Of a stretch of 64,000 nt of DNA, positions 1 to 64,000 are shown one piece after another. The notes under the pieces are model-generated. The model was not told the DNA's origin, made no database searches, and was given only the letters and a program-made list of their open reading frames with translations. The DNA is from Nymphaea colorata. Taxonomy: Eukaryota > Streptophyta > Magnoliopsida > Nymphaeales > Nymphaeaceae. The translations under genes and the position numbers were made by a program. Position 1 is the first letter of the stretch; each line of letters opens with the position of its first letter. The DNA is taken from NCBI RefSeq assembly GCF_008831285.2, contig NC_045147.1, positions 12,527,427-12,591,426 on the forward strand. The letters are read 5' to 3'.

Positions 1-489
1 TGGTGATGTAGAATAATTTTAATGTATATACCATACAGTATATTAGTGAACCAGTATATTATCGTTAAAGATCAGAAAATTGCTTCTTCTTCTTCTTTTT
101 TGTTTAATTTTCAAGTAAGTCCTTTATAAAATGACGTTGTTAACAGCAATGAGATCATATCTAACAGTATCATTAGCAGCCCGTGTCTTGGCAGGGAACT
201 ACAAAATGGTTACAGCAAAGAACGCCAAAAATGCAGGAAATAACAATAAAAGAGGTTTGGTATTCCAACTAAAATAACAATAATCAAACGTAGAGAAAAA
301 TAACAAGGATATATCCACTTACACGTAATATCTCAATATATCTTTGCTTGTAAAAACACCAAATAACCAAAACCTGTGGATTCGATGCGTCCCAATACAA
401 GGCCCAAAGGAGATACAAATAAAGCATATTTCAACATTAGATTAGATAATGCAGTGCATTATAAGGAAGAAGTGAAAGGTGAAAGGAAC
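1..489 (-). other. Intron of the PLR1-like gene
   Basis: No further aldo/keto reductase exon is recognisable here in any minus-strand frame, so this is read as intron 2, which continues beyond the window. The sequence is AT-rich. Confidence 0.55.
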
Positions 490-1184
490 CAGAACCTTCT
501 TTGATAAATCTACCGAGAAGCTTTTCACTTTGCCCATTAAGTCGGCCAGTTCCGTAAGAATCGGCTGTATCGAAAAGATTTATCCCTTTACTAATTGCCA
601 AGTCAAACGTATCTTGCAGTGCCTGGTCCATGGCTTCCTGATAACCCCAAAGGAGCTGGTTTCCCCATGCCCAAGTTCCAAACCCCATTGGAGAAACAGA
701 TAACGGTCCAATTTTTACCTAAAAAGAAATAGGACGCTTCTCAACCAACAAATGGCTGCAACACTTCAGTGAACAGTCAAGGAAGCAAGAACTGAAAGTG
801 AAATGGATTTGTGAAGATGCCCAACTGTGAAAAACATATAAGTAGCATAAAATGGCCGACGTGATCAAGAATCGCAGCACAGAGGACTGAAAATTATCCA
901 ATGATAATGCACATGTGGGCGTTTTCTACCTACCCAGCTAGTGAAAGAATGCCGACATATAATGGGTAGTGTTTGTCAAATGGAGAAAAAGTTGCAACCT
1001 ATAATACCCAGAAGTTACAACAGAGAAAGAGAAAAAGAGAGAGAGAGAGAACCTTTTCCCACGGCCAAAATGGAGGAAGTAGGGAAGGAAGGCGAGTTTT
1101 GAAATTAGGAGTTTGGAGGAAGCTCTCTTTCGAACCTCTGCATGTGAAGCCAGATGAAGGAATCGACACCATCGCCCAGGCCAT
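490..1184 (-). CDS. PLR1: Pyridoxal reductase-like aldo/keto reductase, chloroplastic (5' part, exons 1-2)
   Basis: Aldo/keto reductase closely resembling Arabidopsis PLR1, which reduces pyridoxal to pyridoxine with NADPH in the vitamin B6 salvage pathway. Exon 1 is 1184-1053 and encodes a 44-residue transit-peptide-like leader ending PPFWPWEK, then a GT donor at 1052. Exon 2 begins at 718 after an AG acceptor with VKIGPLSVSPMGFGTWAWGN, a very conserved stretch of this family, and carries FDTADSYG, which supplies the Asp and Tyr of the AKR catalytic tetrad. Exon 2 ends at 490 or 496, both good GT donors in the same phase. The Lys and His of the tetrad and the rest of the barrel must lie off the left edge. 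The ATG at 1184 fits the leader length of relatives; an in-frame ATG at 1268 is the alternative start. The symbol is by homology. Confidence 0.88.
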
Positions 1185-1268
1185 CTTCCTTTTGTTCTCT
1201 GTTCGGAAGAAATTGGCGCCAAAACAGGAAGGTTCTGACCTTCGGTGTCGCCCGGAAACCAGAGCCAC

Positions 1269-2164
1269 CCCTTTTGAACCGTCTAGATATCCTCAGTTGC
1301 CAATCGTGTTTTTCAAGTGATTCGTATGAAGCCCAATAACTATTAGCGTTTCTTAGAAATCCACTTTCGAGTTCAAGTATTGCATCTAAATACATGATCT
1401 TGGTAAATGTTCCTTTTGCCTCATGAAAGAAGAAATCATGTAAAAGTATGAGATTCTACCTAACTAGTTTAATTCTAAAAATAGTTTGAACGTAGGAAAT
1501 CACTGGATTGAAGAACATCTTCTAGTTGGAGCTTTTGAGCTTAGAATTGAGAATCTGATTAACATGCATGATACTTCATTTATGCGAGCTGCCTTCTCGA
1601 TGAAGCAAAGCTTACGTAATACACTTCTTAAAGTTCTACAATTATAACAATGACACTGAAACTATGGTAACCAAACACTAAGCCTCATTAACCAAACACC
1701 GAGCTTAAAGAATGAATCATCAAGTCAAGGCCTAGAACCGTTATATGGAGAAAATCAACAGTGTTGTTTATGGCTCTAGGAAACCTCTTCTTCTTATGAC
1801 TCAAACTATTAAAAGACAATCAATCTAACATTTTTAATAGCTTTGGTTCATTCTTATAGTATAAATCATGTCAGTTGGCGAAAGTAAAGTGCGTTAGTAT
1901 TGAGCATAAAATTTGTAGCTAGTATTCAAATTAGTGTGTTTGAAAGGATCCAATCCTTTATCTTCTTCCTTCCATCTATTTCCTTCCTTTCCATGTTTTT
2001 TGATGCGTGCTACAAGAAGGGATGGGCTCGATATGTTAAAAGAGTGGCTAAGCTGAAGAAGATGCTGGACTGTGATAGATAAGAGGGCAGATAGTCATTG
2101 ATTGATTTGTTCACCTATAGATGCCAGGTTAGAAAACGGTTTTGATTTGAAAAGCGCAAAAGAG
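1269..2164. other. Intergenic, upstream of PLR1-like gene
   Basis: AT-rich sequence with no recognisable coding region. The proximal part (about 1185-1400) should hold the 5'UTR and promoter of the minus-strand PLR1-like gene. I found no convincing TATA box. Confidence 0.4.
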
Positions 2165-2171
2165 AAAAAAA
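2165..2171 (-). terminator. Pol III T-run terminator of tRNA-Leu
   Basis: Seven consecutive T on the minus strand, starting seven bases after the tRNA 3' end; this is the normal pol III termination signal. Confidence 0.8.
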
Positions 2172-2177
2172 TTTCGG

Positions 2178-2257
<80 letters not shown>
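2178..2257 (-). tRNA. trnL-UAG: tRNA-Leu (anticodon UAG)
   Basis: An 80-nt cloverleaf read on the minus strand. The acceptor stem GACAGTT pairs with AGCTGTC (one G-T), discriminator A. A-box TGGCCGAGTGG and B-box GGTTCAAATCC are both canonical. The anticodon loop TTTAGGC gives anticodon TAG, and the extended variable arm fits a class II leucine tRNA. There is no intron. It is a nuclear-type pol III gene: AACAAAAC lies just upstream, like plant CAA initiator motifs, and a T7 run follows the 3' end. Confidence 0.95.
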
Positions 2258-2319
2258 AGGTTTTGTTAGGCGGTCATCTTTCTTTCTAGTTACTGCGTTC
2301 TTAATTTCGAAGAGTCCCG

Positions 2320-3130
2320 CTCCGAAACGCAAAAGTGCGTTGTGGAGGGACGTCGAACGCGCGTGAAATCCTCTCCTCCTGCTGTGAAAACCCTGCCTTC
2401 CTCTTCATTGTGCTCCGCCACCCGACCGTCGTTTCCCCTTCACCGCCCCTGAAGAATTCACCATCGCCCCCAACCAGAAGGAAGGAAGGTATGCCCATCT
2501 CTCTCTTACTCACTCTTTAACCCACTGACGGAATGGACCAAAAGTCGCCGGCGCCAGTTCTCAGGGGCGGAGGGACGGCACGGCAGGTCTCTCTCTTAAG
2601 CCACCGAATGGCCCAAAAACCCATCCTTCAATGGCTGTTATTGAATGGATCCGGGTCCAATTACATGCGATGCGGATGCCCCACGGAACCCGGATCCAAT
2701 GCCCCACCACGCCCACGGTCCATCCCTCCTCGAATTTCCAAAGCAGAAGAGAACTACAGAAGTTGGAGGAAACGTCGCAGGCTCCCAGTCGCCTCCTCGC
2801 CGGCTTGCCCATCCGCCGGTTCCGGTCACCGGATGCTGGGTGACCACCTCCTCGGGTCGGAAAAGAGTTTCAACGCGCTGCTAGGTGAGCAGTTTCTTCA
2901 TCCATCTCTGCCCTGGGTTGTTACTCGTTGCCTCTTTTTAATTCTCATTTCTTCTCTGCTTTCTCACTTCCTCAGCCACAGGAATTTTGACAGATTGATG
3001 TTGCTGGCCACCACTCTGCCGGTCAGTTGGTGAACTGATGGGCGACGGCGATGCTGCTGTGGAGGACAGGAGGTGACAGCCGCTGCTGCTCCACCGCTGA
3101 CCGAACCATCGGCAGTGAGTGATGCTTTCT
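2320..3130 (+). other. GC-rich block, possible 5' exon(s) of an unidentified transcript
   Basis: A GC-rich island in AT-rich surroundings, divergent from the tRNA. It has donor-like sites (AAG|GTATGC near 2489, TAG|GTGAGC near 2885) and an open frame of 166 codons (2533-3033) with no domain I recognise. The reading frames are proline- and arginine-rich and overlap on both strands, which is typical of GC-rich non-coding leaders. It could be a promoter with 5' non-coding exons, a captured fragment or a non-coding RNA. I assign no function. Confidence 0.25.
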
Positions 3131-3394
3131 TATCAGTTCTCTGATTGTCTATTTTTTTGTTCTTATTGGTATTGATTTTAATTGTTTAATTAGGGATTTA
3201 TCGATTTGCTGTAGCCTGTAGCATTTGAAGATTTTCTGCTTTGCATTTGGGGATTTAGATTTTGTTCAGCATTCTGTTCAGCTGCTTCAGCAGTCAAGCG
3301 ACCTCTCAGCCCCTGCTCCCTCTGCATATTCAGGCAATTTCCTTTTATTTTGCTAGACTGATTATGATCTATTCGCCGTGATGGACTGGTTCTT

Positions 3395-3570
3395 ATTGGT
3401 GCAGCACATGTCAAAAAATTTAGATGAGGCATAGTATTTATTATTATTATTAATTAATTAATTATAATATATATATATATATAATTGTTTATAAATCATA
3501 AAAATATTAAATAATAAATTCAAAATTACAGTTTACTAATCATGATATCATTATCAATCATTAATTCAGC
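3395..3570 (+). repeat. Interspersed GTGCGG-type repeat, partial copy
   Basis: The head GGTGCAGCACATG, then AAAAAATTTAG, then an AT-rich body starting TATTTATTATTATTATT, matches the arrangement at 56600-56680. The end is unclear because the AT-rich body is degenerate. Confidence 0.5.
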
Positions 3571-4839
3571 AAGAAATATACACTTGTTTTGAATGAACAG
3601 TTCATAAAGTTTTGAGATGATCTACAACTGGATTTTATTAACTTCTTGCTTCCACTAGATTTCTAAAAAAATATTTTTTTTTTTTTTGGGGGTGTGTGGG
3701 GGGAGGGGGGTTTGAGAGGGCAAAAAATGTCAAAGATTTCCATATCACCCTTTTCATTGGTGGGTGATTTGCAGTTTTTGGGTTAACCCTTGCAATGAGG
3801 AAAATGATCTAGTTACATGAAAGAGATAAATAAGGATCTATATGAGGTTAAAAACTACTAATAATTAGTGGGGTTAGATGTGAAAATAAAAATTTTACAA
3901 AAGTTTACACAAACTGGGATAGGCAGTTGCGCACATCAGCCCCATGGTAAGCTCATGGGGCTCTACTACTGTAAGTAGTCACTGAGATTTCTGATGTTGT
4001 ATTTAACATATTCAAGTTTATTGCTAAGGGCTTGTTTGACTGTAAATTCATATATTTTGTTTGTATTTTTATTTCTCATTTACAAAAAAGATGAGAGTGA
4101 TGATCACCAATTGGTATGTAACCGATTCAAGTTTAACGTACTTAATTTCCTAGATATGCTTCCTCATGACTTCCAGTCGAAGTAATTCTTATAAATCCCA
4201 TTAAGGTAATCATCTTAGATCCAGATATAATTCAAATGGCACTACGTAGATTGATTCAAATCTGAATATTATCGCACGAGTTCCAATAATCAAGTGAAAG
4301 TTTCTATATTTTATGGGCAGCTGGAGTAGGGAAAAATTTTCTCAAGGAAATGCTCCTATTCTCCTCTAACGTTTGTCAATTTCAAACATTTTCCCTTTTC
4401 AAATAGGAAAAAAGCTTTCCTGAGCAAAACAAAAAGATCAGAGCAAGGAAAAATGACCATGTCCCATCATTCATGGGAATTCATTTTCATCGGTTATGAT
4501 GCAAATTCTCAACATCAAGGTCCGGCTTTGGGATTTTTCCCACCCTTTACCCACCACTGAAACAAAAACAAAAAGAATCTTTAGAAAGCCACAATGCTAT
4601 GCCAATTCTTTTGAAAGGGCTTTTTCTCAGGCAATCTTCCTTTGGAGAAACTTTTCCCAGATAATTGACCTCGTTTCTCGTTCCTTTTTCTTAAGAAAGA
4701 TCAATAGTTCCCTAAGAAATGTGGGTTGTACAAACAACCTCTTAAGAGGGACTCATTTTTCGCAGCCCTCAAATGCCAAACTTGATTAGGGGAAACAACT
4801 AGAGACCCAGAAATTACTTACAGGTAACGATTTTGGTTT

Positions 4840-5447
4840 TGGGTAGGTCGAATTGGATTTAGATCCAGACCCGGACCCGAACTCCATCGCTCGAAGAGGA
4901 AGACCGACGCGGGTTCCCCTTTCCTCGTCTTCCGCTCTGTCTCCCTCTTCGTTGCCCTCTCATTCCGCAGGTGAGCATCCGACGCAGAGACGAAGAAGGT
5001 GGAGGAAGGAGCAGCGGCCGCGGCGGCGCAGTGTGGCGGCGATTAGGGTAACTAGGTTTTTCTCTCTCCCATCTGTTTCCCCCTTCCTTCTCACCCTGTC
5101 TCGCCCGAGCCCTCTCTGTCTGCACTCTCTTCCTCCCGCGCTCCTCACTCACCCTCTCTTCGTCTCGCCTTCGGTCCCCCTCACCCTTGCTCTCCCTGTT
5201 CCCCCAAATCGTGTCGTCCCTCTCCCTCTGTCCGTCTCCCCTCTCTGTCTGCACTCTCTCATTCCCGCAAGCTCTCACGCCCTCTCTCCTGCACTGTCTC
5301 CCTCCTTCGCAACTCTCCCGCACTCTCTCTCTCTCCCTACCGCCCTCTCTCCCTACCTCCCTGACATGGTGCGGTTTGGGTGCGAATCTGAGTCGCACCC
5401 GCGTCGCGTGTGCGGGTCCAAAAACGGCGCACCCTGATGACATATAA
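4840..5447. other. GC/CT-rich low-complexity block
   Basis: A C/T-rich tract of about 600 bp with long open frames on both strands (194 codons each), low complexity (Ser/Pro/Leu on plus, Arg/Glu/Gly on minus). The composition explains the open frames, and no domain is visible. It could be a promoter/5' leader of an unidentified gene. Its right end merges into a GTGCGG-type repeat tail. Confidence 0.35.
5366..5440. repeat. GTGCGG-type repeat, tail fragment
   Basis: Short GC-rich stretch (GGTGCGG, GAGTCGCACCC, GCGCACCC) that resembles the tail of the repeat at 56820-56895. Confidence 0.45.
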
Positions 5448-6689
5448 TACTCTTACATGTAGGTGTTGTCTGTATGTTTGCAATCGTCTTTTTTTTTTTT
5501 TTTACAGAACGAATTGGTAATGGATTTTTTGTTTCTCTATCTTTCAGAACTGGAGTTTTTCTTTTTTAAAAAGAATTATTTGGACTGTATACAGACTATG
5601 CTAAGTGATACGTTCTTGGATCTTCTATCTCAATAATTCACCCAAAATACAAGTTGCAGTTGGTAGATCAACTATGAACTATGACTAATCAAGGAACAGT
5701 AATCACTATTTCCACCATTCACATTGTGCATAAACTTTTAGTAGAGGATACATGAAAGGAATTCTTTAAGAAAATGTTCGCTTTCCTGTTTTGACTGATT
5801 TTCAGCTTCATTATTTCCTCATGCCTTTTTGTTTTCAGATACCTTGTTAGCTAAATCCACCAATTCTGAACTGAAAAAACAAACATAGAGCTATAAGAAC
5901 CAGTGGCTTTTACATCTTGAATAGTTGGCAACATTTAATACCCCTTTGCCTCTGCTTGAGCCTTCAATTCATACCCCTTTTCCCGAATTATATCAGTTCT
6001 ATTTGTTCTCTTTTCATCCTTTTCTTGATATCATGCAATTTTTTCCAAAAAATTCTCTTAAAAATGTGGACTTCCTAGAGAAATTATATAGCAATTCAAA
6101 ATTTTTGAAACACCATATAAAAGTAATGGAAAAATAAAAAAATTTTGACTTTCTTGTTGTTCCTGCTACAACAGAAGTATTGACAAACATTTATAAAAGC
6201 TTTCTTCATTTTAAAGAATCTAAAAGCAAAAATATGCTTAATTTTTAGACCTAATCAATTATCAAGATTGAGATTAAGGTTTCCTAATAGCAGAATCATA
6301 TCTGTTATATTCTTAGAGCTGGATGACAAATTGTAATAAAATTGTTTTTCTAAATTCTCATTGTCTAATTGATTTCTGTAGTGACAGTTGTTTTCTAATG
6401 CCTCATTGTTTTCTAACGTCTCGGTGTCTAAAATCAATGCTTGTGCTTTAAGTGCTCTGCTTGATCTTTGGTCCTTATGAAATGCATTTAAACTTTTGGT
6501 TTTAGATATTTGTCTTATGAAGTGTTTATCAACCTATATGTGCTTTATCTTCCATGTTGAGGAGTAGGACACTTGAGATTTTGATAGTATCTTGATGGGC
6601 AAAGGATCGCAAAGACTTTAAGATTTTCTTTTCATGTTCCCAGATAGATTAATGTATTAAACATATGTACGACTCAGTTTTTACATGTT
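5448..6689. other. AT-rich intergenic stretch
   Basis: No gene, RNA or mobile element recognised; short open frames only. Confidence 0.5.
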
Positions 6690-7165
6690 TATCATGAAAA
6701 GTTATGCTATTAAATGCTTTGACGGAAAATATTTGTTTAGGACAGAAAATAATTGAGACAAGCTAAAGGCCTGCACTTTATTAATGCACATATCATGAAA
6801 ACTTATGTTTTTATATGCTAGAAGGTATTCGTTTAGTATAGCCTACAAACTACAAATACGGATATCCTGAAAAGTGATGTTTTTACATGTTTTCACAGAA
6901 CATATTTGTTAGGGAAGGAGATAAATAAGATAGGCCAAAAGGTTGCCATTTATTAATATGATTATCTTAAAACATTAAGCTTTTACATGATTTGAGACGA
7001 TGTATTTGTTTAGACAAAGAGATGCTTGAGACATACCAAAAGCTTGCAATTTATGAATATCCTTGTCATGAAAAATTATGTTTCTGTGTGTTAATAAAAG
7101 GTGTTTATTTAGGACAAAAGGTAAGTGAGACGTGCCCAAAGCTTTCATTTTAAATTTTTTTGTAC
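6690..7165 (+). repeat. Degenerate tandem repeat, ~100-bp period, 4-5 units
   Basis: A motif of ATCATGAAAA, then TTATGTTTTTA, then TATTTGTTTAG, then GAGACA, then a stretch like AAAGGCTTGCA, recurs from about 6692, 6791, 6862, 6964 and 7067. Units are diverged and one is shortened to about 71 bp. It lies just upstream of the MED10 gene. Confidence 0.65.
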
Positions 7166-7338
7166 ACATTTTATGTTTTTTCATTTCTTTGATATTTTAT
7201 TTCCAATGTGTAGGCATACATGATTTAGTTTGTAAGCTTTAAACAATGTTTATTATTTAATTGGTTCGTTTTTTTTTTAATTACTATGTATTAGTGTCCC
7301 TCAGTGAAAAAAAATTGGCTTCATCACTGGGTAAAACA

Positions 7339-10300
7339 ATGGCAACACCAACGGGTAATGGGTCGACACCAACGTCGACGCCAGCTCAAACTCCATCCGA
7401 GCCAGACCAACAACAAAAGCAGAACCTTAGCAAGGTGCTTAATTCCATCCAACAGTCGCTCGGCCTCCTCCATCAGCTCCATCTCACTGTCTCCTCCTTC
7501 AACATGGCCTCCCAGCTCCCCCTCCTCCAACGCCTGTATCCACCCTTTTCCCTCTTCGTCTCGCCATTATTATGGTGGACTTCATTGTTTCTCCCTAATT
7601 CTTCTCTTTCCTTTTCTCTTTAGGAATGATGTTGTGTTGGAGCTTGAAATGCTGCAGAAGCTCGCTGATAGCTGCAACATACAGGTGCCCATGGAGGTCG
7701 TCAAGTGGGTCTTCTTTCTACCATTCTGTCTTTCTCTCCAATTCTTGATCTTTCTGCACTTTTTTGTTGGTGTGCTTGTCTTTTGTGGTGTTTTGATTTG
7801 GTTGGTCGTCCAGCTTGATTGACGATGGGAAGAACCCAGACGAGTTCACCAGAGATGTCATCAACAGCTGCATTGCTAGGAATCAGGTCACCAAGGGCAA
7901 GACGGACGCGTTCAAGGTTGGTAATCAGACGTCCTTATATTTTTGTTTCTTGTATTTTTTGGGGTGTTGTTCAATATTGCTGAATTAGGTTTTTTCATTT
8001 TCTTTTTTTTAATATGGTTTTGATGTTGTTTTCTTCACTTGGTTGCAACTAATGGTGTGAATTTTGCGAAAGGAGATTGCATCTGTGGTGATTGGGTTTG
8101 TCAGTGATAAATAGTCTTTGTTTTGCTTAACGTTGTTCCAGTAGGTGTTTGTGTGTTGATCCTTGCTTCCTTCTGTTTTCTTCTCACTTTTGTTGTCCAT
8201 TTGATAGTGGTGTTCATTAACTCTGGTTCTTATAAATTTATAACGGTTGAGGAGGTTTTGGGGAGGTTTTATTTGTGTAACTGGGGTTGGGTTCTTCTCG
8301 TTCGGAGTATCTATTTTCAAATCTACTACCAGAAATCTAAAAAATGCAATTTTGCTCAGTTTTGATTGGTTTTCGTTGATGAAGTGGTGGAACAGGTTTC
8401 GTAGTTGAGGGTGGGTTTTAATGGCAGAATTGAGTCGAGGTACTCAGCTAAGATTCTGGGAAAAGTAAAAAGTTAACGGTTTTGAGTCCTTTGATAATCA
8501 TGGTTCTTTTTTTTTTCCCGTGGAATCATTACCTTTGCAAATTGGTGATTCACTTTAAGTGAATATGGTTGGCTGAACAGGGGAATTCCAATTTATTGAT
8601 GTGGCAGCTGTGAACTGTGAACCCACCAAGTTATTCACCTCTCATCCATATTATTACAGTAGTGATTGCTTCCATTATCCTTGGCATTTGTGTTGTTTTG
8701 ATTGGTTGCTTGTTTAGAACGATGCACCCATTCATGCAAGAACCAAAAATATGGTACAAATGCTGTGTTCAGTTCCTGGACCTCAGATTGCATTTGAACT
8801 GTTACTGGGATTGCATTTGAGCTTTCACTGAAATCGAGGATTAGAGAATGTCTAACAACCTACAGTGCAGTACATTTCTGGTGGAATTAGGTACCTACTT
8901 AAATACAATTCAATGGTCTTCAGCTTAGAAACGTTGGTTCCTTTTACTTTCTGTTTACTGCCATATTCTAACAAGCAAATAGGCTGATGGTAATAATAGG
9001 ATTTTCTGATGCTGATGAAATGGTTTCTTTTAATTAACTATTTCAACTTTAAATCCTTTTTTTATCTTCTAAATGATGTCCACTATATTGATCATAAATA
9101 TAAGATAGCAAATGCTTTATTATTATCATTCTGTTGTCTCCAGTCAATGTAAAGTTTTGGTACCCAGAGAGTTATATTTATTGCATTTACTATAAGAGGC
9201 AGTGGATGATATTTACTGGTGTTCTTCTGTTCATGGATCTTTTATAATTTCTAAGAACATTTCTTGAGCTAACACTGATATCTTCTATAGCAACAAAGAA
9301 TTGGGGGAAATTGTATGAGATTAAGGATGCCCTACTGAGAATATTGTCTTTTGAAGTTGATAGGTATTATGTGGCATGTACATAGCGCAACACACTCAAA
9401 TTCCTCATACATAATAGTATAAGATTGTTGCTTGTCAGTCTCATCATAATCTCATATGTTTCTTTATCATCATCAGATAATACTACAACTCCTAGAAAGT
9501 TTGTCATAATTCAAAAGTTAACAAGGATGTTTCTTTTTTCATTATAAAATTAGAAATTGGAAGTAATTATGAACAAGGTAGGATGGTCTGGTTACTTCCA
9601 ACAAAAGATGGATATGCTTCTTCACATCACATTTCATTGCTTGCATAGTTTTGATGTGAAATCTTTTACAACGGTCAACTTTGTGGCTGATATATTTATA
9701 TGTTTTTTGGTTTTAGAGCCTAAGGAAGCACCTACTAGAGGAACTAGAACAAGCATTTCCTGAAGAAGTGGAAGTTTATAGGGAGATACGTGCAACTTCT
9801 GCTGCTGTAAGTATTGCACAACCATCCTCTCATATGCTAATCTTTATGATCTGATGAAACTGTGTAGGTGATGTGTGTTTGGCCCATAAGGGATTCAAAG
9901 AATTGTATGACATGATGTCAATTGTGAATTTTTGAGAAATGAGATATGACTGCCATTCTCTTGTATAGATAACCTTTAGCATGGAAGATCATTTGTCCTG
10001 CATGCACATTCAATCGAGTTTCCCTTTTTAATGTGGAAATTGTTCTTAAATTATATTTTGTAGTTTTTTTGTTTTTGCAGTGTTTTTCTCCATGATAGTT
10101 TGTTCCTTTCTTTTTCTTTTTCATATTTCCGTTCTTTGTTGAGCTTCTTGCATTTGTACTTCTCAAGGACCAGAAAAGAAAGAGATGGTCAACTTTTTGG
10201 AGTATTTTTGACTTGCTTGCGCCTCAGTGTTTCAGGTCTAAGGCTTGTCGACGGTGATTATTACAACCCTTTTTGAGCTAAGGTGTTTTGCTTAGAGTGC

Positions 10301-11871
10301 GTCTTCATTCTGTACTGGGGATTTTTTTCTCCGAATTGGAATAGTTTTCTTGTTGGAGCATCACTAAATATATGGTCACAATTTGTTGGATATTGGGGCA
10401 GCATCCTTCAGTCTCTCAAGGCCTTAAGCCACAAATGAATAATAAAGATTATATGGTGTCATTCTTGTGTGTTTTTTGGGACAGACTGGATTGGAGAAGT
10501 CTGAGATTGAACCATAAGGTATTCTTACTGGCGAAGAGGTCAGGTTCCGCCTTGGGCCAAAAGTGAGTCAACTGTCTATGCTCTCAGAACAATTTAAGTG
10601 ATTCTGCATTGAAGCTCAAGCCTGATTTGTTGCCTTTTTTGGTTGGCTTCATGACTGGTAATTTCCTCTCTACTGGTAAAAAAGCTGTCAGATTGGCGCC
10701 TGATTGTACTCGCCTGGAAGAGTTGAATGGTCCACGTCCTATTAATGGGCATGTCTGTGTGCATGATTCAGCCTAAGTCAAATGGGGGCAGGTAAGGGTG
10801 TGGGTGCAGGTGCAGTTACGATTCTATATGTTTGGACCCAGCAATTTTTAAAAATATGGAGGGTGGGATACAGCAATATATATATATATATATATAATCC
10901 ACAATTGAATAAAAACAATTCATAAGTTTATAACTAATGCATGAAAACAACATAATAACTAGTTCATACATATAGTCCAATTAAATTAAAGTTAAAACAT
11001 TGTTTATAATATAAAAAAATCATCACAATAAAATAATCATTGTTTAAAAGTTTGGATAAACCTGGTTCTGACCTAGACTCTATCCTAAATGTACCCAGTT
11101 TGTCTGGTTTACCAAGCTGCCGTATGGCCCGTATCAAGATGAGTGGACCAGCCATTCTCATGGCCCCATGTTATAGTAGCGTATTGATACTGGACCTGCT
11201 CATCTGCATTGACGATCGGAAAATGGCCATATGTTTTTTCAGTTTTTCACTCTATTTTTATGCTTTTTATTGATTTGTTGCTTTCTGAACTCTTCACATA
11301 TTTCCATGTTCGGTTCGCATGTTCTTAGTGACAGACTAAAAAAGTTCAGCAAGTGAGACATGTCTAGCTGTATGGAAGTTACATGTTTTCAAAGGGGGTC
11401 AACTTTCTTCTAGGAATTTCTTGCTGTGAAGGCGTAATGCTGGTGAAAATTTTCAAGTAAATTTCACCTGTTTAATATGTATAAGCTCGTATGGGTGGGT
11501 GAACTTTCACCTGCACAGTACACATTGAAGTAAAATTTAGGGTTATCAAATGCTCCGCTATGGTCAGTTGTATGGTAAGGCTATGGTTATTGTGAAAGGG
11601 TGTTGCAGGTTCTATTTCTGTTTATGTTGAACCTATGACTCTGCCACTTTTTTCTGTTTTCCTAACCTGAGAGCTCTCATAGTATGCTTTTTTATTCCGA
11701 TGCTGCAAATCCTATTTCCTGAGCATGTCTGTATTTCTGATAATGGAATTTGCTATTCTTTCTCACCCGACTCATATGCTGAGCCAAATTTAATTGCAGG
11801 AGTCCAAAAGATTAGCACAGGCACAGAGCATTTTGCCTAATGGTGATATGAAGATCAATTCAGAGCACTGA
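7339..11871 (+). CDS. MED10: Mediator of RNA polymerase II transcription subunit 10
   Basis: Complete five-exon gene: 7339-7535, 7624-7704, 7814-7916, 9717-9806 and 11800-11871, 543 nt, 180 aa. All junctions are GT/AG and keep the frame. MED10 is a middle-module subunit of the nuclear Mediator complex that links transcription factors to RNA polymerase II. A Thr/Ser/Gln-rich N-terminus (about 30 residues) is followed by the conserved core: QNLSKVLNSIQQSLGLLHQL in exon 1, CNIQVPMEVV in exon 2, DDGKNPDEFTRDV and RNQVTKGKTDAFK in exon 3, and the end of the core (EELEQAFPEE, YREIRATSAA) in exon 4. Exon 5 encodes the short tail. Plant homologues are about 180-190 aa, so the protein looks full length. 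The start is the first ATG ahead of the family-like N-terminus, and an in-frame stop lies shortly upstream. Confidence 0.95.
7917..9716 (+). other. MED10 intron 3
   Basis: A 1.8-kb intron, T-rich, bounded by AAG|GTTGGT and TTTTAG|AGC. No nested gene recognised. Confidence 0.85.
9807..11799 (+). other. MED10 intron 4, with repeat insertion
   Basis: A 2-kb intron bounded by GCT|GTAAGT and TTGCAG|GAG. It contains a GTGCGG-type repeat and a (TA)n tract near 10877-10899. Confidence 0.85.
10796..11165 (+). repeat. GTGCGG-type interspersed repeat inside MED10 intron 4
   Basis: A GC-rich head (GGGTGTGGGTGCAGGTGCAG), an AT-rich body of about 230 bp with (TA)n, and a mixed tail with ACCTGG, TACCCAG and TCTGG. 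The architecture parallels 56565-56895, though the sequence is well diverged. Confidence 0.4.
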
Positions 11872-12378
11872 TTGATGCTAAGATGGTCTGCCTCTTTGTC
11901 TTTGATAATTTTCTGCACATAAGTTGACAAATTATCTTCCTGTATTTTATTTTCCGTCATTGATATGCTGCTGGTTGGGTTGCAGATGTGTATACCATAT
12001 TTCAACCACTTTGGTCAGCTGTGCTGCTCTAAGAGGACTAACAATTGTATTTTCTGGCTTTAGTTTTAGTCTTGGTTGTTTCTTCCTGTATTTCGGTGTC
12101 ATGTATTGTCTCTGCCTGCCAATTATCTCACATATAAGTTTACCAAAATGACAAAATTACTCCGCCATGTATGATTTTACAAATGGGATGTTGTGTGCAT
12201 CACTTGTCTAAATTGCAGAAAACTGCCACAACAATAGGCATCTACAATAAACTACAACCTTCGAGTACTGCAGCAACCACCTATGCCTTGAATCTTTTTG
12301 GTTTGGTGAAATGGTTGGTTCTAAATTTTCTGTAGGCAATGGTTTGGTGAAGTGATGAACAAAATCACTTTCTTTCTT

Positions 12379-12862
12379 GTGAAAGATTCATAGGATAACG
12401 GGCATAAGGGAATCACTTTTTAGTAGTTCTGAACTTGTTATGCGTATCGGTTTTATTATGCTTACATGTCAAGAATAGATTGGCATTTAGGAGGTTGCAT
12501 TTGAAGCTTTCAATATGAGAACAGTCGGCAGTTCAAGTACCAAGTTCTGTGTCCCTGTCTGTAGACTAGTGAGGATCTATCTGCCTAACCCAAGTTTATA
12601 TATGGAAGGAGAGAAAAGCACTGGTGAAAGATTCATTGGATAACGGGCATAAGGGAATCACTTTTTAGTAGATCAGAACTTGTTATGCGTATCGGTTTTA
12701 GTATGCCTACATGCCAAGAATAGATTCGCATTTAGGAGGTTGCAATTGAAGTTTTCAATATGGGAACAGTCGGTAGTTCAAGTACCAAGTTCTGTGCCCC
12801 TGTCTGTAGACATAGTGAGGATCAGCCTAAACCCACGTTTATATGTAGGAAGAGAGAGTAAA
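12379..12862 (+). repeat. Tandem duplication, 245-bp unit, two copies
   Basis: Copy 1 begins at 12379 (GTGAAAGATTCATAGGATAACG) and copy 2 at 12624 (GTGAAAGATTCATTGGATAACG). They stay alignable to GGAAG(G)AGAGA at the end of each unit, with about 90% identity by eye. No coding frame is shared between the copies. It lies 0.5 kb past the MED10 stop. Confidence 0.9.
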
Positions 12863-14318
12863 CGGAGAGCGTATGAGGTTCTATTTTAGCTTGCCTTCAG
12901 GAATATTATACCAGCACGCGACGGTTTGATGGCAATCTATAGAAAAAAAAAATGAAAACTGAATCTTTGTATACGTGATGTATACGATGCATTTCACTTG
13001 CAAATACTAATACTACTACTACCGATCAAAACACATGGTTCACTCACAACTAGTTCAAATTGAATGGCATGTGTGAAGAACTGATTGGAAAAGTGGAAGA
13101 CAGAAATTGAAGAAAAATCCGTAAAACAACCAAAGAAAGTATGTTCAACGTGGCATGGTCAAACTGGTTCAATTGGAATGCGCGCCAACATCATCGTCTG
13201 CCGACTTGATGTAGGCCTTACAGGTGGGTTGGAGGGTGGCGCGGCGTGGCGCGATCGCAGTCGTTCGAGTGGTGGCGTGTAAAGGATCTCCGCGCAGACG
13301 CGGATGACAGCGGCAGCAGCTGCAGCTCCTTCCCTTCTTCCAACCTTGTTTCTGGACTCCAGCTGTCGAGCAGCCATCAATTTATGGCGATAGGTTAGAA
13401 TTTGTCGGTATTATTCATAAGGAGAACCAACCCAGACTTCGCTCAGGTCGCCGTCAATCCTTCGCTGCGTCGTTGCGGAGTCGTGCACGTACCGTTTGAC
13501 GGCGGCGACTCCTGCGGCCCCCGCCCTTCCACCCTCACCTCATCCGCTCCAGCCCCTCTCCGCTTTCACCTTTATTGCTTTTTTCTGCTTACTGAACATT
13601 GGCTTTAAGTTTATTTAAGGTATCTTTTGATATGGACTTCAAAGCCATTACAAGATTTTTTGTGGTGGACTTGGTTTCCGATAGAAAGGAGCTACCCCAC
13701 CGAAGGTATTGGATTTTTATACACATGAAAAAGAGATTTGGTTGAATGGCGGTTTGTGGGAGGATAGACCACATTTTTTTTTTTTTTTTGGGGTTTTGGG
13801 TTGGAGCTGGGTTTGTTATACATCCTTCAATTCAGATATAGTTCGACCACCATTTAAAATAATCCCAATTTCATGATAATGTGACTATTTCATGATAATG
13901 TGACTATGATAGTAAATTAGGGAAGGCAGTAAATCCTATAAGGAAAACGAGTAGCCATCCAAACCGCGCCGAAAAGTATGTAAATCCTATAAAGAAAACA
14001 AGTAGTTATCATACCCTTGTATATGCTAAACTGGATGGGAATCGTAGGAGCTTTTGATCTTAAAGAGATTAGATGGTGGATTTAAGTTTAAAAAAGTAGA
14101 AACCAAACTTTATTTTTAAGAGATAGAAATGCCCTTAAAAAAGAAGCAAGAGACCTCGGTTAAGGAAACTAATTTGTTTCCTCGTATGAGAGGTATTTCT
14201 ATTTCTTGAAAATGCAGTCTGATTGCTATTTTTTTTTTCAACTTAACCATCCAATCGTATCAAAATCACTGGGCTCATGTCATTACTATCTAATTTGGTA
14301 TATAAAGGTCTATTAGTT

Positions 14319-14373
14319 CTCTCTCTCTCTCTCTCTCTCTCTCGCTATATATATATATATATATATATATATA
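14319..14373. repeat. Compound (CT)n(TA)n microsatellite
   Basis: About 12 CT dinucleotides followed by about 13 TA dinucleotides. Confidence 0.95.
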
Positions 14374-15028
14374 GGTTACAATGTCATCATGCCATGGTCA
14401 TCATCGTTTTGCGTCACGCTTTCAGCTTGATGCAAAAAGTCTTAGTATTGCTTGATTTGCACGGGTTCTTTAGTGGCCAAAGGGTGTTTTCTGCGGCGAT
14501 GTGTTCCAAGTGTTTGACTCAAACGTATAGACACGTACATCTATCATACATGCTATGTGAACCGATACACATTATCTACCTTGTTAACTTGAAGAAATGT
14601 GCATACAATATCTACAGATTATTAACTTGAAAAACAACATGAAAAATATTGATGTAACTTAAGACTATTTAACAATTTTAAGTTTGTCAATTTATTAAAT
14701 TTAATATGACAAGTGAGCCTATTGACTTTCACTCTCACCGTTGAATGCTCACCTAACAATTAAGAGATTTTGGGAAATATAACTATACAAGTAACTTGGT
14801 TTACTCTCTCTCTCTCTCTCTCTCCCCCCCCCCTCTCCCTCTCTAATTCTGTCTCTCTCTATCTTTCGTTTGGAGTTTTCCATTCAGGTTTTGACAAATG
14901 AATCTTTTGGTCTCTCACAGCATGCCATCTAATGCAGTGCGTCAGGCACTCTGTTTAGCTATATCCACCGATCTATTGCATCGGGTGACCATGAATGTTG
15001 GACGGATGTCCGATGGAGGATTAGACAC

Positions 15029-15030
<2 letters not shown>

Positions 15031-15068
<38 letters not shown>
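15031..15068. repeat. (AT)19 microsatellite
   Basis: Uninterrupted AT dinucleotides. Confidence 0.97.
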
Positions 15069-15072
<4 letters not shown>

Positions 15073-16406
15073 GAACAATAGGCCAAAGGAACAAAAACAA
15101 ATGGATGGAGATGTATAGTTTGTTTTTAATTTAATTTCTTTTTCTTTTCACTTTGGTCTTATAATGCTACTTTTGATATGGCAGTACATGGCACGGCTAC
15201 GATTTTTTTGGTTGTGTGGCACATTAAGTCATCGACTCGAGTTTAATGTGGGCATCCCATGAAACTGAAACCAAAACCAGGTCTAGTTTCACCGTCTAAG
15301 TTTTTTCATCAATAAAAAGTACGATTTACAGACAAAGACTATAGTCTGTCGGTAGAATCTCTTTACTACAGACGGTTTCTTTTTTTTGTAGCGCCAGTAA
15401 TAAGTCGTTTTTTTGCATTGTCAACTTATACTCATGAACCGCAAGCAAGCTTAAGTTGTCTCGTGCAATCAAAACAAAAAATATTTACATTATTTCCCCC
15501 AAAATGTTTCTCAAATATTACTAACTTTTGTTGCATACCAATTGACATATTATAGTATCAAAACACAAAATCTAGCCTCTACCAGCCCAGCCAAAACAAG
15601 TACTCTCGCTTGCTCATTTGATCGTCTCGTGTTTGACTTGTTCTCCCAACGAGCTCATCACGAAGGAACTTCAACACACACTCTCTCTCTCTACCAAAAT
15701 TGCATGTTCGGGGGCATGCTTTCTCTAGAATGAAGATAAGAGCGACCAGGAAGGAAAGTTTTTCTCTTTTTCGTGGAAGACGAAGCTCGCCATCACATTC
15801 GTTAGGAGGCGTGAATGGTCAGGACATCATTGAAAGATCAACTCATTCAAATTTGTTTAATGGCTTCTTCTTCCTTCTGCGACCCCACCACTCTTACATG
15901 AGACCGTTTGTCTGCTTCTCCTTTGTTCTTTTCCTGGCCTGCTGTTGTGATTGGAATTGCACCAACGGGCCCTTCATACTTTTCTTTGTCTTCTCTAATG
16001 CATACAGCTTTCCGGTTGTCCTCATCATAAAGCCCCGCCGAACGGATCAGGTGCAGTGTAACAGGAGCCCTCTCGAGCTCCTTCTACTCTCAACTATATG
16101 CGATTATTCTTTAAGTTCTTCCAAAACAGTACAAGGCACAGCAACCTGAATGTGTTTATTTGGTTGCGTAAAGCAATCAGGCTTTATATCAAAATAATTT
16201 CTAAAATTAGATGTGTTCTCTGCTATAGTTTTTGGATCTTCAAGAAAGCCTTCATACGCATCGGGTTCTGCATGGCACTTTAAAGGTCATTAATCTCTAC
16301 TAAATCAGCTTTACATCACATACTTGAGGTAGGATTTTTGAGAAATAAAAATGTATATCAGCACGTGATATCAACTGTATTACAAATAATCCATATATAC
16401 ATATTT

Positions 16407-16454
<48 letters not shown>
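16407..16454. repeat. Compound (TA)n(TG)n microsatellite
   Basis: About 12 TA followed by about 12 TG dinucleotides. Confidence 0.95.
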
Positions 16455-17897
16455 GCATGAGGGTCCCTTGTACTGGTGGAGAGGACAATAATGGGGGGTT
16501 GGGTAATGTGGCGGGATCGCTGCTTATAGTTGTCAACTAATAAGCCAAACTCTTCCCGGCGACTGATAATGTCATTCATATTGCTCAACACTTGCTTTTC
16601 AAAGTGGCTGCTCTTTGTTAGCGAGAACTTTTTTTGCTGCCCTCGTACAGCAACTTGAGAATCCACCTTCGAATTAAGTGCTTAATTTGAGTGTGTATAT
16701 ATATCAAATATACAGAGTCTTTTCTTTTATTCTTTATGCTGAGAATTTCGAGATGCATCGCATGGCGTAATCTGGAGGATGTCTGCCCGACCTAAGCTTC
16801 TGCCGGAGTTTATCTGCACATAAAAAAACGGTTTCAGAAAATCAACTACCTTGACGTATACTTTCCAAATTTTCTAACTACGAAGACATATAATAAAGCT
16901 TACTAGTTACTAGTTATTGCTACAGTACCATCATATATTTCTGTGTTTTTCCCAAGGTTTCTGCACATCGAGAGTTTTCCATCGTACCAGTAACCCAAGG
17001 ACATGAAGTCTGGAGCATGAGTATTGCCTATGGAATTAAAGGATTAATATATACTCTAATTTCCATCAAATACTACTTACAATTGATCATGTGCACAATC
17101 TTATAAGTCTTAAAGGGGCGCCTCTGTCTGTCATCTTGCAGGAATGACTCGTCGTCGTAATTAAATTGATAAGGGCCTCAAAGAGGCATAGTACATCGAA
17201 CTTCCATGGTTGCTATCACTCTTCAACAATGTTATTGTTTTGAGTGCAAATAATCACAAACACGACACCCGAGTTAAAAGAGGTCCAAACAAATCCCAAA
17301 ATAGGACACACGAGGGTTTTTTTTTGAATGTCAACTAAATATCATAATTAACTTGATCTCGGTTGTTCAGTCATTTGATAATGGTTTCGAAATAAGAAGA
17401 TTTAATGTGATTTCCTAAAGTAAATGTCTTAAACGCCTTACTTTACTTGGAACTATACATGTTTCACCAAAAAAATGGAGATGCAACATGCGTTAGGTTT
17501 TTCGACCGATTTTTTTTTTTTCAAGTGCAAAGCAACCTAAAAAAATCTCAAGCGAGCCCACCTCCCCATCGACGTGGCTCAACTTGAAGCAGCAATTTAG
17601 AAGAAAACAAGAAAGAACAAAAAGAATAAGAAGCAAAGGAGCATTCAACACGCGATGTGATTTAATTGGTCCATGTACACCACCATATTCAAAACTCCAT
17701 TAAGCCCATTCCAACTTATTATATTCATATGATCAGAAAAACTTGTTTATTAGTTCTATATTAGTATTTATAGGCCATGGCCGGACTGGTCTGAGCCATT
17801 CCCATCATTCGCTTAATTAAGCATCATTATAGACAATCAAGGGAAACTAAAGCCGGCACGTTCCCCACAACGCCTCCCACTCCCATGTGTGCAGAGG

Positions 17898-19688
17898 ATG
17901 ACGGAGAAGGAAGATTACAGCACGGCAGAAGAATCAGATTCAATGGGGAGCATAAATCTCTCGCAGAAAAGCAAGAAGAGGAGGTTCAGCGATGAGCAGA
18001 TCAGGTCGTTGGAGAGGATCTTCGAGACGGAGACGACACGTCTGGAGCCGAGGAAGAAGGCGCAGCTCGCCCGGGAGCTCGGGCTGCATCCCCGGCAGAT
18101 TGCCATATGGTTTCAGAACAGGAGGGCCCGTTGGAAGGCGAAACAGATCGAGAGAGACTACGGCGTGCTCAAGGCAGATTACGATGCTCTGCTTTCGAGC
18201 TGCGAGTCCCTTAAGCAGGAGAAGCAAGCTCTCTTGAAGCAGGTAAACTCTTGCTCTAGTTGCTCAGTTGTTGCTCTTATTTATCTCCAAATTCAGTGTA
18301 CTTAATACAGACGTTCTTAGACTACTGGAGGACATGAAAATCCTTAGAGTTTCTACCAGTAAACTTGCTAATCGTATGCTGTTATAGCTGATGCCAGCGA
18401 TTAAGTAGTTCAGTTGGGGCGTCTTCCATCATAAATTCCATTTCTGATGGGTATAGAGACTTTGTTTGAGGTTAATTGAAACCTATTGTAGACAATCTTA
18501 TATAAAACAATCTTATATAAAACACATACACTTTGATGCAAAGAGGAGCAAAGATGGGTTGATTAATGTAGACATGATCTAATTAGATAATCTACTTTTT
18601 CACTCTTCATTTTTTCTTTTCCTCAAATCTCACATGATCAGATGGTTGAATCAAACACGGAAATAGAACCCTTGTCAATGAAATTAGGCCTATTTGTCAC
18701 TGTGGTTGGGGTCTGCTAAGTTGGACTGATCATCTGATGGGATTCCATGAATCCTAAATCTACAGGAACTTTCCCCTAATATAAGGTTGAAGTTGGGTGT
18801 ACTCTCGATGGTTCTTACAAGAAACATTCTTTAGGAATGAAGGAGAGAATGTCTAATCCGTTGGTTCTTGTCAAAGAAAACGAAAAAGTTCATATCAGAC
18901 TAAGGATGAAAATGCCATATAAAAAATAATATAATACTCGGACAGAGTAGCCAAGGACTTATCATTTCATCTGAAAAAAGAAAAGGAAAAAACGATTCAG
19001 CTGTTGGTCCCATTAGTTCCTGGTGGGACCCACCATCAAAATACTCTGCTGCTGTTGAAGAAGAAAGTAGTACACTGGCTCCTCCGTTTGAACACCATAA
19101 CATCTCTCATATTTCACGAATCTGCTGAATCCATAGCTGACGTGAATAAAAAATCAAACTCCCAAATTTTGATACATAATCTAATGAGCACGGGTAGCTC
19201 GATCCAAGCCTAACCCCATGGTCGCAAACTAGCGAACCTTGGCTCGAGGCGAACCTCTCTTCTTCCTTCTATGAAACATATCACCAAATTGCTGGTTCTT
19301 TAAACAGTTGCAGAAGCTCAGTGGCCTTGTAGAAGAGCAACACAAAGCGGGTTCCACGGAGAAGAAGGCATCGTGTCGACCTGTTTCTGCTGCGAACACC
19401 GAGGACGGTGAGTCGGACAACGTGGACGGAAAGTCGTCAGAAGAGAAAGGTGTTAAGCCGAAAGAAGAATCGGGTTTGAGGTTGGCTCTGTTTGCAGAGA
19501 GCGAATGCAGCAGCAAAATTCTTGATACATGTAGGAAGAAAGAAGAGGATGAAGAAGTGGGGAAGCTTGTCAATGTCAGCAGCTGCGGCGCCGGATACGA
19601 CCCATTTACTGACGATGATGGATCCTACGTTTTACAGGCCTTTTGCTGTCATGATCAGCCTTACCAATGGTGGGAGCTATGGCCTTGA
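17898..19688 (+). CDS. HD-Zip class I transcription factor, ATHB7/ATHB12-like
   Basis: Two exons, 17898-18242 and 19308-19688, give 241 aa; the 1,065-bp intron is GT/AG and phase 0. An acidic N-terminus leads into a homeodomain (about residues 27-82, with [10 protein letters not shown] and the recognition helix [16 protein letters not shown]) and then a leucine zipper. The zipper leucines fall at 91, 98, 105, 112 and 119, so the heptads cross the exon junction at residue 115, which supports the splice model. The C-terminus ends YQWWELWP, the aromatic tail typical of the ATHB7/ATHB12 subgroup. That subgroup is known for ABA- and drought-responsive growth control through CAATNATTG sites; that role is inferred here. 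The ATG at 17898 is chosen; the ATG at 17885 is out of frame. Confidence 0.93.
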
Positions 19689-20685
19689 GTATGTGACTCC
19701 CACCGTGGCCTTGAGTATGTGACTCAAATTGTAGAGCAGGAGAGGAAGACAGGTCAAAGCGAGATTAAAGAATTGAGAAATTAGTATAGGGAAAATTGTC
19801 AAACTGCTGTAAAGAGATCTTTAATTCCCTTTTGTTTTTTTGTACTTATATTTGTTTTTTTTTTTTTTTTCGTGCACAACAATCGGAAAGGGCTGTCTCT
19901 AAAAAGCAGCCCATGCAATGATGGCAAGTTTTATAGAACTATGTGCTCGGCCATGGCCACTTCTCATCGGATAAAAACAAAAAAACTTCAATCTGCCGTC
20001 ATCAGCTCGGTGGCAGAAAGATAAGACGGAAGTTCGCTCCATGAAAGAAGTGGTGATGGCAAGCTCAGGCATCGAAGGAAATATTTTGATTCAATGTAAG
20101 AATGGGATGCGGAGAAATCGCCTTATGGATGCTATCAGTGGGTGAAGACCTTTTCGGTTCCTGCTGCAACGAGTCTGGCCGATCGGTCATGTGATCTCTG
20201 TTGGAAAAGATCCTCCTGCGGCGGCTGAGGTGATTCGTAATATGCATAGCTAAGGTTCTTTAAGACTCCGATTTTTGGCTCTGTAGATAATATTTTTTGT
20301 CAATAAAATCTGAGGAATCCCCGCAGTCTTTCTCCGGAGGTGGTGAGCGATGAGGGCAGAAAAGGGTGAAGGGTACCAAGTCAAACACGTAGACTCAAAT
20401 CCGAACCATGCCATTGATTTACTGCCAGAGCCTAACCATGGTGTTGTGCTCTCAAGGCTGAGTGGCCGGGCTTGTCTTCATCATCGTAAAAGGAAACAAA
20501 ATGAGAAACTACACTTGATATCTAATTTTGAAGTTCTTACACGACTTGATACAATTTCCTGTAGCTGGTTATTTTCTTACATCACTTATATGTTAAACAA
20601 CAATTTCGACAATTTCGGGTGGGCAGAAGGTTAACAACTATTACCTCAAAAAGAGGTCCAAAGATGCCCATTCTCCCTACCTTTA
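19689..20685. other. 3' flank of the HD-Zip I gene
   Basis: Holds the 3'UTR. A 17-bp direct repeat (CCTTGAGTATGTGACTC) overlaps the stop codon region and recurs once 26 bp on. A T-run sits at 19854-19870. Beyond about 19900 nothing is recognised. Confidence 0.45.
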
Positions 20686-20898
20686 CGTTGTGTTTGATAG
20701 TTTCATATCTTAAATCCAAAGCAAATAAAAGGGCATGTTTTGAGAGGACCTCAATTTAAACAAACTGAGGATTCCAGTTAAATTCATGCTACATGTTAAA
20801 AATTATAGATTTGGGAAGAAGTTGATTTGATCTTAAATCCATGGATCTAGATCTTAGATTGTAGTAGATTTCAAATCTACAGTGAAACAAACACAACC
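20686..20898. mobile_element. Tourist/Harbinger-like MITE
   Basis: A 213-bp element with terminal inverted repeats CGTTGTGTTTG and GGTTGTGTTTG (10 of 11 match), flanked on both sides by TTA (20683-20685 and 20899-20901). TTA target duplications and short TIRs are typical of PIF/Harbinger-type MITEs. It has no coding capacity. Confidence 0.8.
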
Positions 20899-20901
20899 TT
20901 A

Positions 20902-23064
20902 GGATCTTGGGTTGCATTAGTATCAGTGAGGATAGCAGTCCACTCTTCAACTTAGATAAGTACCACATCCACCATTTAAGGCGTAAAGATACAGTGTCCA
21001 CAAGAATAGTACTAGAGATCCACAAGAATAATACTAGAGACCTGTCTTTTCAGCTGAAACAATTAGATAGCTACTTCAAAACAAAAAAGAAAAAAAGTCT
21101 AGACGAGGTAAAACAATACTTTATACACCTCAATATAGTGAGCACATATATGCCATTGATATATCAATGGATTTAAGAGGATATAATTTTCCAAATGAAT
21201 GATTATGTATGAGGGGAAACCACATCGGGTTTATTAGGGGATATAGTAGGTAGTTGGACACTGGTTTCAGTGACATGAATGACAACGCTTATTGTGCCAA
21301 CAGGTGGTTCATACTAGCTAATGTGCATTTGGGTCTCCACACTATATATATATATATTTATATATATGTTGCAATGCATCAGGCAATATGCTTTGAGAAG
21401 CCGAAGAAATTTTCTGTCCAAATATGGATGTTGAAACCGGCAAATCCCGTAGCGAACAGATTTAAGTTAGTAATGGGAAGGATAGGCTTAGTTGCATTAA
21501 CATGAGAAGCTAGTTAGAGCTCAACTTGTGCGAACTTGATTCAAGTAAAATTGGAGCTAAAAACTAAACTTGTTTTCTTAATGAGTCGAGAAGGACACGC
21601 TTGCCTCATATAGGCTCGAGTACTAGACTCATTTAAACCACATATATACTATATTTTTTCAAAATGTTAATGCAAATAGTACCTCCGGTGTACCGAGTGT
21701 TATGTTTACCTTTGGAAAGGTAGGCCCTCAATTCAAATATATAAGTTACCTTTTGTTTGAAAATAAAAAGGATTTAATGCTTAGCTCGGGTAGCCCAAGC
21801 TCGAACTGGCCCAACTTAGCTTTTTGAATAGTCCCAAAGCTTATATGAATTATATATCTTACAACAAGTTGTGATATTGAATTTTCCCTTTACACACACA
21901 TTTGACGAATATATACCTCATTTCTGACATTTTTCATTTATTTTTCTAACAATAATATACCATATCTAGGTGTTCATTAAGGGCAAACATTAGATATATA
22001 GAAAACATTGACGTTTCTAGATGTATAAGCAAGATTTTAAAAGACTTTGAGATGAATGATATGAAACCTTTTGGGGCTTTTACAACTGATAATACTCTTT
22101 ATGGAAACAATGATTTTTATATCAGCTCATTTTTATATTAATAATTTAAAAACCATAAAAAATAATTACAAGGCTGGGTTTGATAAGTCCCGGAATAATA
22201 CTCATGCAACACATCTACGTATATGTGTAATGTGTGATAAAACTTTTCCTAAAAATCATTATGTTGCAGGTGCAATCTGCATGTTTAGGAAAATACTGAC
22301 GAACATAAAACTAACGCTTTCTCACATTTAAGATGAGTTTTACAACAAAAAAGTTATCTGTCATTTTTAACAATTTTACGATCTAAACATTCATGAAACC
22401 TCATTCTATCATATAGGTATCAGATTGTAAAATAATAAGCTAAAAAATGTTAAGAATAAAGCAATCGGCTGATTCTGGGACATTAAAAAATGCCAATGTT
22501 CCTTTGGGACCCAAATCCAAGCTGGTTATAAGCGCAGCTTATGCACAAAAGATTGCACACCACTCACCATAACACCTCTGCTCATGATAGTATACTTTTT
22601 TGTGTCTTAGGACAAAAGTGGTAAGGAAAAACTTAAAAGTCCAAAAAGATCATTTGTTTTTGAAAAATCCATTAAATAGCCCAACTCCCATCTTTTTTTT
22701 TTAAGTGTATATGTGTTGTTTGTACCACCATATATGTTGTGTGCACCACCCTGTCCATGCATCTCACTTTCTGCCCAAATGGCCTATATGTGCAGCATGA
22801 ACACACGATGAGGAAGAATATAAACAATGCTTATAAAATCACAATATTTATCATGAGTCAAAGCTGTCAAAAGAGGGCAAAACCCTTTCTCCTTCTCTTC
22901 ACCAGAACTGCTTCGGGATCTAAGTAGACTTATCTAAGTAGACTTATAGTACAATAGACAACAATGTTGCAATGCTACTATTTGCAGTTGAAAAAAGAAA
23001 ACAAAATAGTCCTCAGTGACAGTGACACATGTTGTACAAACCTTTTAACGGACACTTTGATTGA

Positions 23065-23137
<73 letters not shown>

Positions 23138-26100
23138 TATCTGGCTTTACGAGGACCCATCTCGATTTTACGGTTCTAGCAGACTGTAAACTTGAGAATC
23201 TTGCCTTCAAATGTCACCAAATCTATGAATGTCAAAGGGAAAGGTTTAGACATTAGATTCATGGGTTTTAGCATGCAAGGATTACAGTTTCGCGATATCG
23301 ATCGTTCATCTCGCAAACTGTGGATTCCAAATCTGACGGCTGTTGATGCTAGAAACATCCACTGACCAGAGCAGCAGTACTCTTTTCTCCATGCAGCATC
23401 TTTACAGCAGTGTTCGTCTGCTTATCGTGGTGACGAAGCTATATATATATAAAAGAAGCGGAGGAAAGTTAATGACGTACTTGGTGCTCAGAAACACAAT
23501 CTAATGCCATGGCCCATAATAAGATTTTTTCACCTGCTGATCGAGAGTTCTGTAAAGTAAAATCTTCATACTCATAACAGAAGTTGGCGACAGGATCTCC
23601 TGTTGACGTTGCGCTTTCTGAAGAAGCACGAAAGCGCTGTACGTGCTCAAAAAGCATCACATTATGATAAACGATAGTTTCTATGAACGAGGAAGAGAAC
23701 TAAGCAAGAATCTTCATTTTCTCCAATGGATCGCAAATCAAACTCGAAGCGGAAAAACTTTTCTAGATATGAAGGCACAAACGGTGGACGATACCTGCAT
23801 GTGGAGGACGTTTCAGGCTACCAAGTTTGCAGAATCGGTGAAGACAAGGCCCTTAAACCTGCATGAGTAAAAAGTCTTACAGTGAGATAAATGAGGAATC
23901 GCCCCTGCGGGAAACCTGCTTCGGTGTGTCAGCAACTATTTTGCGAGCTCCTGCAACACGAAGACAGCGGAGAAGATGACAGCAGTAGGGCTTTAAAATG
24001 AGAAACGGACAAAATCAAGACCGTACGTTTCCTATCTTCCAGCTGATCTCAGCCGTTCGTCGAAACCGTGAGCTGGAGGCGGACCAGAAAAGGAGTCCAA
24101 GAGTAGTACGTGCACGTGGGCCCCACCTGCATACTCCAGGACACCTCCAATTTTTTCTGCCTCTCCCGTCGATCCTTCTCTCTCTCTAAAGACACGACTC
24201 GAGAGGAAACCCTAGCTCAAGGGCAAGTCAAAGATCCTGTCAACATTGAATTACTCAACAAAACTTCGGTTTCCGAAAAAGATAACTACAAATTTTTGCT
24301 TTAAAAAACGATAGGGCAGTCCCTTCCTGTTTCTTCTGCTGCTGCTTCTCTCTCTTTCACATTCATTCATGCATTCATTCATTGCTGCACGCTGAACACC
24401 GCAGTAAGTCACGAAAATATGCATGAAAGTTTACTTAACAAATTAATGTTCACCATTTTCAAGTTTCAACCTCTCTCTCTCTCTCTCTCTCTCCCTCCGT
24501 TTATTGCACTGCCTGATTTTGAGGCGTTGGGTAGCGGCGCCAATGTGAACGATCCTGATCTTATGTCCTAAGAAAGCTTGCCTCGAGCCATGATATCTTA
24601 GAAACTTGGTACTTCACCATTGCTCTACTCTCTCTCTTTCATTCAGTATTGATTTTCAAGAACAGACAAATCAGAGGAGCTATATGGACAACAACTCCAC
24701 GATTCAGCTTTCTTGATATATTTACAATAACAATTCTAATACCATGGCGGTCGTTCTGAAAATATATATATATATATATATATCCAAAGTAAAAAATAGC
24801 TACTTAAAAAAAGCACATTGGATCAATTCCCGATGTCCCAATGCACTAGGCTTAGTCCAATAGGGAAGTGTAGTCCCTAAAAGGGACCGATCTTAAATCG
24901 GTCAAAGTGTCAAACTCGTGTTCAAATTTCTAATCACTGCTTGTTTTCAGCCATAAATTTCGAAAAACGAACGATCTTAAATGGTTGGAACATGCTATCC
25001 CTTTCTTTTTTCGCTATTTTTCTTGCTATTGATCTTGTTCTACGCGTGAAACCGATAGTGATAAAAAGGGGATGGAAGGAATAAATGCGCATTTGGAATC
25101 CATGACGTAGCAACTTCTATGGATGCGTGGCCTGTGGACTGAAGATCCCATCTCTCTCTCTCTCTCTTCTTTGTTTCATGGGTTTCGGTATGTTCAACAT
25201 GATTTTCAGGCATCTCTCTCTCTCTCTCTCTCACTCTCACCTTTGCGTTTGGCCGTGTTCACAATGATTCTTCATCCCTCCCCCATGAGCATCATCACCC
25301 TCTTTTCTCTCGCTTTTTCTTCCACTTTCAGCTAACTTTGTACCCATTACACAAAAGGCGTTTCGGTGGGAAAAAGATGAAAGCTTCAGGTGTGAAGCAA
25401 AAAGAGATTAAAAGGAGGAGTAAAATGATCGAAAAAGATAAGCACAGGAGAATGCGTTTTGGGACAGAGAGAGGGAGGGAGAGAAAGACTCACAAGGCAG
25501 CTTCATGGACAGAGTGAATGATGCGAGAATCAAGGAAACATCAAGAGATGATAAACAGGAGCGCGAGAAACAAGCAGTTGAGATCCAAGAGATCAGCAAA
25601 TTGAACACCCATCATCCAGATCGAGTGTTGCAATAAGTCCTCAACCTAACGAGTCTAAAACTCATCGTCATCTCCTCCCTCTCTCTGTCTGTGTGTCTGT
25701 CTGTCTGTGTGTTGAGTTTCAGGATAATGACTATCAAACACAAACACCGCACAAGTGCGAGGACAATAGATAATGGAAAATCACGAGTGAAAAAAATGAA
25801 TGGAAATATCCGATTAAGCGCTCCACATTATTCCCGAGTTAATAAGAAAAGCACACCCATTTGCTTCGACTTTGAGACGAGACTTAAACTCCGCTTAGAA
25901 TCATAAACCAATCACACAAACAGTCGGAAACAAAAAAAAAATGCAGGAGAAATGACAACCCAACAAAAGAATCAACAAGTAAAGCCAGAAATATAAAACT
26001 GAAAGGGCCCTTCTTCACCCAACACCTTATACCTGAGGAAAAAAACAAAAACTGGACAGGGAAAAACAACAAAAATTTCATGGAGACGAATTATTGCAGC

Positions 26101-26400
26101 CGAAGTAAAAAAAAAAAAAAAAGGAAAGCATTTTCGTTCATATTCGAGCAGAAAGAAGAAAAAAATCATTAATATGCATAAAAAGAAACACAAATCCACA
26201 GATCCAGTAAAGAAATGATGATAGAAGTACGCACAATCATAAAACCATGAATGCTTGCACCAGATGGCCGGAAATCCATCATGACCAGGCCTTTTTACGG
26301 CCATCATTACTCCAATCTTTCCCTTCCATCGACCCGAAAATCGACCATCATTACTCCTATCAGGGAAAACACCAACCAAAAAGGGCAAAAAGAATAAAGA
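20902..26400. other. Gene-poor interval left of MIR166
   Basis: No gene is assigned. It contains (TA)n at 23070-23139 and 24762-24782, CT tracts at 24472 and 25142-25232, and two small open segments worth noting: plus 23183-23365 (60 codons after a TTCTAGCAG acceptor-like site, to a TGA) and minus 23484-23637 (open, ending at a CAA|GTACGT donor-like site). Neither matches a family I know. Downstream exons of the spliced MIR166 primary transcript may also lie here. Confidence 0.4.
23070..23139. repeat. Imperfect (TA)n microsatellite
   Basis: About 70 bp of TA dinucleotides with a single G and a single C interruption. Confidence 0.95.
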
Positions 26401-26426
26401 TAACGAGATGGGGATCGATGAACTTA

Positions 26427-26429
26427 CCT
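26427..26429 (-). other. Strong 5' splice site downstream of the MIR166 hairpin
   Basis: Minus-strand AAG|GTAAGT, the last exon base being 26428. It suggests that the primary transcript is spliced after the hairpin exon (about 26990-26428). No acceptor is assigned. Confidence 0.5.
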
Positions 26430-26494
26430 TATTCATCAACAAAATCAGAATCTAAGGAGAGATTTGGGGCTCAGAGCGGGGAGTGAGGTTTTGA

Positions 26495-26515
26495 GGGGAA
26501 TGAAGCCTGGTCCGA
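26495..26515 (-). ncRNA. miR166: Mature miR166
   Basis: 21 nt on the 3' arm, 5' U, identical to the commonest plant miR166 sequence as I know it. Confidence 0.95.
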
Positions 26516-26661
26516 CGGCACTCACACGAGCAAAGCAAACGGAAACGGAAAAAGGAAAAGCAGGGGGAGGAAAGGCGGGGGGAAGGAAGGAACTAGGAAG
26601 GAAGGGGAAGCTTTATTTTTCCATTTCCTTTTCCTGCTTCTCCTCCCACACGTGTGAGTGG

Positions 26662-26682
26662 CCTCGAGCCAGACAACATTCC
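26662..26682 (-). ncRNA. miR166* (passenger strand)
   Basis: 21 nt on the 5' arm, matching the well-known miR166-5p type, with the mismatches expected opposite miR166. Confidence 0.9.
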
Positions 26683-27020
26683 CCACAAACGGAGAAAAAC
26701 CTCCCAAAAGTCTCGCTTAAAAAAGGGGCCGCGGGAAGAGGGGTTTCTTCCCGACGCTCGCGCTGCAAAAAGCTCCTCCCTCTGCTGGTTTCGTCTGCAA
26801 CAAGAATGACCACCACCCATCCATCATCATGATATGATGATGAGCGGGAGGGGAGAGAGTAGCAGGAGAAGCGGAGAGAGAAGTTTAGGAGGATTCACAA
26901 GGCAAGAGAAAGAGACGGCAAGGGAAAGGGGAGGAGGGATAGAAAAATCGATAAGAGGATGACTCGTAAAAGACAGAAAAGGACAACCAGTTAATGCTAC
27001 CTACAGGAATCACCGTGCCC

Positions 27021-27029
27021 TTTTATATA
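27021..27029 (-). promoter_or_regulatory. TATA box of the MIR166 primary transcript
   Basis: Minus-strand TATATAAAA followed by GGGCACGG; transcription would start about 30 bp on, near 26990, 300 bp before the hairpin. The box is embedded in a (TA)n tract, so the exact position is uncertain. Confidence 0.6.
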
Positions 27030-27050
27030 TATATATATTATATACGGAGA

Positions 27051-27056
27051 CACGTG
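27051..27056. promoter_or_regulatory. G-box CACGTG upstream of MIR166
   Basis: Palindromic CACGTG in GACACGTGAT, about 25 bp upstream of the TATA box, a typical position for bZIP/bHLH binding in plant promoters. Confidence 0.45.
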
Positions 27057-27059
27057 ATC

Positions 27060-29163
27060 TCCATCCTTTCCAATTTTCCTTGCGTTTATAAAATCCGTAG
27101 GTACAGGAAGAGTTTGATTGCCGAAATACCCAGCCTCATGGTGTTAAATTACAAGTCGTGATCAGGGCAATCCTTTCGCTTTATTTAGGGCGGTGAAGGG
27201 CAAAAATGGTTCTAGACATTCGTGGTCTGCACGAGAGAGAGTTGATTGCATTTGAAGTTCCAATAAACTCTCGACCTTCTATTAGAAAAAAAATGTGGAT
27301 ATATACAAAAGCAAAAACATGACGATGGGTCGGGTCTGGTTTAACCGGACACCGTTTGGTGCGGTCCTGGCAAACGTATGAATCCGGATTTAATTAGTAA
27401 CCTGATCCGAATTTGTTTACCAGATCTACATGGAGTAGTCGACTTACTTCCCCCCACTTAAAAGGATGCCAATGGCAGGGGGGTGAACCCGATCCCCTAA
27501 CCCATTGGATTGGGTCTAACAAAAAAAGTCTTCTTTGATTTAACAAGTTGTTACTGTTACACATGAATAAACAGTAATATTTTGTTATAATTGCCTGAAA
27601 AGGATCTTATCAAGGTCTCATTAAGCCCGATTTTGAAATCTCACCTAAGAATCCAATTTTGAAGCTAACCGGATCAAGTCTGTGTTCCGAAAATCCAAAA
27701 CTGAGTCCGATTAGGTCAGATCCCATTAAGTCACACCAAGAAAAATTAAAAAAAACTGGGTCCTACCCAAACCCGACCCGTTGACGTCTTCCTTCTATGA
27801 AAGGGTATCTTCGTTATTTAACGTGTATAAATAATTGCACCTGTCGCGGGGCAGGAAAAGATAAATAGCTTTTTCACCACCGGTGGTAAGAATTTTTTTC
27901 TATCTAGGGTTCTCCTTTTCTCTTCTGGATTTTCAATTTCGAAAGTTTATTTCATTTTAAAATTTCACCAAGTCCACCCTCCGTGCGAGGCTTTCCCACC
28001 GCTCTACGGTTGCTCCCCAAAATAAAACTTAATTTTTCTTGCTTTTTTGAAACTCGAAATTCACGTGAACAATGACGTTAACAATCGTAAGCCTGTTGGA
28101 AAATCAAGCTGACAGTGCCGAGGACACGTCGACCAAAGACCTGCACCGCGAAAGAACCCAGACATCGGATGCAAGCAATAACTCTGCGTCGTCTCCCATT
28201 TATTTCTTTTCCATGCAAAGAAGTTGGTCTTCATTTAATGTTCGCACCATTGGACGAGGATCCCATAGGTCCAGCAAAAATCAGAGATTAAAGATGCACA
28301 ACAACTAGTCGAGTTAACTCGAATTCGATTCAAACTCACCTATGTAAGCTCAATCTTGAGTTAAAACTCAAGTTACAAACGAGTTGAGTTCAAGTTACAC
28401 TACAATAGCTTAAACAAGTCGAGCTCGAGTTCACCTCATAAAGTGAGTCCAGTTCTCTCGTTTTACATTGATTGAATGCTCGCCGGAGAAAATAAAAAGG
28501 GCGGTAGATCCGCCGTTGTATCGTCTGAGGCGCCTGACGACGGGGAAAGCTTTGAATGGTCGGACGAGGGGTCCATTCTCCTCTGCCGCGTTGCTGAGCC
28601 CCTCAGTCAGAAAGCCCTACGGAAAGAAACTGTGCTGCCTTTCCTTTGTCAGTCTTAAAAGAGAGAGAGAGGGAAACAACTTCAAACACTGTTGTGAAAA
28701 TACGGTCGTTCCTCGTGCATTTAATTTTGTATTGGTTTCAACGCATACTTCCAGACGTAGAGTTCTCCCGGGCTATACTTTTTTACTGTGCATTGAACAA
28801 ACACAATTTAAAGGTCCCTTCACACTAATTTGCTTGAAATCAACCTTTTATATGTATACATTACGAAGGTATGGGACCTAAAGTAAGTGAATCTCTTTAA
28901 GATTTTTTAAGAAATTAAGATAATTATACCAACATGAAATTGACATAGAAATTCGAGCAAAAAACACTCTTCAACTCTTAGCAGAGCGTTATTGGAAAAC
29001 TATATTTTATGTGGACTTGTAACGTTTTGGGAGTCATACTGGCATTTATACGGAAGATTTTGCAAAAAGTAGTAAAAAGAAGTCCAAAATGGGTGTGACA
29101 AGTCCAATCAGTCAAAAATCAACACTGTTCCACGTACATCTCTCTCTCTCTCTCCTTCTCTCT

Positions 29164-29195
<32 letters not shown>

Positions 29196-29752
29196 GTATC
29201 ACACGTTACATGCGTGCACCCGGACGCACACAAATAAACCCACGGGAACTAATAATTTTAACTTCAAATATTGTTTCACACATCACAGCTTGTAAATTTA
29301 TTTTTTGTGTTAATGATAGATACTCCATGCAGAAGTAGAGATTTTAGACATTTTCACATTTTAAATTCCTTTTTTACCCTTTTTAAATTATTTTTTTATT
29401 ATTTTAATGAGGGGTATTTTGGTTATTTCCATCCATAAATTACATAAATTTCATCCCAAATGCGTTAATACAACATCCGTTTGGCATGATAGAATGTTGG
29501 ACTTGAGGTCGTTGGGTCACGCGAGAGTGATTCCTTGTTGTTAAAGGCGTACGCTTCACGCCTCGGGTCTTTTTTCCATTCAAACGCCTTGAAGCGTAGC
29601 CGTGTGACACACTTTGCCTCAAGAACGACATGTTAAAAAATACCAATAATAATAATAAACTGGTTTTTTGAAAAGCAGTGTTAAATGGAGAATATTTTTT
29701 GTTTGATTTTGGGGATTAACTCGCCAATCGGAGTAAGCTCTTCAATATCTTA
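27060..29752. other. Gene-poor interval upstream of MIR166
   Basis: No gene recognised. A small GC-rich open segment at 28476-28658 (60 codons, plus) has no known domain. A (CT)n(TA)n tract lies at 29140-29189. The stretch 27310-27780, rich in GGGTCGGGTC/ACCCGACCC-type words, looks like old repeat sequence. Confidence 0.4.
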
Positions 29753-30173
29753 GAGGCGTTTGATGACCTTGAGTTTTTTATTTTTTACACTAAAATTCAA
29801 GAAACAAATTTCCACCTCAAATTGGAATTGGAATGAAAATTTCATTTTTAGTTTGCCTTTGTGTTTGATAGTATGGAATTATGATTTCAGAATTGAAAAT
29901 GAAGTGTTTGATAAAACATGAATTAAAATTATAGAATTAATGAATTAAAATGTTTGTGGTATGTGCTTTAAAGGGAGGTTAAAAAAATTCTAAAATTTCA
30001 GAATCATAATTTCATTCTTAGGAGGTAGAATCACAAATTTAGAATTTTGATTCAAGAATGAACCTATAATTTCGGTATCAAAATTGTTTATTTGACAACG
30101 TAATTCTCATTTCATAAAAAATGAGAATTTTGGTTATAGAATTCCATAATTCCAGCCTTATCAAACAACACCC
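29753..30173. mobile_element. AT-rich MITE-like element, copy 1
   Basis: Begins GAGGCGTTTGATGACCTTGAG immediately after TTA and ends with the inverted form (CTTATCAAACAACACCC). The body is rich in GGAATT/AATTCC words and long runs of imperfect self-complementarity. It shares sequence with 30465-30830 and 52054-52473. Confidence 0.6.
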
Positions 30174-30464
30174 GATTTCATATAAAAAATTTGGTAAAAG
30201 ACTAAGTTTTAAGTGTTGAAAATTCATATTTGCACCAGAATATTGTTGTTTCTGCTGCCAGCAATTTTTAAATGGTTTCAAACGGAAAATCTTAATTTTT
30301 TTTGGCAGGAGTCGATGTGGCTTTCGTGCTAAAGGTTTTTTAGATCAATTTGGAAGATTTTGGGAATGAATTTGAACAAAAGACGTTGAAATGGATTTTG
30401 CTAATGTTCTTTCTACTCTCAGATCTTCTTCTTCTTCTTCTTAGATGGTGAATAGCGATTTTTA

Positions 30465-30830
30465 GAGGGTGTTTGATAATCTTGAATTTTATTTTAAATT
30501 CTAAAAACAAAATTTTACCTCAAAACTAGAATTGGAATGAAAATTCTAGTTCTGTTTTTCTTGTGAGTTTGACAATATGGAATTTTGATTTCAAGATTGA
30601 AAATGATGTGTTTGATAAAAGGTAATTAAATTTATGGCATTGATAAATCAAAACCTTCATGACATTTGCCCTAAAGAGATGAAAAATTCGATAATTGTAG
30701 AATCACAAATCCATCCCCTATCACACAATCAATATTCTGAAACTTGATTAAAAAATGAGCCTATAATCCTGGAACCAAAATTTTTTATTTGATAACACAA
30801 TTCTCATTTTATCAATCAAAATTTTTTAGT
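30465..30830. mobile_element. AT-rich MITE-like element, copy 2 (right end decayed)
   Basis: Starts GAGGGTGTTTGATAATCTTG after TTA, then the same body as copy 1 (AATTGGAATGAAAATT, GGAATTTTGATTTC, GATGTGTTTGATAAAA). The right terminus is not clear. Confidence 0.6.
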
Positions 30831-33800
30831 TTAAAAAAATCTCATTTTTTAAAGCATTCCTTGAACTTTCCGGCATGGCCATCAATTACTTAAGCAACCT
30901 TTTTTCAAAAAGAGACTGTTTTTTTTTTTTTTGTTTAGTTATTTCACCTTTTGTTTCGTCTCTTTACACGGTTCAACTCATTTACTTAGTTAACACATCT
31001 GGTTAGAAAGTTATTTTAATGAGACAGTTTTTTTTTTTTTTCTTTCTTTGTTAGCTTGAACATGCTTTCTAGGGCACCATCGATGTAGTAACTTGATTGT
31101 GGTTTTTTAATTTACTGATTATAATTATAAATATTATATATCTGACTATTTTGAACGAGAAACTTACACTTGAAGGCCTCGAGGCCTACGCCTCGCCTCA
31201 CACTCAGCTCGATGCCTTGCCACTCTTTATCGCCTTTTACAACATCAATGACCTTTCTTCTATATGGTTTTTTTTTTGTTTTTTTCAAGTGTTGAAAGGC
31301 AATATATGGATTTGGGAAGACATCAGGACCTGCTACAAAAGGTCTAAAATGAGTGAAAACTATATAGTTGAATGGATGTAGAGCATACATGTTGTACTCC
31401 AAAATACCAAATCAGCACATGATATAAGCTTCAATAGTGATTTTAGTGCTTGCTTGCGTAATTTTTATGCTTGTTAGGAAGAGCAGAAGACAAACATGGA
31501 AGTTCATTCTTTCATCTCGTTGATGACGACGATCTTGATCCACTGACTTTGGTAACTAATAACTGTTGATGCCGGGGCGAAAATTCGAGACATGGATCTA
31601 GATTTCATGTAAAAATGGTTCCAGATTAGATACTACTTCGCTATAAAGCAACGTCAATCACAACATGTTAGCCAGCAAAAACAAAAAAAAAAAGGAAAGC
31701 TAACTTAATCGAAAGGTATTTCAGATTCTTTGACTCGTTAATTTGCATTAGTATCAAAGGATAAAAGATGAACAGAATGAAGTATGATTTTTAATTCGCC
31801 AACAGTTGGAAAGCTAAGGCAGATCTTCTCCATCATCGAATCTTATGGCAAAATCAGTTTGTGGAAGTTTCTATGGACAACTGAAATAAAATTTAAGAAA
31901 GGAAAAAGGAAGACCGACTTCTTCCCCATTGTCGCCTTTTCCCTTTGCGAGGGAAATTTGTTCTTGCCTTGGAATCCCCACCTGCACCTGTAGATCTTCC
32001 TGCTTTCTTTCTCTCTTTTTGCTTTTGCCCACTCCTTCCCTTCCCTGGCTCTTTCTTCTTTGCCTGCAATCATCTCTTCCCTCATGTTTTGTTTCTTTCC
32101 CTTTGGCTTCTTCCCCCTTCAGTCCTCCTCCTTGAGATGCCGGAAAAGAAAGGGAAATGCCACAAACATGGTATTTTGTTTTCAGAATTAAGAAACTAAA
32201 ACTTATAAGTTTTGATTCCATATTCTGGAATTTTCATTACTAAATCAAAATTCCAAACCATCGAACACCCGCAGCTCACCCCCTCGGCTCCTTTTGTCCT
32301 ACAAAACAATCGAAGAGAGCTTGTTGATTCGGACCAGAGCTCAACCAAGTCAAATCTCGTTTAAATTGGATTTGATTTGGGTTTAGACTCGATTCGTGGA
32401 CTTCAATCACGGAGCAAAATATTGCTTGGGAATCTAATGAATAACAAGATCTTAAGTAAATCCGCATAAACAAGTCTATGTTTTTCTTTTCTAAGTTTGT
32501 ATTTATGCTTTTCGAGAATGGATTTCAGATCCTACCGGATTTGTTTTCTCGATTTACATGCACAATTTCGTTTGAACTTAATTTCGTATGTTGGGGCTTC
32601 AGTCTTCTTGTTGGGCAATCCAACAAGATGAAATACTTCTCCTACTCACCAAACTACCCAACTGTCTTCAAGCTTGACGTAGTGCTTCCTTCACGGACAA
32701 TGAACTATAAATTGTACGTATTTGGGAGGCCAGTATTATAAAGGGGCACACTTCAGCTTTTGAATTGTAGAGAACTCCCATGAGCATCACTCTTAGATTG
32801 CAGAAACTGAAGCGGTAATAATATATTGTGCGCCGATGAGGTTAGGGAAGTGCACCAAGAGATTGATCTACTGGTACCGCTTCCAAATTGGTGGTTGAGA
32901 TCCAGTTCGAATCAATTCTAATTTCAAAGCCAATAATAACACAGAATGCAAACATCTGAGAAACTCCATATTTCTTGTTGTAGCATTGACAGCCCTAAAA
33001 TTGTTGTTCATCGAGGAACTGAGATTTGTTGTGTAAGTCCATGAACCAAGCTTGGTCAGGGTGTGCTTGGGTTGACCTTGAGCAATGTGCCAATTTTTAT
33101 ATAATTCTCTACATCTATCATCATCAGGCTATCTAAAATAAATTGATCAATTGTAGTAGAGACTTACCTGACAGATTGAATCAGCTGAGTACATGGGGCA
33201 GTCAGATCGGGGCAGGGGCCGAGCCACGCGGCTAGCAGGGGTCCTGGTTTCCTTTAAAAAAAAAAAAAAATTAAAAAAATTCATTTTTCTTATATAAAAA
33301 TTTTGACAAATGATATTTTGACCCCTATTAAAATTTCGAAACTATAATTCAGTTTCCTTTACAAAAAATTTCCTAGCTTCGCCTTTGAATCAGGGTCAGA
33401 TTTGATTCAACAAAAAATAATAGTGAATCGAACCCAATTTACGGTCGAGGCTCAATGGGATCATGCAATCACTACTAATCTAAATCAGGATTACTAGCAA
33501 TTGCTACAGACATCGCGCTGGTTCTGGCTTCTAGTTTGTCTTGTTGTTTGAGAGCCGGTGTGGGATTTGGTTTTCATCCTTTGACGAGGGACAAGATCTT
33601 TTTATCACCTGAATCTATGTCCTTACGTTTCGCAGCAATCGGAAGGATCCAAAGACAATCCAGTAAATGCATCTATTAAGCTAATTGGCACTGTCTAGTT
33701 GTTATTTGATTAGTGTTGCAACACCTTTATTGTTACTCAGTAATTGTTTAGATTTTCTGTTCCAGTACTGTTGATTGAAGAACTCTATCATTCAATATTT

Positions 33801-36800
33801 ACTTATTAATTTTAAAACATTAACCAGCTTTTCCTTTCTGGAATCTGTCTATGTTTTAGAACATTCAAAATCGTAATTGCTCAGTTCCAAGTTGGCTTAG
33901 ACCGATATTATGACTCTTGAAAATATAACTCAAATATTTTTTGAGCTCTATTTTTGTGTGAAAGCCACGAACCAAGTTGAGAGTCTGCATTGCTTCTTGG
34001 CAACAATACCACATTGTAATATCCTATGAATCTAGTATAGAAAGTAAGGCAGGTTCATGAAATACTTTTGACAAGCGTTCCATATATTACTGGGGCATTA
34101 AATAGATAGTTAACAACAAAGCTCATCCAGGTTCGTGGGGTAGTGACATGGGTTTTGTGGAACTGCCCATAAAATTGGACACAAACTTACCTAAATCCAA
34201 CTATAGATTTAAAGTTTTAGATTAGCCCTATGGGGCACATGGCCCAAAGACTCCATCTATCTTCATCCTTGGTTTCATGAATCTACTTTATTTTTTGGAA
34301 CAAAGAAACAGTACGTTATTGTTGCCAAACAAGAACAGCATGATGGTATTAAAATCTCCTCGCTCTTGCTCTCAGAGCTTACGCTTGCTTGATTGTGCAG
34401 AGAAGTCTGGCATCCTGAAGTTGGAAGAAATTATTAGAAGAGGATCACGTCATGGATGGATACGGGAGTGAGGAAGGCTAATTCTCCCTTTTTATTATAT
34501 ATACAAAAGCATTAGAGGCGCAATTTTCTCCACAACGGGTGTAAAACTGTAGACAGTTCTATTGCATTTGGAAAATTCTGATCCAAAATCTGATTTCCAG
34601 AGCATTTCTACTCGTTGGTAAGAGAACGGCACATATCAAAAGATGGGATATCATAAAAATTTGATGCCCATGAGCTCGTTTAGCTTAGCAACTGAAGCTA
34701 AGCGGTGAAGCTACTGATCCATCGCATAATCTTCATCAAATATTAAGAAATAATAGAAAATGATATAATATTTATAGAAAATATTTAAAAACAGATGCCT
34801 GCATCGAATAGTCTTGGGAATGATCTCGACTATTCGAATGGGCCGATTCAGGATCTGATAATGCTGCCCTTCGCCAGGAGGCCAAAGCTGCCATTCAGCA
34901 TGGAAAGCTTCAGACGAGCGCCGACCACGAAATGTTACAAAACAAATTGAGTTGCAGACTTGAAAATTGGTCTAAGATTCTCAATTTGACGCCACTTTTC
35001 TTTCTTAGAACCAGTGGGGTTTCAATGATCAAAATTTCTTTGTCTCCTCTTTCTAAAGAGGCACCTCCATCTCATTATTGGACATGGATGTCATGTTCGT
35101 TTAATCCATAAGCTTCACCAGATCGGGCCTTTGGATGACACCCGCATTTAACCCAGTTTTCTAAAAACTTAATTTCTTGAAACCAAGTTTTAGGGAATCT
35201 AGTTTGTGTGTTTGTAAGAGACACCCAAAACCAACTTTTTTGTGAATAATATGAGGAGGTCAAGTTTTCACGTTTTGAAAAACCGGGTTTTTTCAAACCG
35301 TGTCATTTTTTAAGAATAGCACATTAACCTAAGGTGAGAACTATAACTTCAGTTCCAAATTAGGAGCTACATATATGAATAACGCTTGCACTAAGTGAGC
35401 CAATCAAATACCCAATGACACTTTCTAGATACATCCAAATGAACCCTTCCAAGTAGAAGCGGCATAATTTAATTCCTTTTGATATCCTCATGCTAATAGA
35501 CGGAACACTGGTATCAATCATACCAGTTACAAATTTCCAAGATCTGACAGTGATTCTGCTGCATCAAACTTGTTTGGAAGCAGCACCCAAATTTGATGCG
35601 ACCCTTCCTTCTCTCCAAGAGACAGGAAAAAAAGAAAAAAAAGCTTATGCTCGTGTACTTTCTTGAACATATATAATTTATTGAAAGCAGTAAAGTTACG
35701 GTCAACATAGCAGCACAGAAAGAGGCATTAACAATGATCCCAGTAAGATGGAGATTACGATGGATCTGGGGGGAATGGTTAAAGGTAATGCACAAATCAA
35801 GGAATTGCTGTTTAATGCTGACAGTAATTCTCTTATATTGATCCTTAAAACAAGAAGATATCCATGGTAGAAGAGCATATATAGGAAAGAGATGACCGCT
35901 CTATCGATTGCGGTCATGGCAAAAAATCACCTTCAATCATTTTTATTTACTTTGTATTTTCCAACTTGATAACAAAGTAGGATCTTCACATCCCAAACCA
36001 TAGTGAGCACAGCAGATTGATCTTGATTTTGAAGCGAGGCTCAAGTCAGGACGGATTCTGCAGTGTGGAGAATAAAAATACTTGTGTTGAAGAAGATCTA
36101 GACGTCAGCAAAGAGATCGGCATCTTATTTACCAAAGCGATCTGAACAGAAAACTAGAACTTTCAAGAAGGAAATAATCATGCTACTATTAAGGATAAAG
36201 AAATACCAACATTAAGGAAGTTGTTGAATGTGCAGGAAGTTATTGATGATAACTTCTGGCATAGCAATAAATCTGGGAAAACAAATCTGAGGCAAATCGG
36301 TTACTGTGTAACAGTCCCTTAGTCATAGGAGAAGAATCTTCTGAATGTTAATGTAGCACAAAAAATGTATAAATGTCAATTACCAAGCACACCATCGACT
36401 CTAGATTGATGGTGGCCTTCAGTGGCGAAAAACCGCATTAAACATCCTTGTTGATTATTTTTAAGGCTTTGTCAACAATTATACAATCAAGAACAAAAAG
36501 TTGAAAAAAGATATACATTTACTGATCAAACAAATTGGAAAAGGACAAATGAGATCATGCAGGGCCATTAAGAAAACCAAAGGAGTGGGAAATATGCCAA
36601 CCTTCTTGATTCTTGGTTCTGTGCAAATATATCTGACCACACAACAAAAAATTTAGAAAAAAAAAATGAGGATCATATCTGCTAAATAAAAGTAGCTAAT
36701 TACATCATTTATTTTTGGTCCCTATCCGCGTTGATAGTTTGATGATTGAACCCCATTGATTTCCTTCCTGTCACCTTCTTAATGATGAGAATCATCTAAG

Positions 36801-39205
36801 GATTTATTGGCAGTAATATGTAATCATGCTGTAGCTTTTGTTTTCATACGTATGTGCATTGACAGCATTGTTCAAAAATATAATTTTTTTCTTATAGAGG
36901 CATTTTTCCACTAGTCTCCCGACAAATTGATTTGCATCGGAAACGCATTTTCTAGTAGCTAGCGGGGCAAAACTAATGTCTATATCTCGCCTCGTATATA
37001 GCATTACCTCCAATCAAGCCGTTGCTGAAACGTTTATAAACTGACAAACCAGAAAGGAACTTCCACCTCATAATTCAATGCCTCTGAGCGCTCCAGAAAT
37101 TCAAATGGCTTAAAATATCCACAAGTTAGACATATGTCACTGAGAGCTCACTTCATCAAGGCACTTACTGTATATATACATATAGTTGATGTGAAGGAAA
37201 CTCTTGCATTCAGACAAGGAAACTCGAAAATGACAAAGCCAACTCAAGAGCGCGAAAGAGCAGAGACGACGTGAAGCAACTTGATGAGTATTTCACAGAA
37301 GTTACGGACAACAGTTTGATTCGGGGATTCTTCACATTCTTTTCAGACACGTTTGGTTCATGAACTGAAGCAACCTTATACGTTTTCAAGTTTTTCAGTG
37401 GAGGCAATTAGAATCTCTTTCTTGGTATCGTTCTCTTGCGATCCTTATGGCGACCATGCATATGATCCATACTGCCCGATGTGATAGGACGTATAACCTG
37501 TGGCTAAATTAGATGTAGGGATGCAAAACTACTACTGCATTCAGAAAGATTAAATACACTGGAAGTTGGGTTAAGAAAAGTAACCATTTTCAGCCAAATA
37601 TAAATCTACTACTGCATTCAGAAAGATTAAATACTCTGGAAGTTGGGTTAAGAAAAGTAACCATTTTCAGCCAAATATAGCTTATTAGCTACAGGGATAG
37701 CACGCAAATGCCTTCAGAAGATCAAATAAACTGGAAGTTGGGTGAAAAACGAATCCTGTATCCGGCCCGAATAACAAACATTTCTCACCAGTTTCCAAAA
37801 ATCTGCAACCTCATCTGTAGCCACTGTTCTCGTTCTCGTTCCTGTAATTTCTACACGTCAAACATGACTAACAGTGCTTTTCAGGGCCTAGAAATTAAAT
37901 CCACTTTCTGTAAGGCGTGCTTGGAAATTGGAAGCATCGCACTTGTGCTGTCGCTATGTGTCAGCTAGATGCTCTATGGTGGGAAGCAGGACTACTCGGT
38001 TCTGGTATGTCTAGTAATATATACATAAACTGATAGATAGTTATTATAATAAGTTCTGAACTCCCGGTTCCTACTTCCTAATTGTTTACTCGCTTCAATA
38101 GTTGTGCTCATCCTTTTTCTTCCTTATCCACATGTCCACTCATTTGTATCTCCTAGTGTCCGGAAAATTTCTGGCTTACTACGTAAAGAGCGTTCTCACA
38201 AAGTGTTACCAACCGGACCCAATATCAAAAGGAAATCACATTCACCGTGTAGCTCCAAAAGGGTACTCTTCAGGCTGGTAGCCCCAATAACTTTGGATGC
38301 TCAGATACGTTCTTTGGGCAAAGTACGTCTACTACTATGGACTTTAGCACTTTATTTTCTGACCGAAGAACAACTAATTCAATCTACCGGAATGCTCAAG
38401 TACATACTTTGGGCAAAGTACATTTACACTGCTCTTCAGCACATTGATTTCTGACCCAAGAGCAGCTAATTCATCACGACCTGTCTTCTGCCAAAATACG
38501 CAGTCTGCTCCTTATGCCCATTCTGAAGTACTGGACGCCTAGACGTTTCAAGAGAAAAGCGAGAAAATTGTCACACGGAAGCAAAGATCCGTAAGAGGCA
38601 GAACAGATCACATAAAAACTTACCTCCTAGTACTGGGTATTTTGAACTAAAACTTCATTCCTTCCCGGAGCTTCTTGTCATGTTCTCGCTTTTCCTTGTC
38701 GCTTTGGGATATGGAGAAAAAGGGGGATAAAGCTACTTTGAAATGATTAAGTCTTTTGGATGCGGTGGGAAGAAGGACCCTGTGCCTCTGCTCTACAATA
38801 TGAATATTTTTTATGCCAAGCCCAAAATCAAGCTTAGGTGGGCCTTGAGCTCCTCCCCACCTCATTTTCCCTTGCCAAGTGTCTCCTAGATTTCAATGCA
38901 CCAATAGTTTTATCCGTCACTTCGTGGAAGAGCATTAGGTCCACTGTCAGGCGCACTGACCAGGAAAAAGATGAGAAAAGACAGAACGTCAAAAAAAAAA
39001 GAGTGAGAAATGGATATATGCAAAAGCTTCTTCCGTGACTAATCTTTGATGAAAGAAAAAAAGGAAAAGAAAAAGAAAAAGAAGGAAACAGCTTCCTCTC
39101 AATAAGCCTCTGATACAGGATGAATATAATACAATTCTGAAACATTTGCGATTACCAGACTTCTACTAAACTAGATCGCATTCAAAATGGTTCCCTTCAA
39201 AGGAG
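30831..39205. other. Long gene-poor interval
   Basis: No gene can be assigned. It includes a MITE end-like patch at 32190-32275, a decayed repeat with A-run at 33215-33385, a 77-bp tandem repeat at 37529, and an open minus-strand segment at 38652-38793 that follows a TTGTAG acceptor-like site, contains a lysine/glutamate-rich stretch ending EHDKKLREGMKF and a TAG before a GAG|GTAAGT donor-like site near 38625. That could be the last coding part of an unrecognised spliced gene. Confidence 0.4.
37529..37682 (+). repeat. Tandem repeat, 77-bp unit, two copies plus a partial third
   Basis: The unit begins CTACTACTGCATTCAGAAAG and recurs at 37606 almost unchanged; a diverged partial copy (CCTTCAGAAGATCAAATAAA) follows at about 37709. 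Confidence 0.9.
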
Positions 39206-39297
39206 TCAGGATGAGTATGATACAATTCTTAAAGATTTGCGACTGCCAAACTTCTAGTAAACTAGATCGCATTCAAAATGGCTCCCTTCAAAGGAAT
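39115..39297 (-). repeat. 91-bp tandem duplication spanning the F-box gene stop codon
   Basis: The word starting TGAATATAATACAATTCT at 39121 recurs as TGAGTATGATACAATTCT at 39212. The gene-proximal copy holds the last coding residues and TAG; the distal copy, in the 3' flank, repeats the same coding end (CATTTTGAATGCGATCTAG) followed by its own in-register TAG. About 90% identical by eye. Confidence 0.9.
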
Positions 39298-40978
39298 TAA
39301 GTGCCTTCTTGCTGAGACCGGGGCAGTTCTTCAGGTTCAAATTGGTCAGCCATACTAGTCTATCGAGATGGACCAAGTCACCATCTTTAAGAGCATTTCC
39401 AGAAGCGTCTAGATCTCTCAGCTCTGCGCAGTAAAATGCAATGATCTGCAAGCTTAGGCTGGTCAGTCCCACACATTCGCTTAGGCCTACCGACTTAAGT
39501 TCCGCACCAAAGGAACGAGCAATCTCGAGGATGGCCAGATCCGTCAACCCACTGCAACCATTCAAGCCCACTCTATCTAAGGTTCTGGTTCTCTTACCAC
39601 AGCCCATGAGCAGGCCTGTAACTCCCCTATCTGAGAGGTCTCTTAAGCCAACCAATTCAACTTCACGTACATTACAACACACTCTCCCAAGCCATCCAAA
39701 GAAACCGTCTCTTAGACTGAAGCAGAACCCAACAGTCAGGGATTCTAATCTGTTGCATGAAGGTGATGAGGTTGGAGGCAACCAGTTTCTTGGTTCCACA
39801 ACCCTGCTGCACTTGACTAACTTAAGAGCCTTCAAGTTCTTAGCATGCCTGGTAAGGAACTCCACCAATCCACTGAAAGAAACCCTTTTACATCCCTCTA
39901 ATGTCAATTTCTCTAGGCCAACCACCCTTTGGCCTAACTCTATCAATTCCTCATCATTCAATGTTGTGCACCCACTAATGGTTACATTCTTCAGGTTGGC
40001 ACACTCTTTTCCAAGAGCTCCGATCCTAGTCAATCCCCACCTGCTAGGACTCTCCGGGAAACCGACCCCTTGGTCCTCCCCAATGGTGCAATTGCTATCC
40101 CTTTGGCCGGCGCCGGAAGACTGGAAGCTGCAGTCTTCCAGCGAGAGGGACGTTAGGGTCTTGCAGTGCCGCAATATTGCCAGCACTGCGTGCAGGTTTG
40201 AGCGGAGCTGGGCGAGCCTGAGCCTCTTCAAATTGGGCAGGCCTGCTAGGATTGCAAGCACACCCTCATCCCCCACCAGGCGACATCCCTTCACTGATAT
40301 TGAATGTAGCGTAGGGGTGTGCGTCCCAAAGGCCTTGAGGCTGATGTTTCCGATGCTTTGGCATGAGTCCAGGCTCAATGTGGTCAGCTTCTTGAGCCCT
40401 CTGGCCACAGCCACCATGCCCTCGTCTGTGATCAAAGGGCACTCGCACAGATCAAGCTTTTCTAGTTGAGCACATCCCTTCGAGACACAAACCAGACCCT
40501 TGTTGGTGATATGAAGGCAGCCCCAAAGGGACAGTGATCTCAGGCAAGGGAAGCCGGAGCCGACTATGTCAAGCCCACGGTCGGTGACGCCGTAAGGTGG
40601 TAAGCAGCTCGACTCCTCCAAGAAATCACCTCTGATACTCAGGTCGCCAACTATGCCCCTACCCCACTTGCGGACGGCCATGGCAGCCAGCCTTGTGTCC
40701 ACTGCATGGCTCCCCTCCAGGCACCTTCTCAGGCGGCTGGATTGGCTGGGCGGCTCCATCTTGAAGTCTGATCTCTTCATGTGGGCTTGCAGCAGAAGCC
40801 ATTTCTTGCACACCGCTGCGCACTGCCAACGATCTGCAGGGCCAGGGTTGAAGCTGAATATCTCAAGGATGCACTCATCCGGCAGACCATTGAATGGGTT
40901 CCCTCTATTGTCACTGTCGTCCTTCTCCATCTTCATGGTCTTTCTGGTCTTCTTCCCCCTGGAAGACCCAAACCCCAT
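39254..40978 (-). CDS. EIN3-binding F-box (EBF1/EBF2)-like F-box/LRR protein
   Basis: Single uninterrupted frame of 574 aa. A basic N-terminus leads into an F-box (about residues 29-66, with LPDECILEIF and VCKKWLLL), followed from about residue 120 to the end by cysteine-containing leucine-rich repeats such as LEKLDLCECPLITDEGMVAV and LTTLSLDSC. Order, LRR type and the C-terminus ending in ECDLVY resemble EBF1/EBF2, SCF subunits that send EIN3/EIL1 for degradation and so damp ethylene signalling in the nucleus. Classical EBFs are about 620-650 aa with a longer N-terminus and an intron; this copy is shorter and intronless, so it may be a diverged or retro-derived member. The ATG at 40978 follows a CTCTCT-rich leader. 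Substrate identity is inference. Confidence 0.8.
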   Translation of the reverse strand: MGFGSSRGKKTRKTMKMEKDDSDNRGNPFNGLPDECILEIFSFNPGPADRWQCAAVCKKWLLLQAHMKRSDFKMEPPSQSSRLRRCLEGSHAVDTRLAAMAVRKWGRGIVGDLSIRGDFLEESSCLPPYGVTDRGLDIVGSGFPCLRSLSLWGCLHITNKGLVCVSKGCAQLEKLDLCECPLITDEGMVAVARGLKKLTTLSLDSCQSIGNISLKAFGTHTPTLHSISVKGCRLVGDEGVLAILAGLPNLKRLRLAQLRSNLHAVLAILRHCKTLTSLSLEDCSFQSSGAGQRDSNCTIGEDQGVGFPESPSRWGLTRIGALGKECANLKNVTISGCTTLNDEELIELGQRVVGLEKLTLEGCKRVSFSGLVEFLTRHAKNLKALKLVKCSRVVEPRNWLPPTSSPSCNRLESLTVGFCFSLRDGFFGWLGRVCCNVREVELVGLRDLSDRGVTGLLMGCGKRTRTLDRVGLNGCSGLTDLAILEIARSFGAELKSVGLSECVGLTSLSLQIIAFYCAELRDLDASGNALKDGDLVHLDRLVWLTNLNLKNCPGLSKKALNSFEGSHFECDLVY

Positions 40979-43620
40979 ACAAGAGAGAGAGGTTTTTTGA
41001 GCGGTAGCAAGAGAAAGAAGGAAGGTGGTCTCTAAAAATGGAGGCAGTGCAGAGGCTACTTATCGATTAGAAGCAATCCTGATATGGGGGAGTCTCGTAT
41101 GCAGAAAGAAGTTGGATGGTTTTTTGAAGATTAAAAGAGGGAATCAGAACTGCAAAATCAAAATCGCAGGCTATGAGGGCCGCACCCTTTTGTCCTCTCT
41201 CTCTCTCTCTTCCTTTAATAATAGAAAGCATAAAGAAACAGTACAGCTGCTCAAGCGACCAATGGAAGCTAAAAAAAAAAGAAGAGAAAAGGAGGCCTTC
41301 TCGTTTTTCTGCTCGCGCAATTTGTGCCAAACAGTTCTTCTATAATGGAAAATTTCGTCCATTTGCTTGTCATAGTCCGTGTGCGTGTTGACCCCCTTTA
41401 TCAGAATGAAGGGCAATCGTATTTGCTCCTTCTGCACCGCCGACGTCGATGCACAAACCGAGATGACAGTTCATGAGAACCAGAAGCTTTTACAAGTAGC
41501 TACTTGGAGTTGGCTCAGTCTGGCAAACTTTTCGGCCTTTCAATTGAGACTCCTACTGGTTTGAGTTTGACAAACCTAGCTAATTTTGGTGGGGAGTCCT
41601 GAACCGAACCAACTTAAGCTCATACTAGCCAAACTGGATCAAACTGTCCCTTTGCGCAAGTGAAGCTTCGACCTTTAGAGATTCATATGCGAAAGGATAT
41701 TTGTTGCTAGATTTTCAAAATGAGCTTTCATGGTGCGGCCCGGACGCTTGAAACCATGTCTGGTCGAGCCTGGCCGGCCTCCCATTGCAAGTTGTATCAC
41801 GGAATTCAACGTCATTAACGAGAAAGCGATCAAGTTGGTTCAAGTAACTGAGCCTGTGTGCCCTACTGAATCACCATTATGAATGTTTTTGGACCGACCT
41901 CTGCTGAAAATGAGCAGCCCAACTTGAACAAGTGGGTTCATTATTTATATGGGGGTGTCTCAAAAGCACCAATTCAGATGGCATTTCCTTCTGCCCTTCT
42001 TTTTTGCAGAATGCAACTTGGACGATTCCTTGTCGAGAAATATGGAAAAAAGGAGGATAATAACTATATGAAGAAGGCCGAAAATAATAGAGACAAGAGA
42101 GCATGAATGAGGAACGAAGAAGACACAGGATTCATCAACACGAGAAAACTGGAAAGGCATTAAAATTCTTCTTCTACTTGAACTAAAGCCTCAGGAAAGT
42201 GATCTGTAGGACTTTACTTCTTGAACCCTTCATAAAGGAAATGACCGTGCGTGCTGTAAATTGTTAATTTTCATCTCTGATCTGTGCTAATCTCGGTTAC
42301 CTTCCCAATAATCTATGGGGGTAAAATAGATTTTGTCTTTCCCAGCAAATTCTAATTTTAGATGGATTAATCAAACCCAAACAGGACACTGACAGGATAA
42401 CGAATTTTCTTTCTTTTTCTTTCCTTAATTGATTGCGAACAGGGCCTGATGGATTGACAATGAATCTTCTTGGCTCGGCCGTTTTATATTTGTTCTTGAA
42501 TAGATATTGATGAATGCCATCCTTCCAAATTTGTCATGGTTAATATGGGAGCGTTCTTAAGCAAGTTTCCCTCTTTTTTTTGGCTTCTGTAAACGGATGA
42601 AGAGATAAGTTCTAAAAGTTGAGGTGGCTCTTCATAGTTTATTCCATAATTTAATCGCGAGATACGGGACAATAAATGTATTCAAGAGAGCAGTTAGTAT
42701 CAATTTCTTTCCTCTCTATCCACCAATTATTCTTTCCTAGGGAACCACCAACCACTGTATCTCCACGACCTCCTTCATTCTCCTCACCATCAACCTATGT
42801 TAACTATCAAAAACCATATGAATCATCACTTCATCCTTGATCAGGAAAAGTGGATATTTACTTCCACTTGCTTGCCCATGTCAATAGTGAAAGCCATGCG
42901 CAGGATTCTTCTACTTGCATGTGAACAAGCCAGTTGCTCACCGCCTTCATTTTCCTCAAACAGTGACCAACCAATCTCAAAGTGGTCACATAAGTGTCAT
43001 CATGTTACAGAGTTAAACTGCAGCGATCTTTACTGCCAAACTAATCCGGTAAAAAGCAAGACGGGACTTAAATTTACTGCACTTGTCTGGTTCTTCTGAA
43101 CCAACTAATGATCTAGCTAGCCGCTTGGACCGTCTGTTACGACCCGTTTACCAGGCACCCTCCCCCTTCAAGACTACATGCAGTTCATCACCCATATGCG
43201 GACAGCCAACATTAAATGATAGGTTCTGCAACTTGAGTGACAGGGAAGCTTTATTCGAGACTGGCTGGAATCATTATCTAATCCCACCATGACAAGTGCT
43301 CGCCTATGGATCTTTATAGCGAGCTGGGGCCATTGTGCATATCAGCTACATAAAATGATCTAATATTTGATTTTTTTTTTTTTGGGAAAAGATTATAACA
43401 ACTTGATGGTCTCCTAGGAATGTAATCTACCACAGTACCCTTCTTGTCCTGGAACACGAAACTTTGGCTCCACTTGCTCTGACTCAGTTGCAAGTTTCTT
43501 GTTTTTTAATGCACTGACAGGCACATGTCCCCCATCCGAACCGACTTCCGATTGACTGAAAACTAAAACTCGTCAATTTCTTGGTATGGTGCTGAGTACT
43601 GAAGATTAGCAACAGACGAT
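40979..43620. other. 5' flank of the F-box gene and adjacent intergenic DNA
   Basis: The first few hundred bases should hold the 5'UTR and promoter, including an AG/CT-rich tract at 41190-41212. Beyond this only short open frames without known domains are seen. Confidence 0.4.
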
Positions 43621-43800
43621 CTTGGGTGGTTGTCTTTTGATGGTTTTGGTTTGCTGATTGACATGTTCCTTGATATTGGCGCTGATCGAAGGCATTAGCG
43701 GTTCTATTTGCTTGGGTGGTTGTCTTTTGATGGTTTTGGTTTGCTGATTGACTTGTTCCTTGATATTGGCGCTGATCGAAGGCATTAGCGGTTCTATTTG
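43621..43800 (+). repeat. Tandem duplication, 90-bp unit, two copies
   Basis: CTTGGGTGGTTGTCTTTTGA starts each copy (43621 and 43711). The two copies differ at a single base that I can see (ACATG against ACTTG), so the duplication is recent. Confidence 0.95.
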
Positions 43801-45725
43801 CTAGTTCTTTGTGCGTTTTTTTTGTTTCTGATGCATAGCATCCCTCTTCTGATCGTTGTATGTAGATCCTCCCATACTGTAGTCATTCATTCAGCCAGGC
43901 AGCTTTTACTCATGAGTGTGTCCCAATGCAATGCATCTAACTGCAAAAGCTGATTTAATAATGACAAGAAACAAAAAAAACTTTTTGTAGGGATAATAGG
44001 GATAAAAAAAACCAGAAAAAAAAGATTTTGAGATTAGATAAAGACAAAACTTGTTAGTCGGTATATGCATGTCTTTTATTTTATTTTCAGCTATGCGAAT
44101 CCACCCCTTAATTCTTTAGGAGGAAAATGAAAGGAAAATAAACTGGAAATGAAATGATCTTATATTAATTAATTTTGGGGACTCGTGTGATGAAGGCACT
44201 TGATAGTAACACATATCTTAGTCTAGTACCAGCTGACGGAACTGAAACTGAAAATTGTGTTTAGCTTTGTGCTAGGATTTTGTTAAATGTGAAAATGATT
44301 AATTAAACCAACCGTAGGTATGGGTACTTCTTACCCTAACACAGCTATCTTGATTTGGGTACAATGGGGAAATAAAGTATTTGAATATTGAGAACGTGAT
44401 TCTAATGCTGTCATAGATATTTTTTCAGCAGAAGGCTGACTGCACAAGTGGTTTTTAATTTGATGACTAATTTTGTAAGAATCAAGAGAAATTTGCAACA
44501 CATGTTGTGCAAGCTTCAAAATATGTTCCTTCTTTTCGACGACTAGAATCTGACAGAGATGGAGTATCAACATATTTCTTGTTAATTTACAAAATGTGGA
44601 ACATAATAAACATTTTCGTAAAAATCTTCTTTACTAGCTATGCATAACAGCATTACGTGATGAAAGTACGAAACTGTATGATGGTCATTTAGCAAAGCGC
44701 ATTTGAGGCACTTTTTCAGCGTCACTGATTCCACCCATTTCTTGTAGCGAGAATCACCATAATATTATGGAAAACAAATTAACTCACAGTAACTTCAGGT
44801 GCAACCAAGCGGGCAGCGCTCTGCCGTCGCTTTTATTGCTAAAAAAATACTGACACAAAATTTAGAAGAAAAAAAAATCGATCAGTAAACTCTTATATAT
44901 AACTGATGAGGAGAGACTCAAGACCTGCCCACGGCGAGACCATGTGGTTTGAGAGGAGCAATATGACGACGTCAATGGCTCGGTTGCATTTAACAATGAG
45001 AATCAAATGTCTAATGCAAACATCATGGGGCTGTGATGCCGGAGGAGAGATCCTCCCCTTCCCCCTCTTCTCCCCCATGGTCCTCTAGGGTTAGTGCATA
45101 TGCGAACCTAATGCATATCAATTGGTGCAAAGGGAGTTTGAATCTGTCTAAGAATATGGTCATATATAAACTTAAAAAATGAAAAATCTACAGGGGTTTT
45201 CAATTGCCACAAGCTAACACCATCTCTCTACGCATCCAACTTGGCTTTTAGTTTCAGAATCTATCTTATTTGTCCTCCCAGTTTCGAGCATGATCAGTAC
45301 TTACACAATTGATGTAGCTGATACCTGGCCACTCACTTCATCTAGGAAGAATTTTAGGTTCCAAATCACAACATTACCTCTTCTCCTTCCAATCTAACCA
45401 CCTCCTTCTCCCACCCACTTGCTTTTGATATCTTCCCAAGACTCCGGCGAACAACTATGGAAAGAATCCTGTCAAGCAACCTAATAGGCTACCACTAGGG
45501 CTGGCACCATTCTTCACATTTCATTTAGCAAATCTCTTCTAAAGGCACGTGTCACCCTTTTTTGGTACATACGTGTCACCCTTTTCATCATAAGCTCTTC
45601 GACACTGGTAATAGGAGAGAGGATAATCCCAAATTTATCCAAGAAGAATATCCAAAATTTCTTTAGAATAAATGATAGGTCAGTTCTTCCTCGAGATTGC
45701 CACATACTACACTTATTAGCCAAAG

Positions 45726-45974
45726 AAAACCAAGTTCTTTATGTCTCTGCAATCTTAGGAAAAACCAAGTTCTTTATGTCTGTGCAATGTTAGGAGCTTG
45801 TCTTGTAACAACCGACTTCCCAATCAATCATCTAATAGTTTCAATTTAAACTAAAAGGATTAAGAACCAAAACAATCAATTACTTAACAACCTATTTATA
45901 AGGCTTTGAATGACTCACAATATTTGACAAACAACCTATTTATAAGCCTTTGAATGACTAACAATATTTGACAC
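45726..45974 (+). repeat. Two adjacent short tandem duplications
   Basis: A 35-bp unit (AAAACCAAGTTCTTTATGTC) at 45726 and 45761, and a 44-bp unit (ACAACCTATTTATAAG) at 45887 and 45931, each as two near-identical copies. Confidence 0.85.
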
Positions 45975-47531
45975 GAGGCTAAATTTATAAAAAATGGCCA
46001 GTTGCCCTTGTTTGTAACACTTTTGAGTCGGAACAGAAGCTGCTAGCCGGTGGATTGGGATCCATCAGACCAACGCTCAAGCCCAATGTTGGAGTATATA
46101 AGGTCAGATCATGGTTCAATACTTTTACCTGCAGACCTACATGTAGGTACGCGTGTGTTTTAAGAGGAAGAGACGAGGTTATAATGCCACACTTTAATAA
46201 GTTTAGTTCCACATTGAAAATCATGAGAAACTTACGAGGTTGTTAAGTGGTTTGTTGACCTCGTTTTTAATCTTCTTAGGATTGAAATAGAAACGGTTAG
46301 GGGACAAATTGAGATTCATCAAACAAGAGACTGAAGCCTTCTAAAAGAGTGGGCTGAGTTGTTACATGCCTTGCCAAACATGGTAAAGGAACCAAATTGA
46401 AGAGAATGAGGCAATGCTAGTCTACAACATTGTCTTCCACAACATTGTCTTCCATTCTTACGTGCTCTAAGGAGGTCATACATAGTGCTGCTGTCAAGGG
46501 TGGTGACATCCGTGAGGTCCCATACAAGCTTATCATCAGGTAAATAGGGTAAATAAAGTCTTGTTGCAGTAAGCGATGTGGGAGTCATAGATCACTTTAT
46601 ATATAACAAGGCTTGTCCAACTATTATAAGTGTGCATGAAACTCACCAGTACTTTAGTCAGTACCCAACAAGAGAGAACAATCCCCAATTAGGTTCGCTG
46701 TGCTTCTGCCACTTGGAGGTTGTTTGGTAATAGGGACATTTATATGAATTTGCCCTAAAGATTGGAATGTTCCAGAGTTCTACAAATGTACCACACTTTT
46801 TGGGATAGATTTACGGGAGGAGTTACGTGCACGGCTGTGTGCAGCTTTTGAGGCATGACAACTGTATTCCTAGCGTGCTTTCATTGGACCCATAGCCCAT
46901 TTTTATGAGTACATAATATACACAAGAGCCAGTACATATAACCAGGTTCAGATTTATGAGACATTTACAAAGTGTTCCTACTACCAAACTACCCATCACC
47001 CATCTTCCAAGAAATTAGGTGGCTAACTTCTTATCCTCAAAAGATGACTACCCAAGACTAAGATGCTCAACTAGGGTGGGATAGGTATATATGTATGCTT
47101 TAAAGAGAGTAAGGAAACGCAACTCCATGTTGCATTAACTTAAGTTGTAAACTAAACATGAGGATGGTGGTGAGCATCTTCAGAAAATTTATATTGTAAA
47201 TATTAAACTTTGAAAGTAACGAGCTTTTAAATATTGAAGACCAATAGGTTATAGGAAAAAAATCGAGCCGTGGAATAGGAGGCATGTCGAGTGTAGATAT
47301 CTTCCTTATAGGATGCCAAGCTACGTAAGTACGAGCATTAAGAAACGTGAGAATTGCACGAAAGTCGCTGGCGGTCTCCCAATTTGATTAAATCGTACAC
47401 CTTATGGCCAAACAGTCCCCTCCAACATGGTGCATTAGGTTGGTCTGATTTTATTAAAAACGGAATATGTGGATCATTAGATGTATTTTTATTGATCATA
47501 TTGACTTACCCAAAGTCACCTAAGTTTTGGT

Positions 47532-47567
<36 letters not shown>

Positions 47568-48347
47568 ACATGTTATAGCATATTCACCTCTAATATATTT
47601 TTAACATAAACTCAAGTTGTCTGGTTTTTTGTATGGCCACAAACCGAACTCGTGTAACAATCTAGACCTTGCATTAGTTGCTTCATATGTTAAAATATTA
47701 TTTAACATAAACTCAAGTTGTTTTCTTTTACCTACCGTTTGCAATCGGAGGAGTTGCGCTCCAGAAACTTAATAAAGAAAAAAAAATGAAGAAAAGAAAG
47801 AGGAAATCTCGACCTAACCTTTTGGCCAAAATTTTATGTTCGAAAAGGTGGAAGGCTTGTAGTTTGGGAGATTGCCTTTTGAAGTTAAAATTTATCTTTA
47901 AAATTTATGGAAAAGCTGGTCGACAAAATGCCATTTTCTTCCTCCCTTATTATAACTGGAGAGTTTAAGCAGTATCAGTCCCCACCGGCCGATGCTCATC
48001 GGATCATGCAAGGATTGAAACATGATGGGACCTAATGCGAAGACTTTAATTTAAAATATTGGCCAGCCGTTGTTCTCCATATCCAGGCGCGTTATAATCG
48101 ACTTTGGTTAATCAAAACAATGAGTAAGTTTAAGAACACAATGAAAGTATAATAAACGGACCACAGGCTGCCAGTAATTAAATATACTTTCTATTTTGAT
48201 GCAAGGTGTAGTAAAGAAATGACTATTAGGACAACTAATAAGTTTAATTTGTTCACCATGCAGATTTTTCGTCCATCTGATATTTGGTTGCATATTTCTG
48301 TCCAATAACCATAATATTTACTGTGATACAAAACACACAAAAGCTTC

Positions 48348-48349
<2 letters not shown>

Positions 48350-48380
<31 letters not shown>
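48350..48380. repeat. (TA)n microsatellite
   Basis: About 15 TA dinucleotides. Confidence 0.95.
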
Positions 48381-48383
<3 letters not shown>

Positions 48384-48791
48384 CAATTGTGACGCTGGTC
48401 TTACTGTCAGCAGCACTCACGTTCGAACCAGTCTGACCAGAAACGTAGACCGAATATGTCGGGATTGTTAAAAAAAAGAACGAAGCGGCCCCTCCAAGGA
48501 CCGACAACTCATGACATGAAATAAACTAATCGTAGCATCAGATTTAATACTATCACTGCCCATTGTTTCTCCAACAAAACCACTAAAACCATTGCTTGAA
48601 ACGATATTATTTTAACGTCGATCGATTCTGTTCATCTGAATTCAACAGTGCACCTACTACTACTTGCCCTTCTTTATGTTGGTATCAATCATGTGCATTC
48701 TTCAATTATAATTATCAATTCTAAATTATATATGTATGTATATAAAATGACACCATAACAACTGTGCTTATTTTCCCTTACATTAAATGCT

Positions 48792-48905
48792 AAAGGGACA
48801 GAGCATCAAATTATAGACAAATCCTAGAAACAATCGTCACAGTATCGTAAAGGAGGAGAGAACATCAAACTACGTACAAATCATAGAAACAATAGTCACA
48901 TTATC
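48792..48905 (+). repeat. Tandem repeat, ~57-bp unit, two copies
   Basis: AAAGGGACAGAGCATCAAA and AAAGGAGGAGAGAACATCAAA begin the two copies, each followed by ACAAATC(C/A)TAGAAACAAT. Confidence 0.8.
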
Positions 48906-49779
48906 GTCTTCTAAAGCATTGGAACTCGGGTATGTAAACATTTGTTTACGATAAACAAAATAGGAAATAACTTCTACATCATGTAATACGTGATAAGGTA
49001 AGTTGCATCCTATTAATTTTCAGACACTGAAGTTGGATCTAATATGATTTCTGATTAATCATAGTAATACAATTTGAACATGGCAGTAAAATAAGCCTTT
49101 TTAGTTAATATTTGATGTACAATAGTAAAAAAACCAGCTTTATTTACCTTTTACTCGAACTCCAGAACTTACTCTGTAAACGAGTTTCGAATTAAGTTGG
49201 ACATTTCCTGGATTTCAATCAGATATTGGACTTGAATTCTGATATAATTGTGAAACTGCATATGGAATGGAAATCAAATTAATCGAAATCTCTACTTTTA
49301 GTTATTCCACATATATCAGGAACACACCCTGCATCATGTGCACAGATCCATAAGATCATTAGGTGATTATATATATGGGACTGAAGTCTTCCGGGCTTGT
49401 TGAGCTTGAGCTCCTTCCAGTAATGGCTGTTCAATACATTGTATTAGGTAGGTATGATTAAACATGTTACTCATACGGTATGTTATGAGAGGATAGAAGA
49501 TTTTTTTTGTTTAACTTTGGATGAAGAAATCTATTATATATATTATGTATATATATATAATTGTGACTTTGGCTTTATAATGTCACCTAGCCATTCAATA
49601 ACCGTCCGATCTCATTATACCGTCAAAGAAAAGAAAAAATGATAGGTATTTCTGTCATGTTGTTTTAGTTCACATTTTTTTTTTGTTTTTCTCTTCTTTA
49701 TTGAAAGGCCGTGGTTAAATGACTGAGTAGTTTTAATAATCAAATCATCATTTCCTTTCACTTTCTTTTTTTTTTCCTT

Positions 49780-49787
<8 letters not shown>

Positions 49788-49831
<44 letters not shown>
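49788..49831. repeat. (AT)n microsatellite
   Basis: About 22 AT dinucleotides. Confidence 0.95.
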
Positions 49832-49834
<3 letters not shown>

Positions 49835-50199
49835 TGTGGGTTGAGGCTGGAAAACCATCTTGGCAGCCAATGGTTTGGCGAAAGAAGGGGACCCAGGTTG
49901 GGAGGCAGTCCGTCAGATTAACCGTCTGTCGCACGCCAGCGTCCATATCGGAAAGGGACTCTGCAACAGTCCAAACCTAACAACGACGACCGGTTCCCTC
50001 CTCAAGTAGGAGATGCACGTGTTTAAATTATTCTGCCACTCTCTCTCCCTATCTTTTTCTTGGTTGTCGAACCAGTGAGTTAGCTGGTGTATTTGTCCTC
50101 ATTCCACAGACATTCCAATCCTTCTCTTATTCGGGAAAATGATTTTCTCCACCTCATTGGGAAGGATGTGTGGTTGGGGTTAGTCCTTTCAGCACAAGC

Positions 50200-50201
<2 letters not shown>

Positions 50202-50244
<43 letters not shown>
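50202..50244. repeat. (TA)n microsatellite
   Basis: About 21 TA dinucleotides. Confidence 0.95.
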
Positions 50245-50247
<3 letters not shown>

Positions 50248-50880
50248 GGGAGTCGGTGGTGAGTCCTCATTCGCAGGTCTGCCGACTGTGTTCTCATGAA
50301 TTATGAATTGAACGTTTTCTTATGCATATGCACTTACAGCTTACGAGTTTATCCACTCTTCTTATCCAGACTTCTATTTGCCATATCAGAATTTGATCTT
50401 TGAATTCATCAGCTAGTTGTGATTCCAACTTTTTGAACAGTTACTATTCTTGTCAATTTTGCGAGTTCATTAATCAGCGGATGGATATATATAGGAAAAA
50501 AAGATACCCACCACACCTTTATATATCAAATTTGATTGAAATCGTATCAGCCATCAATTTTGAGGAGATTAAATGACATACCAGTTGAAAAGAAAAATAG
50601 AAACCAAGTTGCATTTTTAAGAGTAGAAATAAATACTCTTCGAAAGAAGGCAAAGATCTCAATTGAGGAACCTGAATTGTTTCCTCCTACGAGGATATTT
50701 CTGACTCTTGAAAATAGAACTTGGCTTTTATTTTTCTCAACCTAATATCAACCATCCAAGCTCTTTCAAATCGATGGATCATATAGTTCCCACCAATTTG
50801 ATATATGAGGTAAAGAAGAACAAAAAAAAAGAAGAAGAAAGTATACGTTATCATGAGAGTTTAATAGCTAGCTACTTATG

Positions 50881-50940
50881 CTATTGTAGCATGATGAATA
50901 TATATATATATACATATATATATTCATCATGCTACAATAG
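50881..50940. repeat. 60-bp near-perfect palindrome
   Basis: CTATTGTAGCATGATGAA at the left equals the reverse complement of the right end; 27 of 30 arm positions pair without interruption and the centre is TATACATA. Could extrude a cruciform or form an RNA hairpin. Confidence 0.9.
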
Positions 50941-52053
50941 TATTCATGTTCATATTTCTATAGCATGCGTACTTGATCAGGAACTAGTGCATACTAACTA
51001 AAATATGTGAAAGGGTCATCAAAACCACTCTAAACCGTTTGACGAACTATATTATCAAAATAATGCAGTAAAGGTTACTACGTCCAAACTAGTTTTTAGG
51101 GGACACGTAATTGTGGTTCAAGCTCCATGGTCATCAAATCTCCATACAAGCAAAAACAGGTATAATATGTAGGCACAAAGTTCTTGTCCCTAGGAAAATA
51201 AACGAAGTCTCATCATCCATGTGCGATTTGTCCATGTAATAAATCCAGCTAAAAATTCAACTATTAATTAGAGGTGTTTTTGATGTGTAAACTTGAGACT
51301 ATTCATGGCTATATGAAAGCTTTTATAATTGCATTATTTGTTATTCTACCAATATGACTAGACTACTAAGAGATACCATGACAAAAATCAAGTCACAATC
51401 TGAACAGGACAAGATTTATCTTTAGGGTACACCCTGTACCCTGTTGAACTTCTTGTATGCAGAATGTGGTGAGATTGACAACCGGGCCTGAGATTGGAAG
51501 CTGCCAAACGGATGCCCATGGTAAGGACGTTCTTTAAGTTGGAAGGAGTCAACATAAGTCTGCTTGATCCTCATTAGGATGCTTTAGCCTTTAGCTAACG
51601 ACATTCAGCTCCATAAGGATCATCTTGGTGATGCCAAAGCTTGAATGAAGTAGGCAGATGAGATTGGTCATGAACAAGTAACTGAACGTGATCTACCGCT
51701 AACCTAATGGGTCACACTGTTTCTATCCAATGAATTTACACCAAAGTATAGGACAAATTCATGGGATACTCGTTAAAATGTTTCATATTTTTTAGGGCAG
51801 ATCATGAGGCAGGAACAATGTTTTATTGTTTCCAAACAACCCGTAAATGGTTTGCCCCAAATTCATGAGACTTTATGTAGACACAATGTTTGTTTTAAGA
51901 ACGATGGTTAATAAGTTGATGCCAATACCATTTATCAGATGCATACACAATTCAACATGCTAATTGTATAGATTCGTATCAATCTCGTGATCTTCAGGGC
52001 AGGACACTGTGGATCTCATGGTCCTATGCGCATAAATTTATTGGAATACCTTT

Positions 52054-52473
52054 GGGGGGTGTCTGATGATGCTGGAATTTTGGAATTCTAAAATTAATAT
52101 TCACATTTTTAATGAAATAGGAATTGCATTATCAAACAAAGAATTTTGAATCCTGAATTGTAGGTTCATTCTTGAATCAAAATTTTGGAATTGTGATTTC
52201 TACCCTAGGGAGTGGAATTATGATTCCAGAATTTTAGAATTTCTTCCATTTCTCTTTTGGGCAGCTATAGTGATGGTTTTAATTCATCAATTATAGATTT
52301 TTTAACCCTTGATTATCAAACACGTCATTTTCAGTTCCAGAATTAAAATTCCAGACTACCAATCACAAAGGGAAACTATAACTGGAGTTTTCATTCCAAT
52401 TCCAGTTAGAGGTAGGATTTTGTTTATAGAATTTTAATTCTAGAATCAAAATTCAAGACCAACAAACACTCCC
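52054..52473. mobile_element. AT-rich MITE-like element, copy 3
   Basis: Left end GGGGGGTGTCTGATGATGC and right end CCAACAAACACTCCC form an imperfect inverted repeat; TTA follows the right end and TTT precedes the left. The interior shares words such as GGTTCATTCTTGAATCAAAA and GGAATTATGATT with 29753-30173, in the opposite orientation. Confidence 0.6.
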
Positions 52474-55400
52474 TTAGGTAATAAACTCCATTTGAATGGG
52501 AATCATATGCTTTCCTTTTTTGAATAATTTTCAATATTAGGATTAGAGACTCATCTTAGTTTGTATTAGTTTTGAAATATAAACTAGTATTGGTCCAAAC
52601 TTGATTTATGGATCAACATCCCCATAATTAGATTTGTACGTTTATATTTTTCACGCTCCAAATTGGACTTGGAGCAAAATGGATATCCTATTTTCTTTTG
52701 TTCTCATTTTCTGAGGACATATATATTGCGCGGCACTAGCTGTGACTATGAAGACGATGTAGTCGAATACATATAATGGGGATGATTGAATGATGTGAAA
52801 ACGCCTAATTAAATTTTATAAAAAGATCAACCTTCAAAAACTGCGTGCGAAAATGTGAAATATGGACTGTACTAGCTTGGTGTTTGGTATCGTATTGGTA
52901 TTTTGTGATACCATTATATGCCTTAATGATTAGATGATTTCATTACGATCCTGCATTGTATTGATCATATTAAAGACGAATTAGAGTGCTGAAAATAATG
53001 CCGACACAAAAATTGAGAAATGTTATAATGGTCAACTAAATATATAATATCGCCGACATGGACACCGAATACACTAAACATATCTGATAAAATACAATGA
53101 ACTGACTCACTGGAGAATATCTTTTAATCACTGTCACATGAATTGAAGAACTTATAATTGAAGAATAACAAACAAAATGATCTAATAAAGCATTTAGTTT
53201 GACATATCATCTACTAGTCATCAAACACCAATATTATTTATGGTTGCATGAATACAGTGGTAAGATGCAATATCTTATTTCATGATCCATTTTCATTGAT
53301 GAACATTTATTCAGTCCCTCGTTGTATGTTCTTATTGTGTGATCAAATATTTCATAAGCTTGGTCGGAAATCAGCTTGATCGCAATATCAAAGGTTACTG
53401 AGATAAAGCGGGAAAAGACTTATTAGAACAATTCATGGAACGTAACTATCTGGTGAAAGAGTAACAGATAAACTATTAACTACTACAATTAATAAGCAGA
53501 GGGTGGGAGTATCAGGCTCCACCGCTACATCCACTTCTTAATTCGATATGTAACAGGATCTTCTCGATGATTCATGGAGGAAGAGTTACCATGCAAAAGG
53601 TAACTTTTCTTATGAATCAGGAAATTAAAGGGGAGGCATTGGGGAGAGGGACATCGGATCATACTTGAGAATATGTGATCGTCCGTCGTGATTCTCTCTA
53701 GCTGGTCAATCATCATCTTGCATCGATGTTTTTGAACTTTGATGAGTATTGATGGGTGACGCATTATAGGAAGGCAGGCAGGCAGGGTTGGTTTGATTGA
53801 GAGTATCAATTATCAATGCCGCTCCCTGGCAGTGCAGCGTTTAGATTGAGGTTCTCATCCTTGGAACCCCAGATTGGAAATTGATCTTCTGGAATATTGT
53901 AAAGACAATCGTTAAATGCTTATATGTAGTCTCTGTAGTTGATGACATTCTTTTGTATAGTATGTTCTTAATTCTAAAACCTGAAGAGATCCCTGATCAG
54001 CAGTGTCACCTGCAAAAGTTAGAGCAACTGTTCAGCAGTTTGATCACGTTAGGCGAAGGGCTTACAATGCTTCAAAAGTTTCAGCCGTTTCCTTTTCAGC
54101 CTAAACTGTTTGATGGAGTTTTCATTGTGTATTTGCTAAAAAAACATCGGATTCAAGGGGAACGGAAGACAGCGGTTTTCCTCATTTCTTTAATACATGC
54201 AAGGCTAAATCATTGACTTGACTGGTGCCCTTTGGTGTAGATTGACCCCTTCTCTGATTTTGGAGTCTGGTCTACGAAATGGGACGAATGAAATTGAGGA
54301 AATTTCTGACGCTTCCGTTGTCTATTTTGTGGTTTATACAAGCTACGGATGGCAGAAATTCGTGGCTTGGCGGGGAAAGCGGCACAACTTGTTCATAACA
54401 ACTGGCACTCGTAAGTCTGGTAAGACCGAAACACTCGCCCATTTTGCACGGTCCTTTCGGTGGTCACTATGTTTTTTTAAATCCTTGCTCATTCATGAAG
54501 GCCTTCCGATCTAATTGATCGACGATTGCGGTGAAAACAAAAAAAAAGCGTGAAATAATACACGACAATACCAATCATTTTTTGTGTTTCTTTATACCAT
54601 CTCTTACGAACGAGCAAGCTGAGTGACTTTTGATTCACCATTCAATTAAATATATTCAAGTCTGCGCGGTGCTGGACCTGAATCTTATCGAATTCTGCAC
54701 TCTAAAAATTTAAAATCTCAATTGACAGAAACGAATATTAATTTCTGTTTCTTGTTCTGTGCGGAAGGATTGTATGCAACAGTTTTTTGTTCAACTTCAG
54801 AAATCAATGGTACCCGCTCACGGGGGCGCCATTAATGGTAATCTGCAACTGCCAACGAACTGACAGATGGCTCCAACCTCTACTGTGTCTTCCCTCGAGG
54901 TCAGTTAAAGCTGGATCAAGAAACAAAAGACAAATGAGAGAAAAAGTTATAGAAGATTGAAGGAGAAGAATGGCAGAGTCAGTTTTTCTCTGTTTGAAAA
55001 TGTTGAGATCGAAAATTATTCGGAACTCGGAGGCGATGCATTATGGGCAACGTTAAAACGTCCCCCAAGTAACCAGATATTCTGGTTTATGCGCCTCAAG
55101 AACGAAACGCGGCTGCCATTAATTGTTAATTCTAATCCTTCTACCATGAGAAAACAAGGGATGATGACAGAAGAGAAGCAATGTGAAAATGGTTGTTCGA
55201 CATAAAACGTTAGCGCCAAATCCTGATCGTTTAATTATTCCCCTTTTCCCGGACATCGATGAAGCATCCAATTTCAATACTAAGATAAAATTAGTAAACA
55301 ACTGTAGCTAGGAATCAACTTGAGCATCTTGAACTTCTAACAAAGCTAGACGGTGCCATTGTTATTTAATGAGAAAGAAAATCTCAAGTTGATTACAAGT

Positions 55401-57504
55401 TCCAATTTCGTCCAATATTCAAATAAATTAAATAAGCATGATACAACGTATGTGTACCTGGAATGAATTCTTTTTAGAGTTCATGAAGCGGCATCAACTC
55501 GTCATCATTGCATTTATTATTTATGCGACGATAATAAGGTAATTCATTGCTGGAAGAAAACTTGTTTTAAGAGTAGGAAATTTGACAAGGAATATACCGC
55601 ACAAAACATAATTAAATAAACTGGAGGCTAACTAGAACTTTTAATATAGTGAATAAATTATATATTTGTTTTTCTTCTTTTTCAATCGAGGTCGGGTTAG
55701 GTACATAGAATGAAGCACAACTTAAAATTAAAATGGCACATGATCAAGTTGCATTAATTAGAAGTTATGACCGTGAAGATCATTAAATAAAATAGTAGGG
55801 CAACTCCAAGATTTAATAATGTGGAAGTGCAGAACTAATTCAAGGGTCGCAGCCATTGCGAAGAGGTTTTAGTAACGTTTTCTACCAAGTTGAAGATCAA
55901 CTGGAGAAATATCTGCCAATTAATACATTTGATTATTCAACTGATTGTGAAATGAGTTGCAGATTGTCATCACGAAATTAATTGATAAACAGTATGCGTG
56001 ACGAACAATCGAACATGGGTCACCATTTCATTTTTTAGTACAATAGCTAAGTTTGGATCCTTTTTGCAGTTTTTAAGTCAAAACTGTGTTCTCATTTTTT
56101 CTTTGTTTATGATTGAGGCAGAAAATTCCTACGGCTGCATAGCCTCTTTTACCTATCGGTGCTATAAAAATCAGAAATTAAATTTAATGAGTCAGACTGC
56201 CAATTCAGGATCAGCTGAATTGGTTATGACTAAGCATTAAAAAAAATGTGCTCATTTTTTAAATAAAATCATGAAGGAATATATAAAATAATTGTAAATA
56301 TCAATATTCTTTTAAAATATTGAAATAAGGAATCTACAAGAATTTCAAGAAACTGTAACCTCCATGAGGAAAACAAGTCACGAGTACCATTGTAGTTGTT
56401 GCTGCCATCGATGATCTTGCAGAGGCACCACTTAAAGGGTAGAGCATAGCTGGTTAGGTAGGTGACATGTAAAATGTGTCTCCCTCATTTGATTCTCATA
56501 AGTGGTACTCCCTTGAGCTGTAAGTTTATAGGTACACCGTACTTCACCCAGGTCCCAATTTATGTCACCAGAGTGCGGGGTGCGGGTGCCAGTGCCGGTG
56601 CGGCACATCTTAAAAAATTTAGGTGCGACGGTGCGGCGAGGATATTTTATTATTATTATTATTTTTAGTTTATTATATAAATAACAGAATAAACGTATAT
56701 ATATTATTATTACAATTTAGTTATTAATGTATATAACATACTTGAATAATTGTATTGTATAGGAAAATATCAAAACAACATATATTATATAAGTAATTTA
56801 ATAATATGACATTCTAACTGGGCTCGGGTGTGAGTCGGAGCCACACCCATGTCTGGTGCGCACCCGACTCGATGCGACTCGGGTGCGGCAGTAAAATAGA
56901 AGAGTCCAGTGACTTAGGTCCCAAGACAGCTTAAAGCTCCGAAAGCCGGATATGAAAGTGCTTTTTAATCTTTTCAAGAAGATAATGTCTCATCGTCAAT
57001 GAATGAATCCATCTACGAAAAACCTAGCACAATTGAAGGGCGACTATCTAATTTACCATCTTGTCCTACCTGCTTCTAATACATTACAGTTATATAGATC
57101 TATCTCCTTTCTAATGTATGTTAAATAGCACCAACAATATACGTAGCAGCACTGCTAGTCCTTTATTTAAAACAAAACCACTAATTGTTTCATTGTTATT
57201 ATACATTACATCTCATATTACAAGTAAAATAACTACATACAGCGTTCTGATTTTTACAACTTCGATTTACAATGTGACATCATATTTCTTCACTGTCTAC
57301 TCTAGCTTCATGATCAGAAGTAGGCAGTGTAAGTTCTGCTTAGGCATGCACACGATCTCATTTATCTTAGCAAAATTTCCTAACAGGTATTGACATGGAT
57401 GAATATATATAACATTTAGCGACATTATAAGTACATGAATATATAGAACAGAAAATTGGAGAACCATAATGACCAGTACCGACATGGTTGAAGACATTGC
57501 TGAC
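52474..57504. other. Gene-poor interval
   Basis: No gene assigned. Open frames at 53881-54216 and 54218-54514 (plus) and 53525-53809 (minus) have no domain I recognise. A GTGCGG-type repeat lies at 56565-56895. Confidence 0.4.
56565..56895 (+). repeat. GTGCGG-type interspersed repeat, best copy
   Basis: Head GTGCGGGGTGCGGGTGCC with several GTGCGG words, then a 200-bp AT-rich body with (ATT)n, then a GC-rich tail with GGCTCGGGTGTGAGTCGGAG and GACTCGGGTGCGGCA. Related stretches occur at 3395, 5366 and 10796. No TIR, LTR or coding frame is evident. Confidence 0.6.
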
Positions 57505-57631
57505 CTTGAAATAGAGAATCTCCACAAGAGCTAACGGTATGCGTAAAATGAAATACCAACGAACATTCTCAACAGTACTAGCACAATGGGCTTCTGCGAA
57601 GAGTTCAAAAGATTGGAGAGAGGCGTCCACA
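57505..57631 (-). CDS. Candidate orphan internal exon of an unidentified gene
   Basis: A 127-nt segment bounded on the minus strand by a TTGGCAG acceptor and a TTCAAG|GTCAGC donor. One frame is fully open for 42 codons; it includes LQSFELFAEAHC and then a hydrophobic helix-like stretch (WYFILRIPLALVEILYF). I do not recognise the family, and no partner exon was found in the flanking sequence. It could be one exon of a long-intron gene, a captured gene fragment, or chance. Confidence 0.3.
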
Positions 57632-57959
57632 CTGCCAATGTAGAAACCACATGATTTGGACAGTTAGTGTTCTCTGTAAATTAATAAAAAAACGATCACT
57701 AATGTCAAGAACAAATGTTTGAATAGTTCTGATTCAAGACTTTACCATCACAAGAATTTCCAAGCAGCAGTTATGTTGTCTGTCATATGTCAAATCTCAT
57801 ATTATAGAATAAGCAATTGTCAAGTTCAGGCTAGTATAAGACCTTTTAGCACTAACATCTTACCAAATTTCAGCTGCGAAGTTCACTGACCAATATCTGA
57901 ATTGCTACGACATTCTGGTTAGTTAAAAGCACACGTAAAGGTGATAATTATTATTAAAG

Positions 57960-58074
57960 CATAGAGAAAAAAAGGAAATTAGGCACTCAAATTATAGAGG
58001 TTCGGTATAAAACCTAAGTCCTCTTCTCTCAATAGCAGCTCATAATTCTGTGTTGAGGTTCCACTATATTTTAT
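57960..58074 (-). mobile_element. Outer copia element (family 2): R/U5 part of 3' LTR, split by insertion
   Basis: Minus-strand sequence continuing from 63616 once the inner element is removed. It carries ACATATAAAATATAG across the junction (TATA-like) and GAGGACTTAGG...CCGAACCTC, a motif typical of the R/U5 region of plant copia LTRs. The outer LTR end is not determined, so the left coordinate is approximate. Confidence 0.55.
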
Positions 58075-58551
58075 TGAAAAAGAAATAGGAAGGATGAAGA
58101 TGATGAACAAAAGAATTAACGTGGTTCGAAAAAAATTCCTACTTCCACGACTCAGTCATCAATTTCATGATGATCTGGTTTCCTTAATACAGTATTTATA
58201 CATTGCTATGTCTGATTCGAATTTGAATCAGTTTCCTTGAATTTCTCCTTTGGTTTTGAATAGGAGAAACTGCCATTCTCCTGAAATCTTTCATTATTGT
58301 GAAGAGGCGTTTTCGTTGCTCGTCCGATTGGCTTTGCTTCCATAGTTGTTGCTCTTAATTTGCTGGAATTCTGTTTTATTGCTGGAGCCTTATCAAGATG
58401 CGTTTTAGTCTCTTGACGCTCATTGCTGATTTGATTTCCTGCCATCTTAGTTACACCTGATTTCCTGCAGTTGTAATCCACGCCTGATTTCCTGGAGTTA
58501 TGAGCCGTTGGAGACGCACCTGAATTTTTGGAGTGAGCTGGTGCGTTATCA
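58075..58551 (-). repeat. 3' LTR of inner copia element
   Basis: 477 bp; on the minus strand it begins TGATAACGC and ends CTTTTTCA. Contains three copies of the word GCAGGAAATCA or a close variant near its 5' end. Confidence 0.95.
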
Positions 58552-59326
58552 TCCCCCTCAACCGAAGGGAAGGTTGCATACGTAAGCCAAGATGCTGAGT
58601 GAGAAAGGTGAGGCGTTGCTGAGATAAAGGTTTGGTAAAAAGATTTGCAAGCTGACCTTCGGTTGTGACGAATTGAGTATTCATATTTCCCAATGCGACT
58701 TGTTCACGAACAAAATGATAATCAAGTTCCAAATGTTTCATACGTGAATGAAAAACTGGCTTGATAGTGGTATGTAGTGCTGAAATGTTGTCACTCAAAA
58801 GAATAGGAGCTTTGGAGAGATAGACACCGAGATCTTGTAAAATAAAGGTAAGCCATTTAATTTCAGCAGCAGCTCCGGCGAGAGCCTGGTATTCAGCTTC
58901 ACAGGACGAGCGAGCAACGGTCGGTTGTTTCTTAGAGCTCCAGGATATACAATTTGGACCAAGGAATGTGCAGTATCCGGAAGTCGATCGGCGTGTATCT
59001 GGACAGCCCGCCCAGTCTGCATCAGAGTACGCTCGGAGAGTCAAATCTTGGGATTTATAGAACTGGATACCATATTGAGATGTGCCTCGAACATAACGTA
59101 TAATGCGTTTCAAGATTTGAAAGTGTTTCATCGTTGGGGCATGCATGAATTGACATGCAAAATTGACTACATAGGAGAGATCTGGCCGTGTAAGTGTCAA
59201 GTACTGAAGTGCCCCTGCAAGACTTCGATATGCTGTAGCATTGGAATAAGGTGGATCAATTTCCTCAGAAGATTTGGAACCGACAGTAATAGGCGTGCTC
59301 ACTGTTTTACATTGTTGCATTTGCGC
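58451..59326 (-). CDS. Copia polyprotein, RNase H part (after the TGA, same frame)
   Basis: Continues in the same frame directly after the TGA; an internal ATG is at 59320. It carries the RNase H domain: [41 protein letters not shown] and LANLFTKPL. The frame does not stop before the 3' LTR: it reads through the polypurine tract and about 100 bp into the LTR, to a stop at 58451. Together with the part before it the frame spans 1,404 codons including both stops. Confidence 0.92.
58552..58561 (-). other. Polypurine tract of inner copia element
   Basis: TTGAGGGGGA immediately precedes the 3' LTR on the minus strand. Confidence 0.85.
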
Positions 59327-62300
59327 TCAAGAGATAATGTCTTGAGCATATTTAGACTGATGCATAAACAAGCCATTGAAAGTCCGTTCAACTTGAAGTC
59401 CCAAGAAATAATTCAGATCACCTAAATCATTCATAGCAAATTGTTGTCTGACGGTGACGAGGAATGACACTATAAATGAATGGGAATTTCCTGTAAGAAT
59501 AATATCATCAACATATAGTAATAGAATAGTGACCGATTTTTCTTGTCTACGAACAAAGAGAGACGCGTCGGTGACACTGGCAATGAAGTCCATAGAGAAT
59601 AAAAATTGTGCAAATCTGTCGTACCACGCCCGAGGAGCTTGTTTCAATCCATAAAGAGCTCGATTTAATTTGCATACATGAGCTGGCTTGGACGGATCTT
59701 TAAATCCAGGAGGCTGCTCAATGTAAACCAGCTCACGAAGATGCCCATTTAGAAACGCATTTTTGACATCTAATTGTTTTAGAGGCCAGTTAAATGCGAG
59801 GGCAAGACTAAGAACGATTCTTATAGTAGCAAATTTGACCACTGGGGAAAAAGATTCCAAGAAGTCCAAACCTTGAACCTGGTTATATCCTTGTGCTACG
59901 AGACGCGCTTTGAGCCTTTCGAGCTGCCCATCTCCTTTGAGTTTAGTTTTGAAAACCCAGCGGCTTCCGATCACATGCATGTTTGGTGTACGAGGCACGA
60001 GATCCCAAGTATGATTTTCCTGTAAAGCAACCATTTCGTCTTTCATAGCTTGATACCAGCCTGGGTGTTTAAGGGCAAGGGTGTAATGAGATGGTTCAAG
60101 TGGAATGGATGAAGTGGTAAGGGCATACTTAAGATTAGGTTTTATGATGCCGGATTTGGATCGAGTAGTCATAGAATGAGTTGAGGAGGAGGTAGTCGAT
60201 GGGACTAATGGTGAACTGAGTGGCTCGAGTTGGAGAGGTGACGTAGGGGCTGGTACAGGTATAGGTGGCAAAGGGGAAGGCTCTTCGGTATTATGCATTT
60301 GGGCTAGACGTTGAGATTCAAGATAAGGCTCATTGGACGAATCTGAAAACGATACAAAGTCAGCATTAGAGGTTATGGGCTTAGGAGTTGGCATGGTGTT
60401 TTTGTAGGGAAAATAAGTTTCATCAAACACAACATGACAGGAGATATATACACGTCCAGTGGGAGGATATAGGCATCTATACCCTTTATGATGGTTGCTA
60501 TATCCAATAAACACACAAGGTAACGACTTCGGCTGAAACTTATGATTCGTATATCCTCTAAGGTAAGGATAGCATCTAGATCCAAAAGCTCGAAGGCAAG
60601 AATAATCATGCCGTTTCTTGTAAAGCACCTCATACGGACTTTGCATGTGTAAAACTTGTGATGGAAGTCGGTTGATAAGCCAAACTGCAGTGGAGAAGGC
60701 CTCGGCCCAATATTGAGCTGGAAGATGACTATGAAATAACATAGTGAGACCTAATTCTGTAACCGATCTATGTTTTCTTTCCACCATACCATTTTGCTCT
60801 GGCGTCTTAGGACAAGATTTTTGATGTTTGATGCCATTCTCCTTTAAATAATCTGTAAGAACCAAACTGTTAAACTCGCCCCCTTCATCACTTTGAAAAA
60901 CTCTGAGCTTTGCATCAAATTGTGTTTGAATCATTTTGTGAAATTCAAGAAACTTGGCAAAAAAATCAGATTTCCGTTTTAAAGGATAAATCCATGAATA
61001 TTTAGAGAATTGATCTACAAACAAAGCATAATATCTTAGATTCTGACAAGATGCAATAGGAGTTGGTCCCCATAAGTCACAATGTACTTTAGAAAACAAA
61101 GAATCACAATCATCATCAACAGGAAGAAAAGGAAGTCTACACGCCTTCCCCATCTGACAACTGGCACAAGTAAAAGATTTAGGCAAATTTTCTGTCATCG
61201 TAATCAACTTATTTGCAGTCATAAAGTCTAACACTTTATGATGTGGGTGTCCAAGACGTCCATGCCACACTTCAAACGAAGCTGATCGAAACCGTGTTGA
61301 AAAGAACACATTCTTCGGTTTTGGCTTGAGAGCATACAAATCACCTTCTCTAGACCCCGTTGCAATCACTTCCTTGGTCTCCTTGTCCTTAATAACAAAG
61401 AAATTTGAAGAGAATTCAAACACATAAGGCATAGTAGAAGTAAGTTGACTAACTGAAATCAGATTTTTCTTGATGTCGGGTACAACAAGAACGTTGTCTA
61501 GAGGAATTGTGCGATTTCCCACATGGATATCGGCAACTCCAATATGTGTAATATCAAGATGTTGGCCATTTCCTACCATGATTTTGTCTGTTCCTTTATA
61601 TGGAATGCAACTTTTGAGTTTACCTGGATCATCGGTCACATGAGAACTTGCTCCGGTGTCAGGAAACCAGTCTTGATTAGTTGGATCAGCGATTTTCATA
61701 GCAGCAAATGCCCGTGACATATCACGTGGTTGATAAGCATGATCAAATCTGTGATAACATTTAAAGGCATTATGATTATTTAGGCCACAAATCTGACATG
61801 ATACCTTGGATTTGTTCGTCTCTCCATTGGCCGATCCTTGTTGATTTTGAGTCTTAGTTGCTGGATTGAACCCACGTCCCTTGGAGTTGAACCGACTATT
61901 GTTGCTATTGATATTGCGCCAACTATTGTTGTATCGTTTTCTGTTGTTTTGATTGGTGGATTGTTGTGTAAAGAAGGCCATTTGGTTGTTCAATCTAGCC
62001 TCTCCCGCATGTAAGTCCTTCATTGTTTCATGCCCTTGAAGTAGTGACACTGTATCAAGATATGAGGGAACCGGTGGCTTGAGGATAGAAGTCATAAACG
62101 ACTCATATCCTGGTCCGAGACCATTAACAAGCCAAAAGACTTTGTCGTCATCCTCAAGAGGCTTCCCAATCGCTGCAAGTTCATCACATATAGCTTTGAA
62201 ACCAGTAACATATTCAGTCACAGGTTTATCTTGTTTGCGGTGGAGTTGTAGTTTTCTTGTTAGCATCATTTCTCTGTCCTTTGACTCACGAGCGAATGCT

Positions 62301-62662
62301 CTGGTCAATGTTTTCCATACTTGTTCAGAGGTTTCAAGTCCCACGACAAGCCCAAGGACTTCTTCTGTGAGAGACCCAGTGAGCCATCCTCTTAGAAGAC
62401 AGTCTGATTTTTTCCATGCTAAAAAATCAGGATTTGGTCGTCTCATAGCTTCACCATTTTCAATGCATTCAATGATAGAGGTGGGTGTGGTAATCGACCC
62501 ATCAATAAACCCAAGTAAATCTTGACTTTCTATGAGTCCAAGAATTTGAGTTTTCCATAGCAAGAAATTCTTGTGCGACAATTTGATGGAAACAAAATTG
62601 GCCACGTTGATCGCGGAAGGGTATGGATACTTAGCTATTGTTGATGTTGTTGATGCTGCCAT
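59327..62662 (-). CDS. Copia gag-pol polyprotein, N-terminal part (to an in-frame TGA)
   Basis: Frame from ATG 62662 (start of the gag, MAASTTS; a further in-frame ATG lies at 62695) to a TGA at 59329-59327. Residues counted from the upstream ATG: gag/UBN2 domain about 20-240, zinc knuckle CX2CX4HX4C at 300-313, aspartic protease DTGA at 346-349, integrase zinc site from WHGRLGHPHH (477) to CASC (510), integrase D540, D603 and E639 (D-35-E spacing), reverse transcriptase with YGLKQAPRAW and the catalytic YVDD at about 1061-1064. All active-site residues that I can see are intact. The order protease-integrase-RT-RNase H identifies Ty1/copia. Confidence 0.96.
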   Translation of the reverse strand: MAASTTSTIAKYPYPSAINVANFVSIKLSHKNFLLWKTQILGLIESQDLLGFIDGSITTPTSIIECIENGEAMRRPNPDFLAWKKSDCLLRGWLTGSLTEEVLGLVVGLETSEQVWKTLTRAFARESKDREMMLTRKLQLHRKQDKPVTEYVTGFKAICDELAAIGKPLEDDDKVFWLVNGLGPGYESFMTSILKPPVPSYLDTVSLLQGHETMKDLHAGEARLNNQMAFFTQQSTNQNNRKRYNNSWRNINSNNSRFNSKGRGFNPATKTQNQQGSANGETNKSKVSCQICGLNNHNAFKCYHRFDHAYQPRDMSRAFAAMKIADPTNQDWFPDTGASSHVTDDPGKLKSCIPYKGTDKIMVGNGQHLDITHIGVADIHVGNRTIPLDNVLVVPDIKKNLISVSQLTSTMPYVFEFSSNFFVIKDKETKEVIATGSREGDLYALKPKPKNVFFSTRFRSASFEVWHGRLGHPHHKVLDFMTANKLITMTENLPKSFTCASCQMGKACRLPFLPVDDDCDSLFSKVHCDLWGPTPIASCQNLRYYALFVDQFSKYSWIYPLKRKSDFFAKFLEFHKMIQTQFDAKLRVFQSDEGGEFNSLVLTDYLKENGIKHQKSCPKTPEQNGMVERKHRSVTELGLTMLFHSHLPAQYWAEAFSTAVWLINRLPSQVLHMQSPYEVLYKKRHDYSCLRAFGSRCYPYLRGYTNHKFQPKSLPCVFIGYSNHHKGYRCLYPPTGRVYISCHVVFDETYFPYKNTMPTPKPITSNADFVSFSDSSNEPYLESQRLAQMHNTEEPSPLPPIPVPAPTSPLQLEPLSSPLVPSTTSSSTHSMTTRSKSGIIKPNLKYALTTSSIPLEPSHYTLALKHPGWYQAMKDEMVALQENHTWDLVPRTPNMHVIGSRWVFKTKLKGDGQLERLKARLVAQGYNQVQGLDFLESFSPVVKFATIRIVLSLALAFNWPLKQLDVKNAFLNGHLRELVYIEQPPGFKDPSKPAHVCKLNRALYGLKQAPRAWYDRFAQFLFSMDFIASVTDASLFVRRQEKSVTILLLYVDDIILTGNSHSFIVSFLVTVRQQFAMNDLGDLNYFLGLQVERTFNGLFMHQSKYAQDIIS

Positions 62663-63132
62663 TATGACCGAGATGTCCTCGTTCAGGATCAACACACTCG
62701 CAGTCCTCTTCTTGGACTATTACAGCAACTCAGCAGGGAATCACCTGCAGCTGAAAGATCACTAGCCGGTGAAGATGTGCTTCAATGGCCGGCTCGTTTC
62801 TCCCTGTAGGGAAGGCGGAAAATCGTGTTCTCAAGCTTGCTGGAATGCTGAGGATGTCAGTGACGTGATGGCACCAGCGAGAGAGAGATCCGATGTCTGG
62901 TATGTTCAGCAGGAGTAACTAAATAGAGAGTAGTTTCTCTATGTCACAGGTACAGCACCCTGTCTCAGCCTGTCAAGAAACAGGGCTGTCTTCGCAGGTC
63001 TCTCGATTTTGACTCAAAGCTCGGATCTTTGCGTGCAGTAGCTCTTTTGAAAACTAGGAATGTCAGGAAGAGAATGGCACTGACCTTGCGAAAATCTGAT
63101 GGTGGTATCTCCAGATACAATCCGTTAACCTG
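62663..63132 (-). other. Untranslated leader of inner copia element
   Basis: About 470 bp between primer-binding site and gag start; nothing coding is seen. Confidence 0.7.
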
Positions 63133-63144
63133 TCTCTGATACCA
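63133..63144 (-). other. Primer-binding site (initiator tRNA-Met type)
   Basis: TGGTATCAGAGA directly follows the 5' LTR on the minus strand; it matches the usual plant copia site for the 3' end of tRNA-iMet. Confidence 0.9.
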
Positions 63145-63615
63145 TGAAAAAGAAATAGGAAGGATGAAGATGATGAACAAAAGAATTAACGTGGTTCGAA
63201 AAAAATTCCTACTTCCACGACTCAGTCATCAATTTCATGATGATCTGGTTTCCTTAATACAGTATTTATACATTGCTATGTCTGATTCGAAATTGAATCA
63301 GTTTCCTTGAATTTCTCCTTTGGTTTTGAATAGGAGAAACTGTCATTCTCCTGAAATCTTTCATTATTGTGAAGAGGCGTTTTCGTTGCTCGTCCGATTG
63401 GCTTTGCTTCCATAGTTGTTGCTCTTAATTTGCTGGAATTCTGTTTTATTGCTGGAGCCTTATCAAGATGCGTTTTAGTCTCTTGACGCACATTGCTGAT
63501 TTGATTTCCTGCCATCTTAGTTACACCTGATTTCCTGCAGTCCACGCCTGATTTCCTGGAGTTATGAGCCGTTGGAGACGCACCTGAATTTTTGGAGTGA
63601 GCTGGTGCGTTATCA
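63145..63615 (-). repeat. 5' LTR of inner copia element
   Basis: 471 bp, same termini as the 3' LTR; it lacks a 6-bp segment that the other LTR has near 58470. Confidence 0.95.
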
Positions 63616-63815
63616 TTTATATGTGTTCTCAATGGATTCTTGATTACAGTTTTGAAAAAAATCCATCCTTTCTTTTATTGATACATTATAGACCGCTGGG
63701 TCCTTCCTTCTTGATTTGGGCGTGCCTCTCTTGATTGCCTTTGATGGTCGCCTTTCCTTGTTGTGGTTCAAGGGTAGCTTCACTTGCTTTTCCTTTTTCA
63801 TATAATGTCTTAACA
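63616..63815 (-). mobile_element. Outer copia element (family 2): U3 part of 3' LTR
   Basis: Begins TGTTAAGACATT on the minus strand directly after an AGGGGGGA polypurine tract (63816-63823). It is interrupted at 63616 by the inner element and resumes at 58074. Confidence 0.85.
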
Positions 63816-63821
63816 TCCCCC

Positions 63822-64000
63822 CTACAAACTCAACGGTCTGAGTACGACATTGAATTTGGAATGAAGGGTACTGAGCGGAGTGATGGAAAAAGGTCTAGTC
63901 AGAATATCGGCTAGTTGATGTGAGGACGGGGTGTGTTTAACTAGCAACTGACTTTTGGAAATGCGATTGCAAACGAAGTGGACATCATGCTCAATGTGTT
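63822..64000 (-). CDS. Outer copia element: polyprotein C-terminus (RNase H), partial
   Basis: 58 codons from the window edge to a TAG at 63824-63822. The sequence starts HIEHDVHFVCNRI and contains SSHQLADILTRPF, the conserved end of copia RNase H domains. It differs clearly from the corresponding part of the inner element, so this is another family. The stop overlaps the polypurine tract by two bases. The rest lies beyond the window. Confidence 0.92.
   Translation of the reverse strand, partial: HIEHDVHFVCNRISKSQLLVKHTPSSHQLADILTRPFSITPLSTLHSKFNVVLRPLSL

Follow-up and report, generated by a model that had tools for sequence, protein, structure and literature searches.

Does the 64,000-nt stretch of Nymphaea colorata DNA analysed here (C10:12527427-12591426, referred to as the window) carry an intact MIR166 gene on its minus strand, and do the open frames that overlap the hairpin have a meaning of their own? 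MIR166 is an ancient gene, whose product, microRNA166, restrains a small family of developmental regulators in land plants. A sequence-only reading had proposed such a gene, with the mature miR166 on the 3' arm, its passenger strand miR166* on the 5' arm and 2-nt 3' overhangs on the duplex of the two, and had pointed to the open frames across it. The proposal was followed up in the window and in the genome searched (408 Mb, 783 contigs), and the features of the locus are collected in Table 1.

Table 1. Features at the MIR166 locus, in window coordinates
Feature	Position	Strand	Remarks
MIR166 precursor hairpin (Rfam RF00075)	26490..26689	minus	73.3 bits; fold z -6.66
Mature miR166 (3' arm), TCGGACCAGGCTTCATTCCCC	26495..26515	minus	exact 21 nt; 19-nt core with nine genomic copies
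miR166* (5' arm), GGAATGTTGTCTGGCTCGAGG	26662..26682	minus	identical string in published papers
Upper stem and long loop	26516..26661	minus	from the fold; longest hairpin of nine copies
Candidate TATA box, TATAAAA	27021..27027	minus	candidate, from sequence
Candidate intron of primary transcript	26033..26427	minus	donor AAG/GTAAGTT after 26428; acceptor TTTTTTTCCTCAG ending 26033
110-aa open frame, antisense to hairpin	26500..26832	plus	probably chance
75-aa open frame across 5' arm	26593..26820	minus	probably by-product of star sequence
37-aa open frame, first of predicted transcript, ends before hairpin	26717..26830	minus	probably meaningless

Elsewhere in the window, a tRNA-Leu gene was found at 2176-2257 on the minus strand, and a 601-aa open frame at 39254-41059 (minus) contained an F-box and leucine-rich repeats by Pfam; we take this frame to resemble the EBF1/2 proteins of the ethylene pathway. 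Near-identical direct repeats at 58075-58552 and 63145-63616 (98.1% over 478 nt) flank a Copia-type open frame (59327-62716, minus) with gag, integrase and reverse transcriptase domains recognised by Pfam, and the adjoining frame at 58451-59326 gave no Pfam match. The element spanning 58075-63616 is probably a young LTR retrotransposon.

The Rfam MIR166 model was matched end to end on the minus strand at 73.3 bits (E 1.2e-15), the gathering cut-off of RF00075 being 60 bits, and the plus strand scored 35.6 bits, below that cut-off. The Rfam match and the scores of both strands settle the feature and its strand. Folding of 26480-26700 (minus), the check proposed in the sequence-only reading, yielded a stable stem of -83.7 kcal/mol against -55.8 +/- 4.19 in 200 dinucleotide shuffles (z -6.66), none of which folded as well (0/200). 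Family score, fold and duplex together thus bore out the gene on the strand that had been named. The lower stem of about 11 nt is less certain than the duplex, with pairing probabilities of about 0.5-0.8 at 26485-26489. The loop is CT-rich. A second, phased miRNA adjoining the duplex on its loop side was rejected, since the 3' arm has few paired bases at about 26532-26549. Dicing modes differ among members of the MIR166 family, according to an excerpt of PMC8688358.

Both 21-mers were found on exactly the bases previously assigned to them and in the correct order of arms. G26682 pairs with C26497 (probability 1.00) and A26664 with T26515 (probability 0.95), which leaves the anticipated 2-nt 3' overhang at both ends of the duplex, and co-folding of the two 21-mers gave the same geometry. 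Structural criteria for plant miRNAs in an excerpt of PMC12594335, which also lists two expression criteria, allow up to 5 mismatched nt, an asymmetric bulge of up to 3 nt and a precursor of up to 300 nt; the duplex studied here has three mismatched positions (one C x A and two U x U), no asymmetric bulge inside, and a precursor of 200 nt. The exact star string is that of rice miR166d in the portion of PMC3161970 consulted. With as many as 3 mismatches allowed, the window contains a single occurrence of the 19-nt miR166 core; among 100 shuffles the mean was 0.01, with a match in 1/100. The exact 21-mer had no matches in the collections of viral contigs or of genome contigs, as expected of a plant gene.

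Search of the genome with RF00075 returned nine loci (18 rows, each locus being seen on both strands), seven of which exceeded the cut-off on their better strand, with L008 and L009 at 58.3 and 57.6 bits. Since 45 of 68,835 first-look candidates were scored, nine should be read as a minimum where looser relatives are concerned. Run on 14 control genomes, the same search gave no matches. The exact core TCGGACCAGGCTTCATTCC occurred nine times in the genome, always (9/9) within an RF00075 hairpin, and the reversed core used as control had no occurrence there; the mature 3' ends read CCCC in five loci, CCCT in two and CCTC in two. Two tandem pairs were present, L006 followed by L001 on C8 and L007 followed by L004 on C10 near 17.74 Mb. 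The pairs, whose hairpins lie around base 1500 in each locus, have similar spacing and member order, and it is likely that both derive from one old tandem pair copied through a larger duplication.

Comparison of the nine copies showed that the window hairpin is like the family described by RF00075 in mature and star sequence, arm order and duplex geometry, and differs from it in length: at 200 nt it is the longest of the nine, against 86-143 nt in the eight sister loci and 111 positions in the model, the excess being its longer loop. Its closest copy is L003 on C9, which matches at 87% over 77 nt, including 33 nt upstream of the hairpin, and at 83% over 60 nt in the 3' arm; loop and promoter gave no alignment to L003. 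Aligning all nine hairpins gave 27 predicted pairs, six of which carry changes at both bases without loss of pairing in one or more of the sequences; these six border the miR166/star core or lie beyond it. Covariation is slight, with a term of -0.14, because one strand hardly varies.

Upstream of the hairpin, a CA at 26996/26995 lies 32 nt past the candidate TATA box, and a transcript start near 26995 is predicted; none of the eight sister loci showed a TATA-like site at a comparable distance. The full donor consensus AAG/GTAAGT stands 62 nt past the hairpin, and an acceptor ending at 26033 is likely. The donor motif [CA]AGGTAAGT had a mean of 0.003 on the minus strand in 300 shuffles of 25500-27000 and occurred four times in the whole window, both strands taken together. 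Donor-like sites lay 58, 60, 62, 63 and 69 nt past the hairpin in L001, L004, L005, L008 and L009 (five of the nine loci). This position at 58-69 nt recurs in four of the eight sister loci, against an expectation per 20-nt slot of 0.015 when computed on the nine loci and 0.005 on the window; because the slot was picked after inspection and some copies are related, the recurrence serves as support and not as a test. L002 and L003 had no donor in the 58-69-nt slot, and L006 and L007, which lie upstream of L001 and L004, would share the donors of those copies. These signals suggest a MIR166 gene with two exons. Barley MIR166n, as characterised by RACE in an excerpt of PMC3558349, is likewise a two-exon gene with the hairpin in exon 1 and one intron after it; its exon 1 and intron were measured at 510 and 258 nt, whereas about 568 and 395 nt are predicted for the window gene.

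An intact hairpin might nevertheless belong to a silenced or decaying copy that has lost its transcription. Nine copies make single ones dispensable, and that of the window has the longest loop of the nine, CT-rich, and a promoter that does not align to L003. Such decay is, however, at odds with mature and star arms that are intact and form 2-nt overhangs, and with the presence of TATA-like and donor sites, and we regard it as highly unlikely.

The open frames across the hairpin were indeed present on both strands, as had been reported, but the importance implied for them found no support in shuffles, in Pfam or in L003. The 110-aa frame (plus) and the 75-aa frame (minus) are the longest in 26200-27000; frames of equal length arose in 30/500 and 138/500 shuffles, respectively, and Pfam gave no match for these two or for the 37-aa frame. 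Were one of the three a real protein-coding gene, similarity among the sister loci might be cited in its favour, as the 110-aa frame matched L003 (E 3.2e-5) and L001/L006 (0.009). The antisense match in L003, however, falls for the most part within the conserved arms and their immediate surroundings and contains an internal stop, and the L003 frame runs for 31 aa from its own MKPGP start; the 110-aa frame also begins MKPGP, presumably owing to the likeness of antisense miR166 to the target site. Likewise, the 75-aa frame reads GMLSGSR through miR166*, as in Arabidopsis miPEP165a, and the star frame of L001 is open for 131 aa, but the latter resembles the 75-aa frame only around the star, and the L003 segments that match the 75-aa frame fall in two different frames. 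In L002, L006, L007 and L009 the star frame is short, at 4-23 aa from the first Met. For the 37-aa frame, no match better than E 0.19 was obtained in the eight sister loci. The overlapping frames look like chance, and it is extremely improbable that this is a protein-coding region.

A miPEP is a peptide translated from the 5' part of a primary transcript and raising its own miRNA, and the 37-aa frame or the 75-aa GMLSGSR frame could in principle encode a leader peptide that raises transcription of this one MIR166 copy. GMLSGSR is common to the 75-aa frame and to Arabidopsis miPEP165a (MRVKLFQLRGMLSGSRIL; excerpt of PMC7178249), presumably on account of the star sequence. The 75-aa frame differs from miPEP165a in its flanking residues and in its distant upstream start, and another frame precedes it in the predicted transcript. 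Published peptides derived from miR166 differ between species, that of grape, miPEP166c, having the sequence MLSTNKNTIIHIYR (excerpt of PMC10855927), and a passage of the review PMC11055055 describes Arabidopsis miPEPs as without significant sequence similarity. Because published miPEPs are so dissimilar, missing conservation is weak evidence against a peptide; we nonetheless consider a leader peptide at this locus very doubtful.

That the hairpin resembles MIR166 by chance has a negligible probability and is refuted, for although 7 of 1160 window segments (221 nt, both strands, step 110), all of them elsewhere, fold equally or more strongly by raw energy, the family match has an E of 1.2e-15 and the nine copies of the exact core in the genome are confined to MIR166 hairpins.

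Targets were sought through the MEKHLA domain, which is located at the end of HD-ZIP III proteins. The genome has MEKHLA-domain exons at two loci, L014 and L015 (four rows of the search), and the same search matched in one of 14 control genomes, that of a cyanobacterium. Upstream of MEKHLA on the coding strand, both loci read GGGATGAAG, then a GT...AG intron of 80 nt in L014 and 72 nt in L015, which splits the target site, then CCTGGTCCGGA. Once joined, the two halves form a target site of a type already known: miR166 pairs with it throughout positions 2-16, forms G-U pairs at positions 1 and 17 and is mismatched at positions 20-21, which amounts to a penalty of 3.0 on a simple scale of our own. 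Further upstream, both loci carry a homeodomain-like exon with YTPEQVEALER and QIKVWFQNRR. The target site is present in both HD-ZIP III loci examined (2/2), which places regulator and targets in one genome; additional HD-ZIP III genes may exist. Within the window itself, no other miR166-like site was found beyond the MIR gene at up to 3 mismatches, in a search of contiguous sites. The window also holds an open frame at 17817-18305 (plus) with a homeodomain and a HALZ leucine zipper by Pfam, which we assign by resemblance to HD-Zip class I rather than to the targets of miR166.

We conclude with high confidence that 26490-26689 on the minus strand is an intact MIR166 gene, which would act through the following pathway. 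Transcription by RNA polymerase II would begin at about 26995, the primary transcript would be spliced, and the miR166/miR166* duplex would be excised from the hairpin by DICER-LIKE 1. The miR166 strand would load into AGO1 or AGO10 and would then direct cleavage of HD-ZIP III mRNA at the site TGGGATGAAGCCTGGTCCGG. Hairpin, duplex geometry, family membership, the eight sister loci and the target sites in two HD-ZIP III genes were computed here, and transcription, start site, splicing, dicing, loading and silencing were drawn from knowledge of the pathway. In Arabidopsis, AGO10 and AGO1 compete for miR165/166, and the miR166/HD-ZIP III pair is well studied, with meristem, root, vascular and stress roles (excerpt of the review PMC11276106).

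The window gene is thus a typical MIR166 member of a well-known family, well-formed and with its targets present. The finding is chiefly useful for annotation: one of the genome's nine MIR166 loci is located, together with a probable promoter and intron, and is connected to HD-ZIP III targets of the same genome.
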